Of a DNA stretch of 64,000 nt, positions 1 through 64,000 are shown in pieces. The stretch is from Leptolyngbya sp. SIO1E4 (lineage in GTDB: Bacteria; Cyanobacteriota; Cyanobacteriia; Phormidesmidales; Phormidesmidaceae): the NCBI GenBank assembly GCA_010672825.2, contig JAAHFU020000002.1, forward strand, positions 1,314,001 through 1,378,000, in the 5' to 3' direction. The translations under genes were made by a program, and so were the position numbers. Each line of letters starts with the position of its first letter. Position 1 is the first letter of the stretch. The notes beneath the pieces were generated by a model. It was not told the origin of the DNA and did not search any database. It saw nothing but the letters and a program-made list of their open reading frames with translations.

Positions 1-21
1 AATATATAGAGTCAGAAGAAC

Positions 22-723
22 ATGGCTAAAAGACCAGTTTTTATTCCAACGGGAAAATCCAAGCCTCTTTTTGATTCTGAGCAGATAGATTTTCAGTGGA
101 ACCCTGGATTTGCTCCGATACAAAAGAAAAAGAATATTCTTGCATTGCATAAAGCAGCAGAAGCAAAACATTTATTTTCATTGCTTGAAGTTTCTACTAA
201 ATCAGAAAAACCTTTGGGTCAAAGATTGAGTGCCTTTAACTTGAAGATTGAAACTGAAATTGGAGAAATAAGCATAGAAGCCGCCTATCAAGGTAGTAAG
301 GTATTTGAAATGGGAGGCCCTTTCACGGATATTTACAGGATGGATAGTCGAAGTGCAAAGAGAGACTTGAGGCTTAAGGAGTCAGGGAATCTAATCCAAT
401 TCAAATTTTTTGAAAGGAATTGGCCATTAAATCCACCTAACGCTTTCTATGATTGGTTGTACATATCTGCACTTCAGCCACATCAAGGATTCATTAAAAA
501 TGAATTATTTAAGTATCAAGGTTTTACTGATATTGAATTCAATCCAAGCAAATCTATAAATTGCCAAGCCAGAGCATGTGCATTACTGGTTTCTCTCTTG
601 AAGCTTAATTCTTTGGATGGTGCACTTCGCTCTCAGAAAGACTTTATTGAGATGATCTCTTCTGGTGCTCTTAAACAGAAGAAAATCGAAGAATATACGC
701 AGGGTGAAATACCTTTCAATTAA
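22..723 (+). CDS. DarT1-associated NADAR-type antitoxin (DUF6977-like)
   Basis: Predicted ADP-ribosylglycohydrolase-type antitoxin of 233 residues. Family knowledge: NADAR proteins paired with DarT1 toxins remove ADP-ribose from guanine bases and so neutralise a DNA-modifying toxin. Seen in the sequence: an N-terminal 'RPVFIP' start, 'SAFNL' near residue 70, an 'EAAYQGSKVFEMGGPF' block near 86-101 that resembles the NADAR 'E-x-x-Y-Q-A-x-K-F' signature, 'FYDWLYISAL', and 'FTDIEFNPSKSINCQA' near 170-185. I recognised these from memory of the family, without a search. The ATG is preceded by an AGAAG element, and a TAG at 7-9 could end an upstream gene, which would fit a toxin just outside the window. 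The gene is clearly more AT-rich than the helicase 11 nt downstream, which suggests separate acquisition. Confidence 0.72.
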   Translation: MAKRPVFIPTGKSKPLFDSEQIDFQWNPGFAPIQKKKNILALHKAAEAKHLFSLLEVSTKSEKPLGQRLSAFNLKIETEIGEISIEAAYQGSKVFEMGGPFTDIYRMDSRSAKRDLRLKESGNLIQFKFFERNWPLNPPNAFYDWLYISALQPHQGFIKNELFKYQGFTDIEFNPSKSINCQARACALLVSLLKLNSLDGALRSQKDFIEMISSGALKQKKIEEYTQGEIPFN

Positions 724-734
724 GATGAGACTTC

Positions 735-2804
735 ATGGAATTCCGTATCTCTGATACCTTCACCGACAGCCTCACCAAGCTGACCAGCCAGGAACAAAAA
801 GCTGTCAAAACTACTGCTTTTGACCTGCAACTGAACCCGGCGAGTTCAGGGCTGCGCTTCCATAAACTCGATCGCGTCAAAGACCCCAATTTCTGGTCCG
901 TCAGCGTCAACATGGACATTCGCATTATTGTCCATCGCACCGCTGCCAGCCTCATGCTCTGCTACGTCGATCATCACGACAACGCCTACAACTGGGCGCA
1001 GAAGCGCAAGATCGAACGCCACCCCAGAACTGGAGCCGCCCAACTGGTCGAGGTGCGCGAAACCATTGAAGAAGTGATCATCCAGCAGCCCGTCATGGTG
1101 CCTACGGCTGCCCCAACCCAGTGTCGCCCCTTTGCCGATATTCCCGATGATGACCTCCTGGCCTACGGTATCCCCCAAGAGTGGCTAGAGGATGTGCAGC
1201 AGGCCACCGAAGACACGCTGTTCGATGTCGCTGTCCACCTGCCCCAAGAAGCCGCCGAAGCGCTACTGGAACTCGCCACTGGAGGCATCCCCCAGAAACC
1301 CGCCAGCATCCCCAACGACACCGATCCCTTCAGCCATCCTGACGCCCAGCGCCGTTTCCGCATCATGAGCAATGTGGAAGAACTGGAGCGGGCGCTGGAG
1401 TACCCCTGGGAAAAGTGGACGGTCTTTCTTCATCCTGGACAGCGATCGCTAGTCGAGCGGAACTGTAGTGGTCCCACGCGCGTCTCTGGTTCTGCTGGCA
1501 CCGGGAAAACCATCGTTGGTCTCCATCGCGCCGTTCACCTGGCTCGCAGCTATCCCAACGCCACCATCTTGCTCACCACCTTCTCTCCCGCCCTGGCCAA
1601 TGCCCTCGCCATCAAGCTCGATCGCTTAGTCGGCAACCAGCCAGCGGTCATGAGCCGCATCCAGGTCAAAGCCATCCACGAAGTGGTGCGAGAACTCTAC
1701 ACGAACATTTTCGACTCTCCCCCGGTTCTGGTCGATCTGGACGAGGTGCGATCGCGCCTACTCACCCGCGCCGCCGACTTTCCCGATCGCAAATTCTCCG
1801 ACGCCTTTCTCTGGAGCGAATGGGCTGAAGTTGTTGATGCGTGGCAACTCACCACCTGGGACGCCTATCGCGATGTGCCCCGCATTGGTCGCCGCACTCG
1901 CCTGGGCAGCAAACAGCGAGAACTCCTCTGGCAAGTCTTTCAGGACATTCATTCCTGGCTAGACGACAGCCAGCAGTTAACCTGGCCTGCTGTCTTCCGT
2001 CAGGTCACGGACCATCTGACCACCACTGGCGATTATCCCTATACTTTCGCGGTCATTGATGAAGCCCAAGATATGGGCATCCCGGAACTCAAGTTCTTCG
2101 GTGCTATTGGTACCCAACGCCCCGACAGCCTTTTCTTCACGGGCGACTCCGGCCAGCGCATCTTCCAGCAGCCCTTCTCCTGGAAAGCCCTGGGGGTCGA
2201 TATTCGCGGGCGATCTCAAACCCTCAAAATCAACTACCGCACCTCCCACCAAATCCGCAGTTCCGCCGACCGCCTGCTGCCCAGCACTATCGCTGATGTC
2301 GATGGCAACCAAGAAGACCGCCGCAACACCATTTCCGTCTTTAACGGCCCAACCCCTGTCGTGGAAGTCTACGACAGCCCCGAAGCCGAAATCGGAGCGA
2401 TTGGGGAATGGATCACCAATCGCCTCACCGCTGGTTTTCAGCCCGAAGAGATCGGCGTGTTTGTGCGCGACCAAGCGCAACTAGAGAGAGCGATCGCGGC
2501 CATTCAACATGCTGAAGCCACTCCTATTGAGCTGGACGAACATATTGCTTTCAAACCGGGCTGCATTGCCTACAGCACCATGCACCTGGCTAAAGGACTA
2601 GAGTTTCGCGCCGTCGTTGTCATGGCCTGCGATGACGAGGTGATTCCTCAACAAGAGCGCATCGAAAGCGTCACCGACGAAGCCAGCTTGGAGGAGGTCT
2701 ACACCACCGAACGCCATCTGCTCTACGTCGCCTGCACCCGCGCCCGCGATCATCTTCTCATCAGCGGCATTGATCCAGCATCCGAATTCCTGGACGACCT
2801 TTAA
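735..2804 (+). CDS. RelE/ParE-like domain fused to UvrD-type SF1 helicase
   Basis: A 689-residue two-part protein. Residues 1 to about 95 look like a RelE/ParE-family fold: an N-terminal helical hairpin, 'GLRFHKLDRV', 'FWSVSVNMDIRIIVH', then a 'YVDHHDNAYNWAQKRK' strand-helix end. After a linker, residues 235-689 carry superfamily I helicase motifs: Walker A GSAGTGKT near 252-259, Walker B 'VIDEAQDMG' near 440, 'GDSGQRIFQ', motif IV 'NYRTS' near 500, 'HLAKGLEF' near 617, and motif VI 'YVACTRARD' near 664. The helicase should be ATP-driven on DNA or RNA. The N-terminal domain could be a nuclease-like toxin or a nucleic-acid-binding module. It starts 11 nt after the NADAR-like gene, so co-transcription is possible, but base composition differs. 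A strong hairpin follows the stop. The helicase call is firm; a defence role is inference. Confidence 0.88.
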   Translation: MEFRISDTFTDSLTKLTSQEQKAVKTTAFDLQLNPASSGLRFHKLDRVKDPNFWSVSVNMDIRIIVHRTAASLMLCYVDHHDNAYNWAQKRKIERHPRTGAAQLVEVRETIEEVIIQQPVMVPTAAPTQCRPFADIPDDDLLAYGIPQEWLEDVQQATEDTLFDVAVHLPQEAAEALLELATGGIPQKPASIPNDTDPFSHPDAQRRFRIMSNVEELERALEYPWEKWTVFLHPGQRSLVERNCSGPTRVSGSAGTGKTIVGLHRAVHLARSYPNATILLTTFSPALANALAIKLDRLVGNQPAVMSRIQVKAIHEVVRELYTNIFDSPPVLVDLDEVRSRLLTRAADFPDRKFSDAFLWSEWAEVVDAWQLTTWDAYRDVPRIGRRTRLGSKQRELLWQVFQDIHSWLDDSQQLTWPAVFRQVTDHLTTTGDYPYTFAVIDEAQDMGIPELKFFGAIGTQRPDSLFFTGDSGQRIFQQPFSWKALGVDIRGRSQTLKINYRTSHQIRSSADRLLPSTIADVDGNQEDRRNTISVFNGPTPVVEVYDSPEAEIGAIGEWITNRLTAGFQPEEIGVFVRDQAQLERAIAAIQHAEATPIELDEHIAFKPGCIAYSTMHLAKGLEFRAVVVMACDDEVIPQQERIESVTDEASLEEVYTTERHLLYVACTRARDHLLISGIDPASEFLDDL

Positions 2805-2833
2805 GTATCCTCGAAAAATCAGATGACCATCCC

Positions 2834-2861
2834 GAATAGTTGCGAAAGACTGCAACTATTC
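2834..2861 (+). terminator. Hairpin after the helicase gene
   Basis: Perfect 10-bp inverted repeat (GAATAGTTGC / GCAACTATTC) with an 8-nt loop, about 30 nt after the helicase stop. There is no clear T-run, so it may act as a weak terminator or an RNA 3'-end stabiliser. Confidence 0.55.
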
Positions 2862-3114
2862 AATACCTTGTGTAGTTCACAAGTCCCTATCCAGCAGGGA
2901 GACTATACGCTTTTTGGAGTCTCCGGGCATTCAACAACATTTCAAAGGTTCTGAGCAACTGTCACACACCTTCTCAACAGCCTTTTGGGCCAGAAATAGT
3001 CCAGTGAATTTTGTCAACTGGCACAATGCATCTGAGCATGACAATAGGCACGCCAACCCTTGCCTCGGCGTCAAGATATGCTTACAGTCCAGGTGATGAA
3101 TTATTCAGGGAGAT
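2862..3114. other. Non-coding gap before GIY-YIG remnant
   Basis: No gene, tRNA or clear repeat is recognised here. A 60-codon open frame (2914-3096) has no recognisable family motif and no ribosome binding site, so I do not call it. Confidence 0.5.
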
Positions 3115-3363
3115 TTGTACCGAGCTAAGTCGATGGATGACTATCTAAATTCTCTGCGTGCAGAGGCTTTGCGAATACTCGAAGTGCTGAATGATATAGA
3201 GTTCGACAACTGTTTCCCACTGACGAGAGCATTCAACGACCTGCCGCCTCGGCCTGGCATTTATGCTGTCAAACATAGGACTCAAGGCATTCTCTATATT
3301 GGTAAATCAGGTAACGTGAGAAGCCGATTCAGAGGCGGACATAAGGCTTTTGACCATAACTAA
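3115..3363 (+). CDS. GIY-YIG nuclease domain protein, truncated
   Basis: An 82-residue ORF from a TTG start; the ATG at 3133 is an equally good start. It shows the N-terminal half of a GIY-YIG endonuclease fold: 'RPGIYAV' for GIY, 'ILYIGKSGNVRSRF' for YIG followed by the basic helix with the conserved arginine, then it stops at 'GGHKAFDHN'. Family members normally continue for at least 40 more residues, including the catalytic glutamate region and C-terminal helix, so this is probably a truncated and inactive remnant. Its end overlaps the next ORF by 14 nt, which suggests that a rearrangement joined the two. Other possibility: a minimal GIY-YIG regulator. Confidence 0.6.
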   Translation: MYRAKSMDDYLNSLRAEALRILEVLNDIEFDNCFPLTRAFNDLPPRPGIYAVKHRTQGILYIGKSGNVRSRFRGGHKAFDHN

Positions 3364-3757
3364 TCCAGCTTTCAATAATCGCATTTTGGACTCCCTGCCG
3401 GATGGTATACGGTCAACTTTGCTGAGTTATGCACATGAAGCGGGGTTATCTCCCCAGTCAGTGATTGAGCTAGTCATCATTCGCTTTCTTGAGCTGGATG
3501 TTGCTTTGCTCAAAAACAGGCAACCCTCTAGTAATGACACAAGTCTGTTAGCCGATCTGCCTGCTTCTCTACACGTTCCAATCAAGCAATATGCCAGCGA
3601 TACTGAGGTTCCTTCAGAGTTTGTGATTGAGCTAGCGATCGCCCATTTTCTCGATCCAGACTCAGTTACCTTTGATGATTGCCGGATTCGAGTACAACGC
3701 AATCTGGTCGAACAACTCAAACAACAAGCCAGAAATCAAGCAATTACAGCTGCTTAA
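3350..3757 (+). CDS. Small protein with two tandem homologous repeats
   Basis: A 135-residue ORF with no assigned function. It contains two copies of a motif of about 45 residues: 'LDSLPDGIRSTLLSYAHE' followed by 'SVIELVIIRFLELD' (residues about 12-52), and 'LADLPASLHVPIKQYASD' followed by 'FVIELAIAHFLDPD' (about 65-105). The shared pattern is LP-x9-YA-x10-VIEL-x4-FL. A basic tail follows. The only in-frame start is a TTG inside the end of the GIY-YIG ORF, so the true N-terminus may have been lost or the start is non-canonical. The helix pattern could be a ribbon-helix-helix-like or antitoxin-like DNA-binding unit, but that is a guess. Cyanobacterial relatives ending 'FLDP..TTFDD' seem familiar to me, with no function attached. 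Confidence 0.5.
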   Translation: MTITNPAFNNRILDSLPDGIRSTLLSYAHEAGLSPQSVIELVIIRFLELDVALLKNRQPSSNDTSLLADLPASLHVPIKQYASDTEVPSEFVIELAIAHFLDPDSVTFDDCRIRVQRNLVEQLKQQARNQAITAA

Positions 3758-3772
3758 AGCGAAATGAAGCAC

Positions 3773-4044
3773 TCACCGATCTCGATCCTCACGAATGAGT
3801 GCGGTGCTATCGGGTAAACCAAACTCTGTTGGATAAACTCTGGGACGACTGCGGATTCTCGCTAGAGCATCCTGTGTGAAAAGAACCCTTTGCTCTTTAC
3901 ATGCAAAGGCAAGCTGCTCTGGGTCTGAGGTCCAAGCAAGTTTTGTTCGGGTGTGGTGGTCACATTAATACCTCGCCTGCGCAAGCCTTCAGCCACAGCA
4001 TTGCTAACTTTCTCGTCAAGGTGAAACTTAATCTGCCCTGACAT
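3773..4044 (-). pseudogene. DUF5615 PIN-like toxin, frameshifted
   Basis: The reading frame begins 'MSGQIKFHLDEKVSNAVAEG' and runs through 'GINVTTTPEQNLLG', which is the conserved N-terminus of DUF5615 (PIN-like, VapC-related) toxins with the first acidic residue in 'HLDE'. Near 3920 the frame is lost. Shifting by one base restores 'DPEQLAFACKEQRVLFTQD', the next conserved block, and that frame runs to a TGA at 3773. A single-base deletion explains this. After 'FTQD' the sequence no longer follows the family, so a second deletion is likely. The start overlaps the end of the upstream DUF433 antitoxin gene by 17 nt, the usual arrangement of the pair. The toxin is therefore probably dead while its antitoxin remains intact. 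Confidence 0.75.
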
Positions 4045-4348
4045 TTCTCTCTCTAAGTTTGCGTTGCAGGATAGAGGGCGTTTGGGCTGCTAGCTGACTG
4101 GCGAAGGCTGCGCTAGTGCGGATATCCTGACGAATTTCGTCTAAATGGTCGTAGTAGTAGGTTAGGGCCGCATGAACGTCTGCCAGGGTAATACTGGGGT
4201 AATGATAAACAATGTCATCGGGGGACATGTTGAGGTGTTCATACCAGATCACGACATCTTGCACGCGAATGCGATGACCGGCAATGCGGGGTTTGCCGCC
4301 GCAGATGTCAGGGGTGATTTGGATGTGTTCTGAGATAACAGATGTCAT
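4028..4348 (-). CDS. DUF433 antitoxin
   Basis: A 106-residue protein with the DUF433 signature: 'ITPDICGGKPRIAGHRIRVQ' (about residues 11-30), then 'MSPDDIVYHYPSITLADVHAAL', which gives a helix-turn-helix-like fold. Family knowledge: DUF433 proteins are VapB-like antitoxins encoded just upstream of DUF5615 PIN-like toxins. They bind their toxin and often their own promoter. Here the gene overlaps the broken toxin by 17 nt. The C-terminal tail (residues 75-106) is the expected toxin-wrapping segment. With the toxin disrupted, the antitoxin may persist as an orphan regulator or by chance. Confidence 0.85.
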   Translation of the reverse strand: MTSVISEHIQITPDICGGKPRIAGHRIRVQDVVIWYEHLNMSPDDIVYHYPSITLADVHAALTYYYDHLDEIRQDIRTSAAFASQLAAQTPSILQRKLRERNVRAD

Positions 4349-4563
4349 AAGCGTCTAAAGGGTTAAGAAAGAACACCCACTATCCCTCCAGTTTACAGAT
4401 TGGAGCAATCCATCAGTCTTCAGGGCGATCGCGCCTAGCCTTGCTAGCTGCTTGAACTTGTCAAATGCGATCGCACCAATACTTATCTGAGAATTTTGCC
4501 CCCTGAGTTCCTCTATTGATTGGACAATTTGGACAACCCCATCTAGAAGTTGGACAGACTCAG

Positions 4564-4580
4564 ATCTTGCAGTTTCTCAA
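4564..4580 (+). repeat. Left terminal inverted repeat of the IS
   Basis: 17-bp inverted repeat arm matching 5776-5792 in reverse complement with one mismatch. Confidence 0.75.
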
Positions 4581-4646
4581 GATGAGACCATAGTTCCAGA
4601 ATATTCCGGTAGATGAGAAAACAGGCGTGGTACACCAACGGTTCGA

Positions 4647-5768
4647 ATGATGGTTGCAACTCACGCCCAGGAGTTAGTCTATCGCCTCCTACAACTGATG
4701 CCGAGTCTTCAGATGCAAGCCAGCTTGCAATGTTTACTGGCCCTGTTTCTGGATTCATCACCTCCCCGCCCTCAGCAAAGCCAAACGAAATCCGCTGCCG
4801 CCTTAAGTCGCTTTCTGAATCGCTCCGGATGGCCAACGGGTCAGGCTATCCGGAGTGCGCGCAATCGTCTGAAATGCCTCATTGCCAGTTACTTGAAGTC
4901 CCATCGGGGACGTTTACCAATAGTCTATGCGGTGGTTGATTTGACCTGCTTGGAAAAGACTGGCAAGTACAAAGACCTTCAAGGTTTAGTTCGCACTTAC
5001 AACGGTAAACGGGGTGTCCATGTTGCCCTGCTCTACTTAACTATCGGTCCGTTTCGCTTGCCCTGGAGCTTTCGAGTCTATCGCGGTAAAGGCACCGCTA
5101 CGCCCACCCAACTAGCCTTGAAGCTACTGCACCAAATTCCGCAGGCTTGGTGTCAACGGTTCAAAATCCGGGTGTTGGCCGATGCTGGCTTCAGCACGAC
5201 AGCCTTAATTCCGGGGGCTCAAAAACAGGGCTAAGAGGTGCTCATGAGCCTTCGCTGCGACCGCCTCTTAGCCGATGGGCAAGCAGTCAAAACCATGGCC
5301 AAACGAGGTCAACGAGTCACCCTCAAAGCCCTCGATACCCCGGTGACGCTGTCCTGGTTTTGGCGCCAGCACGAAGACACCGGAGAGCGGGAGCAGCATT
5401 TTGTAGTGGCTACTGAGGTCTTGAGTGGCCCCTATCTGGTGCGGTTAGGCAAACGTCGTTGGGCGATTGAAGCTTGTTTCAAAGTGCTCAAGCATCAGTT
5501 CGGATGGGATGCTTTTGGCCAAGGCACGCGGCTGGGGATGTATCGATGGTGGCTATTAGGATTCATCAGTTATCTTCTGGCTCACTGGCAGTTTTTAGCC
5601 TCCGAGCAGACTACCCTCGATTGGCAACAAGCTGCCCAGAAAGCTCGCCAGACATTATTCCCTCAAGAAGTCTTAGCTTGCTTCCTGCAGGAATTGGCCG
5701 ACGTTCGACCCACCCTAGCAGAACTCGGGGTGGTCATCACCGTTGCCCGGGTTCCTGTCGCAGTATGA
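4647..5768 (+). pseudogene. IS4-type DDE transposase with internal stop codon
   Basis: One reading frame encodes a transposase of about 373 residues, interrupted by TAA at 5232-5234. Upstream part: 195 residues with 'VVDLTCLEK' (Asp98, first D) and 'RVLADAGFS' (Asp179, second D). Downstream part, in the same frame: 'LMSLRCDRLLADGQ', then 'WAIEACFKVLKHQFGWDAF' holding the catalytic Glu of the IS4 'Y-x2-R-x3-E-x6-K'-like region. The fold resumes immediately after the stop ('GAQKQG*EVLMSLRC'), so a single substitution, probably of a tyrosine codon, explains the break. Without readthrough the catalytic triad is split and no active enzyme is made. A GTG at 5238 could restart the C-terminal part, but that lacks both aspartates. 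Confidence 0.85.
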
Positions 5769-5775
5769 GACAGTT

Positions 5776-5792
5776 TTGAGATACTGCAAGAT
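5776..5792 (-). repeat. Right terminal inverted repeat of the IS
   Basis: Reverse complement matches the left arm at 4564-4580 in 16 of 17 positions. It lies 8 nt after the transposase stop. Confidence 0.75.
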
Positions 5793-5797
5793 GTCAG

Positions 5798-5968
5798 ACA
5801 GAGGTTATCCAGCGCTAAAAAGGGTCTGCAACAATACTTACAGCTCTTAGGACAACCTAAACAACCTGCCGGAGCCAAAAAGCAGAAAGGGAAAGGAGAG
5901 ACTTTGCAAAGTCCTCAACGATGTCAAACCCAGCAGTTTACTCAACGGGACAGCGATACCTTCAACTA
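5798..5968 (+). other. Open coding-like remnant just outside the IS
   Basis: The frame used by the transposase stays open from 5769 to a TAG at 5966-5968. It encodes a lysine/glutamine-rich helical segment ('VRQRLSSAKKGLQQYLQLLG' then a basic 'KKQKGKG' tail). It lies mostly outside the right inverted repeat, so it may be the 3' end of a gene that the element interrupted, or chance. No start codon or family is recognised. Confidence 0.35.
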
Positions 5969-5969
5969 G

Positions 5970-7340
5970 CTACACAATTTGGTTTGTCGCAACGCAGGTT
6001 TTGTACCAGTTGAAGCTGGCTTTAGGGAGGCGCTGCTGGGTCGCGTAGTCAACATAGGTAATGCCAAAGCGGCGATCGTACCCGTAGGCCCATTCAAAAT
6101 TATCCATCAAACTCCAGAGGAAATAGCCCGTTAGGGGATACCCTTCTGATACCGCTCGGTGGGCTGCCTGGAGATATTGGCGCAGGTAGTGGATGCGATC
6201 TAAATCTAAAACTTCCCCTTGAGGGGTGACCTCATCTTGGGCGGCACAGCCATTTTCACTGATGAAGACCGGTAACTCTGGGCGCTGAAGGGTTTCGCTA
6301 ACGTGACGAATGCCCCAATAGAGGCTCTCGGGGGCGAGATGCAGCCAGGGCATGTGCAAGCGCGGATAGCCTTTTGGAAAGGGTAAGACCTCATAGCCCA
6401 GAGGGGTTGCGGCTGCCCGCACATAAACGCCACTGTAAACGTTGAACCCTAAAGCATCGAGGGGTTGATGAATTGTCTCCAGATCACCGGGTTGAATGTC
6501 GGGCGCCTGATCCCCCAACTGCTGTAACAAGGCGGGGCTATACTGCCCTGTCAGCGCTGGGAAAATGATGCCGCCGTTGGTGCCCACGGTATGAAAGGCT
6601 GCTTTGGCAGCGGCAATGTGTGCAGGAGTTTCGGCCAGGGGAAGCGGGACTAAAAAGTTGTCTACCAGGGCGATCGTGCAGGGGTCAGGAGACGCGGCTC
6701 GAATTGCCTGGCAGCCTAACCCATGGGCTAACAGGGCATGGTGAGAGGTTTGCCACACAGCCTTGGCAGACTCTACGGAGGTTCCTGGGGCATGGGGCGG
6801 CGTTTGATTGACGCCGTAGCCCATATGGGTGAAGCAGAAGATCTCGTTGAGGGTCATCCAGTGGGTGATGCGATCGCCCAACGCCTTGACCACAACCGTT
6901 ACATAATCAGCAAAGTCTTGGGCCATTTCACGACTTTGCCAGGAGCCATAGCGCGTTTCTAAGGCTTGGGGGCTATCCCAATGAAACAGGGTGGCATGGG
7001 GCGTAATGCCATGGGCCAAGAGACAATCCACCAGGCGCTGGTAAAAATCTAACCCTGCTGGGTTTACCGTTCCGCGCCCTGCTGGCATAATGCGGGGCCA
7101 GGCCAGGCTGAAGCGATAATGCTTTACCCCCAGATCGGCAATTAGCTGAATGTCTGCCGCGAAGCGGTGGTAGTGATCGCAAGCAACCTCGCCAGTATCA
7201 CCGTTCAGAATGTGCCCTGGCAGGGCGCTAAAGATATCCCACACGCTGGGGCCACGCCCATAAAGCTGCGCTGCGCCCTCGATTTGATAGGCCGCCGTCG
7301 CCACGCCCCATTGAAAATTTGGCGGAAAAGTATCACTCAT
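5970..7340 (-). CDS. GH1 family beta-glucosidase
   Basis: A 456-residue cytoplasmic glycoside hydrolase of family 1, which hydrolyses beta-linked glucosides or galactosides by a retaining mechanism. The length is typical. Seen: N-terminal 'FQWGVATAAYQIEGA', substrate-pocket 'GVKHYRFSLAWPRI' and 'TLFHWDSPQAL', acid/base Glu166 in 'MTLNEI', nucleophile Glu362 in 'FISENG', and the C-terminal 'WSLMDNFEWAYGYDRRFGI' aglycone/glucose-binding block. The acid/base motif is N-E-I where most GH1 enzymes have N-E-P; the catalytic Glu is kept. There is no signal peptide. The gene stands alone: the IS remnant ends 2 nt past its stop on the other strand, and the ppsA region diverges upstream. A binding protein for sugars lies 6 kb away but is not linked. 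Confidence 0.93.
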   Translation of the reverse strand: MSDTFPPNFQWGVATAAYQIEGAAQLYGRGPSVWDIFSALPGHILNGDTGEVACDHYHRFAADIQLIADLGVKHYRFSLAWPRIMPAGRGTVNPAGLDFYQRLVDCLLAHGITPHATLFHWDSPQALETRYGSWQSREMAQDFADYVTVVVKALGDRITHWMTLNEIFCFTHMGYGVNQTPPHAPGTSVESAKAVWQTSHHALLAHGLGCQAIRAASPDPCTIALVDNFLVPLPLAETPAHIAAAKAAFHTVGTNGGIIFPALTGQYSPALLQQLGDQAPDIQPGDLETIHQPLDALGFNVYSGVYVRAAATPLGYEVLPFPKGYPRLHMPWLHLAPESLYWGIRHVSETLQRPELPVFISENGCAAQDEVTPQGEVLDLDRIHYLRQYLQAAHRAVSEGYPLTGYFLWSLMDNFEWAYGYDRRFGITYVDYATQQRLPKASFNWYKTCVATNQIV

Positions 7341-8021
7341 GATGGCTTTCTGAGAGAACTCTGGCTGGGAAAGACAGCCATGGAGCCCATGATATTCCTG
7401 GTTTTGCCGAACGGTCTGTATTGGGGGTGCGATCCCTTACCGTGGGGCATTATCTGCTTCCTGCCCCCTAGACGCATAAACTTGTATTCAAAAGAAAATA
7501 GGATAAATATGATCCCTTGCCCTTTTTATCCATATCTAGAGAATATTTGTTTTATTCTCTAGCCGCTTTAATGTTTTCTTAAACTATTTCTGTCAAACCT
7601 TGAGCCTATTCATTTTTTTACTTTGGGGATATTGAGCTCAATCAATTCCATGAATTGGAGTTAATTTTTTCCAGCAAAGTTTTGTTCTTCTTTTTGTGAT
7701 CCCCTCGAAGTTTTGAATAGGATAAATGGTGAGGTTGCTGATAATCACTGTTCATATCGCGATCGCAGATATCGGTGAAGTTTTAATTGCGCATGTGCTC
7801 AAAGATGCCTTTGTAAGGTATTTTTAGATGCCGATTGTGCAGTAGCTTCCCCATGCATTAATCAAGTCCTCAAAAGCTGAAGATAGTCGTTATCTTCGGC
7901 CTCAAAACCCATGTTGAGCACGTTTCATGGATTCGATTTATCCATGGAAACTGCTTGAAGTGCGTTGAAAACATGGCTTTTCATGATTCGCAAATGGAAT
8001 GCATTTTTGGGAGCTAACTTA
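7341..8021. promoter_or_regulatory. Divergent AT-rich control region between GH1 gene and ppsA
   Basis: A 680-bp non-coding stretch, AT-richer than its surroundings, must hold promoters for both divergent genes. Visible elements are a perfect 10-bp stem CTAGAGAATA/TATTCTCTAG at 7536-7562, a 15-bp palindrome CAATTCCATGAATTG at 7643-7657, and a 7-bp stem GAAGATA/TATCTTC at 7879-7897. The palindromes are plausible operators, but I cannot assign a regulator. A GGGAG about 7-8 nt before 8022 serves as the ppsA ribosome binding site. Confidence 0.5.
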
Positions 8022-10445
8022 ATGGTTTCTACTCCAGTTAAAAAAGCACAACAATTGGTTCTCTGGCTCGATCAAATCCGCCTGACCGATGTTCCGATGG
8101 TCGGGGGGAAGAATGCGTCTCTAGGTGAGATGATTCAGCAGCTGACGCCCAAAGGGATCAACGTTCCCTCTGGATTTGCCACGACTGCCGATGCCTACCG
8201 CTATTTCATCGCGAGCAACGAGCTTGATGAAAAACTGCGGCAGCTCTTTGCTGACCTTGATGTGACCGACGTCCACAATTTGCAGCAGCGAGGGCGGGAG
8301 GCGCGATCGCTGATTCTGCATTCTCCGTTCCCGGCAGATTTAGAAGTCGCCATTCGAGATGCCTATCGAGACATGGGCAACCGCTATGGCCCCAACGTCG
8401 ACGTCGCCGTCCGCTCTAGCGCCACCGCCGAAGACTTGCCAGATGCTAGCTTTGCTGGGCAACAAGAGACTTACCTCAATGTCCACAGCGAATCGCAGGT
8501 GATTGAAGCTTGTAAGAAGTGCTTTGCTTCTCTCTTTACTGATCGCGCCATTTCCTACCGGCAAACGAAAGGGTTTGACCATTTTGAAGTGGCACTTTCA
8601 GTCTGTATCCAAAAGATGGTGCGCTCTGACTTGGCCTCCTCAGGGGTCATGTTCTCCATTGATACAGAGACCGGCTTTAAAAATGCCGTTCTCATTACAG
8701 CGGCTTACGGCCTGGGCGAAAACGTCGTGCAGGGCACTGTCAACCCAGACGAGTATCGAGTCTTTAAGCCCACGCTGAAGACGGGGCATCACCCGATTCT
8801 GAGCAAGCATGTGGGTAGCAAGGCCCTGCGCATGGTGTATGACACCGGCGGCAGCAAACTGGTGAAAAACGTCCCCGTTTCAAAGGCGGAGCAAAACCGC
8901 TTTGCGATTAGCGACGATGAGGTGCTGCAACTGGCTCGCTGGACCTGCCAAATCGAAGATCATTACAGCGAAATCCGCGGTGTCTTTAGCCCGATGGATA
9001 TCGAGTGGGCCAAAGATGGTCTGACTGGAGAGTTGTTTATTGTCCAGGCTCGCCCCGAAACGGTGCAGTCTCAAAAACAAGCCAATGTGCTGAGGACCTA
9101 TCACCTCCAGAAGCCAGAGGGCACATTACCGATTACAACGGGCCGTGCGGTGGGCGAAATGGTTGGTAACGGAGAAGCCTGCGTCATTCTGGATGTGAAG
9201 GAAATTGATCATTTCGAGCCGGGTGAAGTGCTGGTGACGGCCAAAACCGATCCGGATTGGGAACCGATCATGAAGCAGGCGGCCGCCATTGTGACGGATC
9301 AGGGGGGGCGCACCTGCCACGCCGCTATCATTGCCCGAGAGTTGGGGATTCCGGCGATCGTTGGCTGCGGCGATGCGACTGCTGTTATCCGAACCGGGCA
9401 AGCTATCACCGTCTCCTGTTCTGAAGGGGAAGACGGCTACGTGTATGACGGCATCCATCCCTTCACGATTGAAGAAACCCCGCTAGATAATCTGCCCGAG
9501 ACCCGCACCCAAGTCATGATGAATGTGGGCAACCCTGAAATTGCCTTCAGCGTTTCAGCCCTGCCGAATGCTGGGGTGGGGTTGGCTCGGATGGAGTTCA
9601 TCATTGCTAACCACATCCAGGTGCACCCCATGGCCCTGGTGAACTTTGACAGCCTGTCAGATGGGGCGGCAAAACGCAAGATTTCTCGCCTGACCGATCA
9701 ATATGATGATAAGCCTCAGTATTTTGTCGATAAGCTAGCCCAGGGAATTAGCACCATTGGGGCTGCCTTTTATCCCAAACCGGTGGTGGTGCGGCTGTCG
9801 GACTTCAAGAGCAACGAATATGCCAACCTTCTGGGCGGCAGCGCGTTTGAGCCAGATGAAGAAAACCCGATGATCGGCTGGCGGGGGGCCTCTCGTTACT
9901 ATGACGATCGCTACCGGCAAGGCTTTGCCTTAGAGTGCCAGGCTCTGAAGCGCGTGCGAGACGACATGGGGCTGACGAACATCGTTCTCATGGTGCCCTT
10001 CTGCCGGACCCCTGATGAAGGCCGCAAGGTGCTTGCTGAAATGGCGAAGCATGGCCTGGTACAGGGAGAAAATGGGCTGCAGGTCTATGTCATGTGTGAG
10101 CTGCCCAGCAATGTGATGCTGGCCGATGAGTTTAGCGAAGTGTTTGATGGCTTCTCTATCGGCTCAAACGATCTGACCCAACTCACCCTGGGCCTCGATC
10201 GCGACTCAGCGCTGGTAGCCCACCTGTTTGACGAGCGGAATGAAGGGGTGAAGCGCATGGTGGCCAGGGCGATCGCTACAGCGAAAGCCAAAGGGCGTAA
10301 GATCGGCATTTGCGGTCAAGCCCCCAGCGACTACCCCGAATTTGCCCGTTTCTTGGTAGAACAAGGCATTAATTCCATCAGCCTCAACCCTGACTCGGTG
10401 ATCAAGACGATTCTTGACATTGCTGAGTTAGAAAAATCCCAGTAG
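8022..10445 (+). CDS. ppsA: Phosphoenolpyruvate synthase
   Basis: An 807-residue enzyme converting pyruvate, ATP and water to phosphoenolpyruvate, AMP and phosphate for gluconeogenic carbon flow. Seen: N-terminal PPDK-type ATP-grasp domain ('MVGGKNASLGEM', 'VDVAVRSSATAEDLPDASFA', 'QETYLN'), the swivelling phosphohistidine domain with His433 in 'GGRTCHAAIIARELG', and the C-terminal PEP-utilising TIM barrel with 'GSNDLTQLTLGLDRDS' and Cys764 in 'GICGQAPSDYPEF'. The ORF could extend upstream to 7965. I chose the ATG at 8022 because family alignment begins at 'VSTPVKKAQQLVLWLDQI' and a GGGAG lies just upstream. The gene is monocistronic, with a long upstream control region and a strong hairpin after the stop. 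Confidence 0.96.
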   Translation: MVSTPVKKAQQLVLWLDQIRLTDVPMVGGKNASLGEMIQQLTPKGINVPSGFATTADAYRYFIASNELDEKLRQLFADLDVTDVHNLQQRGREARSLILHSPFPADLEVAIRDAYRDMGNRYGPNVDVAVRSSATAEDLPDASFAGQQETYLNVHSESQVIEACKKCFASLFTDRAISYRQTKGFDHFEVALSVCIQKMVRSDLASSGVMFSIDTETGFKNAVLITAAYGLGENVVQGTVNPDEYRVFKPTLKTGHHPILSKHVGSKALRMVYDTGGSKLVKNVPVSKAEQNRFAISDDEVLQLARWTCQIEDHYSEIRGVFSPMDIEWAKDGLTGELFIVQARPETVQSQKQANVLRTYHLQKPEGTLPITTGRAVGEMVGNGEACVILDVKEIDHFEPGEVLVTAKTDPDWEPIMKQAAAIVTDQGGRTCHAAIIARELGIPAIVGCGDATAVIRTGQAITVSCSEGEDGYVYDGIHPFTIEETPLDNLPETRTQVMMNVGNPEIAFSVSALPNAGVGLARMEFIIANHIQVHPMALVNFDSLSDGAAKRKISRLTDQYDDKPQYFVDKLAQGISTIGAAFYPKPVVVRLSDFKSNEYANLLGGSAFEPDEENPMIGWRGASRYYDDRYRQGFALECQALKRVRDDMGLTNIVLMVPFCRTPDEGRKVLAEMAKHGLVQGENGLQVYVMCELPSNVMLADEFSEVFDGFSIGSNDLTQLTLGLDRDSALVAHLFDERNEGVKRMVARAIATAKAKGRKIGICGQAPSDYPEFARFLVEQGINSISLNPDSVIKTILDIAELEKSQ

Positions 10446-10458
10446 TCCGCTAATCTGT

Positions 10459-10493
10459 GGGGGGCTATCTGACATGAGGGTTAGATAGCCCCC
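10459..10493 (+). terminator. Terminator hairpin after ppsA
   Basis: An 11-bp perfect stem (GGGGGCTATCT/AGATAGCCCCC) with a loop of about 12 nt, 15-50 nt after the ppsA stop. It is followed by 'TTCATA', so the T-run is weak, but placement and strength fit intrinsic termination. Confidence 0.75.
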
Positions 10494-10706
10494 TTCATAC
10501 CAAGTGTCTATAGGAGGGCTAATGTTCAATTGTGTTTAGGCTTATTAATGAGCTTCTAAAAAAGAAAGATGTACAGATTAATGAATATCTTCTGCAAGTA
10601 AAATTTTGATTTCCATTGAATGGCAATCAGGTGTGTTGTTTAGATTAAGCAATAGGGTGCTTCATTCGATAGCAAGTCATCCTGCGATTAAAGTCGCCAC
10701 ACAATA

Positions 10707-11375
10707 ATGAAAGAATTCTATAAAATCATTAACTCAGCCACAAAAGAAGATCGAAAAAATTTTGCAAAGCTGACAGGATCAGCGTTTGGTGATGCTCCTG
10801 ATACCCTTTGCAATCACATACGCTATCTCAAAGCTGGAAGTATTGGTCAGCTTTTCTGGCATGATTCTTGGAAACAAGTTGTCACCGATGTCGCTGATCA
10901 TCTTGGTATTGATTGGACACAGACATTAGACGGGCGTTGTTGGCGCGACTTAGAAACCCAAGAAATTGAAGTTGCCGTTGTGACCAAACTCTTTCAGAAT
11001 ATGCTGGAGAAACTTTCACCAGAGCAACGACAACAGCTTGTTATGGAGATGCAAAGAGACCAAGATGATCCGCATCTTGAAAGTTTGTTGCTAAGCGGTG
11101 GTGTAATGACCATTGCAAAAATGAGTGGCTTTGGCGTGTATCTACTCGCAAGCACCGTTTTAGGGGGTTTAACAAATGCCTTAGGGATCACACTCCCTTT
11201 TGCAATTTACATGGGCATGAGTCAAACGATTGCGCTTATACTCGGGCCTGTGGGATGGGCAGCACTTGCAGGAGGAATTCTATTTACACTCAATCAACCT
11301 AATTGGAATCGTCTTACCTTGGCTGTTGTCTATATCTCAATTATTCGTCACTCACTGCAAGAAGAGCTCCCATGA
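10707..11375 (+). CDS. YaaW/UPF0174-like membrane-associated protein
   Basis: A 222-residue protein. The N-terminal 120 residues are soluble and helical ('NHIRYLKAGSIGQLFW', 'VVTDVADHLGID', 'IEVAVVTKLFQNMLEKLSPE'). They resemble in order and spacing the middle of E. coli YaaW. Residues about 130-190 are hydrophobic and glycine-rich ('GFGVYLLASTVLGGLTNALG', 'IALILGPVGWAALAGGILF'), probably two or three membrane or amphipathic segments. It ends 'LAVVYISIIRHSL'. The function of this family is unknown. Upstream is a 260-bp AT-rich gap and downstream, after 45 nt, a transglutaminase-like gene on the same strand, so they may be co-expressed. The family assignment is by eye and moderate. Confidence 0.55.
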   Translation: MKEFYKIINSATKEDRKNFAKLTGSAFGDAPDTLCNHIRYLKAGSIGQLFWHDSWKQVVTDVADHLGIDWTQTLDGRCWRDLETQEIEVAVVTKLFQNMLEKLSPEQRQQLVMEMQRDQDDPHLESLLLSGGVMTIAKMSGFGVYLLASTVLGGLTNALGITLPFAIYMGMSQTIALILGPVGWAALAGGILFTLNQPNWNRLTLAVVYISIIRHSLQEELP

Positions 11376-11420
11376 ATATGGCTATCGCCCACGATTTACC
11401 GCACCCAACTAACCCCCCAA

Positions 11421-12023
11421 ATGGAAGACTATTTGCAAGCAAGTGACATCATTGATTGGCAAAATCCGACCATTCTGAAGCTTGCAGAAAAGATTGCGTC
11501 AGAACATTTAACCCAATGGGCGATCACAAAAGCAAGTTTTGAGTGGGTGCGAGATGAAATTCACCACAGTGTTGATTATCAAATGAACCCGGTGACCTGT
11601 CGTGCTTCAGATGTGCTGAAATACAAAACCGGCTACTGTTTTGCCAAAAGTCACCTACTCGCCGCATTGCTGAGAGCAAACCATATCCCCGCCGGATTTT
11701 GCTATCAGCGGCTCAGTATTGATGATCAAGGAGCTCCCTATTCTCTACATGGCTTGAATGCCGTTTACTTGTCTGAAGGGGGGTGGTATCGCATTGATCC
11801 AAGAGGGAACCGTGAGGGCATTAACGCTCAATTTACGCCTCCCCAAGAGCAGCTAGCCTATCAGGTTCGTCTGCCTGAAGAAGCCGACTTTAAAGGTGTC
11901 TTAGCAGAACCCCTTGCGGTCGTTATCGAGACGCTGCAAACCTACCCGCTGTGGGACGAGGTACTTGCCCACTTGCCAGATATTTCTCTAGCGTCTGCCA
12001 AGCAGCAGGGGCTAAAGAAATGA
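11421..12023 (+). CDS. Transglutaminase-like cysteine protease-fold protein
   Basis: A 200-residue transglutaminase-like domain protein. The catalytic triad is visible: Cys in 'KTGYCFAKSHLLAALLRANH' (about residue 76), His in 'SLHGLNAVYL' (about 114), and Asp in 'GWYRIDPRGNR' (about 127). The helix after the Cys and 'IPAGFCYQRL' match the core fold. Bacterial members usually act as peptidases or amidases; the substrate is unknown here. There is no signal peptide, so it is likely cytoplasmic. It lies 45 nt downstream of the YaaW-like gene and converges with the minus-strand membrane protein gene that ends at 12061. Confidence 0.85.
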   Translation: MEDYLQASDIIDWQNPTILKLAEKIASEHLTQWAITKASFEWVRDEIHHSVDYQMNPVTCRASDVLKYKTGYCFAKSHLLAALLRANHIPAGFCYQRLSIDDQGAPYSLHGLNAVYLSEGGWYRIDPRGNREGINAQFTPPQEQLAYQVRLPEEADFKGVLAEPLAVVIETLQTYPLWDEVLAHLPDISLASAKQQGLKK

Positions 12024-12060
12024 CTCGCAGATCTATCCAGTTAGCCGGTGCCCTAACAAT

Positions 12061-13002
12061 CTAGCGGTCTATCGTAATGCGATACCGAGGACGCGGTGGG
12101 AGTTCCACTTCTGGGGGTTTCTCTCGCTGGAGGATGACGATGGCATCCCCAATGACGGGACTCCGGGCGAGTAAGTCTCCGGCTGGCGATCGCAGCTGCA
12201 AATCTTCAAAGGCCATCTGGGTCGATCGCTGCATCAAAGTGTCGGCCAACTCCTCTTGTTCATAGTCAGAGAGGCGATACCACCCGCTGCTGAGATTAAT
12301 GGTTAAGCGATTGCGCTTAAAGTCTGCCTGTACAGACTCAACCAAACCCTGACCATAGCTCAGAGAGCCATCGATGAGCTGCGTTTGAATATCGGCGATG
12401 CGATCGCGCTCTGCAGGGTCTAGCTCATCAGAGGAAGGGGGCGGTAAAGCCGGGGTAGCCGGAGGGGCTGTATCAGTGGAGAGATCATCTGCGAGGGACG
12501 GCTGCCCCTCAGGTTCGCTGTCTACACGAGGGGAAACTGGGGGCGTCGGTTCCTCAGGACCCTCGATGGCCACCGAAGGCTGACGCCCACTATTAAGGAT
12601 TGTGATTAACAGCACCAACCCCCCAATCAAAATTGCACTCAGCGCCCGGTTAGATAATTTAGCCGCCGCTGGAATCCGGGTTCTAATCCCGGCCAAAAGC
12701 CGTTGCCAAGCCGCTACCCCTTGACGCCAGAGTGGTCGTAGCCAAGCCAGGGCTTCCTGCGTAGAAGTGGCTGAGGGCTGAGGGCTGGGAGACTCAACGG
12801 GATCCTCCTCCCAATCAAGGCTGTCCTCCCACTCATCGGTTGAGGCTTTTCCTGGGTCTGGGATCGGGGCAGCCTGCTCAGACATCGCGGAGCCGATGTC
12901 GTCTGTCCACTCAGCCTCCGGAGGGGGCGTCGGTTCCGGGGACTGGGCAGATTCTTCAGCAGGGGGCGTGGGGTCAGGGGGGGACGTAGAATCCTCGGGC
13001 AT
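12061..13002 (-). CDS. Proline-rich single-pass membrane protein, function unknown
   Basis: About 313 residues from the ATG at 13002; a TTG at 13023 would add seven. The first 110 residues are proline, serine and acid-rich and low complexity. One transmembrane segment follows ('ALSAILIGGLVLLITILNSG', about residues 125-145 of the shorter form), then a second proline-rich linker. The C-terminal domain of about 120 residues ('DIQTQLIDGSLSYGQGLVES', 'DYEQEELADTLMQRS', 'DAIVILQREKPP') looks folded. The layout suggests a disordered cytoplasmic N-terminus and an exported C-terminal domain. It looks like a cyanobacterial conserved hypothetical; I know no function. The next gene on this strand, the ABC binding protein, lies upstream with an 83-nt gap from its stop. 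Confidence 0.75.
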   Translation of the reverse strand: MPEDSTSPPDPTPPAEESAQSPEPTPPPEAEWTDDIGSAMSEQAAPIPDPGKASTDEWEDSLDWEEDPVESPSPQPSATSTQEALAWLRPLWRQGVAAWQRLLAGIRTRIPAAAKLSNRALSAILIGGLVLLITILNSGRQPSVAIEGPEEPTPPVSPRVDSEPEGQPSLADDLSTDTAPPATPALPPPSSDELDPAERDRIADIQTQLIDGSLSYGQGLVESVQADFKRNRLTINLSSGWYRLSDYEQEELADTLMQRSTQMAFEDLQLRSPAGDLLARSPVIGDAIVILQREKPPEVELPPRPRYRITIDR

Positions 13003-13105
13003 CGTTTTAAGGGCTTGTTTCAACGACTTGTTGCTATTGTCGCCTAAAATGCCCGCTGTCCTGCGGGGGCGACTCGGCTACCGTTTCAAGCCCCCTGTGA
13101 GATTA

Positions 13106-14392
13106 TCAGTTGCTGGGCCAGCTATTTTCGATGTCTGATAAGACCGTATCGACATCGGTGCCGCCGACATAGCTGGTGATGCCTGTCCAAAACGTCCCGG
13201 TGCCCACTGCCCCAGGCATCATGTCCGAACCGTCGAACCGAATAACATCGGCATTGAGCAGGATTTCAGCCTGCTGGCGAGTGATGTCATTGATATAGGC
13301 ATCCAGGGAGACCTGCTGGTGGGGGGAAATAAACCCACCCAACCCGGCCCAAATTTCATGGGGCTCAGGGGTGGCAAGATACTCCATTAAGGCACGGGCT
13401 TCTGGGGTGTCATTAAACATGGCAAATACGTCCCCAGCCACTAAAACAGGCGTGCCATGCTCTGGGTTAATGCCGGGCAGGGGGAAAATGCTAACGTCGG
13501 TGCCAACTTCCACCGTTTCGGGAAAGAAAGAGGCAATAAAGTTTGCCTGGCGATGTAAATAGCAACCAGGAGACGCTTCGAAGAGCGGGTTAGGGGAGTC
13601 ACCAAAGGGCGTACTGAGGACGCCTACCGGCCCGCCCACCACATAGTCAGAATTGAGTGCAATTTCTCCAAACTGTTCGAAAGCCGCTTTGACGCGATCG
13701 TCATTAAACGGAATTTCGTGGGTGATCCATTGGTCGTACACCTCTGGCCCTGCGGTCCGCAGCATGATGTCTTCGACCCAATCGGTGCCAACCCAGCCGG
13801 TTGCATCTCCACTTTCCATGCCCAAGCACCAAGGGGTGCCGCCATCTTGCACAATTTGATCGGTCAGGGCCATCAGCTCGTCCCAGGTGGTGGGAACTTC
13901 ATAGCCAGCGGCTGTAAACGCCTCAGGGCTATACCAAACCAAACTCTTGACAGAGACGCGATACCAGACGCCATAGAGTTCATCATTGACCGTTGCCAGG
14001 TCTAGCCAATCTTGAGAGTAGGCGGCCTGCACATCCATAAACTCACTGATCGGCACCAGGCTTCCTTCTTCCCCAAAGTCGCGCATCAGACCCGGTTGAG
14101 GGAACATGGCAATATCCGGCGCGTTGCCAGAATCTACCCGTACTGGCAGTAGAGTTGCAAAGGCATCGGTGCCTTCATAAACCACATCAATACCGGTTTC
14201 TGCTTCAAAAGGAGCGAGGGCTTCTTCGAGTTTTTCTTGCTGCTCTCCAGCAACGACGCCCAACACCGTGACGGTACCCGTTCCGCCAGCACCGTTTTCG
14301 GCATTATTACCCGATTGCCCATTGCAGGCAGCGATCGCCCAGGTGAGCCCAGCGATCGCGATCAAACGGAGATAAAGACTGTTTTTGGTCAT
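13106..14392 (-). CDS. ABC sugar transporter substrate-binding lipoprotein
   Basis: A 428-residue extracellular solute-binding protein of family 1 (AglE/GgtB-like), expected to bind alpha-glucosides or a compatible solute such as glucosylglycerol in the periplasm. Seen: an N-terminal signal with lipobox 'WAIAAC', then 'VTVLGVVAGEQQEKLEEALAP', 'VRVDSGNAPDIAMFPQPG', 'YGVWYRVSVKSLVWYSPEAF', 'VPTTWDELMALTDQIV', and the late hinge 'VLVAGDVFAMFNDTPEARAL'. I chose the ATG at 14392 because it puts the signal peptide at the N-terminus; the frame is open upstream to 14443. No permease or ATPase gene is adjacent, so its partners must be elsewhere. The substrate is inference. Confidence 0.9.
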   Translation of the reverse strand: MTKNSLYLRLIAIAGLTWAIAACNGQSGNNAENGAGGTGTVTVLGVVAGEQQEKLEEALAPFEAETGIDVVYEGTDAFATLLPVRVDSGNAPDIAMFPQPGLMRDFGEEGSLVPISEFMDVQAAYSQDWLDLATVNDELYGVWYRVSVKSLVWYSPEAFTAAGYEVPTTWDELMALTDQIVQDGGTPWCLGMESGDATGWVGTDWVEDIMLRTAGPEVYDQWITHEIPFNDDRVKAAFEQFGEIALNSDYVVGGPVGVLSTPFGDSPNPLFEASPGCYLHRQANFIASFFPETVEVGTDVSIFPLPGINPEHGTPVLVAGDVFAMFNDTPEARALMEYLATPEPHEIWAGLGGFISPHQQVSLDAYINDITRQQAEILLNADVIRFDGSDMMPGAVGTGTFWTGITSYVGGTDVDTVLSDIENSWPSN

Positions 14393-14717
14393 GGTGTTTA
14401 TCAAGATCAACCTTGCTACATAGCGACAGAAGCGTGAATTCAACCCAGATTGGCGAATAGTTTGGCGAAGCGTCTGGGATATATTGACCGGTGTTTTTAT
14501 GGAAAAGCCTACAAAACTGAGGCCCAGGAGACAAATTAAACAACCCGTTGTCTGGGGCAGTGGGTTTGGTAAAAACCATTGCAGTTTGTGCCAAGACGCC
14601 CTAAAGAGTACAACAACCCACTACCATAACCACAATCACCCTGAGACATGGTGTGCTTGCAAATAGCATCCATGAATAGGGGGCCAGAGCGCTGATTTGT
14701 AAAGGGAATCTTAGGGG

Positions 14718-14942
14718 ATGACCCAACCGCGAACTCAAACCTGCCCGGTCTGCGGCGTCAAAATTATGGTGGGCTTTGTCGGTGGCGATCGGGTTCTATT
14801 TTCTGCCGGGCCACCGGGAACCCGAGCCCGCTTGTGGGCTCGAGTTTGTCAATATGTTCAGAAGTCGGGCTGTATTAATCCTGAAGGGGGAGACCAGCAG
14901 CCCAGCCAAGATGACTTCTTTAAACCCGATGCCCCTCACTAA
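14718..14942 (+). CDS. Small zinc-ribbon-like protein
   Basis: A 74-residue protein with 'TCPVCGVKI' near residues 8-16, then 'DRVLFSAGPPGTRARLWARV' and 'CQYVQKSGCINP'. Two Cys pairs (CPVC; C-x7-C) could form a small zinc site, and the central basic block could contact nucleic acid. The gene has a GGG-rich element upstream and a strong coding look (conserved aromatic and Cys spacing), and I recall similar short cyanobacterial proteins of unknown function. It stands alone between the divergent ABC binding protein and the PPC-domain gene. Confidence 0.7.
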   Translation: MTQPRTQTCPVCGVKIMVGFVGGDRVLFSAGPPGTRARLWARVCQYVQKSGCINPEGGDQQPSQDDFFKPDAPH

Positions 14943-15044
14943 AAATTACTGCGATTGTGACATCCATCTAGATTCCGGTCGAAACCTTAGAAAGCTGAGC
15001 CATAATGACACACGATATCTCGCGTTGAACCATCGGACTAGGCT

Positions 15045-15497
15045 ATGAAGTTATCGACTTATGCTCGCTCGCTCTTGTGGATGCCGGCTGCGCTGACGCT
15101 GACGATTGGGTTCTCGACTATGAAGGCGGCAGCCCAAGAGGCTCTCTATAACCCCATTCCATTGCCCAAGAGTAATGAAATCACAGATACCCTTTCAGAG
15201 GTGGATATTCCCACTGGGTTTGGAGGCTTTGCCCGAGACTACAAGGTTTATCTCGAAGATGGTGACCAGGTTGCCATTGATCTGGTTTCTGAAGAGTTTG
15301 ATACCTTAGTTACGCTGATGAGTCCAGATGGTAACACCGTCGGTGAAAACGATGATGGCCCCGATGGCACAACCAATTCCCTGTTGTTTGCACGGGTGAC
15401 TGAAACCGGCGACTACACGGTGCGGGTACGCTCGTATGCTGGCCAAGGAACTGGCGAGTTCTTTTTGAAGGTGGCTCGTTTAAGACCCTTAGAATAA
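15045..15497 (+). CDS. Secreted PPC-domain (pre-peptidase C-terminal) protein
   Basis: A 150-residue exported protein. A signal peptide (residues 1-30) ends near 'TMKAAAQEA'. The rest is a single bacterial pre-peptidase C-terminal beta-sandwich: 'RDYKVYLEDGDQVAIDLVSE', 'DTLVTLMSPDGNTVGENDDG', 'SLLFARVTETGDYTVRVRSY', 'GTGEFFLKVARL'. In larger proteins this domain flanks secreted proteases; alone it probably acts as a binding or calcium-stabilised module outside the cytoplasm. It is a single-gene unit, followed by a structured intergenic region. Confidence 0.88.
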   Translation: MKLSTYARSLLWMPAALTLTIGFSTMKAAAQEALYNPIPLPKSNEITDTLSEVDIPTGFGGFARDYKVYLEDGDQVAIDLVSEEFDTLVTLMSPDGNTVGENDDGPDGTTNSLLFARVTETGDYTVRVRSYAGQGTGEFFLKVARLRPLE

Positions 15498-15506
15498 GAC
15501 CTTGAG

Positions 15507-15604
15507 AATCGGTGTGGCCAGGCCTACTCTGGCCTCTTGCAACCGAGGTGCGGGAACCTCTGCCATAGAACCCTTCGCCATTGGCAAAGGGGCCCGCACC
15601 GATT
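15507..15604. other. Intergenic multi-stem structured region
   Basis: An outer stem AATCGGTG (15507-15514) pairs with CACCGATT (15597-15604). Inside are a GGCCAG/CTGGCC hairpin (15516-15534), a GAGGT/ACCTC hairpin (15545-15560) and an arm CCTT-GCC/GGC-AAGG (15572-15590). An alternative 8-bp stem GGTGCGGG (15547-15554) with CCCGCACC (15593-15600) competes with the middle hairpin. Such nested pairing could be a 3' end structure of the upstream gene, a small RNA, or a decayed repeat. Confidence 0.4.
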
Positions 15605-15689
15605 TGTCGGCTCCAGAGGCGATCGCCCTCACCGGGTACCGAACAGAGTTAACGAGGTCAGGGTATTGGGTTCATTACAGCCTTTTTTA

Positions 15690-15755
15690 GCTGAGTGAGG
15701 TACATCCTGGTCGCAATAGGGTCTGGGGTTTGGGGTCTAAGGCTAATACTTCATC
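15690..15755 (+). repeat. Degenerate copy of dispersed GGGTCTAGGGTTTGGGGTCTA repeat
   Basis: Contains GGGTCTGGGGTTTGGGGTCTAAGG preceded by a sequence resembling the left part of the family ('CTGAGTGAGGTACATCCTGG'). It lacks the intact TATAGC ends seen in better copies. The remaining gap to 15964 holds a short G-run/C-run hairpin near 15774-15788 and no gene. Confidence 0.55.
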
Positions 15756-15964
15756 AGAGTGAGAAACGCTGTAGGGGGGCTGTGCCCCACTGAATATGGA
15801 GCTGTCTTGATTGAATCAACCCTGGGCGTCTTGGGTAATCTAAAGGCGAGATAGAGGTGTTACAGCCCCTGTCAACCCATTGAGGAAGCCGTGGGGGATC
15901 CGTGTTTTGAGTCCCTTACGGGAATGAGAAAAGAAGTTCAGATTTCCAAGGTTCTCAGGGTGTT

Positions 15965-16927
15965 ATGGATATCTCAATTATTATCCCGACCTATAACGGC
16001 GCTACGCGCTTACCCGCTGTCTTAGAAGCGCTGTGCCAGCAGTGCAACATTGAGACTCTGCAGGGGGATATTTGGGTCGTTGATAATAACAGTACGGATG
16101 ACACGGCTGCAGTCGTGCGTCAGTACCAAGAAACTTGGTCTTTTGCGTTTCCTTTGCACTACATCAAAGAGACGCGTCAGGGGGCTGGCTATGCCCGTCA
16201 ACATGGGTTAAACGTCTCTGAGGGAAAGCTACTGGGTCTCTTAGACGATGACAATTGGCCTGAGCCAACTTGGGTGAGTGAGGCCGTTGCCTTTGCCCAA
16301 GCCCATCCCCAAGCAGGTGCGTTTGGCAGCAGCATTACCGGCAAGTTTGAAACCCCCCCGCCCGCTGCTTGGAAACCGATTTTGCACTACCTGGCGATCG
16401 TTGAACGGGGAGAGGTGCCCCATCAATATTGTCCACGCAAAAACGGCACGCCCCCCAGTGCAGGGCTAGTTGTGCGTCGGGAAGCCTGGCTGCAAGCGGT
16501 GCCTGCAGATCTCTTACTGGTGGGTCGGGTCGGGAAATCGATGCTAGCTGGGGAAGACTCAGAAATTCTGACTTACTTACATCGGGCTGGGTGGGAAATT
16601 TGGCATAATGCTGCGATGAAAGTGAGTCATTACATTCCCTCTAGCCGCCTTCAGTGGTCATATCTGCGGGAAAATCTATTAGGAATTGGCCTTTGTCGCT
16701 ATCACATTCGGATGTTAATTTTGCCCAGCTGGCAACGTCCTGGCATGACTCTGGTTTATGGCCTAAGTGATAGCCTAAAGCTGCTGCGTCATGTCCTAAA
16801 GCATGGTCAACGTGTGAATACTGATGTGGTGGCAAATTGTCAGTGGGCATTGCTCTGGGGCACGCTCATCAGTCCACTGTATTTGTTGAGGGTGCGCCTA
16901 CAGCGATCGCGATTGTCTATTGAATAA
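15965..16927 (+). CDS. Family 2 glycosyltransferase (HpsE-like)
   Basis: A 320-residue GT-A inverting glycosyltransferase. Seen: 'ISIIIPTYNGATRLPAVLEA', 'WVVDNNSTDDT', the metal-binding 'LLDDDNWPEP' (DxD, about residue 97), and 'LLAGEDSEILTYLHRAGWEI', which resembles the catalytic-base 'ED' motif. The C-terminus (about 245-315) has hydrophobic stretches that may sit on the membrane. Overall it resembles glycosyltransferases of cyanobacterial hormogonium polysaccharide loci (HpsE type), so extracellular polysaccharide synthesis is a fair inference. Another glycosyltransferase gene starts 160 nt downstream; a promoter could lie between them. Confidence 0.88.
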   Translation: MDISIIIPTYNGATRLPAVLEALCQQCNIETLQGDIWVVDNNSTDDTAAVVRQYQETWSFAFPLHYIKETRQGAGYARQHGLNVSEGKLLGLLDDDNWPEPTWVSEAVAFAQAHPQAGAFGSSITGKFETPPPAAWKPILHYLAIVERGEVPHQYCPRKNGTPPSAGLVVRREAWLQAVPADLLLVGRVGKSMLAGEDSEILTYLHRAGWEIWHNAAMKVSHYIPSSRLQWSYLRENLLGIGLCRYHIRMLILPSWQRPGMTLVYGLSDSLKLLRHVLKHGQRVNTDVVANCQWALLWGTLISPLYLLRVRLQRSRLSIE

Positions 16928-17087
16928 ACTTGCAAAATTCTTAAAGTGCTCGACAAAAATATTGAATGATTAACGCCTATCATTACTTGCTGATTTGGAG
17001 TCTTTACCCATCAGTTTGAAGCGTTTCTTTTCAGAATCCTCTTTCCGTAATTCTTATATTCTTTCTCTCCGTTAGGAACTTAGCCTA

Positions 17088-18281
17088 ATGAAAATAGCCT
17101 ACGCGACCACCTATGATGTCCGCAATGCTGCCACCTGGTCTAAATTTAAACAAGGTAACTATGGGTCTAATCGCTTCATTGCAATGACCCTTGAGAACGA
17201 AGGCATTGACATCGATTATTTGGGGCCGCTTGAAAAGCGATATCGCTGGCTAACCCGGAGTAAATGGCTATATCACCGTCACATTTCTAAGCAAGTTTAT
17301 TATAGCTGGGCAGAAACAGCTATCTGTAAAAACTATGCTCATCAATTCGCCCGAAAACTGAAACAATCTTCTGCAGATTTAGTATTAGCGACAGAAGGGG
17401 CAAACCCGATCGCTTACCTCACCTGCTCGCAGCCTTTAGTGCTGTGGGTGGATACTTTTGTTGCTGAGCTGATTGACTACTACCCCTACCTGAAGAATCT
17501 CTGTGCCGAAACTCGAAAGAGCATTTTAACCTATGAAAAACGGGCACTCGATTACTGTGCACTAATCATTGTTACCTCTGATTGGGCTAAGCAAAGTGCC
17601 ATCAAGCACTATGGAATTGATGCTAATAAAATTGTCATATTGCCTCGGGGGGCCAACATTGAACTGGCTCCAGGGCGTACCTTAGATGACGTTAAGACAT
17701 TGATTGCTGCGCGTCCGCAGGCTCCCTGTAAACTTCTGTTTTCTGCGATTTCATGGCAGCGTAAGGGCGGCGACATTGCCGTCAAAGTGGCAGAATGGCT
17801 AAATGAGCAGGGGTTGGATACTGAACTGATTGTTTTGGGATGTAAACCCCCACTCAACCCTCTGCCGCCCTTTGTGAAGGCAGTGGGTTACATCGACAAA
17901 TCTACCGAGGCTGGGCGGGCTGAGTTATTGAACTGGGTCGCAGGTGCTCATTTTCTGATCTTGCCCACCCGGGAGGACTGTGCGCCGAATGTTCTCATCG
18001 AGGCGAATGCGTTTGGGGTGCCTTGTCTAACAACCAATATTGCAGGCATCCCTACCGTGGTCCGAAGCGACGTGAATGGTGAAATGTTTGATCTGGATGC
18101 CCCCATCGAAGCCTACGGAAAATACGTCGCTGCCTACATGGGCGATCGCGCTGCCTATGACCGTCTGGCGGTCGATGCCTTTATGGAATACCAAAATCGA
18201 TTGAACTGGAAAGTGGTGGGGCAACAGGCTAAGGCATACTTCGAAAAAATTTTGCGGGGTGTAGATTACAGTGACTTTTGA
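17088..18281 (+). CDS. GT4-type glycosyltransferase
   Basis: A 397-residue GT-B retaining glycosyltransferase. The N-terminal acceptor domain ('IAYATTYDVRN', 'GSNRFIAMTLENEGIDIDYL') is followed by the nucleotide-sugar-binding domain: 'IVILPRGANIE', 'KLLFSAISWQRKGGDIAVKV', 'ELIVLGCKPP', and the E-x7-E-like 'FLILPTREDCAPNVLIEANA' then 'GVPCLTTNIAGIPTVV'. It probably adds a sugar to an envelope or exopolysaccharide chain; donor and acceptor are unknown. Its stop overlaps the TTG alternative start of the next gene, and the likely ATG of that gene is 3 nt past the stop, so the two are translationally close despite unrelated functions. Confidence 0.88.
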   Translation: MKIAYATTYDVRNAATWSKFKQGNYGSNRFIAMTLENEGIDIDYLGPLEKRYRWLTRSKWLYHRHISKQVYYSWAETAICKNYAHQFARKLKQSSADLVLATEGANPIAYLTCSQPLVLWVDTFVAELIDYYPYLKNLCAETRKSILTYEKRALDYCALIIVTSDWAKQSAIKHYGIDANKIVILPRGANIELAPGRTLDDVKTLIAARPQAPCKLLFSAISWQRKGGDIAVKVAEWLNEQGLDTELIVLGCKPPLNPLPPFVKAVGYIDKSTEAGRAELLNWVAGAHFLILPTREDCAPNVLIEANAFGVPCLTTNIAGIPTVVRSDVNGEMFDLDAPIEAYGKYVAAYMGDRAAYDRLAVDAFMEYQNRLNWKVVGQQAKAYFEKILRGVDYSDF

Positions 18282-18283
18282 TC

Positions 18284-18967
18284 ATGGCTCAAACTGACAC
18301 CAATGCGGTGCTGCGCCGGATGCCCATTGTGGTGGGTATGATAGGCAGCTCGCTGCTCTTACTCAACCGCTTTTTAACCCCAGCCCTCACTGAGTCGCAA
18401 GCCCGGTCTGATGTCATGGGCATTATCTTGAGTGCGCTCTTAGTGCTGACGGGGCTGCTTTGGCAACGGGTGCAGCCACGATCTCCGGAGGCTGTGCAAC
18501 TACAAGGAAAAGAAGGCTTAGAGTTTATTGAAGATCTGCCAGAGAGGGTTCAAACAGAGCTGGCGTGGGCCTCTCATTTATTGCTGACTAACACGGTGAC
18601 GCGATCGCTGTTGGCCTACTACGATGGCCGGGTGCTGATGCGTCGAGGGGTGCTGGGGCCTACCGCGGAGGTTATCCCAGGCGTCATTTTGAAGCGCGTT
18701 TTAGAAAAAGGAAAAGCGGTCTACCTGGTAGACCTGAAGCTTTATCCAGGGCGAGTGGAGTTTACCTATTTACCCGAAAATACCCAGGGCGTGATTTGCC
18801 AGCCGATGGGCAGCCAGGGGGTGCTGATTCTGGGGGCCAATGCCCCTCGCAGCTATACCAAACAAGATGAAGCCTGGATTGAGGGAATCGCAGACAAGCT
18901 GGGAGAAACCTTAGACCGCTTGGCGGAGACAGACACTTCTCCTGCCTCAGAAATTCTGACCCCTTAA
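18284..18967 (+). CDS. Cofactor assembly of complex C subunit B (CCB2/CCB4 family)
   Basis: A 227-residue membrane protein of the family that attaches the extra c-type haem (haem ci) to cytochrome b6 in the thylakoid. Seen: two N-terminal hydrophobic segments ('MPIVVGMIGSSLLLLNRFL' and 'VMGIILSALLVLTGLLW', about residues 12-65), then a soluble GAF-like domain ('LAWASHLLLTNTVTRSLLAY', 'GRVLMRRGVLG', 'GKAVYLVDLKLYPGRVEF', 'LPENTQGVICQPMG', 'GVLILGANAPRSYTKQDEAW'). I recognise these from cyanobacterial annotation. A TTG start 6 nt upstream is possible, but the ATG is preferred. A strong terminator hairpin follows. Confidence 0.85.
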   Translation: MAQTDTNAVLRRMPIVVGMIGSSLLLLNRFLTPALTESQARSDVMGIILSALLVLTGLLWQRVQPRSPEAVQLQGKEGLEFIEDLPERVQTELAWASHLLLTNTVTRSLLAYYDGRVLMRRGVLGPTAEVIPGVILKRVLEKGKAVYLVDLKLYPGRVEFTYLPENTQGVICQPMGSQGVLILGANAPRSYTKQDEAWIEGIADKLGETLDRLAETDTSPASEILTP

Positions 18968-19018
18968 CGATGAAGGGGATGAATGCACTGTGATGAAGTC
19001 ACGCCGATCTCCCTAAAA

Positions 19019-19053
19019 AGACAGCGAGGGACAGTGTAAGTCCCTCGCTGTCT
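19019..19053 (+). terminator. Strong terminator hairpin after the CCB-family gene
   Basis: A perfect 14-bp stem (AGACAGCGAGGGAC/GTCCCTCGCTGTCT) with a 7-nt loop, preceded by an A-run and followed by GCTTGTG. It may act on both strands, since the minus-strand gene at 19135 ends toward it. Confidence 0.8.
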
Positions 19054-19134
19054 GCTTGTGCTGTAGAAGTAAGCTCGATACGGATGGCGTTACATTGAAC
19101 TGTAAGCAATCGATGGAACATTCATCGCTGCCCT

Positions 19135-19440
19135 CTACTGATAGTGGCGCTCATCTATCCAAATACGGACGGCATCTTCCTGATCGAAGTACAACGTGCG
19201 GTCAGCAACGGGATCATAGACCTTCCAAACTTCGGTATCCCCGTTTGTCCGTTTGGAAATCTTCGGGGTGGAACCGTCTGCTAACCAATGGACAAGACGC
19301 TGCCCTAGTTGACTCAAGAGTTGACCCAATCGCCCCGGGCGGTAGGCCGTATTCGTGGGGTGATTAAGCAGCAGTGCCTCTAAGCGCTCGCGCTGAAGGT
19401 CTAGTAAGGTTGTGTTGGGTGTTTTGGTGTAGCTATCCAC
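19135..19440 (-). CDS. Small conserved protein, paralogue of 30298-30582
   Basis: A 101-residue protein from a GTG start with a clear AAAGGAG ribosome binding site 7 nt upstream. No function is known. The core reads 'LGQLLSQLGQRLVHWLADG', 'PKISKRTNGD', 'VWKVYDPVADRTLYF' and 'EDAVRIWIDERHY'. The same order of motifs occurs in the protein at 30298-30582, so these are members of one small family. The C-terminal 'VYDP...F..E..VR.W' unit looks like a compact beta-hairpin plus helix. It sits convergent to the CCB-family gene and divergent from the LysR gene. Confidence 0.78.
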   Translation of the reverse strand: MDSYTKTPNTTLLDLQRERLEALLLNHPTNTAYRPGRLGQLLSQLGQRLVHWLADGSTPKISKRTNGDTEVWKVYDPVADRTLYFDQEDAVRIWIDERHYQ

Positions 19441-19623
19441 GGAAGCGCTCCTTTCTTACGCTGTGTGTAGGGTTAGGTACCTTAATCTCCCTTTGCCCCC
19501 ACTCTAGCGACGCCATTTCAAAACACCCACGCATAGCATGAATGGCATCTATGCAGGAAATCGATATAAGTTCTATCGATAGTTGCGATAGCCTGTTGGC
19601 TAAATAGAATTTATTTATTCACC

Positions 19624-20529
19624 ATGAATCCCTGGAAACTCAAGCTGTCCCAACTCCGGGCACTGCTAGCGGTAGCTGAGTACGAAAATTTCAGCGAGGC
19701 GGCCCTACAGCTTGATGTGACGCAATCGACCGTCAGCCATGCGATCGCTACCTTAGAGGCCGAACTGGGGGTAGTGCTCTTTCACCGGGGACGCCATGGG
19801 GCACAGCTCACCCCAATCGGAGCACAAATCACCGCAGATGCCCAGGCGATTAAGCACCTGCTTGAAAAGATTCTCGTGGTTGCCGATCAAGAGAAGGGGC
19901 TAGAAGGCGGCACCGTCAGGATTGCCGCCTTTCGGAGTATTGCCACCCATGTGCTGCCAGAGGCGATCGCCCGATTGCATCAACGTCATCCCTCGATTCA
20001 AATTTCTTTACTAGAAATGGATGAGCTTTATCAGCTAAAGCAGGCTCTCATTCAAGGTCAGGTTGATGTCTGTGTAGCGGAAATGGTGGAAGGGGATGAG
20101 TTTGAAACAATTCACATCTTAGATGATGAATACATTGCGCTGTTGCCGCCCAAATGCGGCTTGCGAGATGCTCAATTGACGGTTGGAGACCTCTCTAGCT
20201 ATCCGCTGATTGCATCGAGCTACCACAGCTGTTCGATTCGCATTCGCGAAAAGTTGAAGGAGTTGGGCGGTGGTTTGCAAGTGAAATATCGCATCCGACA
20301 TGACTCTTCAATGGCGAGTATGGTGCAGCAAGGTTTAGGGATTGCCCTGCTGCCGGAACTCTCTTCCAGACCGGTGCCTGAGGGGGTGCGGATTTGTCGT
20401 CTTCCCTTCTCGGTCTCACGCCCAATTGGTGCATCAATGCTACAAAATGCCCTCCATAGCCCGGCGGTGTATGCCTTCTTAGATGCCTTGCGGGGCACTG
20501 GTGAGTTTGCAAGTGTCAAGGCGGTCTGA
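19624..20529 (+). CDS. LysR-family transcriptional regulator
   Basis: A 301-residue LysR-type regulator. The N-terminal winged HTH spans residues 6-65 ('LSQLRALLAVAEYENFSEAA', 'VTQSTVSHAIATLEAELGVV', 'LFHRGRHGAQLTPIG'). The effector-binding domain begins near residue 92 ('GTVRIAAFRSIATHVLPEAI', 'VDVCVAEMVEGDEFETIHIL', 'HDSSMASMVQQGLGIALLP'). It would bind DNA as a tetramer and respond to a small ligand. The target is unknown. The divergent neighbour at 19440 shares a 183-bp intergenic region containing 'TCTATCGATAGTTGCGATAG'-type dyads near 19568-19590, which could be an autoregulatory site. Confidence 0.93.
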   Translation: MNPWKLKLSQLRALLAVAEYENFSEAALQLDVTQSTVSHAIATLEAELGVVLFHRGRHGAQLTPIGAQITADAQAIKHLLEKILVVADQEKGLEGGTVRIAAFRSIATHVLPEAIARLHQRHPSIQISLLEMDELYQLKQALIQGQVDVCVAEMVEGDEFETIHILDDEYIALLPPKCGLRDAQLTVGDLSSYPLIASSYHSCSIRIREKLKELGGGLQVKYRIRHDSSMASMVQQGLGIALLPELSSRPVPEGVRICRLPFSVSRPIGASMLQNALHSPAVYAFLDALRGTGEFASVKAV

Positions 20530-20550
20530 GGACTAATCGCATTAGACCGC
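20521..20550 (+). terminator. Hairpin overlapping the LysR stop
   Basis: GCGGTCT (20521-20527) pairs with AGACCGC (20544-20550), with an inner self-pairing loop. It overlaps the stop codon. It is a plausible 3' end structure, with no T-run. Confidence 0.45.
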
Positions 20551-20579
20551 TGTCACGAATAAAATGAGGTCCCCTTCCG

Positions 20580-20769
20580 TCCCCCAAAATTGGGGGAAAC
20601 TGTTCTTACAGCGTCTGTATAGGCCCAATCAAGGGTTGAAAGTCCCCCAGCATTGATACCAATGGTGAAATCGACATTTAGAAACATTGGCCGTGGCATC
20701 AAGGTTTCCGAGGCCCCCACCCCCAATCCTGAGGGAGCAAGTGCTCGGTTTCCCCCAGAATTGGGGGAT
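20580..20769. repeat. Pair of inverted CCCCCAAAATTGGGGG-type palindromes
   Basis: Two near-palindromes, 20580-20600 (TCCCCCAAAATTGGGGGAAAC) and 20748-20769 (GTTTCCCCCAGAATTGGGGG), are inverted copies of each other around about 150 bp of non-coding DNA. This is the style of small cyanobacterial palindromic repeats. The gap to 20878 holds no gene. Confidence 0.6.
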
Positions 20770-20878
20770 TTGGGGTGCGTTTAGGATTGATGCAAGAAGT
20801 CTATTGACCTGATCCCAAACGATGGCCCGCCTCTAATTCGCCTTAAGATGCTTGGGTGGCGTCAGGTCAATACGCACC

Positions 20879-21877
20879 ATGCGAACCCTCTATTTTTTAT
20901 TACCAGGGACGAGTGGCAAATTTGCCTGTGGGGGCTTATTTGCTGAACTAAAGACGCTACACCTGGCTCAGCAGGTTTGTGAGGCGGCGGTAGTCACCTA
21001 TCAGCAGCGAGAACCCAACACCCTCTTTCTGGATGACTTACTGCAATCTGGGTCAGCTCGCCCCTGTATTTTTGTGGTGAGTTGGGGGTTTCACGTGCCC
21101 AAACTGGTGTCTCGACTGCAGGGGCAGGCCGTTTTGTATCATGCCCATAGTGCAGGATATGGCTTTAGGTTGCCAGCTGCGGTGCCGATTCTGGCTGTTA
21201 GCCGTAACACCATGGGATATTGGGGGCAACAGTGCCCCAGCGCCCCCATTTATTATCTCCCCAATCAAATTGCACCAGAATTTAGCGATCGCGCCCTTCC
21301 CCGTGAGATTGACGTGCTGGTACAAGCCCGAAAATCATCCGAATACCTGCTACAGCAGTTGGTTCCAGCCTTGCAGATCCGCTGCCAGGTTGTGGTGCTT
21401 GACCGTTTTGTAGAAGACCTGGCAGGGCTCTTTAACCAGGCCAAAGTTTACCTGTATGATTCTGCGGAGTACTGGGCGCAATATAAAGTCAGCGAAGGGT
21501 TTGGGCTGCCGCCGTTAGAAGCAATGGCGTGTGGCTGTCAGGTGTTTTCTAGCGTGAATGGGGCCCTGGCAGACTATCTGGATCCGAGTTTTAACTGTCA
21601 GACGGTGGGGGTTTATTCCACTGCCTATGATGTAGAGCGAATTTTAGCGGCGGTGGGTCGCCCCCACCCGGCCAAGTACCCCCCAGACTTTTTTGAGCCC
21701 TATCGGGAAGAAAAGCTCGTCCAGCGACTGCAGCACATTTTAGAGAGCGTGAATCAGTTTTTTGACCACGCCGAACACTGTGAACCCGATATTCCTAGTC
21801 TGTCGCCGCAGCGCTTGACCCGCTTACGAGCACAACGACTCTGGCAAAAAGTCCGCAGCAAGTTGCGTCGTGGCTAG
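20879..21877 (+). CDS. GT4-like glycosyltransferase
   Basis: A 332-residue protein from the ATG at 20879; an upstream TTG at 20852 is less likely. It has GT-B character: 'TLYFLLPGTSGKFACGGLFA' at the N-terminus with the loop that binds the acceptor side, 'FVVSWGFHVPKLV', 'VLYHAHSAGYGFRLP', 'ILAVSRNTMGYW', 'EIDVLVQARKSSEYLL', and the donor-site 'VSEGFGLPPLEAMACGCQVF' (E-x7-E). It is probably involved in surface polysaccharide assembly. The C-terminal tail is basic. It is flanked on both sides by repeat-rich non-coding DNA, so it is a single-gene unit. Confidence 0.85.
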   Translation: MRTLYFLLPGTSGKFACGGLFAELKTLHLAQQVCEAAVVTYQQREPNTLFLDDLLQSGSARPCIFVVSWGFHVPKLVSRLQGQAVLYHAHSAGYGFRLPAAVPILAVSRNTMGYWGQQCPSAPIYYLPNQIAPEFSDRALPREIDVLVQARKSSEYLLQQLVPALQIRCQVVVLDRFVEDLAGLFNQAKVYLYDSAEYWAQYKVSEGFGLPPLEAMACGCQVFSSVNGALADYLDPSFNCQTVGVYSTAYDVERILAAVGRPHPAKYPPDFFEPYREEKLVQRLQHILESVNQFFDHAEHCEPDIPSLSPQRLTRLRAQRLWQKVRSKLRRG

Positions 21878-21919
21878 GGTGGGAGCCCCTGTTTTCCAGA
21901 CGCCACACCCTTTGCAGTT

Positions 21920-22016
21920 ATGGCTGTGTTCAGTTGAGTTCAGTCCATCTTGGCCAAGGCAGGGTCTAGGGTTTGGGGCCTAGGATGTACTTGATCAGCT
22001 TGCATACCGCTATAGC
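21920..22016 (+). repeat. Dispersed repeat, copy B
   Basis: Carries GGCAGGGTCTAGGGTTTGGGG, then 'GATGTACTTGATCAGCTTGC' and the end 'CCGCTATAGC'. Left part 'GTTCAGTTGAGTTCAGTCCATC' matches copies C and E. Confidence 0.8.
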
Positions 22017-22017
22017 G

Positions 22018-22092
22018 AAAGGCAGAAATCAGAATGCAGAATGCAGAAATCAAACCCTTGCTGCATAAGGATTCCAGGAAATTCAACTGTCG
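22018..22092 (+). repeat. GGCAGAA-rich repeat joined to copy B
   Basis: AAAGGCAGAAATCAG..GCAGAATGCAGAAATCAAACCC..CTGCATAAGGATTCCAGGAAATTCAACTGT. The same sequence order recurs at 58616-58692, again directly beside an end of the dispersed repeat. Confidence 0.65.
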
Positions 22093-22115
22093 TGACCAGC
22101 ACTTCAGATGCAATA

Positions 22116-22211
22116 TATAGCCCTATTCAGTTCAATCCAGTACATTTTGGTGAAGGCAGGGTCTAGGGTTTGGGGTCTAGGGTGTACTTGATCCAAATGC
22201 ACACCACTATA
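22116..22211 (+). repeat. Dispersed repeat, copy C
   Basis: Full copy: TATAGCCCTATTCAG start, AATCCAGTACATTTTGGTGA, GGGTCTAGGGTTTGGGGTCT core, 'GTACTTGATCCAAATGCACA', 'CACTATAAG' end. It lies 13 nt beyond the histidine kinase stop. Confidence 0.85.
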
Positions 22212-22223
22212 AGACGCTTGCAA

Positions 22224-23957
22224 CTAAGATTCTCTCTCCAAAGAGGCTGACGGTACCAGACTGGGCTGATCCTCAGACGGCAGCAAGGACTCCTGGGGAT
22301 GCAGGGGAATCTGAATGGTAAAGGTTGTGCCTTGATCTGGGGTTGACTGATAAGCTAAGTGCCCGTGATGATGCTGGACAACAATTTGATAGCTAATTGA
22401 AAGCCCTAACCCCGTACCCTGACCAATCGGTTTAGTCGTAAAAAATGGGTCAAACACGCGGGGCGCAATCTCAGAATTAATCCCGCAGCCATTGTCCTGG
22501 ATGTGAATTTCAACCAATTCTCCGTTTAAGTCGGTCTTAATTCGGAGTTTGGGGCTGTCCTGAGATTTGAAAGCTTTTGTTTCAAGGGCATCGAGGGCAT
22601 TGGCCATAAGGTTCAAAAACACCTGGTTTAACTGCCCTGCATAGCAAGTTACCTGGGGTAAATCGGCGTACTCCTTGATGACTTGCACGGGGATAGAATT
22701 TTTTAATCCTTTCAAGCGGCTGTTCAAAATCATCAGGGTACTATCCAGCCCTTCATGGATATTGACGGCCTTGAACTCAGCCTCGTGCAGTCGTGAAAAG
22801 TTTTGCAGAGAGGTCACAATCCCTCGAATGCGTTCTGTGCCTAACCGCATGGATCCCAACACCTTGGGAAAGTCCGTCATGACAAAGTCTACATCCATGT
22901 CATCTAAAGCTGCCTTTAATTCTGGCGTTAGATAGTCTGCGAGATCAGGATGCTGGTAGGCAAGCAACCCCATCAGTTGTTTAGCGTAGGTTTCAGCGTA
23001 GTTAATGTTGCAAGCGATGAAGCTGACTGGGTTATTAATTTCATGGGCAATGCCTGCCACTAATTGCCCTAACCCTGACATTTTTTCGCTATGAATGAGC
23101 TGACTCTGGGTTTGCTGGAGTTCTGACAGGGTGGTTTCTAACTGGCCGATAAAGACCTGGATATCGGTGGCCATGCTATGCATCGTGGTGGCTAAAAGCC
23201 CCACTTCATCGCGGCTGTTGATTTTGACAGGGGAGGAAAAGTCTTGGTTGGCCAAGCGTTTGGCATATTCGGTGAGTTGATTGAGGGGCTGGGAAATGCG
23301 CTGCACCATGATGTAGGTGGCAACGATGCTAACGATGAGCAGCCCTAGCATGACCCAGAGTTGTAAAGAGGCGGCTGAGCGAATCTGTTGGATCATGCGC
23401 ACCTGATCCATGCCGACATGGACATATCCCTGGGTGCCTGCTTCAATCGGCAGTGCAATGTCAATTACGTAGCCAACGTTTTCTACTTGACGGTAACTGA
23501 TCGCTGCTTTGCCAAAGGTTTTCTCAAAGTTTGGAGAATGGGTAAACCTCCTGAACCGACGGTCTGTGCTGTTGGCTGCCCGCAGATTGCCTGGCTTAAA
23601 CCGATTTGCCTGAAAATCTATTGGAATCTTTTCGCCGAAGGTGTGGGCCAACAGTTCACCGTCAGGAGTGGCCACTAAGACGTAGGCAACACCTTGGAGA
23701 TCCGCAAATTCTTCTAACAGGGTTTGCAGTAAGTCGGGAGAGTCATCTGCCAGCAGATCATTGGTGGATCCTGAAACGCTGCGGGCGATCGCGCTGCCAC
23801 GGCTCACATACTCTCCGGCTAAGTACCACCGCAGGCTGTAGGCTGACGTGAGCGACAAACTCCCTACCACTACTCCGAACAGCAGGGTTTGGCAAAACAA
23901 CGTCTTTCGGAATAGGGAAGAAAGTTTCATGGAGTCTACAAAGGACTCATTCAACAT
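22224..23957 (-). CDS. Membrane-bound sensor histidine kinase
   Basis: A 577-residue two-component sensor. TM1 is at about residues 18-40. An extracytoplasmic sensing domain of about 150 residues follows ('LQGVAYVLVATPDGELLAHT' to 'GYVHVGMDQVRMIQQI'), of the Cache type by pattern. TM2 is at 199-219, then a HAMP linker ('RISQPLNQLTEYAKRLANQD'), a coiled coil, HisKA with phospho-acceptor His305 in 'AGIAHEINNPVSFI', and HATPase_c with the N box 'QVFLNLMANALDALE', G1 'IHIQDNGCGI', F 'FDPFFTTKPIGQGTGLGLSI'. The NtrB/ZraS-like 'HEINNP' type is common in cyanobacterial hybrid systems. No response regulator is adjacent. The start may instead be the ATG at 23930. The ligand is unknown. Confidence 0.95.
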   Translation of the reverse strand: MLNESFVDSMKLSSLFRKTLFCQTLLFGVVVGSLSLTSAYSLRWYLAGEYVSRGSAIARSVSGSTNDLLADDSPDLLQTLLEEFADLQGVAYVLVATPDGELLAHTFGEKIPIDFQANRFKPGNLRAANSTDRRFRRFTHSPNFEKTFGKAAISYRQVENVGYVIDIALPIEAGTQGYVHVGMDQVRMIQQIRSAASLQLWVMLGLLIVSIVATYIMVQRISQPLNQLTEYAKRLANQDFSSPVKINSRDEVGLLATTMHSMATDIQVFIGQLETTLSELQQTQSQLIHSEKMSGLGQLVAGIAHEINNPVSFIACNINYAETYAKQLMGLLAYQHPDLADYLTPELKAALDDMDVDFVMTDFPKVLGSMRLGTERIRGIVTSLQNFSRLHEAEFKAVNIHEGLDSTLMILNSRLKGLKNSIPVQVIKEYADLPQVTCYAGQLNQVFLNLMANALDALETKAFKSQDSPKLRIKTDLNGELVEIHIQDNGCGINSEIAPRVFDPFFTTKPIGQGTGLGLSISYQIVVQHHHGHLAYQSTPDQGTTFTIQIPLHPQESLLPSEDQPSLVPSASLERES

Positions 23958-24141
23958 GTAGTTTGAAGCGCACCCCTCAGCAGGCGAAGAAACTGGCTCA
24001 ATATCTTCGCCTGCCGAACTGACTTTCGGAGTATGCCCATTTTTTTCCCTTGGACTGCGCCTGAGAGGGAAACTTCCGAAAAGGGACGGAGGATTTTTGA
24101 GAAATGTTACAGTACCTACCTACAGCCGAAGGGCATTGATT

Positions 24142-24257
24142 TATAGCCTTGTTCAGTTGCGTCCAGGACATTCGGGGCAAGACAGGGGCTAGGGTTTGGG
24201 GTTTAGGGTTTGGGGTTTGGGGTCTAGGGTTTGTGTTATCCGAATGCAAACCGCTAT
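24142..24257 (+). repeat. Dispersed repeat, copy D with expanded core
   Basis: TATAGCCTTGTTCAGTTGCG start, a core expanded to several GGGTTTAGGGTTTGGGG-type units, and end 'CCGAATGCAAACCGCTATC'. The region 23958-24141 upstream holds no recognised gene. Confidence 0.8.
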
Positions 24258-24286
24258 CAGGCTTTCGGCAATTCAGAAAGCCTGAT
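24256..24286 (-). terminator. Hairpin downstream of the TPR gene
   Basis: A perfect 11-bp stem ATCAGGCTTTC/GAAAGCCTGAT with a 9-nt loop, 70 nt past the stop of the minus-strand TPR gene. It could terminate that gene, though no T-run is seen. Confidence 0.5.
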
Positions 24287-24355
24287 ATTTGGTGAGCTGG
24301 GGCTGGATGCTGCTCTCTAGTTGCGCTGCCTGCTGTTAGACTTCGGTGGCCAGCG

Positions 24356-24892
24356 CTATTGCAAGACCCAGGCTCCCCCCACGGTGAGCAGGATGAGGGC
24401 CAGTGCAATCCAAAAAAATCCGTTGTCGCGGGTGTTGATTTGGCTAAGGTCTTCTGGTTTAGGGGCTGGGCGGGCGATCGCTTTGGGGGGCGTTTTGGCA
24501 GGCCCATATTGACTGAGATTGAGGGAACGCTGATCGCTGGCTTCCAAGTTACTGAGATCGGGAATGGGGGTTGTCCAATCAGCCCGGCGCTTGAGCTGGG
24601 GGGCTTTTAGGATTTCGACAACGCGCTTGCTTTGTTTGCGGATCTCGCCGTCGGGGTGTTTTGTGAGTTTTTCGCCCAGGGCGATCGCGTCCTGTTGGCG
24701 ATTGGCTGCAGAGTAGGCATTCATCAGCCACAGCTGAATGGATCCCCCTAAGGGAGTAGCTCCCCCGGCCAGACGCGTCCCTTCTTCAAAGGCGATGACT
24801 GCTTCTCGATAGTTGCCTCGCTCAAAGGCCAACTGCCCTAAATCGTAAAGCGCCTGAGCCTGCTCTAGACGCTCTGACTGGTTAGATGCCAT
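24356..24892 (-). CDS. Tail-anchored TPR protein
   Basis: About 178 residues from the ATG at 24892, which has AAGGG 5 nt upstream; a TTG at 24907 is less likely. The N-terminal half is TPR-like ('ALYDLGQLAFERGNYREAVI', 'AFEEGTRLAGG', 'IQLWLMNAYSAANRQQDAIA'). The middle is a basic/proline linker, and the protein ends with a single transmembrane helix ('GFFWIALALILLTVGGAWVL') at the extreme C-terminus. This is a tail-anchored scaffold facing the cytoplasm, perhaps on thylakoid or plasma membrane. The specific partner is unknown. It is a lone gene with repeats on both sides. Confidence 0.82.
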   Translation of the reverse strand: MASNQSERLEQAQALYDLGQLAFERGNYREAVIAFEEGTRLAGGATPLGGSIQLWLMNAYSAANRQQDAIALGEKLTKHPDGEIRKQSKRVVEILKAPQLKRRADWTTPIPDLSNLEASDQRSLNLSQYGPAKTPPKAIARPAPKPEDLSQINTRDNGFFWIALALILLTVGGAWVLQ

Positions 24893-25058
24893 AACACCCT
24901 TGCGCAACTCTCTACCGACTGAGGAAGGAGCTAGGCTTTGATCTATTCCTCTAGATTATCTGGATTATCTGGGCTATTGGACTATCTGATCTCACAAAAG
25001 AACTGCCAAAAACCCAGTCAATGATGGAACCTTGATGGAACCTATGATGACCGTGAAA

Positions 25059-25102
25059 CCTTCACCAACCTCGGCTATTACTGTAGCCGGTTTTGGTGAG
25101 GG
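25059..25102. promoter_or_regulatory. Long imperfect hairpin upstream of the 40-aa membrane peptide
   Basis: CCTTCACCAACCTCGGCTA (25059-25077) pairs with TAGCCGGTTTTGGTGAGGG (25084-25102), 16 of 19 positions, with a 6-nt loop. It lies in the 419-bp gap between two genes. It could be a terminator for an unseen transcript, a leader structure for the gene at 25312 or a palindromic repeat. Otherwise the gap shows nothing recognisable. Confidence 0.45.
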
Positions 25103-25311
25103 AGTTTAAGAGCAACGCCCAACAGCGGCTACTCTGAGCCCGTCGTTTGCGAATCTGACATTAAGCTTCGTGTAATTCTCTAAAAGAGCTTGGTAGGATC
25201 AAAAGCAATCAGTAACGTTAGGTGATTGGACAATCATCTCTCTCGCCTTTAGTCCACAGGGAGGGAGTGAGGGTAGTCAGTTCACTCGGTAAAAAGAAAC
25301 AGTTTCGCCCT

Positions 25312-25434
25312 ATGGATATCAAAGCAATTTTGTTGGTACTCACAGCCGTTTTTGTCGTTGCAACCCTGTTTTTTGGCACACAAAATGGGTTCTACGACAC
25401 AGACGATTATCACGGTAATGGCTCTGCACACTAA
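25312..25434 (+). CDS. 40-residue single-pass membrane peptide
   Basis: The ATG at 25312 gives 'MDIKAILLVLTAVFVVATLF' followed by 'FGTQNGFYDTDDYHGNGSAH'. One transmembrane helix spans about residues 4-22, and the polar tail is rich in Asp, Tyr and His. Frame-extending starts upstream (25222) give sequence of no family character. The size and layout are those of small thylakoid subunits (photosystem or NDH accessory proteins). I have the impression that this short sequence is conserved in cyanobacteria, but I cannot name it. No strong ribosome binding site is visible. It is followed within 150 nt by the MBL-fold gene on the same strand. Confidence 0.6.
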   Translation: MDIKAILLVLTAVFVVATLFFGTQNGFYDTDDYHGNGSAH

Positions 25435-25580
25435 TTGTGAATAAGGCAACGTTTCCTTGACGCTAATCGTCTGTTTCCCACCGACAGGACTCGAAACTCG
25501 GCAAGTCTCGTCCTGTCTGAGGGGTACGGTCACTGGAGTTGCGCCTATATTGGGATGTCTGGCCATCAAATGGGAGACCG

Positions 25581-27263
25581 GTGAGCGAATTATCTTGTTT
25601 ACCTTACGGCGTTGGTCACGCTGGAGAAGGGATCTGCCTCAGGGTGCAGATAGGCCCCTATCGGGTCATGTTAGATTGCGGGCTAGCTTCTTTAGAGAGC
25701 CTTACTGGGGACTCTGAAACGGGTGCCCCGGTCGATTTGGTGCTGTGCAGCCACGCCCATCCTGACCATGGGCGATCGCTGTTGGATTTGCATCAGACCT
25801 GGCCAGAGGTGCCCATCTATTGCAGCGAGGCTACCGCTGATCTGCTGCCTTTGAATTGGCCTCACGTGGCCATGCCAAACGGGGCAGAATTCTGTAAGCG
25901 GTTGCCCTGGCGTCAGCCGCTCGAAGTGGCTCAGGGTCTGACGGCCAAGCTATGGCCAGCGGGGCATCTTCCGGGGGCGGCCTGTATTTTGCTGACATAC
26001 ACGGCGCCTAATCGACGCTACACCGTGTTTTATACAGGGGACTTTTTTCTATCCAATTCTCGTCTGGTAGAGGGCTTGCCCCTAGATGAACTGCGTGGGT
26101 TGAAGCCAGATATCTTGATCATTGATGGCAGTCAAGGGACGGCTCGCTTTCCCCATCGTCGACAGCAAGAAAATCGATTGGCGGATCAGATTAACCAGGC
26201 AATTGCAGCAGGGCACAACGTGCTGATGCCTGTCCCAATCATGGGTTTAGGCCAAGAGTTAATGATGCTGCTGCGCAGTCACCATCATTTCACGGGCCGT
26301 GAATTAACGGTCTGGGTGGATGCTTGGGTTGCCCAAACCTGTGACATTTATCTAGAATTGCTGCCCCACTTGCCCAGTAATGTGCAAAACTTTGCTCGCC
26401 ACCAGCCTCTATTTTGGGACGAGCGAATTCTCCCTCGGATCAAGCGCCTACCGGGCGATTTGCCAGAAGATCCGGGATATCCGGCGATTCTGATTGGCTA
26501 TCAAGATGCTGACCTCAGCGCCTATGTCCAGTGGGGCGATCGCCCCTGGCGCATCCTGTTACCCGACGAGTTGGCCAATAGCGTTGTGCAGGCTGGGCTA
26601 GATTACAGCACCCCCCACCCACAGCCCACCCTGGATTGGCTGCAGCTGCTGGGCTTAGAGCTAGAACAGGGGTTAGCCCACCTGGATACCTACGTTCTCA
26701 CTGCCCATAGTGATGGTGCAGGTACCACCCAGTTAATTCATAATTTGCGCCCCCACCATGTCTTATTTGTGCATGGAGCCCCTAACTATCTGGCAGATCT
26801 GGCCGGGCTGGAGGATCTGCAAAGCCGCTACAAGCTGCACCTACCTTCTATCAACCAGCTGGTTGAGTTACCCATTGGCGAGACGTTTCTGCAACCGGCA
26901 GCTCCAGACACGGTTTTCGAGGGAGAACTCGCTGAAACCGAAGACGGTGTTACCCTGACGCTTCCCCCAGGTATCCAGGAGGATCCCCGCTGGAAACGTC
27001 TTGCCGATACTGGCGTGGTGCAAATTCGCTGGCAGGGGAACGATCTCATCGTTCGGGGAGTAACCCAGCAGTCTCTGATGAAGCAGGCCAGTTTTCCAAC
27101 GGTGATTAATCAGGCTGTACAGTGCTGCTTTAACTGTGTGTACTGGAAACAGCCCCGATGCAATAATGCCAAGTCGCCCATGTATGGTTTTCCGGTCGCA
27201 GCCGAAGGGTATTGCCCTGAATTTATGACTAAAAAAAATAATACCCAGGCCAGCTCTGGTTAA
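25581..27263 (+). CDS. MBL-fold beta-CASP-type hydrolase with C-terminal Cys-rich module
   Basis: About 560 residues from the GTG at 25581 ('SELSCLPYGVGHAGEGICLR' begins the fold; the upstream frame to 25539 is unlikely). Metallo-beta-lactamase zinc motif 'CSHAHPDHG' (H58, H60, D62, H63), 'AGHLPGAACILL' with the third-motif His, 'YTGDFFLSNSRLV' with the bridging Asp, a beta-CASP-like insert, and a final 'VLTAHSDGAGTTQLI'. Family knowledge: such proteins are mostly RNA or DNA nucleases (RNase J/CPSF-73 relatives). Unusual: after residue about 515 a compact module 'CCFNCVYWKQPRCNN', then 'SPMYGFPVAAEGYCPEF' offers five Cys that could bind zinc or an iron-sulphur cluster. It is probably a nuclease with a redox or RNA-binding tail. 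Confidence 0.85.
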   Translation: MSELSCLPYGVGHAGEGICLRVQIGPYRVMLDCGLASLESLTGDSETGAPVDLVLCSHAHPDHGRSLLDLHQTWPEVPIYCSEATADLLPLNWPHVAMPNGAEFCKRLPWRQPLEVAQGLTAKLWPAGHLPGAACILLTYTAPNRRYTVFYTGDFFLSNSRLVEGLPLDELRGLKPDILIIDGSQGTARFPHRRQQENRLADQINQAIAAGHNVLMPVPIMGLGQELMMLLRSHHHFTGRELTVWVDAWVAQTCDIYLELLPHLPSNVQNFARHQPLFWDERILPRIKRLPGDLPEDPGYPAILIGYQDADLSAYVQWGDRPWRILLPDELANSVVQAGLDYSTPHPQPTLDWLQLLGLELEQGLAHLDTYVLTAHSDGAGTTQLIHNLRPHHVLFVHGAPNYLADLAGLEDLQSRYKLHLPSINQLVELPIGETFLQPAAPDTVFEGELAETEDGVTLTLPPGIQEDPRWKRLADTGVVQIRWQGNDLIVRGVTQQSLMKQASFPTVINQAVQCCFNCVYWKQPRCNNAKSPMYGFPVAAEGYCPEFMTKKNNTQASSG

Positions 27264-27342
27264 AAAGAAGCTGCTACCTGGGTGGGGTTTACAGATTAGG
27301 CGATCGCTCTGAAATCTGGGTATCTGACTTCTTAGCGAGTTC

Positions 27343-27651
27343 CTAAGCGTCAGAGTTGGATTGCGAGTCAGAAAGTCTTTCTGTTTCGGGGCAGTCGTCA
27401 GCAATGGCAAGTTCGACTTCACCGCGGGGTACCGTCGCCAGCCGTTGCATGACAGATCCAATACTTTCTAGGCGAACCATTTCCTCCCACGAACAGATTT
27501 CATCGTCTTCATCCGTCTCATAGCGTAGCGTGACTAAATCGCCTTCAATGTCCAAAATAGTGGCTCGTTCTATCCAGCGCTGCTGATCCCGTAAGAAAAT
27601 CCAAACTTCTTTTCCCTCACAGCAAAGTTGATAAATCTTGCGGTGAAGCAT
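27343..27651 (-). CDS. DUF6679 family protein
   Basis: A 102-residue protein with the strongly conserved N-terminal block 'MLHRKIYQLCCEGKEVWIFL', then 'RDQQRWIERATILDIEGDLV' and 'TLRYETDEDDEICSWEEMVR'. This is the cyanobacterial DUF6679 family as I remember it. It forms a short beta-rich fold like an SH3/Tudor barrel; the function is unknown. A GGAG lies 10 nt before the ATG, which supports the start. The C-terminal 30 residues are acidic and variable. The gene converges with the MBL-fold gene. Confidence 0.85.
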   Translation of the reverse strand: MLHRKIYQLCCEGKEVWIFLRDQQRWIERATILDIEGDLVTLRYETDEDDEICSWEEMVRLESIGSVMQRLATVPRGEVELAIADDCPETERLSDSQSNSDA

Positions 27652-27916
27652 GAAACGTTCTCCTCAACAGTGACATTCAAACGGGCTGATTTATCGATGG
27701 TTCCCAGATTTTATCCGTATGATCGAGGCGATCGCAGCATCCGATGGTAAATGTCACCAAGATGGGCGATGCGGAATCATCCAGAGTGTTTTAACTCACA
27801 ATGTAGACAACTGTACTCCAATCTATAAGCAGAGGATGCATCCTAAAGTAAAAACCTCATAAATAAAGCATGTTTTTTGCAAGGATGTCAGAAAGAACGG
27901 CTCTTGTTTTCGATGA

Positions 27917-30274
27917 GTGAGCGCTATCGTTGATACTTTCTATGCCCAGGATGAGATGACATACCCACGGTTTCAATGGGGCTTGCCGCCCGAGGCGGTG
28001 CCTCCTTCAACCTGGTTAAGAGAGGTTGGCATCCTTATTGAAAGGCTTAATCTAGACCGTCGATTGGCACCCTGGAGTGGGCAACTGCTTTGGCAGCGGG
28101 GGTGGCGTGACCTGCAAAAGATGCGAGGGTTTCTCAATCCGGCGGATTATGATCCCAGTTCATTGTTTGCCTTGGGGGCAGAGATGGAGGCCGCGATCTC
28201 ACGCCTCGTCGCCGCCCACGCCCAAGGAGAAAAAGTTTCGATCTGGGGAGATTTTGATGCAGATGGACTGACGGCCACTGCTGTCTTGTGGGAAGGGTTA
28301 GGGCAGTTTTTTGCCCAAGATACGCAGCTTCGATACTACGTCCCCAACCGCTTTACCGAATCCCATGGGCTATCGCGGGCGGGCATTGAGACGTTGGCCC
28401 AGTGGGGCTGCACGCTGATGGTCACCTGTGATACAGGCAGCACCGCCCATGCAGAACTGGCCTATGCTCAAGCGCTGGGGATAGCGGTGATTGTGACAGA
28501 TCACCATACCCTGCCTGCAACCCGTCCGCCCGTGGTCGCGCTCATTAATCCCCGCCAGTTGCCAGGGGGGCACCCCCTAGCCGACCTATCAGGCGTGGCG
28601 GTCGCTTACAAGCTGATTGAGGCCCTCTACGATCGCCTGCCAGACATTCCCCAACAGCCTTTAGAAACCCTCCTGGATTTGGTGGCGATTGGGCTGATTG
28701 CGGATCTGGTCGCCTTGCAGGGAGATTGCCGCTATCTCACCCAGGTGGGGCTCAAAACACTAGAGCAGCAGGCAAAGCAGAGGGTGCGACCGGGCGTTAC
28801 CAAACTGCTGGAGTTTTGCAAGCGGACGGGCGATCGCCCCTCAGATGTCGCGTTTGGGATTGGGCCACGCATCAATGCCGTTAGCCGCATTCACGGGGAT
28901 GCCCGGTTTGGGGTAGAACTGCTGACCAGCCGCGATCGCCCTCGGGCTGAATCTCTGGCTTTGGAGGCAGAACTGGCGAATACTCGCCGTAAAGATCTGC
29001 AGGCAACCGTGATGCGGCAAGCGGCGGCAGAACTTTCGGCGCTCGATCTCAGCACGACTCAAGTCATCATTCTCAGTGATCCGCAGTGGTCTCCTGGGGT
29101 GCTGGGCCTGGTTGCGAGTCAGATTGCGCAGGAATATGGGCGGCCCACCATCCTGTTTCAAACGGAGACTATCCCCCAGGACGGAGAAACGCTAATGGCA
29201 CGGGGTTCAGCTCGCTCGGTCAAGCATATTGACTTATATGAACTGGTACAGGCCCAGTCGCATCTGCTAACCAGTTTTGGCGGGCACCCCTACGCTGCCG
29301 GGCTGACGCTGCCCGTAGCAGATTTACCCCTGTTTACTGAGGGCATTAACCGTGCCTTGCGATCGCAACTGCCCACCGCAGATCTGGCCCAGTTGCCCCC
29401 GCTCAACATTGATCTAGCGGTGACGGTTGCTGAGTTAGGCAAAGACTTATTCAAAGCGCTGAAGCTGCTAGAGCCCTATGGGATGGGGAACCCGGTGCCG
29501 CGTTTGCTGCTTCGACAGGTTCAGATCGAAAATCTGTGGGAAGACGCCCTTAAAGATAAGCGCGGTGGCAAGCAGCGTTACTACAAACTGTCATTTGATA
29601 TTAGAGATCCTGCGACCCAGGCAACGTTCCCGGGGCATTGGTGGGGGCATCGCCGGGGTGACCTCCCAGAAGGGCGATACGACAGCGTCGTTGAACTGGA
29701 TGTCAACACCGTCAAAAAACGGTATGAAGCTCGCCTCATCGATATTCGCTCGGCTGAAATTACTGGTGAGCCCTTGGCGATCTCCCAAGCCAGGGAATGG
29801 ATTGTGGATCAGCGGGATACGCCAACCCCCACCGCACCCCCGCCCGTCATGGCCACCTGCCCCACAGACTGGTCAGACTTTTCAGCGTATCGCCCGGCAG
29901 ATTCCCCCCTGACGTTGGCTTACCCACCCCCTGACCCCATTGCCCCAGAAAAAGTTTGGCAACAATGGGTCGGCATGGCCAAATACCTGGCCCGGACTGG
30001 AGAAACCAGAGCGTTGTTAGATTTGCGTGACAAACTGGGTATCTGCGATCGCACCCTCCAGGTTGGCCTTCAGTGTTTAGGGGCATTGGGGTTCCAACTG
30101 CAAACGGAGGATGGCCAACTCAGCGTTGCTCAAAAATCGGAGGGCATTTCCCCAGAAAGGTATGAGCCCATCGCTCAACTGTTTTTGGAAGCCGTCCGAG
30201 AAGAGCAGTTTCGCCAACGGTATTTTTATGAAGTCTCTCCTGAGACAATGCAGCAGGTATTAGGGGCCGGATAA
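27917..30274 (+). CDS. recJ: Single-stranded-DNA exonuclease RecJ
   Basis: A 785-residue 5'-3' ssDNA exonuclease used in recombination and mismatch/base repair. DHH phosphoesterase motifs: 'WGDFDADGLTATAV' (about residues 110-123), 'VTCDTGSTAH', 'VIVTDHHTLPAT' (about 192-203), 'DLVAIGLIADLVAL'. The DHHA1 domain has 'SARSVKHIDLYELVQAQSHL' and 'SFGGHPYAAGLTLP', and an OB fold follows ('LEPYGMGNPVPRLLLRQVQI'). A C-terminal extension of about 150 residues beyond the usual RecJ core ('VWQQWVGMAKYLARTGETRA') resembles the winged-helix-like tail seen in cyanobacterial RecJ. The start is GTG at 27917; the ATG at 27956 is an alternative. It stands alone. Confidence 0.95.
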   Translation: MSAIVDTFYAQDEMTYPRFQWGLPPEAVPPSTWLREVGILIERLNLDRRLAPWSGQLLWQRGWRDLQKMRGFLNPADYDPSSLFALGAEMEAAISRLVAAHAQGEKVSIWGDFDADGLTATAVLWEGLGQFFAQDTQLRYYVPNRFTESHGLSRAGIETLAQWGCTLMVTCDTGSTAHAELAYAQALGIAVIVTDHHTLPATRPPVVALINPRQLPGGHPLADLSGVAVAYKLIEALYDRLPDIPQQPLETLLDLVAIGLIADLVALQGDCRYLTQVGLKTLEQQAKQRVRPGVTKLLEFCKRTGDRPSDVAFGIGPRINAVSRIHGDARFGVELLTSRDRPRAESLALEAELANTRRKDLQATVMRQAAAELSALDLSTTQVIILSDPQWSPGVLGLVASQIAQEYGRPTILFQTETIPQDGETLMARGSARSVKHIDLYELVQAQSHLLTSFGGHPYAAGLTLPVADLPLFTEGINRALRSQLPTADLAQLPPLNIDLAVTVAELGKDLFKALKLLEPYGMGNPVPRLLLRQVQIENLWEDALKDKRGGKQRYYKLSFDIRDPATQATFPGHWWGHRRGDLPEGRYDSVVELDVNTVKKRYEARLIDIRSAEITGEPLAISQAREWIVDQRDTPTPTAPPPVMATCPTDWSDFSAYRPADSPLTLAYPPPDPIAPEKVWQQWVGMAKYLARTGETRALLDLRDKLGICDRTLQVGLQCLGALGFQLQTEDGQLSVAQKSEGISPERYEPIAQLFLEAVREEQFRQRYFYEVSPETMQQVLGAG

Positions 30275-30297
30275 TACCTGCAGAAACTCGCGCAGGA

Positions 30298-30582
30298 TTA
30301 AAGCAGGTGGTAGCGATCCAGCCATTCCCGCACGTCAGATTCAGAATGAGCCGTGAAGCGGGTTTGGGTTCTGGGGTCATAGATATACCACAGGGCTTTA
30401 CCATCGACGTTATAGTACTTTGAGATGCGGGGTTCATTGAGGTCGCGGGTCAGCTGATAAACGATGCCTGCTCCCATGCGCTGCAGGAACTGAAGCAAGC
30501 GGCGGTGGAAGGGAAAGGACGGCGACCGACGATAAAGCGTTTCTAATTGCTGGCGGGTGTCAGAATTGCTGGGGCAAACCAT
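30298..30582 (-). CDS. Small conserved protein, paralogue of 19135-19440
   Basis: 94 residues with AGGAG 7 nt before the ATG. Shared motif order with the protein at 19135-19440: 'LLQFLQRMGAGIVYQLTRDL', 'PRISKYYNVDG', 'ALWYIYDPRTQTRFTAHSES', 'DVREWLDRYHLL'. No known function. It converges with recJ, 24 nt from that stop. The family is probably cyanobacteria-specific. Confidence 0.78.
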   Translation of the reverse strand: MVCPSNSDTRQQLETLYRRSPSFPFHRRLLQFLQRMGAGIVYQLTRDLNEPRISKYYNVDGKALWYIYDPRTQTRFTAHSESDVREWLDRYHLL

Positions 30583-30834
30583 GGGATTCTCCTACTGGGG
30601 TAATCGCTGCGGCAGCGTTGAATACGCATGGCCCTACCCTAATGGGAGCGGTTCTCAAGGTTCAAAGCATCCCATCCATCGCAGCCATTGAGAAAATCGA
30701 TTAAACCCTGGGCTGCCCCCTTGCCCCCTCAATCCAGGGGTGATCATGACAATAACTAAACTCTCTCCAGCGGAGACCGAGGTTTGAGTAGGTGTGTTTT
30801 ACACTCGAAGTATCGGGTATCAGAGGAAAGTTAT

Positions 30835-31299
30835 ATGAAATCTATGACAACTCCCTCTATTGCGACAGGAGTCTTGGGTTTAACCGCTACAGCATTGATA
30901 AGCGCGATCGCACCGGCATATGCTCAGGTCTGCGAGCCGCTGGAGGTAGTTGGGGGTGAGGGAACGGAAGTGACCAAAACGGTTTCTCCCCCGGGTGCAC
31001 TTTTCATTGACGACAACTGGAACACTGACTTTGCAGTGACCACATCCTACGCATATTTCTTGGTGAATTTCCTGCCCGAAAGCGGTGAAAGCTACGATAT
31101 TGACGTTCACTTGAAATACCCTGACGACTCCATTGATTCGGCCTATAGCGTCAGCAATGGCATTTTCCCTGAAGGAGACTCTGAGACCATTCGCGTAGAG
31201 TCGCGCCGTAACAGCAACCCTTACCAGGTCAATCTGCGCGTAGGGGGGCTAAATGCAGAAGGCAACACCTACACCGCCTCTATCAATGGCTGTCGTTAG
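30835..31299 (+). CDS. Secreted protein of unknown function
   Basis: 154 residues from the ATG at 30835; the open frame upstream to 30784 is unlikely. A signal peptide of about 29 residues ('GVLGLTATALISAIAPAYAQ') is followed by a small beta-rich domain with two Cys, one near the mature N-terminus ('VCEPLEVVG') and one at the end ('SINGCR'), that could form a disulphide. Alternating hydrophobic strands ('AYFLVNFLPESGESYDIDVH', 'YQVNLRVGGL') suggest a periplasmic or surface beta-sandwich. I recognise no family. Confidence 0.72.
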   Translation: MKSMTTPSIATGVLGLTATALISAIAPAYAQVCEPLEVVGGEGTEVTKTVSPPGALFIDDNWNTDFAVTTSYAYFLVNFLPESGESYDIDVHLKYPDDSIDSAYSVSNGIFPEGDSETIRVESRRNSNPYQVNLRVGGLNAEGNTYTASINGCR

Positions 31300-31341
31300 A
31301 CGCCTATAGCGTTGGCCATTTTATTAGGACACCGAAATCAC

Positions 31342-32058
31342 CTAAACCGACTCTGGGTCAATGCCGAGTTCCCGTAGGCGAGTGGCTAAGCGATCCGCTC
31401 GCTGCCGTTCTGCTGTCGCCTGTTGTTGAGCTGCCGCTGCCTGTTGTTGAGCTGCCGCTGCCTGCTGCCGCGCCTGGTCGCGCTGTTGGGCAAGTTCTAC
31501 GGGTGTCAGAAACGGCTCACCCTGGGGCGTATAGATGATCAGGGTGTCAGCGGTGATCTCAAATCGTATACCGAGACAAGGGCTCACCCAGTTCTGCATT
31601 TCAGGAATTTCTGACAGAGAGCCCTCCATGCGCTGGGAGCCAACTAGCTCATTGCGGTCAGGGTCATACTGGTAATATTCCTCAACGCCATGCTGTTGGT
31701 AAAACAACAGCTTGCGGGTCATTTCGATGCCGGTGTTGCTAGGAGAGAGGATTTCGAACACGACCTGTGGAGCGATGCCGTCTTCTTTCCACTGTTGATA
31801 CGAGCGACGATCCCCTTTAGGTCGCCCAAAAACCACCATGGCATCGGGTGCTTGGCAAAGGCGATTATTGCCCTCTTCGGGGTACCAGAGCAAATCTCCA
31901 GCAACAAAGACATTGGGCTGGTCAGCAAACAGGATTTCCAGGTTTTCTTTGAGGGTGACAATCCACCTAAACTGTTGGGTATTGTCCGCCATGGGTTGGC
32001 CATCACTTTCAGGATAGATGACGGTTTCTGGAGATAGCGCCTGGGGCTGTGTAACCAT
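31342..32058 (-). CDS. Uma2 family (DUF820) PD-(D/E)XK endonuclease-like protein
   Basis: 238 residues. The Uma2/DUF820 core is visible: 'NVFVAGDLLWYPEEG', 'CQAPDAMVVFG', 'APQVVFEILSPSNTGIEMTR' with the PD-(D/E)XK-type acidic residues and 'KLLFYQQHGVEEYYQYDP'. These proteins are very abundant in cyanobacteria and are presumed nucleases of unknown target, often duplicated. The C-terminus is a Gln/Ala coiled coil produced by a 21-bp tandem repeat in the DNA. It stands alone, convergent with the secreted protein gene. Confidence 0.9.
   Translation of the reverse strand: MVTQPQALSPETVIYPESDGQPMADNTQQFRWIVTLKENLEILFADQPNVFVAGDLLWYPEEGNNRLCQAPDAMVVFGRPKGDRRSYQQWKEDGIAPQVVFEILSPSNTGIEMTRKLLFYQQHGVEEYYQYDPDRNELVGSQRMEGSLSEIPEMQNWVSPCLGIRFEITADTLIIYTPQGEPFLTPVELAQQRDQARQQAAAAQQQAAAAQQQATAERQRADRLATRLRELGIDPESV
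31421..31462 (-). repeat. 21-bp tandem repeat within the Uma2 gene
   Basis: Two identical 21-bp units (TGTTGTTGAGCTGCCGCTGCC on the plus strand) encode 'AAAAQQQ'-type repeats in the coiled-coil tail. Slippage could vary its length between strains. Confidence 0.85.
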
Positions 32059-32174
32059 GGCCCAATCCTGCTTGCTGAATGCCCCTAAGGTAGCATAGGG
32101 GCTAAACTCGGAACTTCATCTTCAAACTGCTTCAACTGCTTTGTAGACGGCTAAGTAAATAGCTAAGTGGACAG

Positions 32175-33116
32175 CTAAATTACCTTGCGCTCCATCAAAG
32201 AGGTGGTGGAATATAGCAGCAACGCCACCCAGATGAAGCTGAACGTAATGATATGGGTGGGGGTGAATGGTTCTCCATACAAGAACACCCCCAACATCAG
32301 CTGTACCGATGGAGCCAAATACTGAAAAAAGCCCAGGGTTGAGAGCCGCAGTCGCTTGGCTGCATTGTTGAACCACAGCAGCGGCATTGAGGTTACTACC
32401 CCCGCGCCGATAAAAAGTAAGGTCAGCAGCGACCCGGATGAGCCAAAATTACCCGCGCCAGTGACACCCCAGTACACTACCAGGGTCAAGGCTGCTGGGG
32501 TGATCAGCAGCGTTTCTACCGCGAGCCCCACCATAGGTGCCACCGCTACCACTTTTCGAACCAGGCCATAAAAGGCAAAGCTGAAAGCCAGACCCAGGGC
32601 AATCCACGGCACTGCCCCAAATTGCCAGATAAAATATCCCACGCCGATCGCCGCCAACCCTACCGCTATTTGCTGCCCTCGCCGTAGCTGCTCTTTCAGC
32701 ACCACCGCGCCTAACAACACACTCACCAGGGGGTTAATGTAGTAGCCCAGGCTGGTTTCGACCACCCGATCCGTATTCACCCCGTAAATGTAGAGACCCC
32801 AGTTAAAGGTCAGCAACGCCGCCGAGCCCAAAAGCATGCCCAGTGCCTGGCGAGACTTAAGCAAGGTGCGGATTTCTGCCTGGCGCTGCTGTAGCAGCAG
32901 CAGGCCGCTCAAAAACACCGACGACCAAATCATGCGGTGGCAGAGCACTTCTACCGGCGAACTTTGGGTGAAAAATTTCCAGTAGATGGGCAGCAGCCCC
33001 CAAGACCCATAGGCCAGCAGCGCATACACACTACCGGCGCTGAGGGGAGGCTGAGTTGGCGGAGGGGGCTGGCGGATAGAAGGGCTCAAAGCATCTCGCA
33101 ACGCGGCAAGCCTCAT
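32175..33116 (-). CDS. rarD: EamA-family transporter RarD
   Basis: A 313-residue drug/metabolite transporter with ten predicted membrane helices in two EamA repeats. RarD features: 'GSVYALLAYGSWGLLPIYWK', 'EVLCHRMIWSSVFL', 'NWGLYIYGVNTDRVVETSLG', 'YYINPLVSVLLGAVVLKEQL', and 'GFFQYLAPSVQLMLGVFLYG'. RarD proteins are associated with chloramphenicol sensitivity or efflux in E. coli; the natural substrate is unknown. The N-terminal 25 residues are a polar extension. The ATG has GGTAGG directly upstream. A single-gene unit. Confidence 0.93.
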   Translation of the reverse strand: MRLAALRDALSPSIRQPPPPTQPPLSAGSVYALLAYGSWGLLPIYWKFFTQSSPVEVLCHRMIWSSVFLSGLLLLQQRQAEIRTLLKSRQALGMLLGSAALLTFNWGLYIYGVNTDRVVETSLGYYINPLVSVLLGAVVLKEQLRRGQQIAVGLAAIGVGYFIWQFGAVPWIALGLAFSFAFYGLVRKVVAVAPMVGLAVETLLITPAALTLVVYWGVTGAGNFGSSGSLLTLLFIGAGVVTSMPLLWFNNAAKRLRLSTLGFFQYLAPSVQLMLGVFLYGEPFTPTHIITFSFIWVALLLYSTTSLMERKVI

Positions 33117-33243
33117 CCTACCGTTCTATCGGCGCTCCATAGTAGCCTGCGATCGCCGCGACGCCCCAGGATAAATTGGTTTCACAGAGCGACTGCGCGG
33201 CGACATCGCATTACAGCAGAATGGCAGTTATCCCCGATCTCCT

Positions 33244-33341
33244 TATAGCCCTATTCAGGTCAATCCAGTACGTTTTGGTGAAGGCAGGGTCTAGGGTTTG
33301 GGGTCTAGGGTGTGCTTGATCCGAATGCACACCGCTATAGC
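33244..33341 (+). repeat. Dispersed repeat, copy E (best preserved)
   Basis: TATAGCCCTATTCAGGTCAA start, 'CAGTACGTTTTGGTGAAGGC', GGGTCTAGGGTTTGGGGTCT core, 'GCTTGATCCGAATGCACACC', 'GCTATAGC' end. The ends form a partial inverted repeat (TATAGC..ATTC-G-TCAA). Confidence 0.88.
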
Positions 33342-33647
33342 AGTGATTGAAAACGGCTAGCCGGGTAACTCGTAATAATTTGCTCTGAGGCAAAAAAGCC
33401 AACTACAGTGTTATTGGGTTTGAACAAGTGCGGCTATTGGTGCTGCCCCGAAGTCTAAATATCTGTGCACTTCTGAGTAGGGCCGAAAGAGTTCTTCTGG
33501 ATCTGGCGGTTGCGCGATCGCACTTATCTCCCAAGATCCAGAGATATCTAGAGAGTCTTTGCACAACGCCCAGAGAGCCTTTACAAACCCCAGGTTGTGA
33601 ATGAGCTGGGGGTTTTGGGGGATTGCAAGAGGGCATCATCCCGCGAT

Positions 33648-33713
33648 AGGAACCCGGTTTCTGCAAAGCCTCACCAAATAGTAGCTGTCGTGTGAGAGAA
33701 ACCGGGGGTTCCT
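33648..33713. repeat. Inverted repeat AGGAACCCGGTTTCT
   Basis: AGGAACCCGGTTTCT (33648-33662) is inverted at 33697-33713 (AGAAACCGGGGGTTCCT) with a 34-bp spacer. It is a palindromic element in the 620-bp gap 33117-33736, which holds no gene I can support; a 118-codon minus-strand frame there has no family character. Confidence 0.7.
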
Positions 33714-33736
33714 GAACAGGTAATTTGGGGAGCCTT

Positions 33737-34852
33737 CTAAGTCTCTTGAGAAAAGGCAAAATCAGTGAACCCTAACTCTGAAGTAGAGAACCAGCGGTTA
33801 GAGTTTTCTCGAAATGCCTTCCAGCCGTCAAACACCTTACGGTAAGACGCGTTCTCAGCAGCGAGTTCTTCATAGAGTTCAAACGCTGCCTGTTGAGCCG
33901 AAGCCATAACTTCCTCTGAGAATCGAGTCAGCTGCACCCCTTGCTCCAGCAAGCTAGCCAGTGCCCCAGGGTTCAGGGAATCATAACGCGCCATGATATT
34001 TAGATGGGTTTCGCTGGCGGCAGTCCTTAAGGCTTGCTGATAAGACGTAGGCAAATCGTTCCAGGCATCCAGGTTGAAATATAAGGAATATTGAGAACCC
34101 GGCTCCCACCAACCGGGATAGTAGTAAATCTGAGCGGCTTTATGCAGGCCAAGTTTTTCATCGTCGTAGGGGCCAACCCATTCAGCGGCATCAATGGTGC
34201 CCAACTGTAGCGCTTGGAAAATTTCACCCCCTGGCAGGTTCTGCACATTGACCCCCAGGCGCTCTAACACCAGCCCTCCCAAACCCGGAATGCGCATATT
34301 CAGCCCCTGGAGATCAGCGACGGAGTTGATCTCTTGTTTCCACCAGCCCCCCATTTGAGTTCCGGAGTTGCCCGCCGGGAAACTAATAATGTTGAAGTCA
34401 GAGAGGACTTCGTGAATCAGCTCTAGCCCTCCCCCTTGATACAGCCAGGCATTTTGCTGGCGATAGTTAAAGCCAAAAGGAACAGCGGTATCGAAGGCCA
34501 GCGCTTCATTTTTGCCTCGATAGTAGTAGGAGTTGGTATGCCCTGCTTGCACGGTGCCTTGCTGAACGGCGTCCAGCACTTCTAAGCCAGGAACCAGTTC
34601 ACCCGCAGCCGAGAGTGAGATCGTAAACTTGCCGTTGGTTAACTCACTAACCCGCTCGACAAACACCTCACTACCACCATAGACCGTGTCCAAGCTAGGG
34701 GTGTAGCTCGATGCCATGCGCCAGTCAACTGCTTTAGTCTCATCCGTCTGCACAGCGGGGCCACTGTTAGAGGTGGATTGACCACAGGCAGCGATCGCGG
34801 TCGTTGTAGCAGCACCTACTGTCGCACTCGTCAAAAAATTTCTACGCTTCAT
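33737..34852 (-). CDS. TRAP transporter substrate-binding protein (DctP family)
   Basis: About 371 residues from the ATG at 34852. The N-terminus has a twin-arginine 'MKRRNFLTSATVGAATTTAI' followed by 'AACG', so it may be Tat-exported, with a possible lipobox. DctP-fold markers: 'WRMASSYTPSLDTVYGGSEV', 'GELVPGLEVLDAVQQGTVQA', 'GLNMRIPGLGGLVLERLGVN', 'LPGGEIFQALQLGTIDAAEW', and 'YSLYFNLDAWNDLP'. These periplasmic proteins bind carboxylates or keto acids and hand them to a QM membrane pair. No TRAP permease genes are nearby, so the partner is elsewhere. The tight Tat motif and TakP-like features are seen; the substrate is inference. Confidence 0.92.
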   Translation of the reverse strand: MKRRNFLTSATVGAATTTAIAACGQSTSNSGPAVQTDETKAVDWRMASSYTPSLDTVYGGSEVFVERVSELTNGKFTISLSAAGELVPGLEVLDAVQQGTVQAGHTNSYYYRGKNEALAFDTAVPFGFNYRQQNAWLYQGGGLELIHEVLSDFNIISFPAGNSGTQMGGWWKQEINSVADLQGLNMRIPGLGGLVLERLGVNVQNLPGGEIFQALQLGTIDAAEWVGPYDDEKLGLHKAAQIYYYPGWWEPGSQYSLYFNLDAWNDLPTSYQQALRTAASETHLNIMARYDSLNPGALASLLEQGVQLTRFSEEVMASAQQAAFELYEELAAENASYRKVFDGWKAFRENSNRWFSTSELGFTDFAFSQET

Positions 34853-35317
34853 TGTCAATTTAGACTCAACTTTTACAGGAAGCAAAATATCCTGCTAATC
34901 CTAAGTCAAGGCAGGATCACCCTTTTGTTAGTAGATATACAGCAGGTTCGGTCGTCACTGAACTCATCAAGGTCGTTCGAAAAGAAGCCTCTAGTTACTG
35001 TGACCCTAGATCGCAAGAATCAAAAAATTCTTAACTCAAAATCACAGTGTTTATTGGGCGTTTCACGGGTTTAATTGATCGGTGATTTATTCTGGCGATC
35101 GCCAGCGTGTTTTGAGGGGTGGGTCACAGCACGCTCTGGGTAGGGTGCTATGAAGCGCTGCAAACCCTTGACCAGGCTTGGGGTTGATCGCCCAGCATAA
35201 AAGTTTCGTTAGCCAGCCAGCCTGAATAAAGCAGAGAGAACCCCTGACTTTGGCGCCAGAGACCCAAGGGCTTGCCATACAATAAAGCGTATTAACAAAT
35301 GTGACTTTTTCATCTCG
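34853..35317. other. Divergent non-coding region, TRAP protein and methyltransferase
   Basis: A 465-bp gap between divergent genes. I see no gene, RNA or strong inverted repeat. It must hold both promoters. A short AT-rich run near 35021-35060 is unremarkable. Confidence 0.5.
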
Positions 35318-36304
35318 ATGAATTTCTTTTTCTTGCTTAAGCTTCTCTTTGGGCTGTCAGCTGTCGGCATTGTGGCGTACCTCCTCACCGCTCGCCGCTA
35401 TCAATCTTCAGACACCGTTGCCAGCTCTTACGACCAGTGGACTGAAGACGGCATTTTAGAGTTTTATTGGGGCGAACATATTCATTTAGGGCACTACGGA
35501 TCACCACCCCGACGGAAGGCATTTATTCCTGCCAAGATTGACTTTGTCCATGAGATGGTGCGCTGGGGTGGCTTAGACAAGTTGCCACCGGGCACAACTC
35601 TGCTAGACGTGGGCTGCGGAATTGGCGGCAGCAGTCGTATTCTGGCGCGAGACTATGGGTTCTCTGTGACCGGAGTTACCATCAGCCCCCAGCAGGTAAA
35701 GCGGGCCCAGGCATTAACCCCAGAAGGGGTGAGCGCTCAATTTCAGGTCGATGATGCCATGGCCCTGTCTTTTCCAGATGCAAGTTTTGATGTGGTTTGG
35801 TCGGTAGAAGCTGGACCCCATATGCCTGACAAAGCCGTTTTCGCCAGAGAGCTGCTGCGGGTGCTCAAGCCGGGTGGCACGCTGGTGGTAGCAGATTGGA
35901 ACCAGCGAGACGATCGCCAGCAGCCCCTCAATTTTTGGGAGCGCCCTGTTATGCAGCAACTTCTGGATCAATGGTCTCACCCCGCCTTTGCCAGCATTGA
36001 AGGATTCTCTGAGCAGTTAGTAGAAACAGGCCTAGTAGATGGCGACGTCATCACCGCCGACTGGACGCAACAAACGCTGCCTTCCTGGCTTGATTCCATT
36101 TGGCAGGGGGTCATTCGCCCCCAAGGATTTCTCCGAGATGGGCTGAATGGGTTTATTAAATCTGTGCGCGAAGTCCCCACTATCCTGTTGATGCGGTTGG
36201 CTTTTGGTTCGGGGCTTTGTCGGTTTGGCATGTTCCGCGCGCAGCGGGCAAACGGGGTGCCTCAATCAGCAGACTCCGTCGCCACTGAGACAGCCCCCGT
36301 CTAA
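35318..36304 (+). CDS. MPBQ/MSBQ methyltransferase (Sll0418-like)
   Basis: A 328-residue S-adenosylmethionine methyltransferase, orthologous in appearance to Synechocystis Sll0418, which methylates 2-methyl-6-phytyl-benzoquinol in tocopherol synthesis. Seen: an N-terminal membrane anchor ('LLKLLFGLSAVGIVAYLL'), 'SSYDQWTEDGILEFYWGEHI', SAM motif I 'LLDVGCGIGGSS' (95-106), 'DDAMALSFPDASFDVVWSVE', 'MPDKAVFARELLRVLKPGGT', 'WNQRDDRQQPLNFWERPV', and the C-terminal 'FIKSVREVPTILLMRLAFGS', all near-identical to my memory of that protein. It probably sits on the plastid-like thylakoid or envelope membrane. A single-gene unit, followed 204 nt later by the permease gene. Confidence 0.95.
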   Translation: MNFFFLLKLLFGLSAVGIVAYLLTARRYQSSDTVASSYDQWTEDGILEFYWGEHIHLGHYGSPPRRKAFIPAKIDFVHEMVRWGGLDKLPPGTTLLDVGCGIGGSSRILARDYGFSVTGVTISPQQVKRAQALTPEGVSAQFQVDDAMALSFPDASFDVVWSVEAGPHMPDKAVFARELLRVLKPGGTLVVADWNQRDDRQQPLNFWERPVMQQLLDQWSHPAFASIEGFSEQLVETGLVDGDVITADWTQQTLPSWLDSIWQGVIRPQGFLRDGLNGFIKSVREVPTILLMRLAFGSGLCRFGMFRAQRANGVPQSADSVATETAPV

Positions 36305-36508
36305 GCTTATTTCGCGAACTCCTCATCCATGGGAGACCCCAGTGACCGTTGCCCGGCACGGGGTTTGTATCAAACCCTGCAACACAGGTCAGCGAAATTG
36401 GTTAGCCTACGTCACGTCGCTCTGTAAAGTAAACACAATCTAGATTGTGAGAATTCGAGTCATCTCGGGTTCAGTCTTGCTGGCTGCTTGTGTGGGGGTT
36501 GAGTTTCA

Positions 36509-37921
36509 ATGGATGACGGAAATCGGCTAACGACGGGTAAGCAGGTCATTGAGCCTGCTGAAGATGCGCTGGTGAGCGATGTCTCCAGAAGCGATCTCAT
36601 TTATGGATTAGAAGATCGCCCCCCTAAGTGGGAAGCTTTCTTTGCCGCAATTCAGCATGTGCTGGCCAGTTTTGTTGGCATCATCACCCCATCGCTCATC
36701 GTCTCCGGGGCCTTGGGGTTAGCACCGGCTGATGCCTCTTTTATCGTCAGCATGTCTTTGTTTGTCTCAGGCATTGCGACCTTTATTCAGGCGAAGCGTA
36801 TTGGCCCCGTAGGATCGGGGTTGTTGAGTGTTCAGGGCACCAGTTTTGCTTTTATTGGCCCTATTTTGGCCGCCGGAGGGGGGGCGATCGCGGCAGGCGG
36901 CTCTGCCACCGAGGCATTAGGGCTGATCTTTGGGCTCTGTTTCCTGGGCTCGTTTGTTGAAATCATTTTTAGTCGCTTCATCCACCTGGCCCAGCAGATT
37001 ATTACGCCTCTAGTGACGGGCATCGTGGTTACCCTCATCGGCTTAACTTTGATCAACGTGGGCATTACCAGTATTGGCGGAGGGTTTCCGGCGAGAGAAG
37101 CAGGCACCTTTGGCAGCCTGGCTAATCTGGGTGTGGGGACTTTGGTGCTCCTGATAATCGTGATTCTCAACAGCACCCGCAGCCCCCTGCTGCGCATGTC
37201 GTCCATTGTGATTGGGCTGATCGTGGGCTATCTGGTCGCGTGGCCGTTGGGGATGGTGTCTTTCGATAACCTGAGTGGGCTCCCGCTGCTGGCACTGCCC
37301 CTGCCCTTTCAGTTTGGCTTTGGCTTTAATTTCGCGGCGTTTATTCCCTTTGCATTTTTGTACCTGATCACCACCATTGAGTCCATCGGAGACCTGACGG
37401 CCACCTCGTTGTTGACGGGGCAACCCATCGTGGGCGAAACCTACATCAAACGCATTAAAGGAGGGGTCTTGGGAGATGGGCTCAATTCTTTAATTGCGGC
37501 TTGTTTTAACACCTTTCCCAATACCACGTTCAGCCAAAACAACGGAGTTATTCAGCTGACAGGCATTGGCAGTCGCTATGTGGGCTACTTCATTGCAGGC
37601 ATTTTAGTTCTATTGGGGATTTTTCCCGTGGTGGGAGGGGTGTTTCAGGCAATGCCCCAGCCCGTTTTGGGGGGGGCTACCCTGGTGATGTTTGGCACCG
37701 TGGCTGCTGCGGGGATTAAGATTCTCTCCTGTGTCAATTTCACCAAACGGGCCTCCATCATCACGGCCGTCTCCCTTGGCATTGGTCTGGGGGTGACTTT
37801 TGTGCCCGACATTCTCAATAATTTGCCTATTTTGGTCAAAAATATTTTTTCCTCAGGCATTTCTGCTGGAGGGGTAACTGCCCTGGTGCTGAATATGGTG
37901 CTGCCGGGACCCCGAGAATAA
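36509..37921 (+). CDS. NCS2 family xanthine/urate permease
   Basis: A 470-residue nucleobase:cation symporter-2 with about 12-14 membrane helices. Seen: 'WEAFFAAIQHVLASFVGIIT', the central 'SVQGTSFAFIGPILAAGGG', the QH-like 'FIHLAQQIITPLVTGIVVTL', 'FAFLYLITTIESIGDLTATS' containing the conserved E-x-x-G-D substrate-binding signature, and 'NTFPNTTFSQNNGVIQLTG' with the NCS2 signature. The next three genes degrade urate, so urate or xanthine is the likely cargo. The ATG at 36509 is taken from the start of the charged cytoplasmic N-terminus. It is the first gene of the cluster; the gap to hpxO is 117 nt. Confidence 0.92.
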   Translation: MDDGNRLTTGKQVIEPAEDALVSDVSRSDLIYGLEDRPPKWEAFFAAIQHVLASFVGIITPSLIVSGALGLAPADASFIVSMSLFVSGIATFIQAKRIGPVGSGLLSVQGTSFAFIGPILAAGGGAIAAGGSATEALGLIFGLCFLGSFVEIIFSRFIHLAQQIITPLVTGIVVTLIGLTLINVGITSIGGGFPAREAGTFGSLANLGVGTLVLLIIVILNSTRSPLLRMSSIVIGLIVGYLVAWPLGMVSFDNLSGLPLLALPLPFQFGFGFNFAAFIPFAFLYLITTIESIGDLTATSLLTGQPIVGETYIKRIKGGVLGDGLNSLIAACFNTFPNTTFSQNNGVIQLTGIGSRYVGYFIAGILVLLGIFPVVGGVFQAMPQPVLGGATLVMFGTVAAAGIKILSCVNFTKRASIITAVSLGIGLGVTFVPDILNNLPILVKNIFSSGISAGGVTALVLNMVLPGPRE

Positions 37922-38038
37922 GATCAAAACCGCGCGATCGCCCTTGGGTTTCTGCGGGGCAATACCATCCCAGGATAGGGTTTGGCATTGCCAAGCCCTT
38001 CAACCCATTCCTCTCGGGACAACCATCCTCAAGTCATC

Positions 38039-39202
38039 ATGTATCACTTAAAGGCCATCATTATTGGGGCGGGCATCGGGGGCCTGACGACAGGCATTGC
38101 CCTACAGCAGGCAGGCTACACGGTCGAAATCTATGACAAAACCCGGGAAATTCGCCCTGCCGGAGCCGGGATTTCCCTCTGGTCGAATGGGGTGAAGGTG
38201 TTGAATCGCCTAGGGCTAGGCGATCGCCTGGCGGCCATTGGCGGCACCATGAACCGAATGGAGTATCGCAGCCATACCGATAAGGTGCTGAGCCAGATTG
38301 ATTTAAGACCCCTGATTCAACAGGTGGGGCAACGGCCCTATCCCGTTTCCCGGACTGAGCTGCAGCAGATGCTTTTAACCGCGGCGGGGGCCGATCAGGT
38401 CACCTTGGGCCAGCGCTGTGTTGGGGTAGAAGCCACTGACACAGGCATCACCGCCATTTTTGAGGACGGGCACCGGGCCACAGGGGATGTGCTGGTCGGG
38501 GCAGACGGCATCCGCTCTACCGTGCGGCAATATGTGCTGGGCCACGATATCGACCCCCGCTATGCCCACTACGTTAACTGGAACGGGCTGGTGGATGCTG
38601 CCCCAGACCTGTGTGACCCTGACAACTGGATACTCTATGTGGGGCAGGCCAAACGGGCCTCCATGATGCCGGTGGGGGGCGATCGCTTTTATTTTTTCTT
38701 TGGTGCCCCTATGGAAAAAGGGACAACTGTGGAGCCCGCCTATCGCCGGGATGAACTGACCCAGCTTTTTGAAGGCTGGCCTCAGCCCGTGCAAACGTTG
38801 ATTCAGAGGCTCGATCCTTTAACCACAAATCGTCTGGAGATCCACGATATTGATCCTCCCGAGCGGCTGGTACGGGGGAGGGCTGTGCTGCTGGGGGATG
38901 CTGGCCATGCCACTACCCCGACCCTGGGGCAGGGGGGCTGCCAGGCCATTGAAGATGCCGAAGTGCTGACCCGCTATTTGGTCACTACAAATATCAGCGT
39001 GCCCGACGCCCTGCAGCGCTACGAGGCCGAACGTAAAGAACGGACAGCATCTTTAGTGCTGAAAGCCCGCAAGCGCACAGATACAATCTATGGAAAGGAT
39101 CTTGAGGCCACCCATCAGTGGTATGAACAACTGCAGCAGGAACCCCCTGACGCGGTCACCAATGCCCTGGCCAAGGTGATTCTGGGAGGGCCCATGTGCT
39201 GA
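38039..39202 (+). CDS. hpxO: FAD-dependent urate hydroxylase HpxO
   Basis: A 387-residue flavoprotein mono-oxygenase that converts urate to 5-hydroxyisourate. Start: the ATG at 38039, which puts the Rossmann 'IIIGAGIGGLTTGIALQQAG' right at the N-terminus; the open frame upstream is unsupported. Seen: 'GAGISLWSNGVKVLNRLGLG', 'YPVSRTELQQMLL', 'VLVGADGIRSTVR', 'YAHYVNWNGLVDAAPD', 'ERLVRGRAVLLGDAGHATTP' (FAD motif), 'LGQGGCQAIEDAEVLTRYLV', and 'LVLKARKRTDTIYGKDLEAT'. The agreement with Klebsiella HpxO through these blocks is strong. It differs from the cofactor-free urate oxidase route. It is followed 74 nt later by uraH. Confidence 0.95.
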   Translation: MYHLKAIIIGAGIGGLTTGIALQQAGYTVEIYDKTREIRPAGAGISLWSNGVKVLNRLGLGDRLAAIGGTMNRMEYRSHTDKVLSQIDLRPLIQQVGQRPYPVSRTELQQMLLTAAGADQVTLGQRCVGVEATDTGITAIFEDGHRATGDVLVGADGIRSTVRQYVLGHDIDPRYAHYVNWNGLVDAAPDLCDPDNWILYVGQAKRASMMPVGGDRFYFFFGAPMEKGTTVEPAYRRDELTQLFEGWPQPVQTLIQRLDPLTTNRLEIHDIDPPERLVRGRAVLLGDAGHATTPTLGQGGCQAIEDAEVLTRYLVTTNISVPDALQRYEAERKERTASLVLKARKRTDTIYGKDLEATHQWYEQLQQEPPDAVTNALAKVILGGPMC

Positions 39203-39276
39203 AGTTGAATTGCAAGGTTTAGACCGTGGGCCTAGGGGTCTAAAAATCTAAGGGCTTCAAAATTGAGATTGGATGA

Positions 39277-39639
39277 ATGGCTGGAAAATTGACAACCCAC
39301 GTGCTGGATACTGCCCACGGCTGCCCTGCCGCTGGGATGGAAGTTGCCCTCTGGTCGATTGACTCTGATTCCCAAGGGAGAAGCCTGCTAAAAATGGTAC
39401 AAACCAATGCCGATGGGCGTATCGATGCCCCTCTGCTGGTGGATGATGAGTTGCAGGTGGGCCGCTATGAACTGGTTTTTGAGGTGGGGCAGTACTTTAT
39501 CCAAAAGGGCGGTACGCTGCCTCAACCCCTGTTTCTTGACCAGGTTCCCCTGCGTTTTGGTATTGCAGATGCTGCCGCTCATTACCACGTGCCGCTGCTG
39601 GTATCTCCCTGGTCCTATAGCACCTATCGGGGCAGTTGA
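39277..39639 (+). CDS. uraH: 5-hydroxyisourate hydrolase (transthyretin-like)
   Basis: A 120-residue transthyretin-related enzyme that hydrolyses 5-hydroxyisourate to 2-oxo-4-hydroxy-4-carboxy-5-ureidoimidazoline (OHCU). Seen: '[20 protein letters not shown]' (catalytic His near residue 7), '[12 protein letters not shown]', '[11 protein letters not shown]', '[20 protein letters not shown]' with the signature C-terminal YRGS. It is probably a homotetramer. The stop overlaps the TTG of the downstream frame; uraD's ATG is 2 nt past the stop, so the two are translationally coupled. Confidence 0.96.
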
Positions 39640-39641
39640 AG

Positions 39642-40148
39642 ATGGGCCAATATTCCTTAGACAGTCTCAACCAGATGGATCAGGCCACCTTCACTGCAGC
39701 CTTGGGCGCGGTGTTTGAACATACCCCAGCGATCGCCCAGCAAAGCTGGCCCCAGCGTCCGTTTTCATCGGTAGAGGCCCTGCACCAGGTCATGGTAACG
39801 GTGATGCGATCGCTCCCCCTCGATGGGCAGCGAAATCTGATCGCAGCCCATCCTGATCTGGGGAGTCGGGCCAAAATGACGGCGGCGTCTGTCCAAGAGC
39901 AATTTAGTGCGGGGCTAGATCAGCTCACCCCTGAAGAATATGACCAGTTTCAGCACCTTAACCAGGCGTATCGAGATCGGTTTCAGTTTCCCTTCATCAT
40001 TGCGGTGAAAGCCCACACGAAAACGTCAATTCTGGCAGCGTTTCGCCAGCGCTTAACCCACGATGAGGCCACTGAACAAGAAACAGCCCTGGCTGAGATC
40101 GCTAAAATCGCCCGCTTCCGCCTTGATCAACTCATCGACTTAGCGTGA
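39642..40148 (+). CDS. uraD: OHCU decarboxylase
   Basis: A 168-residue enzyme that decarboxylates OHCU to S-allantoin, the last step of urate conversion. Start: the ATG at 39642; a TTG at 39636 is also in frame. Seen: 'LDSLNQMDQATFTAALGAVF', 'LIAAHPDLGSRAKM' with the catalytic His, and 'EYDQFQHLNQAYRDRFQFPF' then 'ITAVKAHTK'-like 'IIAVKAHTKTSILAAFRQRL' with the oxyanion-forming region. It completes the set with hpxO and uraH. No allantoinase gene follows, so the allantoin fate is not encoded nearby. Confidence 0.95.
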   Translation: MGQYSLDSLNQMDQATFTAALGAVFEHTPAIAQQSWPQRPFSSVEALHQVMVTVMRSLPLDGQRNLIAAHPDLGSRAKMTAASVQEQFSAGLDQLTPEEYDQFQHLNQAYRDRFQFPFIIAVKAHTKTSILAAFRQRLTHDEATEQETALAEIAKIARFRLDQLIDLA

Positions 40149-40162
40149 GCAACCGGTATCGC

Positions 40163-40260
40163 AAAAGGCGGAAGGCAGAAAGCAGAAGCAATACAAAACT
40201 CAAAACTTCTTCCCATCCACTCATCCACTCATCTACTCGTCCACCCATCCACTTCCCCCA
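40163..40260. repeat. Short simple repeats downstream of uraD
   Basis: GGCGGAAGGCAGAAAGCAGAAG followed by a run of CATCCACT-type octamers (40206-40255). Low-complexity intergenic filler that echoes the GGCAGAA repeat at 22018 and 58616. No gene. Confidence 0.6.
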
Positions 40261-40328
40261 AGACCGCACCCCCCAGCCTTGACCCAATGTACCGAACTTA
40301 TTTGATATGAGGACGCTAGCGCTGAGGG

Positions 40329-40586
40329 TCATTGCCCGGCACAATCTTGAAAAAACTGTTTTCGCCCCCGAATAGTCGGGTCAGCGTCAATGTCTTTGGC
40401 TGTATGAAATGAGAAGCGACGAGTCCCCTGCACGGCCTTCCAGGCTGTCTGCACTGCCGGATCGGCAAAAGTACCCTGCTCAAGCTGCACCAGCATTTGA
40501 GGCCAGCGAGTTTTTAAGTGATGGCTCTCACCGACGTACAAACGCACAGAGCCAATGTTGGCAATGGCAAAAATTCCAGAGGCCAT
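40329..40586 (-). CDS. Small GIY-YIG domain protein
   Basis: 85 residues with a GIY-YIG-like N-terminus: 'SGIFAIANIGSVRLYVGESH' ('GIF' in place of GIY, 'YVG' for YIG), then 'HLKTRWPQMLVQLEQGTFAD'. It is short, ending 'GRKQFFQDCAGQ'. Whether it keeps the catalytic Arg/Glu pair is unclear: 'LKTRW' offers the Arg and no obvious later Glu follows, so activity is doubtful. The function is unknown. It converges with the urate cluster and follows the kinase gene on the same strand with a 59-nt gap. Confidence 0.65.
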   Translation of the reverse strand: MASGIFAIANIGSVRLYVGESHHLKTRWPQMLVQLEQGTFADPAVQTAWKAVQGTRRFSFHTAKDIDADPTIRGRKQFFQDCAGQ

Positions 40587-40645
40587 AACCCCTAACTTTT
40601 TCTGATTGTTTTTAAGAATACCCTAGAGACGGATTAATGGTGCCC

Positions 40646-42790
40646 CTAAGGTTTGTGCTTTTCTCTGAAGGACGTTTTCAGAGACGACATGACTTTGGTC
40701 GAGGCACTGGTGGAAGTGTTCTCCACGGTGAAGGGTGAGGGCAAATAGCTGCGATATAGGGTCGTGCCGATGGCTGAGCCGATGAAAGCCACACTCGCAG
40801 GCAGTAAAGGCATCCAGCCACCCACTGTAAACATAAAAGCAGGAACGCCCGCAAGGAGAACTCCGCCCCCTAACAACCCCAACCCCAATAACCAAGGACG
40901 ATGCACGGTTGCTCCCAACGCACTGCCCCCCGCAGCCCAGAGCAGGATCCACACCACTTCAACAGCCTCGGGCAAGGCCCACGGCAATGGCTGTTCACCC
41001 AAGGCGCTACTCACGATTTGGCTCGTTGCTTGGGCGTGTAGCACGGCCCCTGCCATCAGATGATCGGCTGCAGAGGCTTCACTAAAGGGGGTATAGAACA
41101 AGTCTTTGGCAGACGGAGCGGTGGTGCCGATAATCACGATGCGATCGCGAACTAGTGCATCGGTTGATTGGCCGTTGAGCACCGCCCTCAAACTCAAGCG
41201 CTGCACTGCAGTGTCTCGGGAACGATAGCGCAACAGCACCTGGTAGCCCGCATCATCAATATTGCGATAACCACCAAAGTGCCGCTGCAAGGGATGAAAG
41301 ACTGTCCCATTCAGCTCTAGAACGGTCGGATCCCGATCACTTTGAACGGGGAAAATCTCCGCTTGCGCCAGGTACGCTAACGCCAGCCGCAACCCGAACG
41401 AGTACAGCACCTCGCTATCGGGGGAGGCGTCTGCCGCTGCAAACAACAAGTTGCGACGAACAACCCCATCGGGATCGACTGGAAAATCGTTAAACCCGAC
41501 GCGATCAGGCGCGACCGTGACAGGGGCTGGAATTGCCTCGGTATCAGGGTTGCCCAGCTTTTGGATGGCAATGATATTGTCGGCGGCCAGGGTTTCTAGC
41601 AGGGCCTCATGGCCTTCGCCCTGGGGCAAGTCTCGATGCATATCAAGCCCAATCACGCGGGGATCATGGGCCTGTAAGGTTTGGATGACCTGGTGCAGGG
41701 TTGCATCACTGGGGGTAGTGCGGTTGAGTTCCCTTAAGTCAGCTTCGGTGATCTCCACCAGCAGCAGGCGATCGTCCTGCTCCAGGGGAGGTTGGTGCTG
41801 TACCCACCTATCATGAATCAGCAATTCTAGGGGCATCCATCCTCCCATCTGCCGAATGAGCAGCACGATCGCAGCCATCACGAGGGGGGCAATCACTGCC
41901 CCTAACCATGGACGCCGGGGGGGCTCAGGGTTCAGGGTTGTTTCTGGAAAGTCAAAGTCGGGCAGACTGGTCAGGGTGTCAAGATGCTGGAGGTCTTGGA
42001 GGGCCGCCTCAGCAGAGGCATAGCGCTGATAGATTGAGACATGGGTCAGACGCTGTAAAAAGACCGTTAGCTCAGGACTCGTTTCAGGGGCCTCAAGGTG
42101 CCACAACAATTCCCCCGTGGTTGGGTTTTCTGGTAGCTCTGTGGGCGATCGCCCGGTGAGCCCTCGAATTACGGTCATGCCTAAGGCATAGAGATCGCTA
42201 CTGTAGCGGGGACGACCCGCTAGCTGTTCCGGGGGGGCATAGCCCTGGGTGCCAATACTCACCGTAAATTGGTCAGCCCCGGCCGTATTCACCTGGGTTG
42301 TAATTTCTTTGACTGCCCCAAAGTCAATCAGCATGAGCCGACCATCATCGTGGCGACGCATCAGATTGCTGGGTTTAATATCTCGGTGGATAACCTGCTG
42401 CTTGTGGATAAAGGCCAGAATTGGCAGCACGGCTTCTAGCAGCTCAATCATTTGGGCTTCGCTGAGGAGCTGGTGCTGAAAAACCTCACTCAGGGGCTCT
42501 CCATGGATATAGGCCTGAACCAGGTAGAACTCTCCCTCTGCTTCGAAGGCATCAATCAGCTCGGGAATGCAGTCATGGGTGCCTAATCGGCGCAGCGCGG
42601 CTGCTTCAGCTTCAAAGAGACGACGGGCAGTGGCTAAAAACTGAGGCGATCGATGTGCCGGGGTCAAATGCTTGATGACGCAATACTCGTTACCCCGCTG
42701 ACAGTCTTCTGCCAGATAGGTTTTGGCAAAGCCCCCTTCACCCAGGGGCCTTAGCAATCGATAACGTTCTAACAGTCGGGTGCCAATCAT
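40646..42790 (-). CDS. Serine/threonine protein kinase with CHASE2 sensor
   Basis: A 714-residue receptor-like kinase from the ATG at 42790 (the upstream ATG at 42820 adds ten). N-terminal Hanks kinase: 'LRPLGEGGFAKTYLAEDCQR', Lys in 'YCVIKHLTP', 'VIHRDIKPSNLM', 'LIDFGAVKEI', 'GTQGYAPPEQ'. It is cytoplasmic; a TM helix follows near residue 310 ('WLGAVIAPLVMAAIVLLIRQ'). A CHASE2 domain spans about 330-600 ('RLLLVEITEADLRELNRTTP', 'RVIGLDMHRDLPQGEGHEAL', 'VRDRIVIIGTTAPSAKDLFY'), and three more TM helices come at the C-terminus ('VVWILLWAAGGSALGATV' and following). It senses an extracytoplasmic signal and phosphorylates Ser/Thr targets. Substrate unknown. Confidence 0.93.
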   Translation of the reverse strand: MIGTRLLERYRLLRPLGEGGFAKTYLAEDCQRGNEYCVIKHLTPAHRSPQFLATARRLFEAEAAALRRLGTHDCIPELIDAFEAEGEFYLVQAYIHGEPLSEVFQHQLLSEAQMIELLEAVLPILAFIHKQQVIHRDIKPSNLMRRHDDGRLMLIDFGAVKEITTQVNTAGADQFTVSIGTQGYAPPEQLAGRPRYSSDLYALGMTVIRGLTGRSPTELPENPTTGELLWHLEAPETSPELTVFLQRLTHVSIYQRYASAEAALQDLQHLDTLTSLPDFDFPETTLNPEPPRRPWLGAVIAPLVMAAIVLLIRQMGGWMPLELLIHDRWVQHQPPLEQDDRLLLVEITEADLRELNRTTPSDATLHQVIQTLQAHDPRVIGLDMHRDLPQGEGHEALLETLAADNIIAIQKLGNPDTEAIPAPVTVAPDRVGFNDFPVDPDGVVRRNLLFAAADASPDSEVLYSFGLRLALAYLAQAEIFPVQSDRDPTVLELNGTVFHPLQRHFGGYRNIDDAGYQVLLRYRSRDTAVQRLSLRAVLNGQSTDALVRDRIVIIGTTAPSAKDLFYTPFSEASAADHLMAGAVLHAQATSQIVSSALGEQPLPWALPEAVEVVWILLWAAGGSALGATVHRPWLLGLGLLGGGVLLAGVPAFMFTVGGWMPLLPASVAFIGSAIGTTLYRSYLPSPFTVENTSTSASTKVMSSLKTSFREKHKP

Positions 42791-43133
42791 CACAGTGTCA
42801 GGGGGGCAAATCACAGGCAAGGGCAGCCTGGAGGAGAGCCAATCAGGGCCGCAGCGTTTGTGGGCACCGGGGATGACTCGAAAACGGTTTTGGGTCTACT
42901 CGTTATGGGTGTCTACATGACTGATCGTAGACGCTGTGCTCCATCAGCAGGTACAGTACTTGCTGCATTTCTTTAATTTCATTCACCCAACGTCTCCTCA
43001 GGGTATGTTTTATCCTATGAAAGACCCATCAAAGCTGTTTGCATTTACTAAGAAGGCATCTTAGTGCTGCAGTTTTTAACCTTATACCGCTAGAGATTTT
43101 TGGTCACGTCTCTGCCCCCACCTACCAATCAGA
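42791..43133. other. Divergent non-coding region, kinase and terC
   Basis: A 343-bp gap between divergent genes. A perfect 6-bp stem GTCTAC/GTAGAC lies at 42911-42932, and an imperfect dyad GCAGGTACAGTACTTGC near 42950-42966. I looked for the Mn-sensing yybP-ykoY riboswitch that often precedes terC-like genes and did not find its conserved core. Confidence 0.5.
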
Positions 43134-43976
43134 ATGCTGGATCGATTACTCGACATTTCTTCGAACTTCGGGATAGACACCCTGCTGTTGCTGCCTGTCC
43201 TGATTGCCTTGGAGGCTGTGCTCTCAGCTGACAATGCGATCGCCTTGGCTGCGATTGCCCAAGGGCTGGAGTCTGAAAAAGCCCAGCAGCGGGCCCTCAA
43301 TTTAGGGCTGGTTGTGGCTTTCGCACTGCGCGTACTGCTGATCCTGACGGCCTCTTGGGTGCTGAATTTTTGGCAATTTGAGGTGGCGGGGGCGGCCTAT
43401 CTGCTGTGGTTGGTTTATCAGCACTTCACCTCCGATGTTGATGCTGAACACCACCATCACGGCCCTCGCTTTAAGGGGGTATGGCAAGCTATCCCCACGA
43501 TTGCATTTACCGACCTGGCGTTCTCGCTAGATAGTGTGACCACGGCGATCGCCCTGTCTCAAGATGTCTGGGTGGTTCTGCTGGGGGGCACCATCGGCAT
43601 CATTACCCTGCGGTTTATGGCTCAGCTCTTTATTCGCCTATTGGGGGAATATGAGTATCTAGAAGATGCTGGGTTTATCACCGTTGCCCTGGTGGGGATT
43701 CGACTCTTGATTCGAGTGGCTAACCCAGAATGGGTTCCACCAGAATGGATTATGTTGGGGCTCATTGCCTCTATCTTTGCCTGGGGGTTCTCGAAGAAAA
43801 CCGTTCATGTCGAGGCGAGCGCGCCTGTACCTGTGACCGGGTCTACTCCTCTCAACCCCAGCCATAGCAGCCCTGTTCACACTGACCTAGACAGCCCTAT
43901 TGAAACCGTGGATGAGCTGCGACAGCCCGCTGGGGTGGCGGTTCCAGAGGGGGAAGCAGACGGGACTGACGAGTAA
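43134..43976 (+). CDS. TerC-family integral membrane protein
   Basis: A 280-residue TerC/Alx-family membrane protein with seven or so helices. Seen: 'LPVLIALEAVLSADNAIALA' (the conserved SADN in helix 1), 'FALRVLLILTASWVLNFWQF', 'IPTIAFTDLAFSLDSVTTAI' (the conserved D-x-x-F-S-x-D in the matching helix), and 'TLRFMAQLFIRLLGEYEYLE'. The acidic residues form the metal-transport site. A His-rich loop 'DAEHHHHGP' and an acidic Thr/Pro-rich tail are present. TerC homologues export Mn, or act in metal loading of exoenzymes and thylakoid assembly; the precise ion is inference. Single gene. Confidence 0.92.
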   Translation: MLDRLLDISSNFGIDTLLLLPVLIALEAVLSADNAIALAAIAQGLESEKAQQRALNLGLVVAFALRVLLILTASWVLNFWQFEVAGAAYLLWLVYQHFTSDVDAEHHHHGPRFKGVWQAIPTIAFTDLAFSLDSVTTAIALSQDVWVVLLGGTIGIITLRFMAQLFIRLLGEYEYLEDAGFITVALVGIRLLIRVANPEWVPPEWIMLGLIASIFAWGFSKKTVHVEASAPVPVTGSTPLNPSHSSPVHTDLDSPIETVDELRQPAGVAVPEGEADGTDE

Positions 43977-44020
43977 ATGGGTGGGCTTTCTCCAAGGGCT
44001 ATCCAAGAGCTATCCAAGGG

Positions 44021-46084
44021 CTACAGTGCCATCAACACAACACACGATCGATCCGCCACCTCATAGGTGTTCCCCACCACAGGTTCGGTTGTGCCATCTA
44101 CCACATCCTTCGGAGAGGATCGGGCAGTGTTAATAATGCGATACCAGTGGCTGTGGGGGTGGGGTTGAGGCAGCTCAAAGGTAAGCGGTTTCCAGTAGGC
44201 ATTTAACATCACGTGTATTTCCTCTTCCACCGTTGGATCGTGCAGTGTAAAGGCTAGGCTGTGGGAATGAGACGACCAGTCAGGGGCATAGAGCTGCACC
44301 CCATGCCAGATAACGTGGGGGGCATTGACAAAGTGTTCGGTCACTTTTAACCATCGGGTCTGCTGGAAAAGCCGTAAATTTTGAATCAAATCTACGATGT
44401 GCTGAGTAAAGCGCCAGATTTCCTGTTGAGTTTCCAGAGCTTCCCAGTTAAACCAACTCAACGGGTTGTCTTGACAGTAAGCGTTGTTGTTGCCGTTCTG
44501 AGTTCGGCAGACTTCGTCGCCCATCAGCAGCATCGGTGTGCCCTGGGAGACGAGCAAAATCGTGATCAGGTTCTTCATCTGCCGCACCCGTAGGGCGGCA
44601 ATTTGGGGATCATCGCTGGGGCCTTCGACCCCGCAGTTCCAGCTAAAATTGGCGTCGCTGCCGTCTCGGTTGTGCTCGCTATTGGCCTCATTGTGCTTGC
44701 TGTTGTAAGCCACCACATCGTTGAGGGTGAAGCCATCGTGGCAGGTGATGAAATTAATGCTGCGGTTGGTTTCCCGATTGGGATCATCGACAAAGAGATC
44801 GGGACTGCCAAGAATGCGGGCTGCTAAAGCGCCGACCATGTCGTTGTCCCCTTTGACGAAGCTGCGAACATCGTCCCGAAAGGGGCCATTCCATTCTGCA
44901 AAGCGATCGCCAATAAACGACCCGACCTGATAGAGTCCGGCTGCATCCCACGCTTCTGCAATTAGCTTAGTGCGAGCCAGTACCGGGTCTGACTCAATGG
45001 CCCACAGAATCGGCGGATCGTCTTGGGGGCGACCTTGCTTATCTCGCGCCATCACCGAGGCCAGATCAAAGCGAAAGCCATCGACATGCATTTCAGAGAC
45101 CCAATAACGCAAGCAGTCAATAATGAAACGACCGACGACGGTGTGATCTGCCTTGACTGTATTGCCACAGCCGCTGTAGTTGGCATAGTGAGCCGGGTTT
45201 TCTTCGTCTGGGATGTAGTAAGTCCGGTTGTCTAACCCTCGAAAAGATAGGGTCGGGCCGCGATGATCGCCCTCGGCGGTGTGATTAAAAACCACGTCCA
45301 AAATGACCTGGATGTTGGCTTTGTGCAGGGCTTTGACCATGTCGCGAAATTCATCCACCGGCCCAATGGCATCCTGACGAGAACTGTAGGTTCGGTGGGG
45401 GGCAAAGAAAGCGGCAGTGCTATAGCCCCAATAGTTACTCAGCCCCAGTGGGGCATCGCGCTCATCAAACTGTTGCACGGGCAGCAGTTCTACCGCCGTA
45501 ACCCCCAAAGACTTGAGATAGGGAATTTTCTCGATGATGCCTGCAAAGGTGCCTCGAGCTTCTGGGGCGACGCCGGAACTCGGGTGTCGAGTAAACCCAC
45601 CGACGTGCATTTCGTAAATGACGGTTCTGGAATAGGGAATTTCGAGGGGGGTATCGCCCTCCCAGTCGTAGGCCTGCAGATCAACCACAACGTTGCGCAG
45701 GGCATGGGGAGAGTTCTCGCCAGGATGGCAGGCGGCCTGGCGATCGTACTTTTCTTGCCCCACAACCGCTCGTCCATAGGGGTCAAGCAGCACCTTGGCC
45801 GGATCAAACCGATGCCCTTTTTTGGGCTGGTATGGCCCTAGCGCCCGATAGGCGTAGATCTGCCCGGCCTTGAGCCCGTAAACAAAAACGTGCCAATAGT
45901 TAAAAGACCGATGGTAGCGGGGATCTAAGTGGATCGTACGGGCTGGATACGGAGCCTCAGCAGACTCATAAAGGAGGAGGTCAATGCCAGTTGCATGCTG
46001 AGAATACACGCAAAAATTGACTCCTTGAGCTTCAACAGTTGCGCCGAGGGGGTAACTGTTGCCGGGTTTGATCGTCAGCGTCAT
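44021..46084 (-). CDS. glgX: Glycogen debranching enzyme GlgX
   Basis: An isoamylase-type GH13 (subfamily 11) enzyme of about 687 residues that hydrolyses alpha-1,6 branches of glycogen. N-terminal CBM48 ('NSYPLGATVEAQGVNFCVYS'), then TIM-barrel motifs 'VILDVVFNHTAEG', 'DGFRFDLASVMARDKQGRPQ' (nucleophile Asp), 'LIAEAWDAAGLYQVGSF' (acid/base Glu), 'NFITCHDGFTLNDVVAYN' (transition-state Asp), and 'GTPMLLMGDEVCRTQNGNNN'. The ATG at 46084 is chosen; a TTG at 46102 is in frame. It follows the small gene ending at 46095 with an 11-nt gap, so the two are likely co-transcribed. Confidence 0.96.
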   Translation of the reverse strand: MTLTIKPGNSYPLGATVEAQGVNFCVYSQHATGIDLLLYESAEAPYPARTIHLDPRYHRSFNYWHVFVYGLKAGQIYAYRALGPYQPKKGHRFDPAKVLLDPYGRAVVGQEKYDRQAACHPGENSPHALRNVVVDLQAYDWEGDTPLEIPYSRTVIYEMHVGGFTRHPSSGVAPEARGTFAGIIEKIPYLKSLGVTAVELLPVQQFDERDAPLGLSNYWGYSTAAFFAPHRTYSSRQDAIGPVDEFRDMVKALHKANIQVILDVVFNHTAEGDHRGPTLSFRGLDNRTYYIPDEENPAHYANYSGCGNTVKADHTVVGRFIIDCLRYWVSEMHVDGFRFDLASVMARDKQGRPQDDPPILWAIESDPVLARTKLIAEAWDAAGLYQVGSFIGDRFAEWNGPFRDDVRSFVKGDNDMVGALAARILGSPDLFVDDPNRETNRSINFITCHDGFTLNDVVAYNSKHNEANSEHNRDGSDANFSWNCGVEGPSDDPQIAALRVRQMKNLITILLVSQGTPMLLMGDEVCRTQNGNNNAYCQDNPLSWFNWEALETQQEIWRFTQHIVDLIQNLRLFQQTRWLKVTEHFVNAPHVIWHGVQLYAPDWSSHSHSLAFTLHDPTVEEEIHVMLNAYWKPLTFELPQPHPHSHWYRIINTARSSPKDVVDGTTEPVVGNTYEVADRSCVVLMAL

Positions 46085-46094
46085 AATCTGACCC

Positions 46095-46328
46095 CTATTC
46101 AAACTTGAGGGGTTTGTCCCCTAATTGTGCATGCATCACCGTACGGATGACTTCTATCTCGTCCAGCGTGATCTGACCGTCTGCAATCAGGGCAGCCCGA
46201 AGTTGGTCAGCTTCTTCTGGGGAAATTTTGCCGTCTTCCATAACACGTTCGACCAGCGATCGCAGATTGGAGAGATGTTCTGGATCGTCCTTAAAGGGTT
46301 GATTAGAATTCGTTAATTCAGAGGCCAT
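46095..46328 (-). CDS. Small acidic protein upstream of glgX
   Basis: A 77-residue soluble protein: 'LSNLRSLVERVMEDGKISPE', then 'EADQLRAALIADGQITLDEI' and 'EVIRTVMHAQLGDKPLKFE'. It shows two 'DG-x-I-(S/T)-x-(E/D)-E'-type repeats, spaced 24 residues apart, which look like degenerate EF-hand or TerB-like helical units. No function is known. Position 11 nt upstream of glgX suggests co-expression with glycogen breakdown. Confidence 0.72.
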   Translation of the reverse strand: MASELTNSNQPFKDDPEHLSNLRSLVERVMEDGKISPEEADQLRAALIADGQITLDEIEVIRTVMHAQLGDKPLKFE

Positions 46329-46441
46329 TGCAGATCACCCGACACGCCTGCCTATCTGGGCAGAAGCTGCCTGCATAATACCGGAGCTATTGCCTTCTGC
46401 AGCGCCTGATTGTAGATGATTTAACATCTCGCTGGCAAGGG

Positions 46442-47017
46442 TTATCCGGGGCAAATGGTTGACCAGTTGTCGATATCGGCCCGAGCATCGAGCAGCGCGG
46501 AAAGCTCGCCTCGGTAGGCGACCAGGCGAGAGCGATCTAGGGAGTCGGTCGGCACTAGGGTAATCATTTCATCGACACTCGCGGCAGCACAGGCCCAGTC
46601 ACTGGCCTGCACAGCACTCTCGACAACCACTTGCAGGTCGACCAGCCTTTGGCGCCGAATGGCCTCCTGGCGTTGCTGTTCGAGGTAGGTTTCCATATTG
46701 GCGATCGCAGCCAAGGCGTATTGATCCCCAGGGCGCGCTTCTAAGGCACGCTGAAAGTTAATCAGCGCGGTTTGAAAATCTCCCTGCTCAGCGGCGGCAT
46801 AGCCCACCAGCATGGCCTCGGTATAGGTATCATCGGCTGGGGTTGTGACAGGCTGAGGCCCCGGGGTTTCAGCGCCCGTTTCGGTGCCCAGCGTTACCCC
46901 TGGAATGCCATCGGCGATCGCGGGCGCTATGCCCAGGGTTATCCCTAACGCTGTGGAGAGAATCAGTGCAAAAGAGGTCTGAATCGTAAAATGCGGTGCT
47001 TTATCCGTCATGGCCAT
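46442..47017 (-). CDS. Exported TPR protein
   Basis: 191 residues; the ATG at 47017 or the one two codons later starts a signal peptide ('SFALILSTALGITLGIAPAI', cut near 'ADG'). A short Thr/Pro-rich linker follows, then TPR units ('AEQGDFQTALINFQRALEAR', 'PGDQYALAAIANMETYLEQQ') and a helical C-terminus with two Cys ('SDWACAAASVDEM', 'WSTICPG') that may pair. Probably a periplasmic scaffold; partner unknown. Its upstream region (47018-47437) is shared divergently with the AAA/WD40 gene. Confidence 0.78.
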   Translation of the reverse strand: MAMTDKAPHFTIQTSFALILSTALGITLGIAPAIADGIPGVTLGTETGAETPGPQPVTTPADDTYTEAMLVGYAAAEQGDFQTALINFQRALEARPGDQYALAAIANMETYLEQQRQEAIRRQRLVDLQVVVESAVQASDWACAAASVDEMITLVPTDSLDRSRLVAYRGELSALLDARADIDNWSTICPG

Positions 47018-47329
47018 CCCAAATGCGTGTGTTTTAGGATATCTAAAACCTTGACTTCTGGAACAGGTTGCCTACCCGGATTCCAGACGCTTCCCTGATG
47101 CATTTGGGCCATTGCAGCGGCACCCGATCCAAGCGCCCAAAATACTGGCTGACCCAGCCCTAATCTTATGCTTCAAATCAAGACAAATTAACCTACGCTA
47201 GCTGTGGGTGTGCGATTATTTTTGAGGCGATATCAAATTAGGGTGATTTCTGAGCCAGAAAATGCCTCGCTCGTTGGGGCAGGTTTAGCCAGAATCCAAG
47301 ATCCACACCCGATAGATACCAGCAAAACT

Positions 47330-47343
47330 TACCCGTACGGGTA
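47330..47343. promoter_or_regulatory. Perfect 14-bp palindrome upstream of the AAA/WD40 operon
   Basis: TACCCGTACGGGTA, a perfect inverted repeat, 95 bp before the ATG at 47438. It is a good candidate operator for a homodimeric repressor. A second dyad, TTTTAGGATATCTAAAA near 47033-47049, lies just before the divergent TPR gene. The rest of 47018-47437 shows no gene. Confidence 0.45.
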
Positions 47344-47437
47344 TTTGGGTTCCTGAGAAATCTCCCAAGCAGCCACACACGTCCTCAGCCGGTGCATTGC
47401 CAAGCTCCAATTGTCGCGCTTCAGAGCAATTGTCACG

Positions 47438-50400
47438 ATGGCCAACTATTATCAAATCGGCGGCAGTCTCGATTATAAAGCCCCGACCTATATTGAACGA
47501 CAAGCCGATAGAGACCTCTACACTGCCTTATTAGGGGGCGAGTTTTGCTACGTCTTTAACTCTCGTCAGATGGGCAAATCGTCACTGATGGTGCGCAGCT
47601 GGCACCGGCTACAGGCAGAGGGCCATCGCTGCGCGGTGGTAGATGTCACCAATATTGGCAGTGACCACATCACGCCCGAGCAATGGTACCGGGGCATGAT
47701 GAGCACGCTGGCGCTGCAGTTTAATCTCCACACCCGTGACATTCGCAGCTGGTGGCAAGCGCACAGTCACCTGTCTTTAACCCAGATCCTGAGTCAGTTC
47801 ATTGAAATGCTGCTGGCTCAGTGCTCCGAGCAGCGGCTATTCATCTTTGTAGATGAGGTGGATAGTCTGTTAAATCTGCCCTTCTCGGTAGATGACTTTT
47901 TTGCCTTAATTCGCTTTTGCTACAACCGACGCACCATTGAGCCGGACTACAAACGATTGACCTTTGCCATCTTTGGAGTGGCAACTCCGGCTGACTTGAT
48001 TGCCGATAAGCAACGGACACCCTTCAATATTGGTCGGGCGATTGTATTGAATGGCTTCAGTTTGGAAGACGCTATGCCCCTGGCTCAGGGGTTAGACCTT
48101 CAGACACCCAATACTCAAGCGATTTTGCAGGAAGTGTTGAATTGGACCGGGGGGCAACCCTTTTTGACTCAGAAAGTGTGCCAATTGTTGGTTTCCTTTA
48201 GTCAAACGGCGGTGAATGAGCCGCTGAAGGTGCCCCCTGGGATGGAGAAATTTTGGGTGGATAGTGTGGTGCGATCGCACATCATTGACCGCTGGGAATC
48301 TCAAGATGAACCGGAGCATTTGCGCACCATTCGCGATCGCCTGCTCTACGACGAGCGTCGTACAGGACGTTTGCTCGGGATTTATCAGCGCTGGTTAGAA
48401 GGGCAGGTGATTTCTGCCGATGACAGCCGGGATCAAATCGAGCTTTTGCTGAGTGGAGTGATGGTGCAGCAAGCAGGACAGCTGCGCAGTAAGAATCAAA
48501 TCTATGAAAAGGTGTTTGATTTAGCGTGGGTGCAAAGACAGCTCAATGCCCTGCGCCCTTATGCCGAAGCGTTTGATGCTTGGGTCGCCTCGCAGCAAAC
48601 CGATGAATCGCGACTGTTGTGGGGTCAGGCATTGCACGATGCCCAGGATTGGGCTCAGGGTAAAAGCCTCAGCGATTTAGACTATCGGTTTTTGAGCCTG
48701 GGGCAGGAGCAGGAACAGACAGAGGTTCAAAAAACGCTAGATCTAGAGAAAGCAGAAGCGGCCAAACGCACTACTCGGCTGCAGCGCATTCTCTTGGGGA
48801 TCACTTCAGGGGCATTAGTCATTGTTTCTCTGTTAGGCTTAACGGCTTTTCGGCAATATCGTCGGGCCATCAGCAGTGAGCAGAATGCTCGTTTGAGTGA
48901 ACAAACCTCTCGCCTGAATGAAATTCGAGCCTTGATTTCATCGGCAGAAGGGCAGTTTGACTCTCACCATGAGCTAGAAGCTTTGATAGATGCGATTAAG
49001 GCCAAGCGTCGTCTGCAGGATCTAGAAACGACTGAGCCAGACTTGGAGACTGCAGCAAATAGCGTACTCAGCCAGATCGTCTATTGGATCACGGAACGCA
49101 ATCGGCTGTCAGGCCACCAATCTGGGATTTTGGGAATAGCCTACAGCCCAGATGGGACGGTGATTGCGACGACTAGCGCTGATCAAACCATCAAGCTCTG
49201 GGCTCAGAATGGCAAACTTCTCCATACCTTAAGCCATAGTGCTTCACCCTATGGGGTTGCTTTTCATCCACTGCACCCCCTGCTGGCCGTTACTACACTG
49301 ACGGGTGAGCTGACACTCTGGAACCTGGAAGATAACACCTTAATGCATGTCGTTCAGGCCCATGTTGGACCCGTGTGGGATATCGCCTTTGCCCCCAAGG
49401 CAGACTTTCTAGTGACGGGGGGATCCAATCAGCAAGTCAAGCTGTGGTCTCTAGACGGCACCCTCAACAAAACACTCTCAGGGCACCAAGATATTGTGAT
49501 TCAGGTGGCTGTGAACCCAGCCGATCAAACCATTGCATCCGCCAGTCACGACCGTACAGTCAAAATTTGGACGCCTGATGGCCAGCTCCTGAGGGCTTTG
49601 CCAGCTACCCAAAATGTTTGGACTGTGGCATTTAGTTCCACAAGTGATTTACTGGCCCTGAGTGGGGATGATGCAGACATTCAACTGTGGCGAACTAATA
49701 AAGAGCACCATTTGACCCTGGAAGGCCATACTAAGCGGGTTGAACGGCTTGCCTTTATTCCGGACATGAATGCGATCGCATCGACAGGATTAGATCACAC
49801 CGTTCGGATATGGGGGCAAGATGGCCTGACCTGGCGCGTTGTCCCAGTTGCAGAAGATGCCCGTAATTTAGCCTTGTCTCCAAATCAGCCCCATACCATG
49901 GTGACCTCTGGCTTCAAGAAGGTAGCCCAAATTAGACAGTGGGAAAATCCACTTCTCAAAACCGTCTTTCTAAACGATGAACCCTTTGATATTGCTGTGA
50001 GTCCCGACGGAAACAGGCTGATCTCGGGAGATAACTCTACCCTCCACATCTGGGATTCAGAGCGGCGTATCGTTGGCACGCTAGAAAAGGGCCAGGCTCG
50101 GCTACAAGGATTTGATTTCAGCTCCGATGGGCAAATGCTAGCAGCAGTGGGAGCCGACGGCACGGTGCAGCTTTGGACACCGGATGGTCGTTTTTTACGA
50201 GACCTAGAGGGCCTTGAGTTTATTGCCTTTGATGCAGCTTTTAGTCCCGACAGTCAGCAGATAGCGGTAACTGCCGAAGATGGCACAATTTCTATTTGGA
50301 CAGTCGAGGGAGATCTTATCCATACTCTCCACAGTCATGAAGGACGAGGTCATCGGGTGATTTTTAGCCCCGATGGGCAGAAACTGATCTCCTCCGGCAC

Positions 50401-50923
50401 GGATGGTACAGTTCAAATCTGGCAGGCAGATGGCACTCACCTCCGTAGCATTGATGCCCACAAGGGTGTGATTTTTGGTTTGTCTGTGAGTCCTGACGGA
50501 AAGTTCTTTGCGTCTGCTGGATCTGATCAAATCACCAAACTCTGGCGCTGGGATGGCACTTTGGTTAGAACCTTTGAGGGCCATACAAATCATATTTACG
50601 GGGTTGACTTTAGCCTTGATGGGCAGATGTTGGCTACCGCTAGTGATGATCAAACTATTATTCTCTGGTCTTTGGATGGGGAGAAAATTAAAACTCTCTA
50701 CAGCCATGGCCGTGGGTTCAAAAGCGTGAAGTTTAGCCCCAGTGGGGAGCTTGTGACAGCGGCTGAAGATGGGACGATCACCCTGTGGAATCTAGAGGAG
50801 ATTCTGGTGATGAATGAGCTGGAGTATGCCTGCAATTGGATTGCTGATTATTTAGAAAACAATGCAGAGGTGACGGAGGACGATCGCACCCTTTGCGAGG
50901 GCATCACGACCAATCCTTTCTGA
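47438..50923 (+). CDS. AAA_35 ATPase / TM / 14-repeat WD40 protein, copy 1
   Basis: 1161 residues from the ATG at 47438. Residues 1-420: PF14516-type 'AAA-like' NTPase ('YYQIGGSLDYKAPTYIERQA', Walker A-like 'NSRQMGKSSL' with Lys47, Walker B 'FIFVDEVDSL' 135-144, and sensor-like 'DYKRLTFAIFGVATPADLIA'). A transmembrane helix lies at about 451-475 ('GITSGALVIVSLLGLTAF'). Residues about 555-1130 hold 14 WD40 blades, which fits two seven-bladed propellers; several end in 'V-x-L-W' or 'V-x-I-W'. The layout resembles STAND-class signalling ATPases: a switch ATPase and a repeat sensor, here membrane-anchored. No effector domain is fused. It is followed after 19 nt by its paralogue. The role is unknown; sensing or defence is inference. 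Confidence 0.92.
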   Translation: MANYYQIGGSLDYKAPTYIERQADRDLYTALLGGEFCYVFNSRQMGKSSLMVRSWHRLQAEGHRCAVVDVTNIGSDHITPEQWYRGMMSTLALQFNLHTRDIRSWWQAHSHLSLTQILSQFIEMLLAQCSEQRLFIFVDEVDSLLNLPFSVDDFFALIRFCYNRRTIEPDYKRLTFAIFGVATPADLIADKQRTPFNIGRAIVLNGFSLEDAMPLAQGLDLQTPNTQAILQEVLNWTGGQPFLTQKVCQLLVSFSQTAVNEPLKVPPGMEKFWVDSVVRSHIIDRWESQDEPEHLRTIRDRLLYDERRTGRLLGIYQRWLEGQVISADDSRDQIELLLSGVMVQQAGQLRSKNQIYEKVFDLAWVQRQLNALRPYAEAFDAWVASQQTDESRLLWGQALHDAQDWAQGKSLSDLDYRFLSLGQEQEQTEVQKTLDLEKAEAAKRTTRLQRILLGITSGALVIVSLLGLTAFRQYRRAISSEQNARLSEQTSRLNEIRALISSAEGQFDSHHELEALIDAIKAKRRLQDLETTEPDLETAANSVLSQIVYWITERNRLSGHQSGILGIAYSPDGTVIATTSADQTIKLWAQNGKLLHTLSHSASPYGVAFHPLHPLLAVTTLTGELTLWNLEDNTLMHVVQAHVGPVWDIAFAPKADFLVTGGSNQQVKLWSLDGTLNKTLSGHQDIVIQVAVNPADQTIASASHDRTVKIWTPDGQLLRALPATQNVWTVAFSSTSDLLALSGDDADIQLWRTNKEHHLTLEGHTKRVERLAFIPDMNAIASTGLDHTVRIWGQDGLTWRVVPVAEDARNLALSPNQPHTMVTSGFKKVAQIRQWENPLLKTVFLNDEPFDIAVSPDGNRLISGDNSTLHIWDSERRIVGTLEKGQARLQGFDFSSDGQMLAAVGADGTVQLWTPDGRFLRDLEGLEFIAFDAAFSPDSQQIAVTAEDGTISIWTVEGDLIHTLHSHEGRGHRVIFSPDGQKLISSGTDGTVQIWQADGTHLRSIDAHKGVIFGLSVSPDGKFFASAGSDQITKLWRWDGTLVRTFEGHTNHIYGVDFSLDGQMLATASDDQTIILWSLDGEKIKTLYSHGRGFKSVKFSPSGELVTAAEDGTITLWNLEEILVMNELEYACNWIADYLENNAEVTEDDRTLCEGITTNPF

Positions 50924-50942
50924 ATAAATCTGAATAAAAACT

Positions 50943-53900
50943 ATGACCAACTATTATCAAATCGGCGGCAGTCTCGATTACAACGCCCCAACCTATATTG
51001 AACGACAAGCCGATAGAGACCTCTACACTGCCTTATTAGCGGGCGAGTTTTGCTACGTCTTTAACTCTCGTCAGATGGGCAAATCGTCACTGATGGTGCG
51101 CAGCTGGCACCGTCTACAGGCAGAGGGCCATCGCTGTGCAGTGGTAGATGTCACCAATATTGGCAGTGACCACATCACGCCCGAGCAATGGTACCGGGGC
51201 ATGATGAGCACGCTGGCGCTGCAGTTTAATCTCCACACCCGCGACATTCGCAGCTGGTGGCAAGCGCACAGTCACCTGTCTTTAACCCAGATCCTGAGTC
51301 AGTTTATTGAAATGCTGCTGGCTCAGTGCCCCGAGCAGCGACTATTCATCTTTGTAGATGAGGTGGATAGTCTGTTAAATCTGCCCTTCTCGGTGGATGA
51401 CTTTTTTGCCTTAATTCGCTTTTGCTACAACCGACGCACCATTGAGCCAGACTACAAACGATTGACCTTTGCCATCTTTGGGGTGGCGGCCCCAGCAGAT
51501 TTGATTGCCGACAAACAACGCACACCCTTTAATATTGGTCGCGCCATTGTGCTGCATGGGTTTGACTTAGAAGAGGCTGCGCCTCTGGCTGCAGGATTAG
51601 AGATTCAAACCCCCAATACTCAAGCGATTTTGCAGGAAGTGCTGAACTGGACGGGGGGGCAACCCTTCTTGACCCAAAAGGTTTGCCAATTGTTGGTCAC
51701 CTCTAGCCAGACGGCGGTGAATGAGCCGCTGAATGTGCCCCCCGGGATGGAAAAATTTTGGGTGGATAGTGTGGTGCGATCGCACATCATTGACCACTGG
51801 GAATCTCAAGATGAGCCGGAGCATTTGCGCACGATTCGCGATCGCCTGCTCTACGACGAGCGTCGCACGGGGCGCTTGCTGGGGATTTATCAGCGCTGGT
51901 TAGAAGGGCAGGTGATTGCCACCGATGACAGCCGAGATCAAATTGAGCTGCTGTTGAGTGGCCTGATGGTGCAACAAGAGAGCCATCTTCAGGCGAAAAA
52001 TCCGATTTACGAAAACGTTTTCACGATGGACTGGGTACAGCGTCAGCTGAAGGCCCTGCGCCCCTATTCCGAGGCGTTTGATGCTTGGGTTGCCTCCCAG
52101 CAAACCGATGAATCCCGGCTGTTGTGGGGGCAGGCATTGCGCGATGCCCAAACCTGGGCCAGGGGCAAAAGCCTGAGCGATTTAGATTATCGCTTCCTGG
52201 CCCTGGCCCAGGAGCAAGAACAGGCAGAGATTCAAAAAACGCTGGATCTCGAAAAAGCTCAGGCCGCTGAACGCACCGCACGTCTGCAGCGGATCCTCTT
52301 AACCATTACCTCTGGGGCATTGGTCATCGTTTCTGTGCTGGGCCTAGCGGCCTTTCGACAATATCGACGGGCGATCGCGAGTGAACAAACCTCCCGTCTA
52401 AATGAAATTCAAGCTTTGGTCTCATCTGCCGAGGGGCAATTTGCTTCTTACCATGAATTAGAGGCTTTGATTGATGCCATTAAAGCTCAGCGCAATCTCC
52501 AGACTATTCAGGAAAGTCATCCAGAATTGGAAGCAGCCGCTGATCGCGTCTTGCACCAGATTGTTTACTGGATGAGTGAGCGTAATCGACTGTCGGGACA
52601 TGAAGGTCACGTTTTAGGGGTTGCCTACAGTCCGGATGGAGAATTGATAGCGACGGCTAGTGGCGATCAAACCGTTAAGCTCTGGGCCAACAACGGTCAA
52701 CTTTTGCACACCTTTGCGGGTAATGCCACCACCTTTGGCGTAGCGTTCCACCCCCAGCTTCCCCTGTTAGCGGCAACCAATTTAGACGGTAGCTTGCAGA
52801 TTTGGGATCTTGAATCAAAAGCATTGGTGCAAACGATTCAGGCCCATGAAGGTGCTGCCTGGAGTTTGGCCTTTAGCCCCACAGGAGAATTTTTAGTCTC
52901 AGGGGGAGCCGATCATCACGCTAAAGTCTGGAACCTAGACGGAATTTTGCTCAGAACGCTGTCGGGTCATCAAAGCATGGTTTGGCAAGTCGCCGTGAGT
53001 TTAGTGGATCAAACCATTGCTTCAGTTAGTTTGGATAATACGGCCAAAGTTTGGACTACCGATGGTCAACTCCTGAGCATACTACCGGGTCCCCTTGAAG
53101 GTGGAAGTCTTTGGAGTTTGGCCTTTAGTGCTATGGGCGACTTAGTGGCCACTGGAGGCGATGGTGAAGTGATACAGCTTTGGCAGCTCGATGGAACGCT
53201 CAGCACAACTTTGGAGGGGCACACAAAGCGAGTTGAAGGCGTCGCATTCGCGGATGATGGCACTGCGATCGCCTCCGCAAGCCTGGATAAAACCCTTTGG
53301 ATTTGGGGAGAAGATGGAAGTCCCTGGCGCATCCTTCAAACCCCAGGCGATATCCGCGAACTCAGCTTTTCTCCCACCGATGCTCAATCCATCGTAATGA
53401 CCGGAACTCGCAACACGGCTCAACTCAGGCAATGGGAAACATCGCTGCTCAAAACCATCTTTCTCAATGACGAGATTTGGGATATTGCCGTCAGCCCTCA
53501 AGGGGATCGGATTATCTCTGGCGATAGCTCAACGGTTCATGTTTGGGATACCGATCGCAACATCGTTGCTACTTTACAAGCAGACGAGATTCTGTTTGGA
53601 TTCGACTTTAGTCCAGATGGCCAAATGATTGCGACAACTGGACACAACGGCACCCTTAAGCTTTGGACTCAGGAGGGGCGTTTCCTAAGAGATTTAGAAG
53701 GGCATCAACTGCAAATTTGGGATGCTGCCTTTAGCGCTGATAGTCAACGCGTGGTCGCTGGTGCAGAAGACGGTACCCTCCGAGTCTGGACGGCTGAAGG
53801 AGACCTCATTCATACCCTTGAAGGCCATAATGGACGGGTCTATCGTGTGGCGTTTAGCCCCACTGATCAAAACTTCGTCTCATCAGGTTCGGATGGGACG

Positions 53901-54398
53901 GTTCAGGTGTGGGATGCTGAGGGTAATCGCCTGCATCTGATTGAAGCCCACGATTCGGATATTTTTGGGCTATCGGCAAGTCCGGATGGTCAGTTTTTTG
54001 CCTCCGCCAGTGCTGATCGTACAGCCAAGCTCTGGCGATGGGATGGTACGTTAGTCAGCACCTTCGAAGGGCACACCACGGGTCTTTTCGGCGTGGATTT
54101 TAGTGCTGATGGGCAAATGCTGGCCACGGCCAGTGCCGATAATACCGTTACCCTATGGACCCTAGATGGTGAACCCATCAAGACCCTCTACGGCCAAGGA
54201 TCCGGCTTCAAGAGCGTGAAATTTAGCGCCACAGGAGAACTCGTCACCGCCGCTGAAGATGGCACCCTCACCCTCTGGAACCTGGAGGAGATTCTGACTT
54301 TAAATGAGCTGGAGTATGCCTGTGATTGGATTGCCGATTACCTGCGTACGAACACTGAGGTGGAAGAGAGCGATCGCACTCTCTGTGACGGTTTGTGA
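50943..54398 (+). CDS. AAA_35 ATPase / TM / 14-repeat WD40 protein, copy 2
   Basis: 1151 residues, tandem paralogue of the preceding gene and almost certainly co-transcribed. Through residue 204 I count five substitutions against copy 1 (positions 2, 14, 33, 130, 183). Divergence rises after residue about 205 and is high in the propellers. It has the same order: AAA_35 with 'NSRQMGKSS' and 'FVDEVDSLL', TM near residue 450, then 14 WD40 blades ('LSGHEGHVLGVAYSPDGELI' first; 'FKSVKFSATGELVTAAEDGT' last). The end 'LEEILTLNELEYACDWIADY' matches copy 1's end. A conserved motor half with a fast-evolving sensor half is what diversification of recognition would produce. Confidence 0.92.
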   Translation: MTNYYQIGGSLDYNAPTYIERQADRDLYTALLAGEFCYVFNSRQMGKSSLMVRSWHRLQAEGHRCAVVDVTNIGSDHITPEQWYRGMMSTLALQFNLHTRDIRSWWQAHSHLSLTQILSQFIEMLLAQCPEQRLFIFVDEVDSLLNLPFSVDDFFALIRFCYNRRTIEPDYKRLTFAIFGVAAPADLIADKQRTPFNIGRAIVLHGFDLEEAAPLAAGLEIQTPNTQAILQEVLNWTGGQPFLTQKVCQLLVTSSQTAVNEPLNVPPGMEKFWVDSVVRSHIIDHWESQDEPEHLRTIRDRLLYDERRTGRLLGIYQRWLEGQVIATDDSRDQIELLLSGLMVQQESHLQAKNPIYENVFTMDWVQRQLKALRPYSEAFDAWVASQQTDESRLLWGQALRDAQTWARGKSLSDLDYRFLALAQEQEQAEIQKTLDLEKAQAAERTARLQRILLTITSGALVIVSVLGLAAFRQYRRAIASEQTSRLNEIQALVSSAEGQFASYHELEALIDAIKAQRNLQTIQESHPELEAAADRVLHQIVYWMSERNRLSGHEGHVLGVAYSPDGELIATASGDQTVKLWANNGQLLHTFAGNATTFGVAFHPQLPLLAATNLDGSLQIWDLESKALVQTIQAHEGAAWSLAFSPTGEFLVSGGADHHAKVWNLDGILLRTLSGHQSMVWQVAVSLVDQTIASVSLDNTAKVWTTDGQLLSILPGPLEGGSLWSLAFSAMGDLVATGGDGEVIQLWQLDGTLSTTLEGHTKRVEGVAFADDGTAIASASLDKTLWIWGEDGSPWRILQTPGDIRELSFSPTDAQSIVMTGTRNTAQLRQWETSLLKTIFLNDEIWDIAVSPQGDRIISGDSSTVHVWDTDRNIVATLQADEILFGFDFSPDGQMIATTGHNGTLKLWTQEGRFLRDLEGHQLQIWDAAFSADSQRVVAGAEDGTLRVWTAEGDLIHTLEGHNGRVYRVAFSPTDQNFVSSGSDGTVQVWDAEGNRLHLIEAHDSDIFGLSASPDGQFFASASADRTAKLWRWDGTLVSTFEGHTTGLFGVDFSADGQMLATASADNTVTLWTLDGEPIKTLYGQGSGFKSVKFSATGELVTAAEDGTLTLWNLEEILTLNELEYACDWIADYLRTNTEVEESDRTLCDGL

Positions 54399-54579
54399 CG
54401 CGATCGACCCAATCCTTTTGTTTCAAAACATGAAATACCGGGCCAATTTACGGAACAAAAAAGTCGGAAAAGACGGAAAAAACGGACAGTGATCAGAAGA
54501 TAACTCTCGTCTCCAAGATTTTGTGCGAAGGTTGTTAGGTGTTTTCCCGTAGGAATTTATCGTCACTGAAAACCAGTAA

Positions 54580-55959
54580 ATGGATCCTGATAAAGTTCTA
54601 CTTGCAATTGAAGATCGATTGCTGAGACGGAAACTCAGCCCTGCAGAACGAATTGTTCTAGGCCAAACTTGGAATAAGCAGACCTATGACCAAATGGCAA
54701 AGCATTCTGGATATGGGGACGCTCATCTAAAAGACACCGGTTATAAGTTATGGCGAGAGATTTCTCGCGCCGTGGGGCAACGGGTAACCAAAAAGAGCCT
54801 GTTATTCGTTCTACAGGAACACCTGCAGGCATCCTCCGCCTCAGCAAAGCCAATCGTTACGGTCAAATCAGCTGCACCAACCCCAAAGGTACAATCAACC
54901 TCAACGGCACAATCAACTTCAACGGTACAAGCGCAGCCCCAACTGCAGTATCCTTCTGGGCCGCTGCCTCCCCATTCCCCGCTGTATATTAATCGCCCCC
55001 CGAATGAAGGGTTAGCCTATGCAGAAATTCAGCGCCCTGGAGGGTTTCTGCGCATCAAGGCTCCCCAAAAAATGGGCAAAACATCCCTCGTGTTTCGCCT
55101 CATTCAGGTGGCAGAACAGCAAGGCTATCAGACTGCTCACCTCGATCTACAAACCGTTGATCAAGCGGTATTTACCAGTATTGATACGTTCCTGAGATGG
55201 TTTTGTTTAAGGGTGAGCCAAGCCCTCAATATTTCCCCTCAGCTCGACGAATATTGGGATCCCTCGATGGGGTATAAGGTCAGCAGTGAACTCTACTATC
55301 AAGAGCATCTTCTTGCACAAAGTCAAACGCCCATTGTGCTGATCATTTCTGCCGCTGAAGACCTGATTCAACATCCAGCGGTAGCCCAGGATTTCTTTCC
55401 CTTACTCCGCTCCTGGCATGAAAAGGCTAAATGGAGTTCCCTGTGGCGAAACCTGCGCCTGGTGATTGTTCATGCCACTGAAGTGTATGTGCCGTTAAAG
55501 ATTCATCAATCGCCGTTTAATGTTGGCCAGGCAATCAAACTTCCGGGGTTTACCGCTGCCCAAATATACGAGTTAGCAGCCCGCTACGGGTTAGACCAGA
55601 TTGATAACGCCTGTGCACAAACCCTGGTGGATTTAGTCAGCGGACATCCGTATCTGGTGAATGTATTTTTCTATCATCTGGCGACACAAGCCCTGACGAT
55701 AGACGATTTAATCAAAACCGCTGCCACTCCTTCAGGGCTCTACGGCACTCACCTGCGAAATTATCTGATGCTGCTGAAGCAAGACCCTGACTTAGCCATT
55801 GCCCTTAAACAGATTGTTTCTACCCCAGAAGGGATAGAACTCGATGCAGTGACTATGTACCGCCTGGAAAGCCTTGGGTTAATAAAAATAAAAGGCTATC
55901 AGGCAGTCCCTAGTTGTGAAGTGTATCGCTCGTATTTTCACCAGCAGCTGAGTTTTTAA
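54580..55959 (+). CDS. vMAP-HTH / AAA_35 ATPase
   Basis: 459 residues. N-terminal 85 residues match the vWA-MoxR-associated protein HTH ('LLRRKLSPAERIVLGQTWNK', 'QTYDQMAKHSGYGDAHLKDT', 'GYKLWREISRAVGQRVTKKS'). A low-complexity Thr/Ser/Gln linker follows (about 86-125), then an AAA_35 module: 'FLRIKAPQKMGKTSLVFRLI' with Lys167, a degenerate Walker B ('PIVLIISAAEDLIQ', 251-264, without the DE pair), 'WSSLWRNLRLVIVHATEVYV', and a winged-helix-like end. Weak or no ATP hydrolysis is likely; it may act as a nucleotide-bound adaptor. It lies 181 nt after copy 2 on the same strand. I assign the HTH from memory of the family. Confidence 0.82.
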   Translation: MDPDKVLLAIEDRLLRRKLSPAERIVLGQTWNKQTYDQMAKHSGYGDAHLKDTGYKLWREISRAVGQRVTKKSLLFVLQEHLQASSASAKPIVTVKSAAPTPKVQSTSTAQSTSTVQAQPQLQYPSGPLPPHSPLYINRPPNEGLAYAEIQRPGGFLRIKAPQKMGKTSLVFRLIQVAEQQGYQTAHLDLQTVDQAVFTSIDTFLRWFCLRVSQALNISPQLDEYWDPSMGYKVSSELYYQEHLLAQSQTPIVLIISAAEDLIQHPAVAQDFFPLLRSWHEKAKWSSLWRNLRLVIVHATEVYVPLKIHQSPFNVGQAIKLPGFTAAQIYELAARYGLDQIDNACAQTLVDLVSGHPYLVNVFFYHLATQALTIDDLIKTAATPSGLYGTHLRNYLMLLKQDPDLAIALKQIVSTPEGIELDAVTMYRLESLGLIKIKGYQAVPSCEVYRSYFHQQLSF

Positions 55960-56239
55960 AGGGTAAATCTCTTGGATTTGTTAACTTTAATGTTGCTCAT
56001 CGATCGCTTCTAAACCGACTTTTCCGGCTTTACTTTCCTCATCCGCTTTGATTAGATGTGGGAGCCAGTCGTCAGCGAAGACTTGGCAATTCTTTAATCA
56101 AGAAATTTCGATCTAAGGTGCTTAGCCTGCATCCTTTTCTATTGGCTACTTCAGTCTGCTGGAGGCAGGCTTCTTTCGCGAGCTCAGACGGCAAGCTTTG
56201 CACGAGTCGGAGTCTACAGTTCAAGGAAATTTTGAAGCT

Positions 56240-58390
56240 ATGGGTAGGGTTGTTTTTGTCAAAATTCATGCAGTTATTGCAACGGGTATTCTTGCGATAT
56301 TTGCAGTGTCAGGGTTGCCAGCCCTTTCTCAAGAAGCAGAAGGCGAAGCGGAGGCGACCGAAGAGCAGTCTATTTTGGTGGAATCCACCATCGTTGGGGA
56401 TGTCGATCCATCTGCGGCTGTGACCGTAGAAGATCTGACCATCCCAGTCGATCAGCTGGAGCTGTTGGTTAAACCCTTAACGCTTGAGGAACTCCAAATA
56501 GAAGCGGCAGCCTGGTTGCTTTTACTTAAGGACAAAGTTCAGGAAATTAGTCAGGCTGAAATTGCTATCAAACGTCAAAACCTGGCAATTGAATCTCAAG
56601 AGGCAGCTGCCAGCGCAGTGACCGAAGCCGAAGCTAGACTCAGTGAAGCGGAAGCCAAACTAGAAGAGGCATCACTCGGGACACCAGAACATGAGCAGGC
56701 GTCTGAAGAACTAGAGGCGGCAAGGCAGTCCCTACGGGAAGCAGAGCAGGCGGTTGAGGCGGCCCTTGAGACGGGGGCGGAGCTTCAGGAAGATGAGGAG
56801 TTACAAGCGGTTTTAGAAGAAGCCGAGAGCGAAGAAGAGATCGTTACGGCTCGACAAATTTTGGACGAAGCTAGAAAAGCGCGTGATGAACAATTCACGG
56901 CTGGGTCTGCGTCGTATGACGCCGCAACCCTGCACATTGATGCGTTAGACCAGGCTCTCATCGATTTAGAGGGAGCTGAGGAAGCGTTAGAAGGGGCTGT
57001 TCCTGAATCCTCTGAATATGAACAGTTAGCGGCAGAAGTTGAACAGGCCAGAGCGACGGTGCAGCAGAAGGTGGAGGTGATCTTTGATTCTGGGTTAGCC
57101 CCACAGGGAACAGAAGAAGCAGAGGAATCGGTAGCGTCTGAAGAGTCTGAAGAGACCCTAGAAGGAATCGCGGCTGATCTTGAAGAGGCAGAGGAACAGA
57201 CCGACGCTACTGCAGTTGCAGATGGAGAGAGTGAGGTCTCTGAAGAACAGCTCGAAGCAGTGGCCGACCAGCTTGAGGGTGTGGCAGAAGCCGAGTCAGA
57301 TCTCAAGAATCAACTGGTCGTGAATGTCACTAACTTGCAAGGGGAGCGGACGGCGATTATTGATCGCTTCAACATCATTTTAGATGCCTTAGATCAAAAG
57401 GGCGGTGACACCATTTCCTATCGCAAATACATAGATGCTGTCAGTGGTATTGAACTTGATATTACAGATACAGAAGGGTTAGGCGTCCGACTAGTCAGCT
57501 GGTTGCGATCGGAAGAAGGGGGAGTCCGTTGGGGCATTAATCTGGCTAAGTTTGTCGGCATTTTGCTCGCCTCGGTAATCGTTTCTCGCTTGCTGGCCAG
57601 GGTTACGGATCGCTTGCTCGCTCAAGTCGGTGGCACCTCTGCGCTATTTCGTGAATTTGCCGTGATGGTGATTCAACGCGGGGTGTTGGTGTTCGGTGCG
57701 CTACTAGCACTGGCCTCCCTAGGGGTGAGCTTAGGCCCCATTTTGGCACTGGTTGGAGGTGCAAGTTTTGTATTGGCCTTTGCGCTCCAAAGCAATTTGG
57801 GCAACTTTGCCAGTGGGCTTATGTTGCTAGTGAATAAGCCATTTGATGTGGGTGACGAGGTCAAGGTCGCGGGCTATTGGGCCTATGTAGAATCGATTTC
57901 CCTTGCCAGCACCAAGCTTAAGGATTTTGGTGGCAACGTCGTTACTCTACCCAATAATACGGTTTGGGGGGGTGACATTATTAACTATACCCATTCCGAT
58001 ACTCGCAAGATTGGGTTGGCCATTCATATCAAATTCTCTCAAGACATAGATAAAGTTCTCGCCATGTGGCTAGAAATTACTGCCTCCCATCCGCAAGTTT
58101 TAGAGACTCCTAAGCCTGGTTTCTTCCCCTGGAATGCCCATTATGACTACTACATTTGGATAAACCTAACAGCTTGGTCAAATACTGATGTCTATTGGGA
58201 TGTCTATGTTGACTTGCTCAAGTCTTTACAACAACGTCTTGACGAGTTGGGAATTGAGTTGGCTGCCCCTCAGCAGGAGATTAATCTTCATCAAATTTCT
58301 GAGGAAAAAAACGCGTCTCAAGGGTTTTCTTCGCAACCTCATCTACCGGCCTCAACAGCTTCAGTGCCGTCTTCGAACTTGTCGGATTAA
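56240..58390 (+). CDS. MscS-family channel with long periplasmic coiled coil
   Basis: 716 residues from the ATG at 56240, with AAGGAA about 13 nt upstream; the open frame to 56198 is a TTG. A signal peptide (residues 6-31, 'IATGILAIFAVSGLPALS') is followed by about 380 residues of Glu/Ala-rich coiled coil with an internal duplication ('LEEASLGTPEHEQASEELEA' and 'LEGAVPESSEYEQLAAEVEQ'). Then come MscS-core TM helices ('WGINLAKFVGILLASVIVSR', 'MVIQRGVLVFGALLALASLG', the pore 'GGASFVLAFALQSNLGNFAS'), the Gly-rich beta domain ('PFDVGDEVKVAGYWAYVESI', 'VVTLPNNTVWGGDIINYTHS') and a cytoplasmic vestibule. A mechanosensitive or gated ion channel in the plasma membrane. It lies 280 nt after the third ATPase. 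Confidence 0.92.
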   Translation: MGRVVFVKIHAVIATGILAIFAVSGLPALSQEAEGEAEATEEQSILVESTIVGDVDPSAAVTVEDLTIPVDQLELLVKPLTLEELQIEAAAWLLLLKDKVQEISQAEIAIKRQNLAIESQEAAASAVTEAEARLSEAEAKLEEASLGTPEHEQASEELEAARQSLREAEQAVEAALETGAELQEDEELQAVLEEAESEEEIVTARQILDEARKARDEQFTAGSASYDAATLHIDALDQALIDLEGAEEALEGAVPESSEYEQLAAEVEQARATVQQKVEVIFDSGLAPQGTEEAEESVASEESEETLEGIAADLEEAEEQTDATAVADGESEVSEEQLEAVADQLEGVAEAESDLKNQLVVNVTNLQGERTAIIDRFNIILDALDQKGGDTISYRKYIDAVSGIELDITDTEGLGVRLVSWLRSEEGGVRWGINLAKFVGILLASVIVSRLLARVTDRLLAQVGGTSALFREFAVMVIQRGVLVFGALLALASLGVSLGPILALVGGASFVLAFALQSNLGNFASGLMLLVNKPFDVGDEVKVAGYWAYVESISLASTKLKDFGGNVVTLPNNTVWGGDIINYTHSDTRKIGLAIHIKFSQDIDKVLAMWLEITASHPQVLETPKPGFFPWNAHYDYYIWINLTAWSNTDVYWDVYVDLLKSLQQRLDELGIELAAPQQEINLHQISEEKNASQGFSSQPHLPASTASVPSSNLSD

Positions 58391-59156
58391 GTGTTTTAGG
58401 GCGTTCGAATTGGCTCCCTAAATTCCCCCCTCATGGAACGTTAGAGTTAGAGGTTGGGGAGCCTCGAAAACCTCAATTTCATTGTTGATGCTTCTAACTG
58501 TTGATTTCGCCAGCGGCGTCAATTCTGAGGGGCTTTGAATCGAGTTTCTTCCAGAATTGGAGCAAGGAGGCGAAACTGGCTAGCGGGTTGCATTCGGATA
58601 AAGTACACCCTGTAGGAAAAGGCAGAAGGCAGAAGGCAGAAGGCAGAAATCCAAACCTTTCTGCATAAGGATTTCGGGAAATCCGATTGTTCTAGCTAGG
58701 GATTTCCCTCCTAAGCCCTCCGGGCAGGCTGTGCCAAGAGCAAGGAGGGATTCAGGGAGGTGATGCAGTATTGAGGTTTATCTATTTGAGATGTGTATAA
58801 GCGGCAACCTTGCTAAGGGGAGGTTGGGAGGGATCTGATCTGTCGCTTTAGAAATGAGAACTGGTATTAGGGTCTTTATTTATTGATATTTGTTCGCAAT
58901 TTTGTGGTTTCTTGTCACAAATTGAGGAGGCTATTTCTGTAGGAATTGCCTCGAGTTGAGCGGCCTCATTTCAGATAAATTCATGGCCAAGAATTCCGTC
59001 AATTCCGCATTATTAAATTTTCTTTGCATGCAGTTAAATTTAATTCAAGATCAAGTAACCGAACAATCCGACTTTACTTTTTAGTAACGTCAGAGGTTCA
59101 ATTGCGAGAGGGCGGCATAGAAGGGTTTTTCGATTTTTAAGTAAGGGAAGTGACGT
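58391..59156. promoter_or_regulatory. Long non-coding region before the NRPS
   Basis: A 766-bp gap. It holds a half copy of the dispersed repeat (58581-58615), the GGCAGAA tandem block (58616-58692), a CCCTCC..GGAGGG-type dyad near 58709-58760, then AT-rich DNA with a TTAAATTTAA palindrome (59034-59043). AAGGGAAG ends 7 nt before the NRPS ATG at 59157 and fixes that start. No gene is seen. Confidence 0.6.
58581..58692 (-). repeat. Partial dispersed repeat plus GGCAGAA tandem block
   Basis: TAGCGGGTTGCATTCGGATAAAGTACACCCT is the reverse complement of the right end of copies C and E. It is followed directly by four AAGGCAG-type units and CAAACC..CTGCATAAGGATTTCGGGAAAT, which repeats the block at 22018-22092. 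Confidence 0.72.
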
Positions 59157-62100
59157 ATGTTGACGGAGAAAATTCTAGAGAAATATCGTCTATTACTGCC
59201 CTGGAAAGGTACTGCTGCAGAGTGCCCAGATTACCCGTGCATTCATCAACTATTTGAATCCCAAGTAGAACGCACGCCCGATGCAATCGCTGTGATATTT
59301 GAGGAGCAACAGCTCACTTATCAAGAGTTGAACGATCGCGCTAACCAGCTTGCTCACTACTTGCAAGGGTTGGGGGTAGGGCCAGACGGGTTAGTGGGGC
59401 TTTGCCTCGAGCGTTCGTTAGACATGGTGATTGCTCTGCTCGGCATCCTGAAAGCCGGGGGCGCTTATGTGCCTTTAGACCCGGTGTATCCGAGCGATCG
59501 CTTGGCTTACATGCTGGCCAACTCGCAAGCATCGGTGTTGCTGACTCAAACTCAATTCCTGGAACGACTGCCCCAGGGTGAAGCCCAGGTTATTTGCCTA
59601 GAGACTAATAGAGCAGCCATTTCCACCCAAAGCGATCGCAATCTCCCCAACAACACGACCCCAGAGAATTTGGCTTATGTCATCTACACCTCTGGTTCCA
59701 CAGGAAAGCCGAAAGGGGTCATGATGGGGCATGGGGCTCTGGTTAATCTCATCTGTTGGCAGCTAGAACAGACCACTATTTCCCTAAAAGCCAAAACCCT
59801 GCAGTTTTCGCCCATCAGCTTTGATGTCTCGTTTCAGGAAATTTTTACCACTTGGTGTGGGGGTGGAACGCTCGTCTTAATTTCAGACAAAGTGCGACGA
59901 GATCCCGTCGCTTTACTGCATTTGCTGGCAGATAGAGAAGTCGAAAGGTTATTTCTACCTTTTGTGGCCTTGCAGCAGCTTGCTGAAGTCACCAAGAGTT
60001 TTAAGCTGTTGCCGAGAAATTTGGGAGAGGTGATTACGGCAGGGGAACAGTTACAGGTGACTGGGGAGATCGTTTCCTTTTTCTCCCAATTGCCGAATTG
60101 TACGCTGCACAATCAATACGGCCCCTCAGAAACCCATGTGGTAACGGCTTTGACTCTGAAAGGGTTGCCCCAGGAGTGGCCGGCTTTACCGGCTATCGGT
60201 TGTCCTATTGCCAATACTCAGATCTATTTGCTGGATGAGTCCCTGCAACCCGTTCCCAAGGGTGTGGCTGGGGAGTTATATGCGGGTGGGATTTGTTTGG
60301 CGCGGGGCTATATTCATCGAGAAGATCTCACCCATGAAAGATTTATTCCTAATCCCTTCAACCCAGAATTTTCTTCCCGTTTATACAAAACTGGCGACTT
60401 AGCCCATTACCTGCCTGATGGCAATATCCAATTTTTGGGTCGCATCGACGCTCAAGTAAAAATTCGCGGCTACCGCATTGAAATTGGGGAACTTGAGGTG
60501 GTGTTGAGCCAATATCCTGCGGTGAAACAATCTGCAGTGGTCGCTCGGGAAGATAGTCCAGGGGATAAACGCCTGGTCGCTTATGTTGTCCCGGTTGCTG
60601 AAGTACCAGAATCGCCAAAATTAGAGGATGGCGTGGAAACCAAGCAAGTTCAGCAATGGGAAAAAATCTGGGATGAAGCGTACGGTCAGCCTGCCGATGA
60701 TTGGGAGTCAGGCTTTCATATGGGTGGCTGGTATGACACCTACACTGGAAAAGCCCTGCCAGAGAAGCAGGTACGGGAGTGGGTTGACTTTACAGTCGAA
60801 CGGATTCTATCCCTACAACCTCAGCGAGTCCTGGAAATTGGCTGTGGTACGGGCTTACTGCTATTTCAGATTGCGCCCCATTGCCAGCATTACTGCGGCA
60901 CCGATATTGCATCTGCAGGACTGCACTATATCAATCGCCAGATTCAGGGCAGCCCACTCGCGGCATCCGTAACCCTGCGTCATGGTGCAGCGGACGAACT
61001 TGAGGATATGGAGGCTGCCTCCTTTGATACCGCGGTTATTAATGGCGTTATCCAGTTTTTTCCAACGATGGATTACCTGGTGCGCGTGATTGAACGCGTT
61101 ATCCAGTTAGTCAAACCAGGAGGCAGTGTTTTTATTGGAGATGTGGAGAGTTTTCCTTTATTGGAAGTTTTTCATACCTCGGTGCAGCGAACTCAAGCGT
61201 CTGTTTCCTTATCGACAGCGGCCCTGCGCGATCGCATCCAAAAGCAAACGGCACAAACCCAAAAACTCGCGATCGCCCCAGAATTCTTTGTGGCCCTCAA
61301 AGCGCATTTACCCCAAATTAGCCATGTAGAAATTCAACTCAAGCGCGGGCGTTATCAGAATGAACTGACGCGCTTCCGGTACGACGTGGTTTTGCATCTA
61401 GGCAAAAACGCCTCTGCTCCCACAACGTCTCCCAGTTATCTGAACTGGCAGCAGGATACGTTAACGGTGGCGACTGTTCGCCAGTACCTGGTAGAAAACG
61501 CTCCAGAAATGCTCGTGGTTACCCGCGTCCCCAACGCCAGAATTTGGGCAGACGTGAGGGCAATGGAATTATTAGCCAGTCCGAATTGTCCTGCACGTGT
61601 AGAAGAACTGCGCCAACAGATCTCCCCCGCAGGGATTGAACCCGAAGACTGGTGGGAATGGCAATCTGAGGTTCCTTATCGGATTAACATTACCGGGTCT
61701 GGCAACGGTGGGGAGAGTGACTATGATGTGGTGTTCGTGCGGAACGATACCCCGATCATTCCAGACAGCACCCTCATTTCCCCTCAAGAAAACACCCTTA
61801 AACCTTGGAAGGTTTACGCCAATCAGCCCTACACCGGTGCTAAGCCCAGTCAACTCATCCCTAAGCTGCGGGAATTCCTTACAGATAAACTGCCGGATTA
61901 TATGATGCCCTCGGCATTTGTTGTTCTGGAAGAATTGCCCCTGACCCCCAGCGGAAAAGTAGACCGACGCGCCTTACCGGCCCCCGATAACGCTCGTCCA
62001 GTGATGGATGTAGAACTGCTGATACCCCGAACGCCCACAGAAGAAATTCTCGCCAGTATTTGGACAGAGGTATTGAGTCTCAATGAAATCGGGGTACTCG

Positions 62101-64000
62101 ACAACTTCTTTCTCTTGGGGGGAGACTCTCTGCAAGCGACTCAACTGATTTCACGAGTCCGCGACATTTTTCAAATAGAACTATCGCTACATCGGCTGTT
62201 TGAATCTCCCACGATCGCGGAGCTGAGTGAGGATATCTTAGGCGCCAGTTATCAACAACTCACTGCGATTCAACCTATCCCGCGAGCGGGGGAATTGCCC
62301 CTATCCTTTGCCGAGCAACGGTTATGGTTTTTAGATCAATTGCAGGAGGAAAGCACAACCTATAACGAACAAGAAGCGTTGCGTCTGACCGGTTCCCTGC
62401 AGGTAGAAATACTCCAGAGAGCGGTGCAAGAAATCGTTCGCCGTCATGAAATCTTACGCACTAATTTCCAGGCGGTGGATGACTCAACCGTGCGGGTGAT
62501 TCGCCCTGAGCTGGTGTTGAAAATGGCCGTTGTTGATTTACAGCCGTTGTCAACAGAAACACAGCTTTCTGAAGTGCAGCAGTTGGGTCAGCAAGAAATT
62601 CGGAAACCCTTTGATCTTGCGAACGATCCTCTCCTGCGAGTGACGTTATTACAGTTGGCACCCCATGATTATGTGCTGCTGCTCACCATGCACCACATCA
62701 TTACGGATGGCTGGTCAACGGGGGTATTTAGCCATGAATTGGCAGCACTCTACGGAGCATTTGTGCAAGGGAAACCCTCTCCGTTACCCCAACTGCCTAT
62801 CCAATATGCCGACTTTGCTAGCTGGCAGCGGCAACCTGCGACGGCTGAAGTCTTAGCCCCTCAACTGAATTACTGGAAACAACAGCTGGCCGGAGCGCCC
62901 CCTCTGTTAGAACTGCCTACAGACTATGCCCGTAAAACGGTGCAGATTGCCCAAGGGGGCAAAGAATTTTTTGAGCTTGGGGCTGAATTCACTGAACCGC
63001 TCAAGCGTCTGAGCCAAGAAAGGGGCGTAACGCTATTTATGACGCTATTGGCCGCGTTTAGCACCTTACTTTATCGCGATAGCAACCAAGCAGATATTCT
63101 TGTCGGAACGCCGATTGCCAACCGCAACCGCAGCGAACTAGAAGGGCTTATTGGCTTTTTTGTGAATACGTTGGTGTTGCGATCTCGCTTTGAAGCCAAT
63201 CTCACTTTTGCTGAATTATTGGATCAGGTACGGCAGACGGCTTTGGATGCTTACGCCCATCAGGATGTCCCGTTTGAGCAGTTGGTGGAGGCTTTGCAAC
63301 CGGAACGCAGCCTCAGTTACACCCCCATATTTCAGGTGATGTTTGCCCTACAAAATGCGCCGATGGCACCTCTGGAGTTACCGGAGGTAAGTTTCAAGTG
63401 GCTCCCGCTGGAAAATGCAAAGGCTCCGTTCGATCTATTTCTGTCCATGGAGGAGACAGAAACAGGTTTAGTGGGATCTTGGGAATACAATCGCAATTTA
63501 TTTGAACGAGCCACGATCAAGCGGGCAATTGGACATTTTAAGACCTTGCTGGCAGCGATCGTGGCTAACCCCCACATGGGTGTTGACGAACTGCCATTTT
63601 TGACAGAGCCAGAACGCCATCAGTTGCTCATCGAGTGGAACAATACTCAAGCCACTTATCCCCACGATAAATGCATTCATCAGTTGTTTGCAGAACAGGT
63701 GAAACGCACTCCCGACGCTGTGGCAGTTGTTTTTGAAGACGCACACCTGACCTATCAGGAATTGAACGATCGCGCGAATCAACTGGCGCGGTATTTGCAG
63801 AGCTTAGGCGTTGGGCCAGAGGCATTGGTGGGGATTTGTCTTGAAAGATCCCTCGAAATGGTGGTGGGATTGTTAGGCATTCTCAAAGCCGGTGGTGCTT
63901 ATGTGCCGTTAGATCCTGATTATCCAGCCGAGCGCCTCGCTTATATTCTTGATAACTCCAGAGCAACGGCCCTCATCACTACCCATCAATTAGCCGCCCG
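59157..64000 (+). CDS. Non-ribosomal peptide synthetase, A-nMT-PCP-C-A... (partial)
   Basis: The open frame runs from ATG 59157 (AAGGGAAG upstream) to the window end without a stop: 1614 residues and incomplete. Order: adenylation domain A1 from residue about 20 with 'YVIYTSGSTGKPKGVMMG' (A3), 'FDVSFQEIF' at 222-230 (where many A domains have FDASVWE), 'NQYGPSETHVV' (A5), 'YKTGDLA' (A7) and 'VKIRGYRIEIGELE' (A8). Then an inserted N-methyltransferase, about 495-880, with SAM motif 'VLEIGCGTG' (558-566), then A10 'LTPSGKVDRRAL' near 932, a PCP with Ser991 in 'FLLGGDSL', a condensation domain with 'MHHIITDGWS' (His1179, His1180, Asp1184), and a second A domain from about 1485. There is no C domain in front, so this is an initiating module loading an N-methyl amino acid. 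The product is unknown. Confidence 0.96.
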   Translation, partial: MLTEKILEKYRLLLPWKGTAAECPDYPCIHQLFESQVERTPDAIAVIFEEQQLTYQELNDRANQLAHYLQGLGVGPDGLVGLCLERSLDMVIALLGILKAGGAYVPLDPVYPSDRLAYMLANSQASVLLTQTQFLERLPQGEAQVICLETNRAAISTQSDRNLPNNTTPENLAYVIYTSGSTGKPKGVMMGHGALVNLICWQLEQTTISLKAKTLQFSPISFDVSFQEIFTTWCGGGTLVLISDKVRRDPVALLHLLADREVERLFLPFVALQQLAEVTKSFKLLPRNLGEVITAGEQLQVTGEIVSFFSQLPNCTLHNQYGPSETHVVTALTLKGLPQEWPALPAIGCPIANTQIYLLDESLQPVPKGVAGELYAGGICLARGYIHREDLTHERFIPNPFNPEFSSRLYKTGDLAHYLPDGNIQFLGRIDAQVKIRGYRIEIGELEVVLSQYPAVKQSAVVAREDSPGDKRLVAYVVPVAEVPESPKLEDGVETKQVQQWEKIWDEAYGQPADDWESGFHMGGWYDTYTGKALPEKQVREWVDFTVERILSLQPQRVLEIGCGTGLLLFQIAPHCQHYCGTDIASAGLHYINRQIQGSPLAASVTLRHGAADELEDMEAASFDTAVINGVIQFFPTMDYLVRVIERVIQLVKPGGSVFIGDVESFPLLEVFHTSVQRTQASVSLSTAALRDRIQKQTAQTQKLAIAPEFFVALKAHLPQISHVEIQLKRGRYQNELTRFRYDVVLHLGKNASAPTTSPSYLNWQQDTLTVATVRQYLVENAPEMLVVTRVPNARIWADVRAMELLASPNCPARVEELRQQISPAGIEPEDWWEWQSEVPYRINITGSGNGGESDYDVVFVRNDTPIIPDSTLISPQENTLKPWKVYANQPYTGAKPSQLIPKLREFLTDKLPDYMMPSAFVVLEELPLTPSGKVDRRALPAPDNARPVMDVELLIPRTPTEEILASIWTEVLSLNEIGVLDNFFLLGGDSLQATQLISRVRDIFQIELSLHRLFESPTIAELSEDILGASYQQLTAIQPIPRAGELPLSFAEQRLWFLDQLQEESTTYNEQEALRLTGSLQVEILQRAVQEIVRRHEILRTNFQAVDDSTVRVIRPELVLKMAVVDLQPLSTETQLSEVQQLGQQEIRKPFDLANDPLLRVTLLQLAPHDYVLLLTMHHIITDGWSTGVFSHELAALYGAFVQGKPSPLPQLPIQYADFASWQRQPATAEVLAPQLNYWKQQLAGAPPLLELPTDYARKTVQIAQGGKEFFELGAEFTEPLKRLSQERGVTLFMTLLAAFSTLLYRDSNQADILVGTPIANRNRSELEGLIGFFVNTLVLRSRFEANLTFAELLDQVRQTALDAYAHQDVPFEQLVEALQPERSLSYTPIFQVMFALQNAPMAPLELPEVSFKWLPLENAKAPFDLFLSMEETETGLVGSWEYNRNLFERATIKRAIGHFKTLLAAIVANPHMGVDELPFLTEPERHQLLIEWNNTQATYPHDKCIHQLFAEQVKRTPDAVAVVFEDAHLTYQELNDRANQLARYLQSLGVGPEALVGICLERSLEMVVGLLGILKAGGAYVPLDPDYPAERLAYILDNSRATALITTHQLAA

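Follow-up and report, generated by a model that had tools for sequence, protein, structure and literature searches.

We analysed a window of 64,000 nucleotides from Leptolyngbya sp. SIO1E4 in which three successive forward-strand genes encode proteins with the AAA_35 domain (PF14516). The first two form a tandem pair. Copy 1 (47411..50923, + strand, 1170 aa) and copy 2 (50943..54398, + strand, 1151 aa) share one architecture, in which an N-terminal AAA_35 domain with a weaker profile match (~100 bits) is followed by a hydrophobic segment and a WD40 region; copy 1 matches the first 500 aa of copy 2 at 91% identity. Walker A and the Walker B acids (DE) are intact in copy 2, and Walker B reads FVDEVDSL in both. 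Each copy has a single hydrophobic segment (19-residue hydropathy 2.2-2.4), and both proteins are probably anchored in the membrane.

The third gene (54580..55959, + strand) starts with an ATG 181 bp past copy 2 and encodes 459 aa. Its open reading frame, Pfam matches and predicted structure define a helix-turn-helix (HTH), a linker and an AAA_35 domain of the STAND type with a degenerate Walker B. AAA_35 is matched over residues 124-455 at 428.3 bits against a cut-off of 27 and across the full profile (1-331 of 331), but the acids of its own Walker B are lost. Walker A, APQKMGKTSL (residues 161-170, 55060..55089, + strand), is intact and includes K167. The Walker B position reads IISAAEDL (residues 255-262, 55342..55365, + strand) and lacks both acids. 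A preliminary description of this DNA had placed a third AAA_35 gene directly after the pair, with the Walker A lysine kept and IISAAEDL in place of FVDEVDSL, and it was right on each of these points. Further along, GHPYL (residues 355-359, 55642..55656, + strand) is presumably the counterpart of the STAND GxP motif. An MscS-type channel gene (56198-58390) and a large ORF (59157-64000) follow.

Annotation offers little about function. The Pfam description of PF14516 ('AAA-like domain') states none, and an NCBIfam profile search of the third gene gave no match. RecA matches were set aside; they span only ~40 residues around the P-loop.

A predicted STAND fold with a degenerate site

The structure model of the third gene product (pLDDT 91.5) has a nucleotide-binding domain (NBD), a helical domain and a winged-helix domain in that order over residues ~122-459. 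Its closest relatives in VIA-align comparisons are the archaeal proteins PAB2304 (2qen; Z 21.3, rmsd 4.2, 311 aligned) and SSO1545 (2fna; Z 21.0), and it also aligns with the plant NLR RPP1 (Z 17.9, rmsd 4.2, 290 aligned), CED-4 (Z 17.6, rmsd 4.6, 292 aligned), Dark (Z 15.8) and Apaf-1 (Z 15.4). Foldseek matches include Avs3 and Avs4. ORC/Cdc6 proteins come close to the top scores (ORC2, Z 19.0), so the fold alone does not prove membership of the STAND class, and domain context supplies the rest. On this model, the protein is predicted to have the STAND NTPase fold, shared with the immune and cell-death receptors of animals and plants. The STAND form of Walker A is present as GKTSL, with K167 invariant among orthologues. 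At Walker B, where the consensus is hhhhD[DE], the protein reads IISA, and for this reason we class it by its fold, as a STAND protein whose site is degenerate, and not as an active STAND ATPase.

The N-terminal HTH (residues 1-87, 54580..54840, + strand) is defined by predicted structure and conservation. Modelled alone, it has five helices (pLDDT 86.2), and its structural matches are nearly all of the LuxR type, at Z 7.8 to 6.2, where the tool's own note treats values under 8 as not conclusive. Sequence searches are less informative: Pfam has no match to residues 1-100 up to E 10, a PDB sequence search gave no name, GerE came up only at E 0.36, and the sole PADLOC match, at the N-terminus, has E 0.025. 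In a few other g1-type members of the family, GerE and sigma-70 region 4 are matched by sequence. The preliminary description had called this module a vMAP-type HTH. An HTH of LuxR/sigma-4-like shape is indeed predicted; the vMAP label finds no backing in Pfam, from which a vMAP HTH model may be absent. Conservation along the protein is highest in the HTH core (residues 17-80), with 53/64 positions invariant in seven orthologues. Similar HTH-like N-termini occur on seven other proteins of the same genome (L107-L113), joined to WD40, NACHT, NB-ARC/TPR or REC-GGDEF (response-regulator/GGDEF) parts, and because they share it the module may serve as an adaptor and not only as a DNA binder.

Conservation of the gene and its link to the upstream pair

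Orthologues of the third gene are found in 7/63 genomes of the family (68-73% identity, next best 44%), at nine loci, one of which is apparently split over two contig ends (L095 and L096, not joined). The Walker B glutamate is alanine at 9/9 loci, so a sequencing error does not explain its loss. The second acid, the aspartate, is missing from 8/9 loci and kept at L091, and across the clade the two positions are S/G/D and A. In the seven clean full-length copies, from which L092 is excluded by an assembly gap inside its frame, K167, T168, A258 and E260 are invariant, as are 9/10 positions of Walker A, 105/197 positions of the NBD and 54/139 positions of the helical and winged-helix parts. The frame is open at all eight loci not cut by a contig end. 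Values of dN/dS, computed for 21 pairs that do not include L092, are 0.04-0.19 in the nine pairs with measurable dS, the other 12 being saturated. These low ratios indicate purifying selection on the clade.

A same-strand gene of the upstream type lies directly upstream at 6/9 loci (the window, L088, L090, L093, L094 and L096), as a tandem at three of them; the retrieved stretches at L089, L091 and L092 contain none. Two of these three loci belong to one genome, G033, which has the upstream type elsewhere, and one is a second copy in G002. The gene order on which the preliminary description had staked its proposal of a partner is thus conserved at six loci and not at three. The gap between the two genes varies from ~0.1 to 1.46 kb, so a common transcript is not assured, and a promoter scan over the genes gave no more matches than shuffles.

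Orthologues of the upstream genes (82% identity or more, next 61%) are present in exactly the same 7/63 genomes. The corresponding p-value, 1.8e-9 if genomes were independent, and that for two genus codes of mixed presence (both genes 6, neither 8, one alone 0; p 3.3e-4) are optimistic, since related genomes share descent. In G033, the upstream pair is 0.9 Mb from one copy of the third gene and on another contig than the other copy. The genes are unlinked there yet both present, and the link between them is therefore independent of adjacency.

The cassette is found in two different neighbourhoods. At the window, L090 and L092, the third gene lies beside the MscS gene and a large ORF, L092 being without the upstream type. 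At L088, its neighbours are an ammonium transporter, a Cache-cyclase, an MscS protein with a cNMP domain and a glutaminase; L093 and L094 are assigned to this second neighbourhood by length and order only, L088 being the locus whose proteins were scanned.

Two groups of AAA_35 proteins that occur in pairs

AAA_35 proteins fall into two groups, short ones that include the third gene (here g1) and fused ones that include the tandem pair (g2). HMMs built from members in the window's genome tell the groups apart, and in our tree a starred branch separates the 83 g1 rows from the 11 g2 rows. Within its 8.2 Mb, the window's genome has five strong short g1, seven weaker, mostly fused g2 and two marginal matches. 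Each of its five g1 has a same-strand g2 nearby; g1 comes first in four cases and last in the window.

Pairing extends to related cyanobacteria. Across 19 genomes, comprising the window's genome and 18 relatives, 55/66 g1 have a g2 within 6.5 kb, and 65/74 g2 have a g1 within 15 kb. Nine intermediate or low-score matches were left out of these counts, as were weak matches in three genome searches (<=27.3, <=36 and <=20.7 bits). The usual arrangement, seen in 44/60 cases outside the clade of the third gene, is g1 then g2 on the same strand, in many cases with a 4-base overlap or a gap of a few tens of bases; the order at the window is the reverse.

Erosion of Walker B is recurrent and confined to one side of the pair

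Set against other g1, a fairer comparison than with the upstream pair, the third gene still shows the loss, and the other four g1 of its genome all have DE at Walker B. For a wider view, we compiled 75 g1 frames, one without a readable Walker B and two without a readable Walker A. This set combines the sites of the pairing count with extra loci chosen for likeness to the window's gene, so its proportions do not represent a random sample. Walker B is DE in 45/74 g1 frames, and the glutamate is lost, with Walker A kept, in 24/74, seven of these 24 being a mild change to DD. Walker A is GK[ST] in 72/73 frames and GRS in the other. Among 72 g2 frames, one is unreadable, and the remaining 71 have DE in 70 cases and EE in one. 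The asymmetry between the groups is marked (Fisher p 2.7e-9, with rows that are not independent). One alignment, A2, holds 50 rows hand-picked for length and spread. Placed on the tree, the state of the glutamate changes 12 times, seven of them forced by starred branches, a count that does not separate loss from regain. Judged by these motifs, the window's gene appears to be one case of a recurrent, one-sided erosion of Walker B.

A further variant falls outside the 24/74. Eight Microcystis loci (L038, L039, L041, L042, L043, L044, L045 and L050) and L047 have a g1 with Walker B ALDN, in which the aspartate is kept and the glutamate is replaced by asparagine (DN); the retrieved stretches of these nine loci contain no g2.

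Two features tend to be absent together with the glutamate: the usual adjacent g1-then-g2 arrangement is missing from 18/24 g1 that lost it and from 11/50 that kept it, and TIR is present in 0/24 and 22/50, respectively. The 50 glutamate-keeping g1 carry TIR_2 in 22 cases, CHAT in nine, a cyclase in four, a caspase in two and a kinase in one; the 24 that lost the glutamate have one kinase and no TIR, CHAT, cyclase or caspase. This contrast follows clades. In tree-based pair tests, neither arrangement nor protein length, a stand-in for the effector domain, is significantly associated with the loss (median p 0.25 and 1), and with these results we do not claim arrangement or output domain as its cause.

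PADLOC matched no system protein over the AAA_35 part; its defence models do match other g1 in their TIR, CHAT, caspase and cyclase parts. Some g1 have composite or unusual N-termini, namely CHAT-TIR, caspase-TIR, cyclase-TIR or kinase (L118, L120, L128, L135, L140, L142 and L141). Such output domains are described as typical of nucleotide-dependent conflict systems (PMC7159879).

A proposed two-protein STAND system

The best reading of the third gene, to which we give a probability of about 0.55, is that it encodes half of a two-protein STAND system, as the non-hydrolysing partner of g2. The preliminary description had put forward a non-hydrolysing partner or switch for the two full ATPases. 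The lack of hydrolysis agrees with the clade-wide loss of the Walker B glutamate beside an intact Walker A, the partnership with the upstream g2 and the exact co-occurrence, both at the level of sequence. In such a system, g2 would be the sensing half, with WD40 propellers and a complete ATPase site, and g1 would be the half with a variable output module, an HTH here and TIR, CHAT, caspase, cyclase or kinase elsewhere. The g1 protein probably still binds ATP despite the lost acids, and most likely does so without hydrolysis, which would leave it in a nucleotide-bound, assembly-competent state in which the hydrolysing g2 partners govern its activity. Once a signal is sensed, g1 and g2 could form a mixed assembly that gathers the HTHs, their target being either DNA or an adaptor with a matching HTH.

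AAA+ proteins that lose the Walker B glutamate but keep Walker A usually bind ATP and do not hydrolyse it. Plant receptors offer a precedent: slower hydrolysis makes I-2 autoactive, and the executor NLRs of pairs are described as often having a degenerate Walker B, one of them, NARY, not being autoactive (PMC12405136). Because of the AAA+ effect and this plant precedent, we favour a g1 that is held nucleotide-bound under the control of g2.

One alternative is that the third gene encodes a MalT-like transcription regulator, made up of a STAND part and a LuxR-type HTH, that is gated by ATP and acts alone on neighbouring genes, without a g2 complex. The LuxR-like HTH is better conserved (53/64 core positions) than the NBD (105/197), the structural matches include 8bob, from maltose system regulation, and the variable g1-g2 gaps leave a common transcript in doubt. 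We nevertheless consider such a regulator unlikely, given that g1 and g2 co-occur exactly even where they are unlinked and that TIR, CHAT, cyclase and kinase domains, which are not DNA binders, fill the position of the HTH in the family. Slightly less probable again is a live site, in which E260 replaces the lost glutamate or hydrolysis takes place at a shared site completed by g2. Besides the intact Walker A, such a site would account for E260, which lies two residues on and is invariant in 7/7 orthologues, at a place where D or N is usual in other g1; against it, S/G/D and A occupy the actual Walker B positions, and most other g1 that lost the glutamate gained none at the place of E260. That the gene is a decaying copy without function, as its lost catalytic residues and three orphan loci might suggest, is very improbable in view of the open frames at all eight uncut loci, the low dN/dS where measurable and the nearly invariant Walker A.

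Non-hydrolysing g1 partners of g2 would resemble several known systems. The STAND NTPases CED-4, Apaf-1/Dark, plant NLRs, SSO1545 and PAB2304 have the same order of NBD, helical and winged-helix domains as g1, and variable N-terminal output modules are common to them and the g1 family; here, the system is split over two genes, each with its own NTPase domain, one of which lacks the Walker B acids. Apaf-1 carries WD40, as does the g2 partner. Plant paired NLRs (RGA4/RGA5, RRS1/RPS4, NRCX/NARY) are, like g1 and g2, two linked and divergent STAND genes, and one partner often has a degenerate Walker B (PMC12405136, PMC9528088). The plant pairs are head-to-head and built on NB-ARC, whereas g1 and g2 are bacterial, built on AAA_35 and mostly same-strand, head-to-tail; the likeness, with g1 and g2 known here from sequence, concerns how such pairs might work. 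The iSTAND proteins of MoxR-vWA ternary systems, which are common in cyanobacteria, offer another parallel, as STAND proteins without catalytic activity whose N-terminal effector or adaptor domains vary (PMC7159879). Their partners are MoxR and vWA, neither of which is among the seven neighbouring proteins scanned, whereas the partner of g1 would be a second, intact STAND protein. Some cyanobacterial sigma-factor proteins combine a sigma-type HTH and AAA_35 in one chain, as g1 is predicted to do, with AAA_35 or NB-ARC reported as an accessory domain of the sigma factor; the available part of PMC11119718 mentions neither a pair nor loss of Walker B.

In our search of the literature on AAA_35, PF14516, STAND and paired NLRs, with most subscription journals outside its coverage, no g1-g2 pair was described; STAND and paired-NLR entries concern plant pairs, fungal NLRs and bacterial NLR-like proteins. 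More tentatively, and with somewhat less than even odds, cyanobacteria may have a general class of two-gene STAND receptors comparable with plant paired NLRs, each uniting a short AAA_35 protein that bears the effector with an AAA_35 protein that bears the sensor. The effector side would have turned repeatedly into a pseudo-ATPase dependent on the ATPase cycle of the sensor, the window's clade being a case fixed with an HTH output. Bacterial STAND proteins have mostly been studied as single chains. If such a class exists, a two-chain form with one obligatory hydrolyser and losses on separate branches would be a compact natural system in which to study the purpose of hydrolysis, as well as a bacterial counterpart for paired plant receptors. 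For AAA_35, the pairing suggests a function to look for.

Three loci differ in their gene content. One g2 in the window's genome (L055:6223-9825; G000:C4:228270) is without any g1 on its contig. At L166 (G002:C5:4747089-4749408), the g1 gene is present as two frames beside an intact g2. At L155 (G056:C1:4599000-4618000), one g1 with Walker B EE is followed by four g2 in a row.
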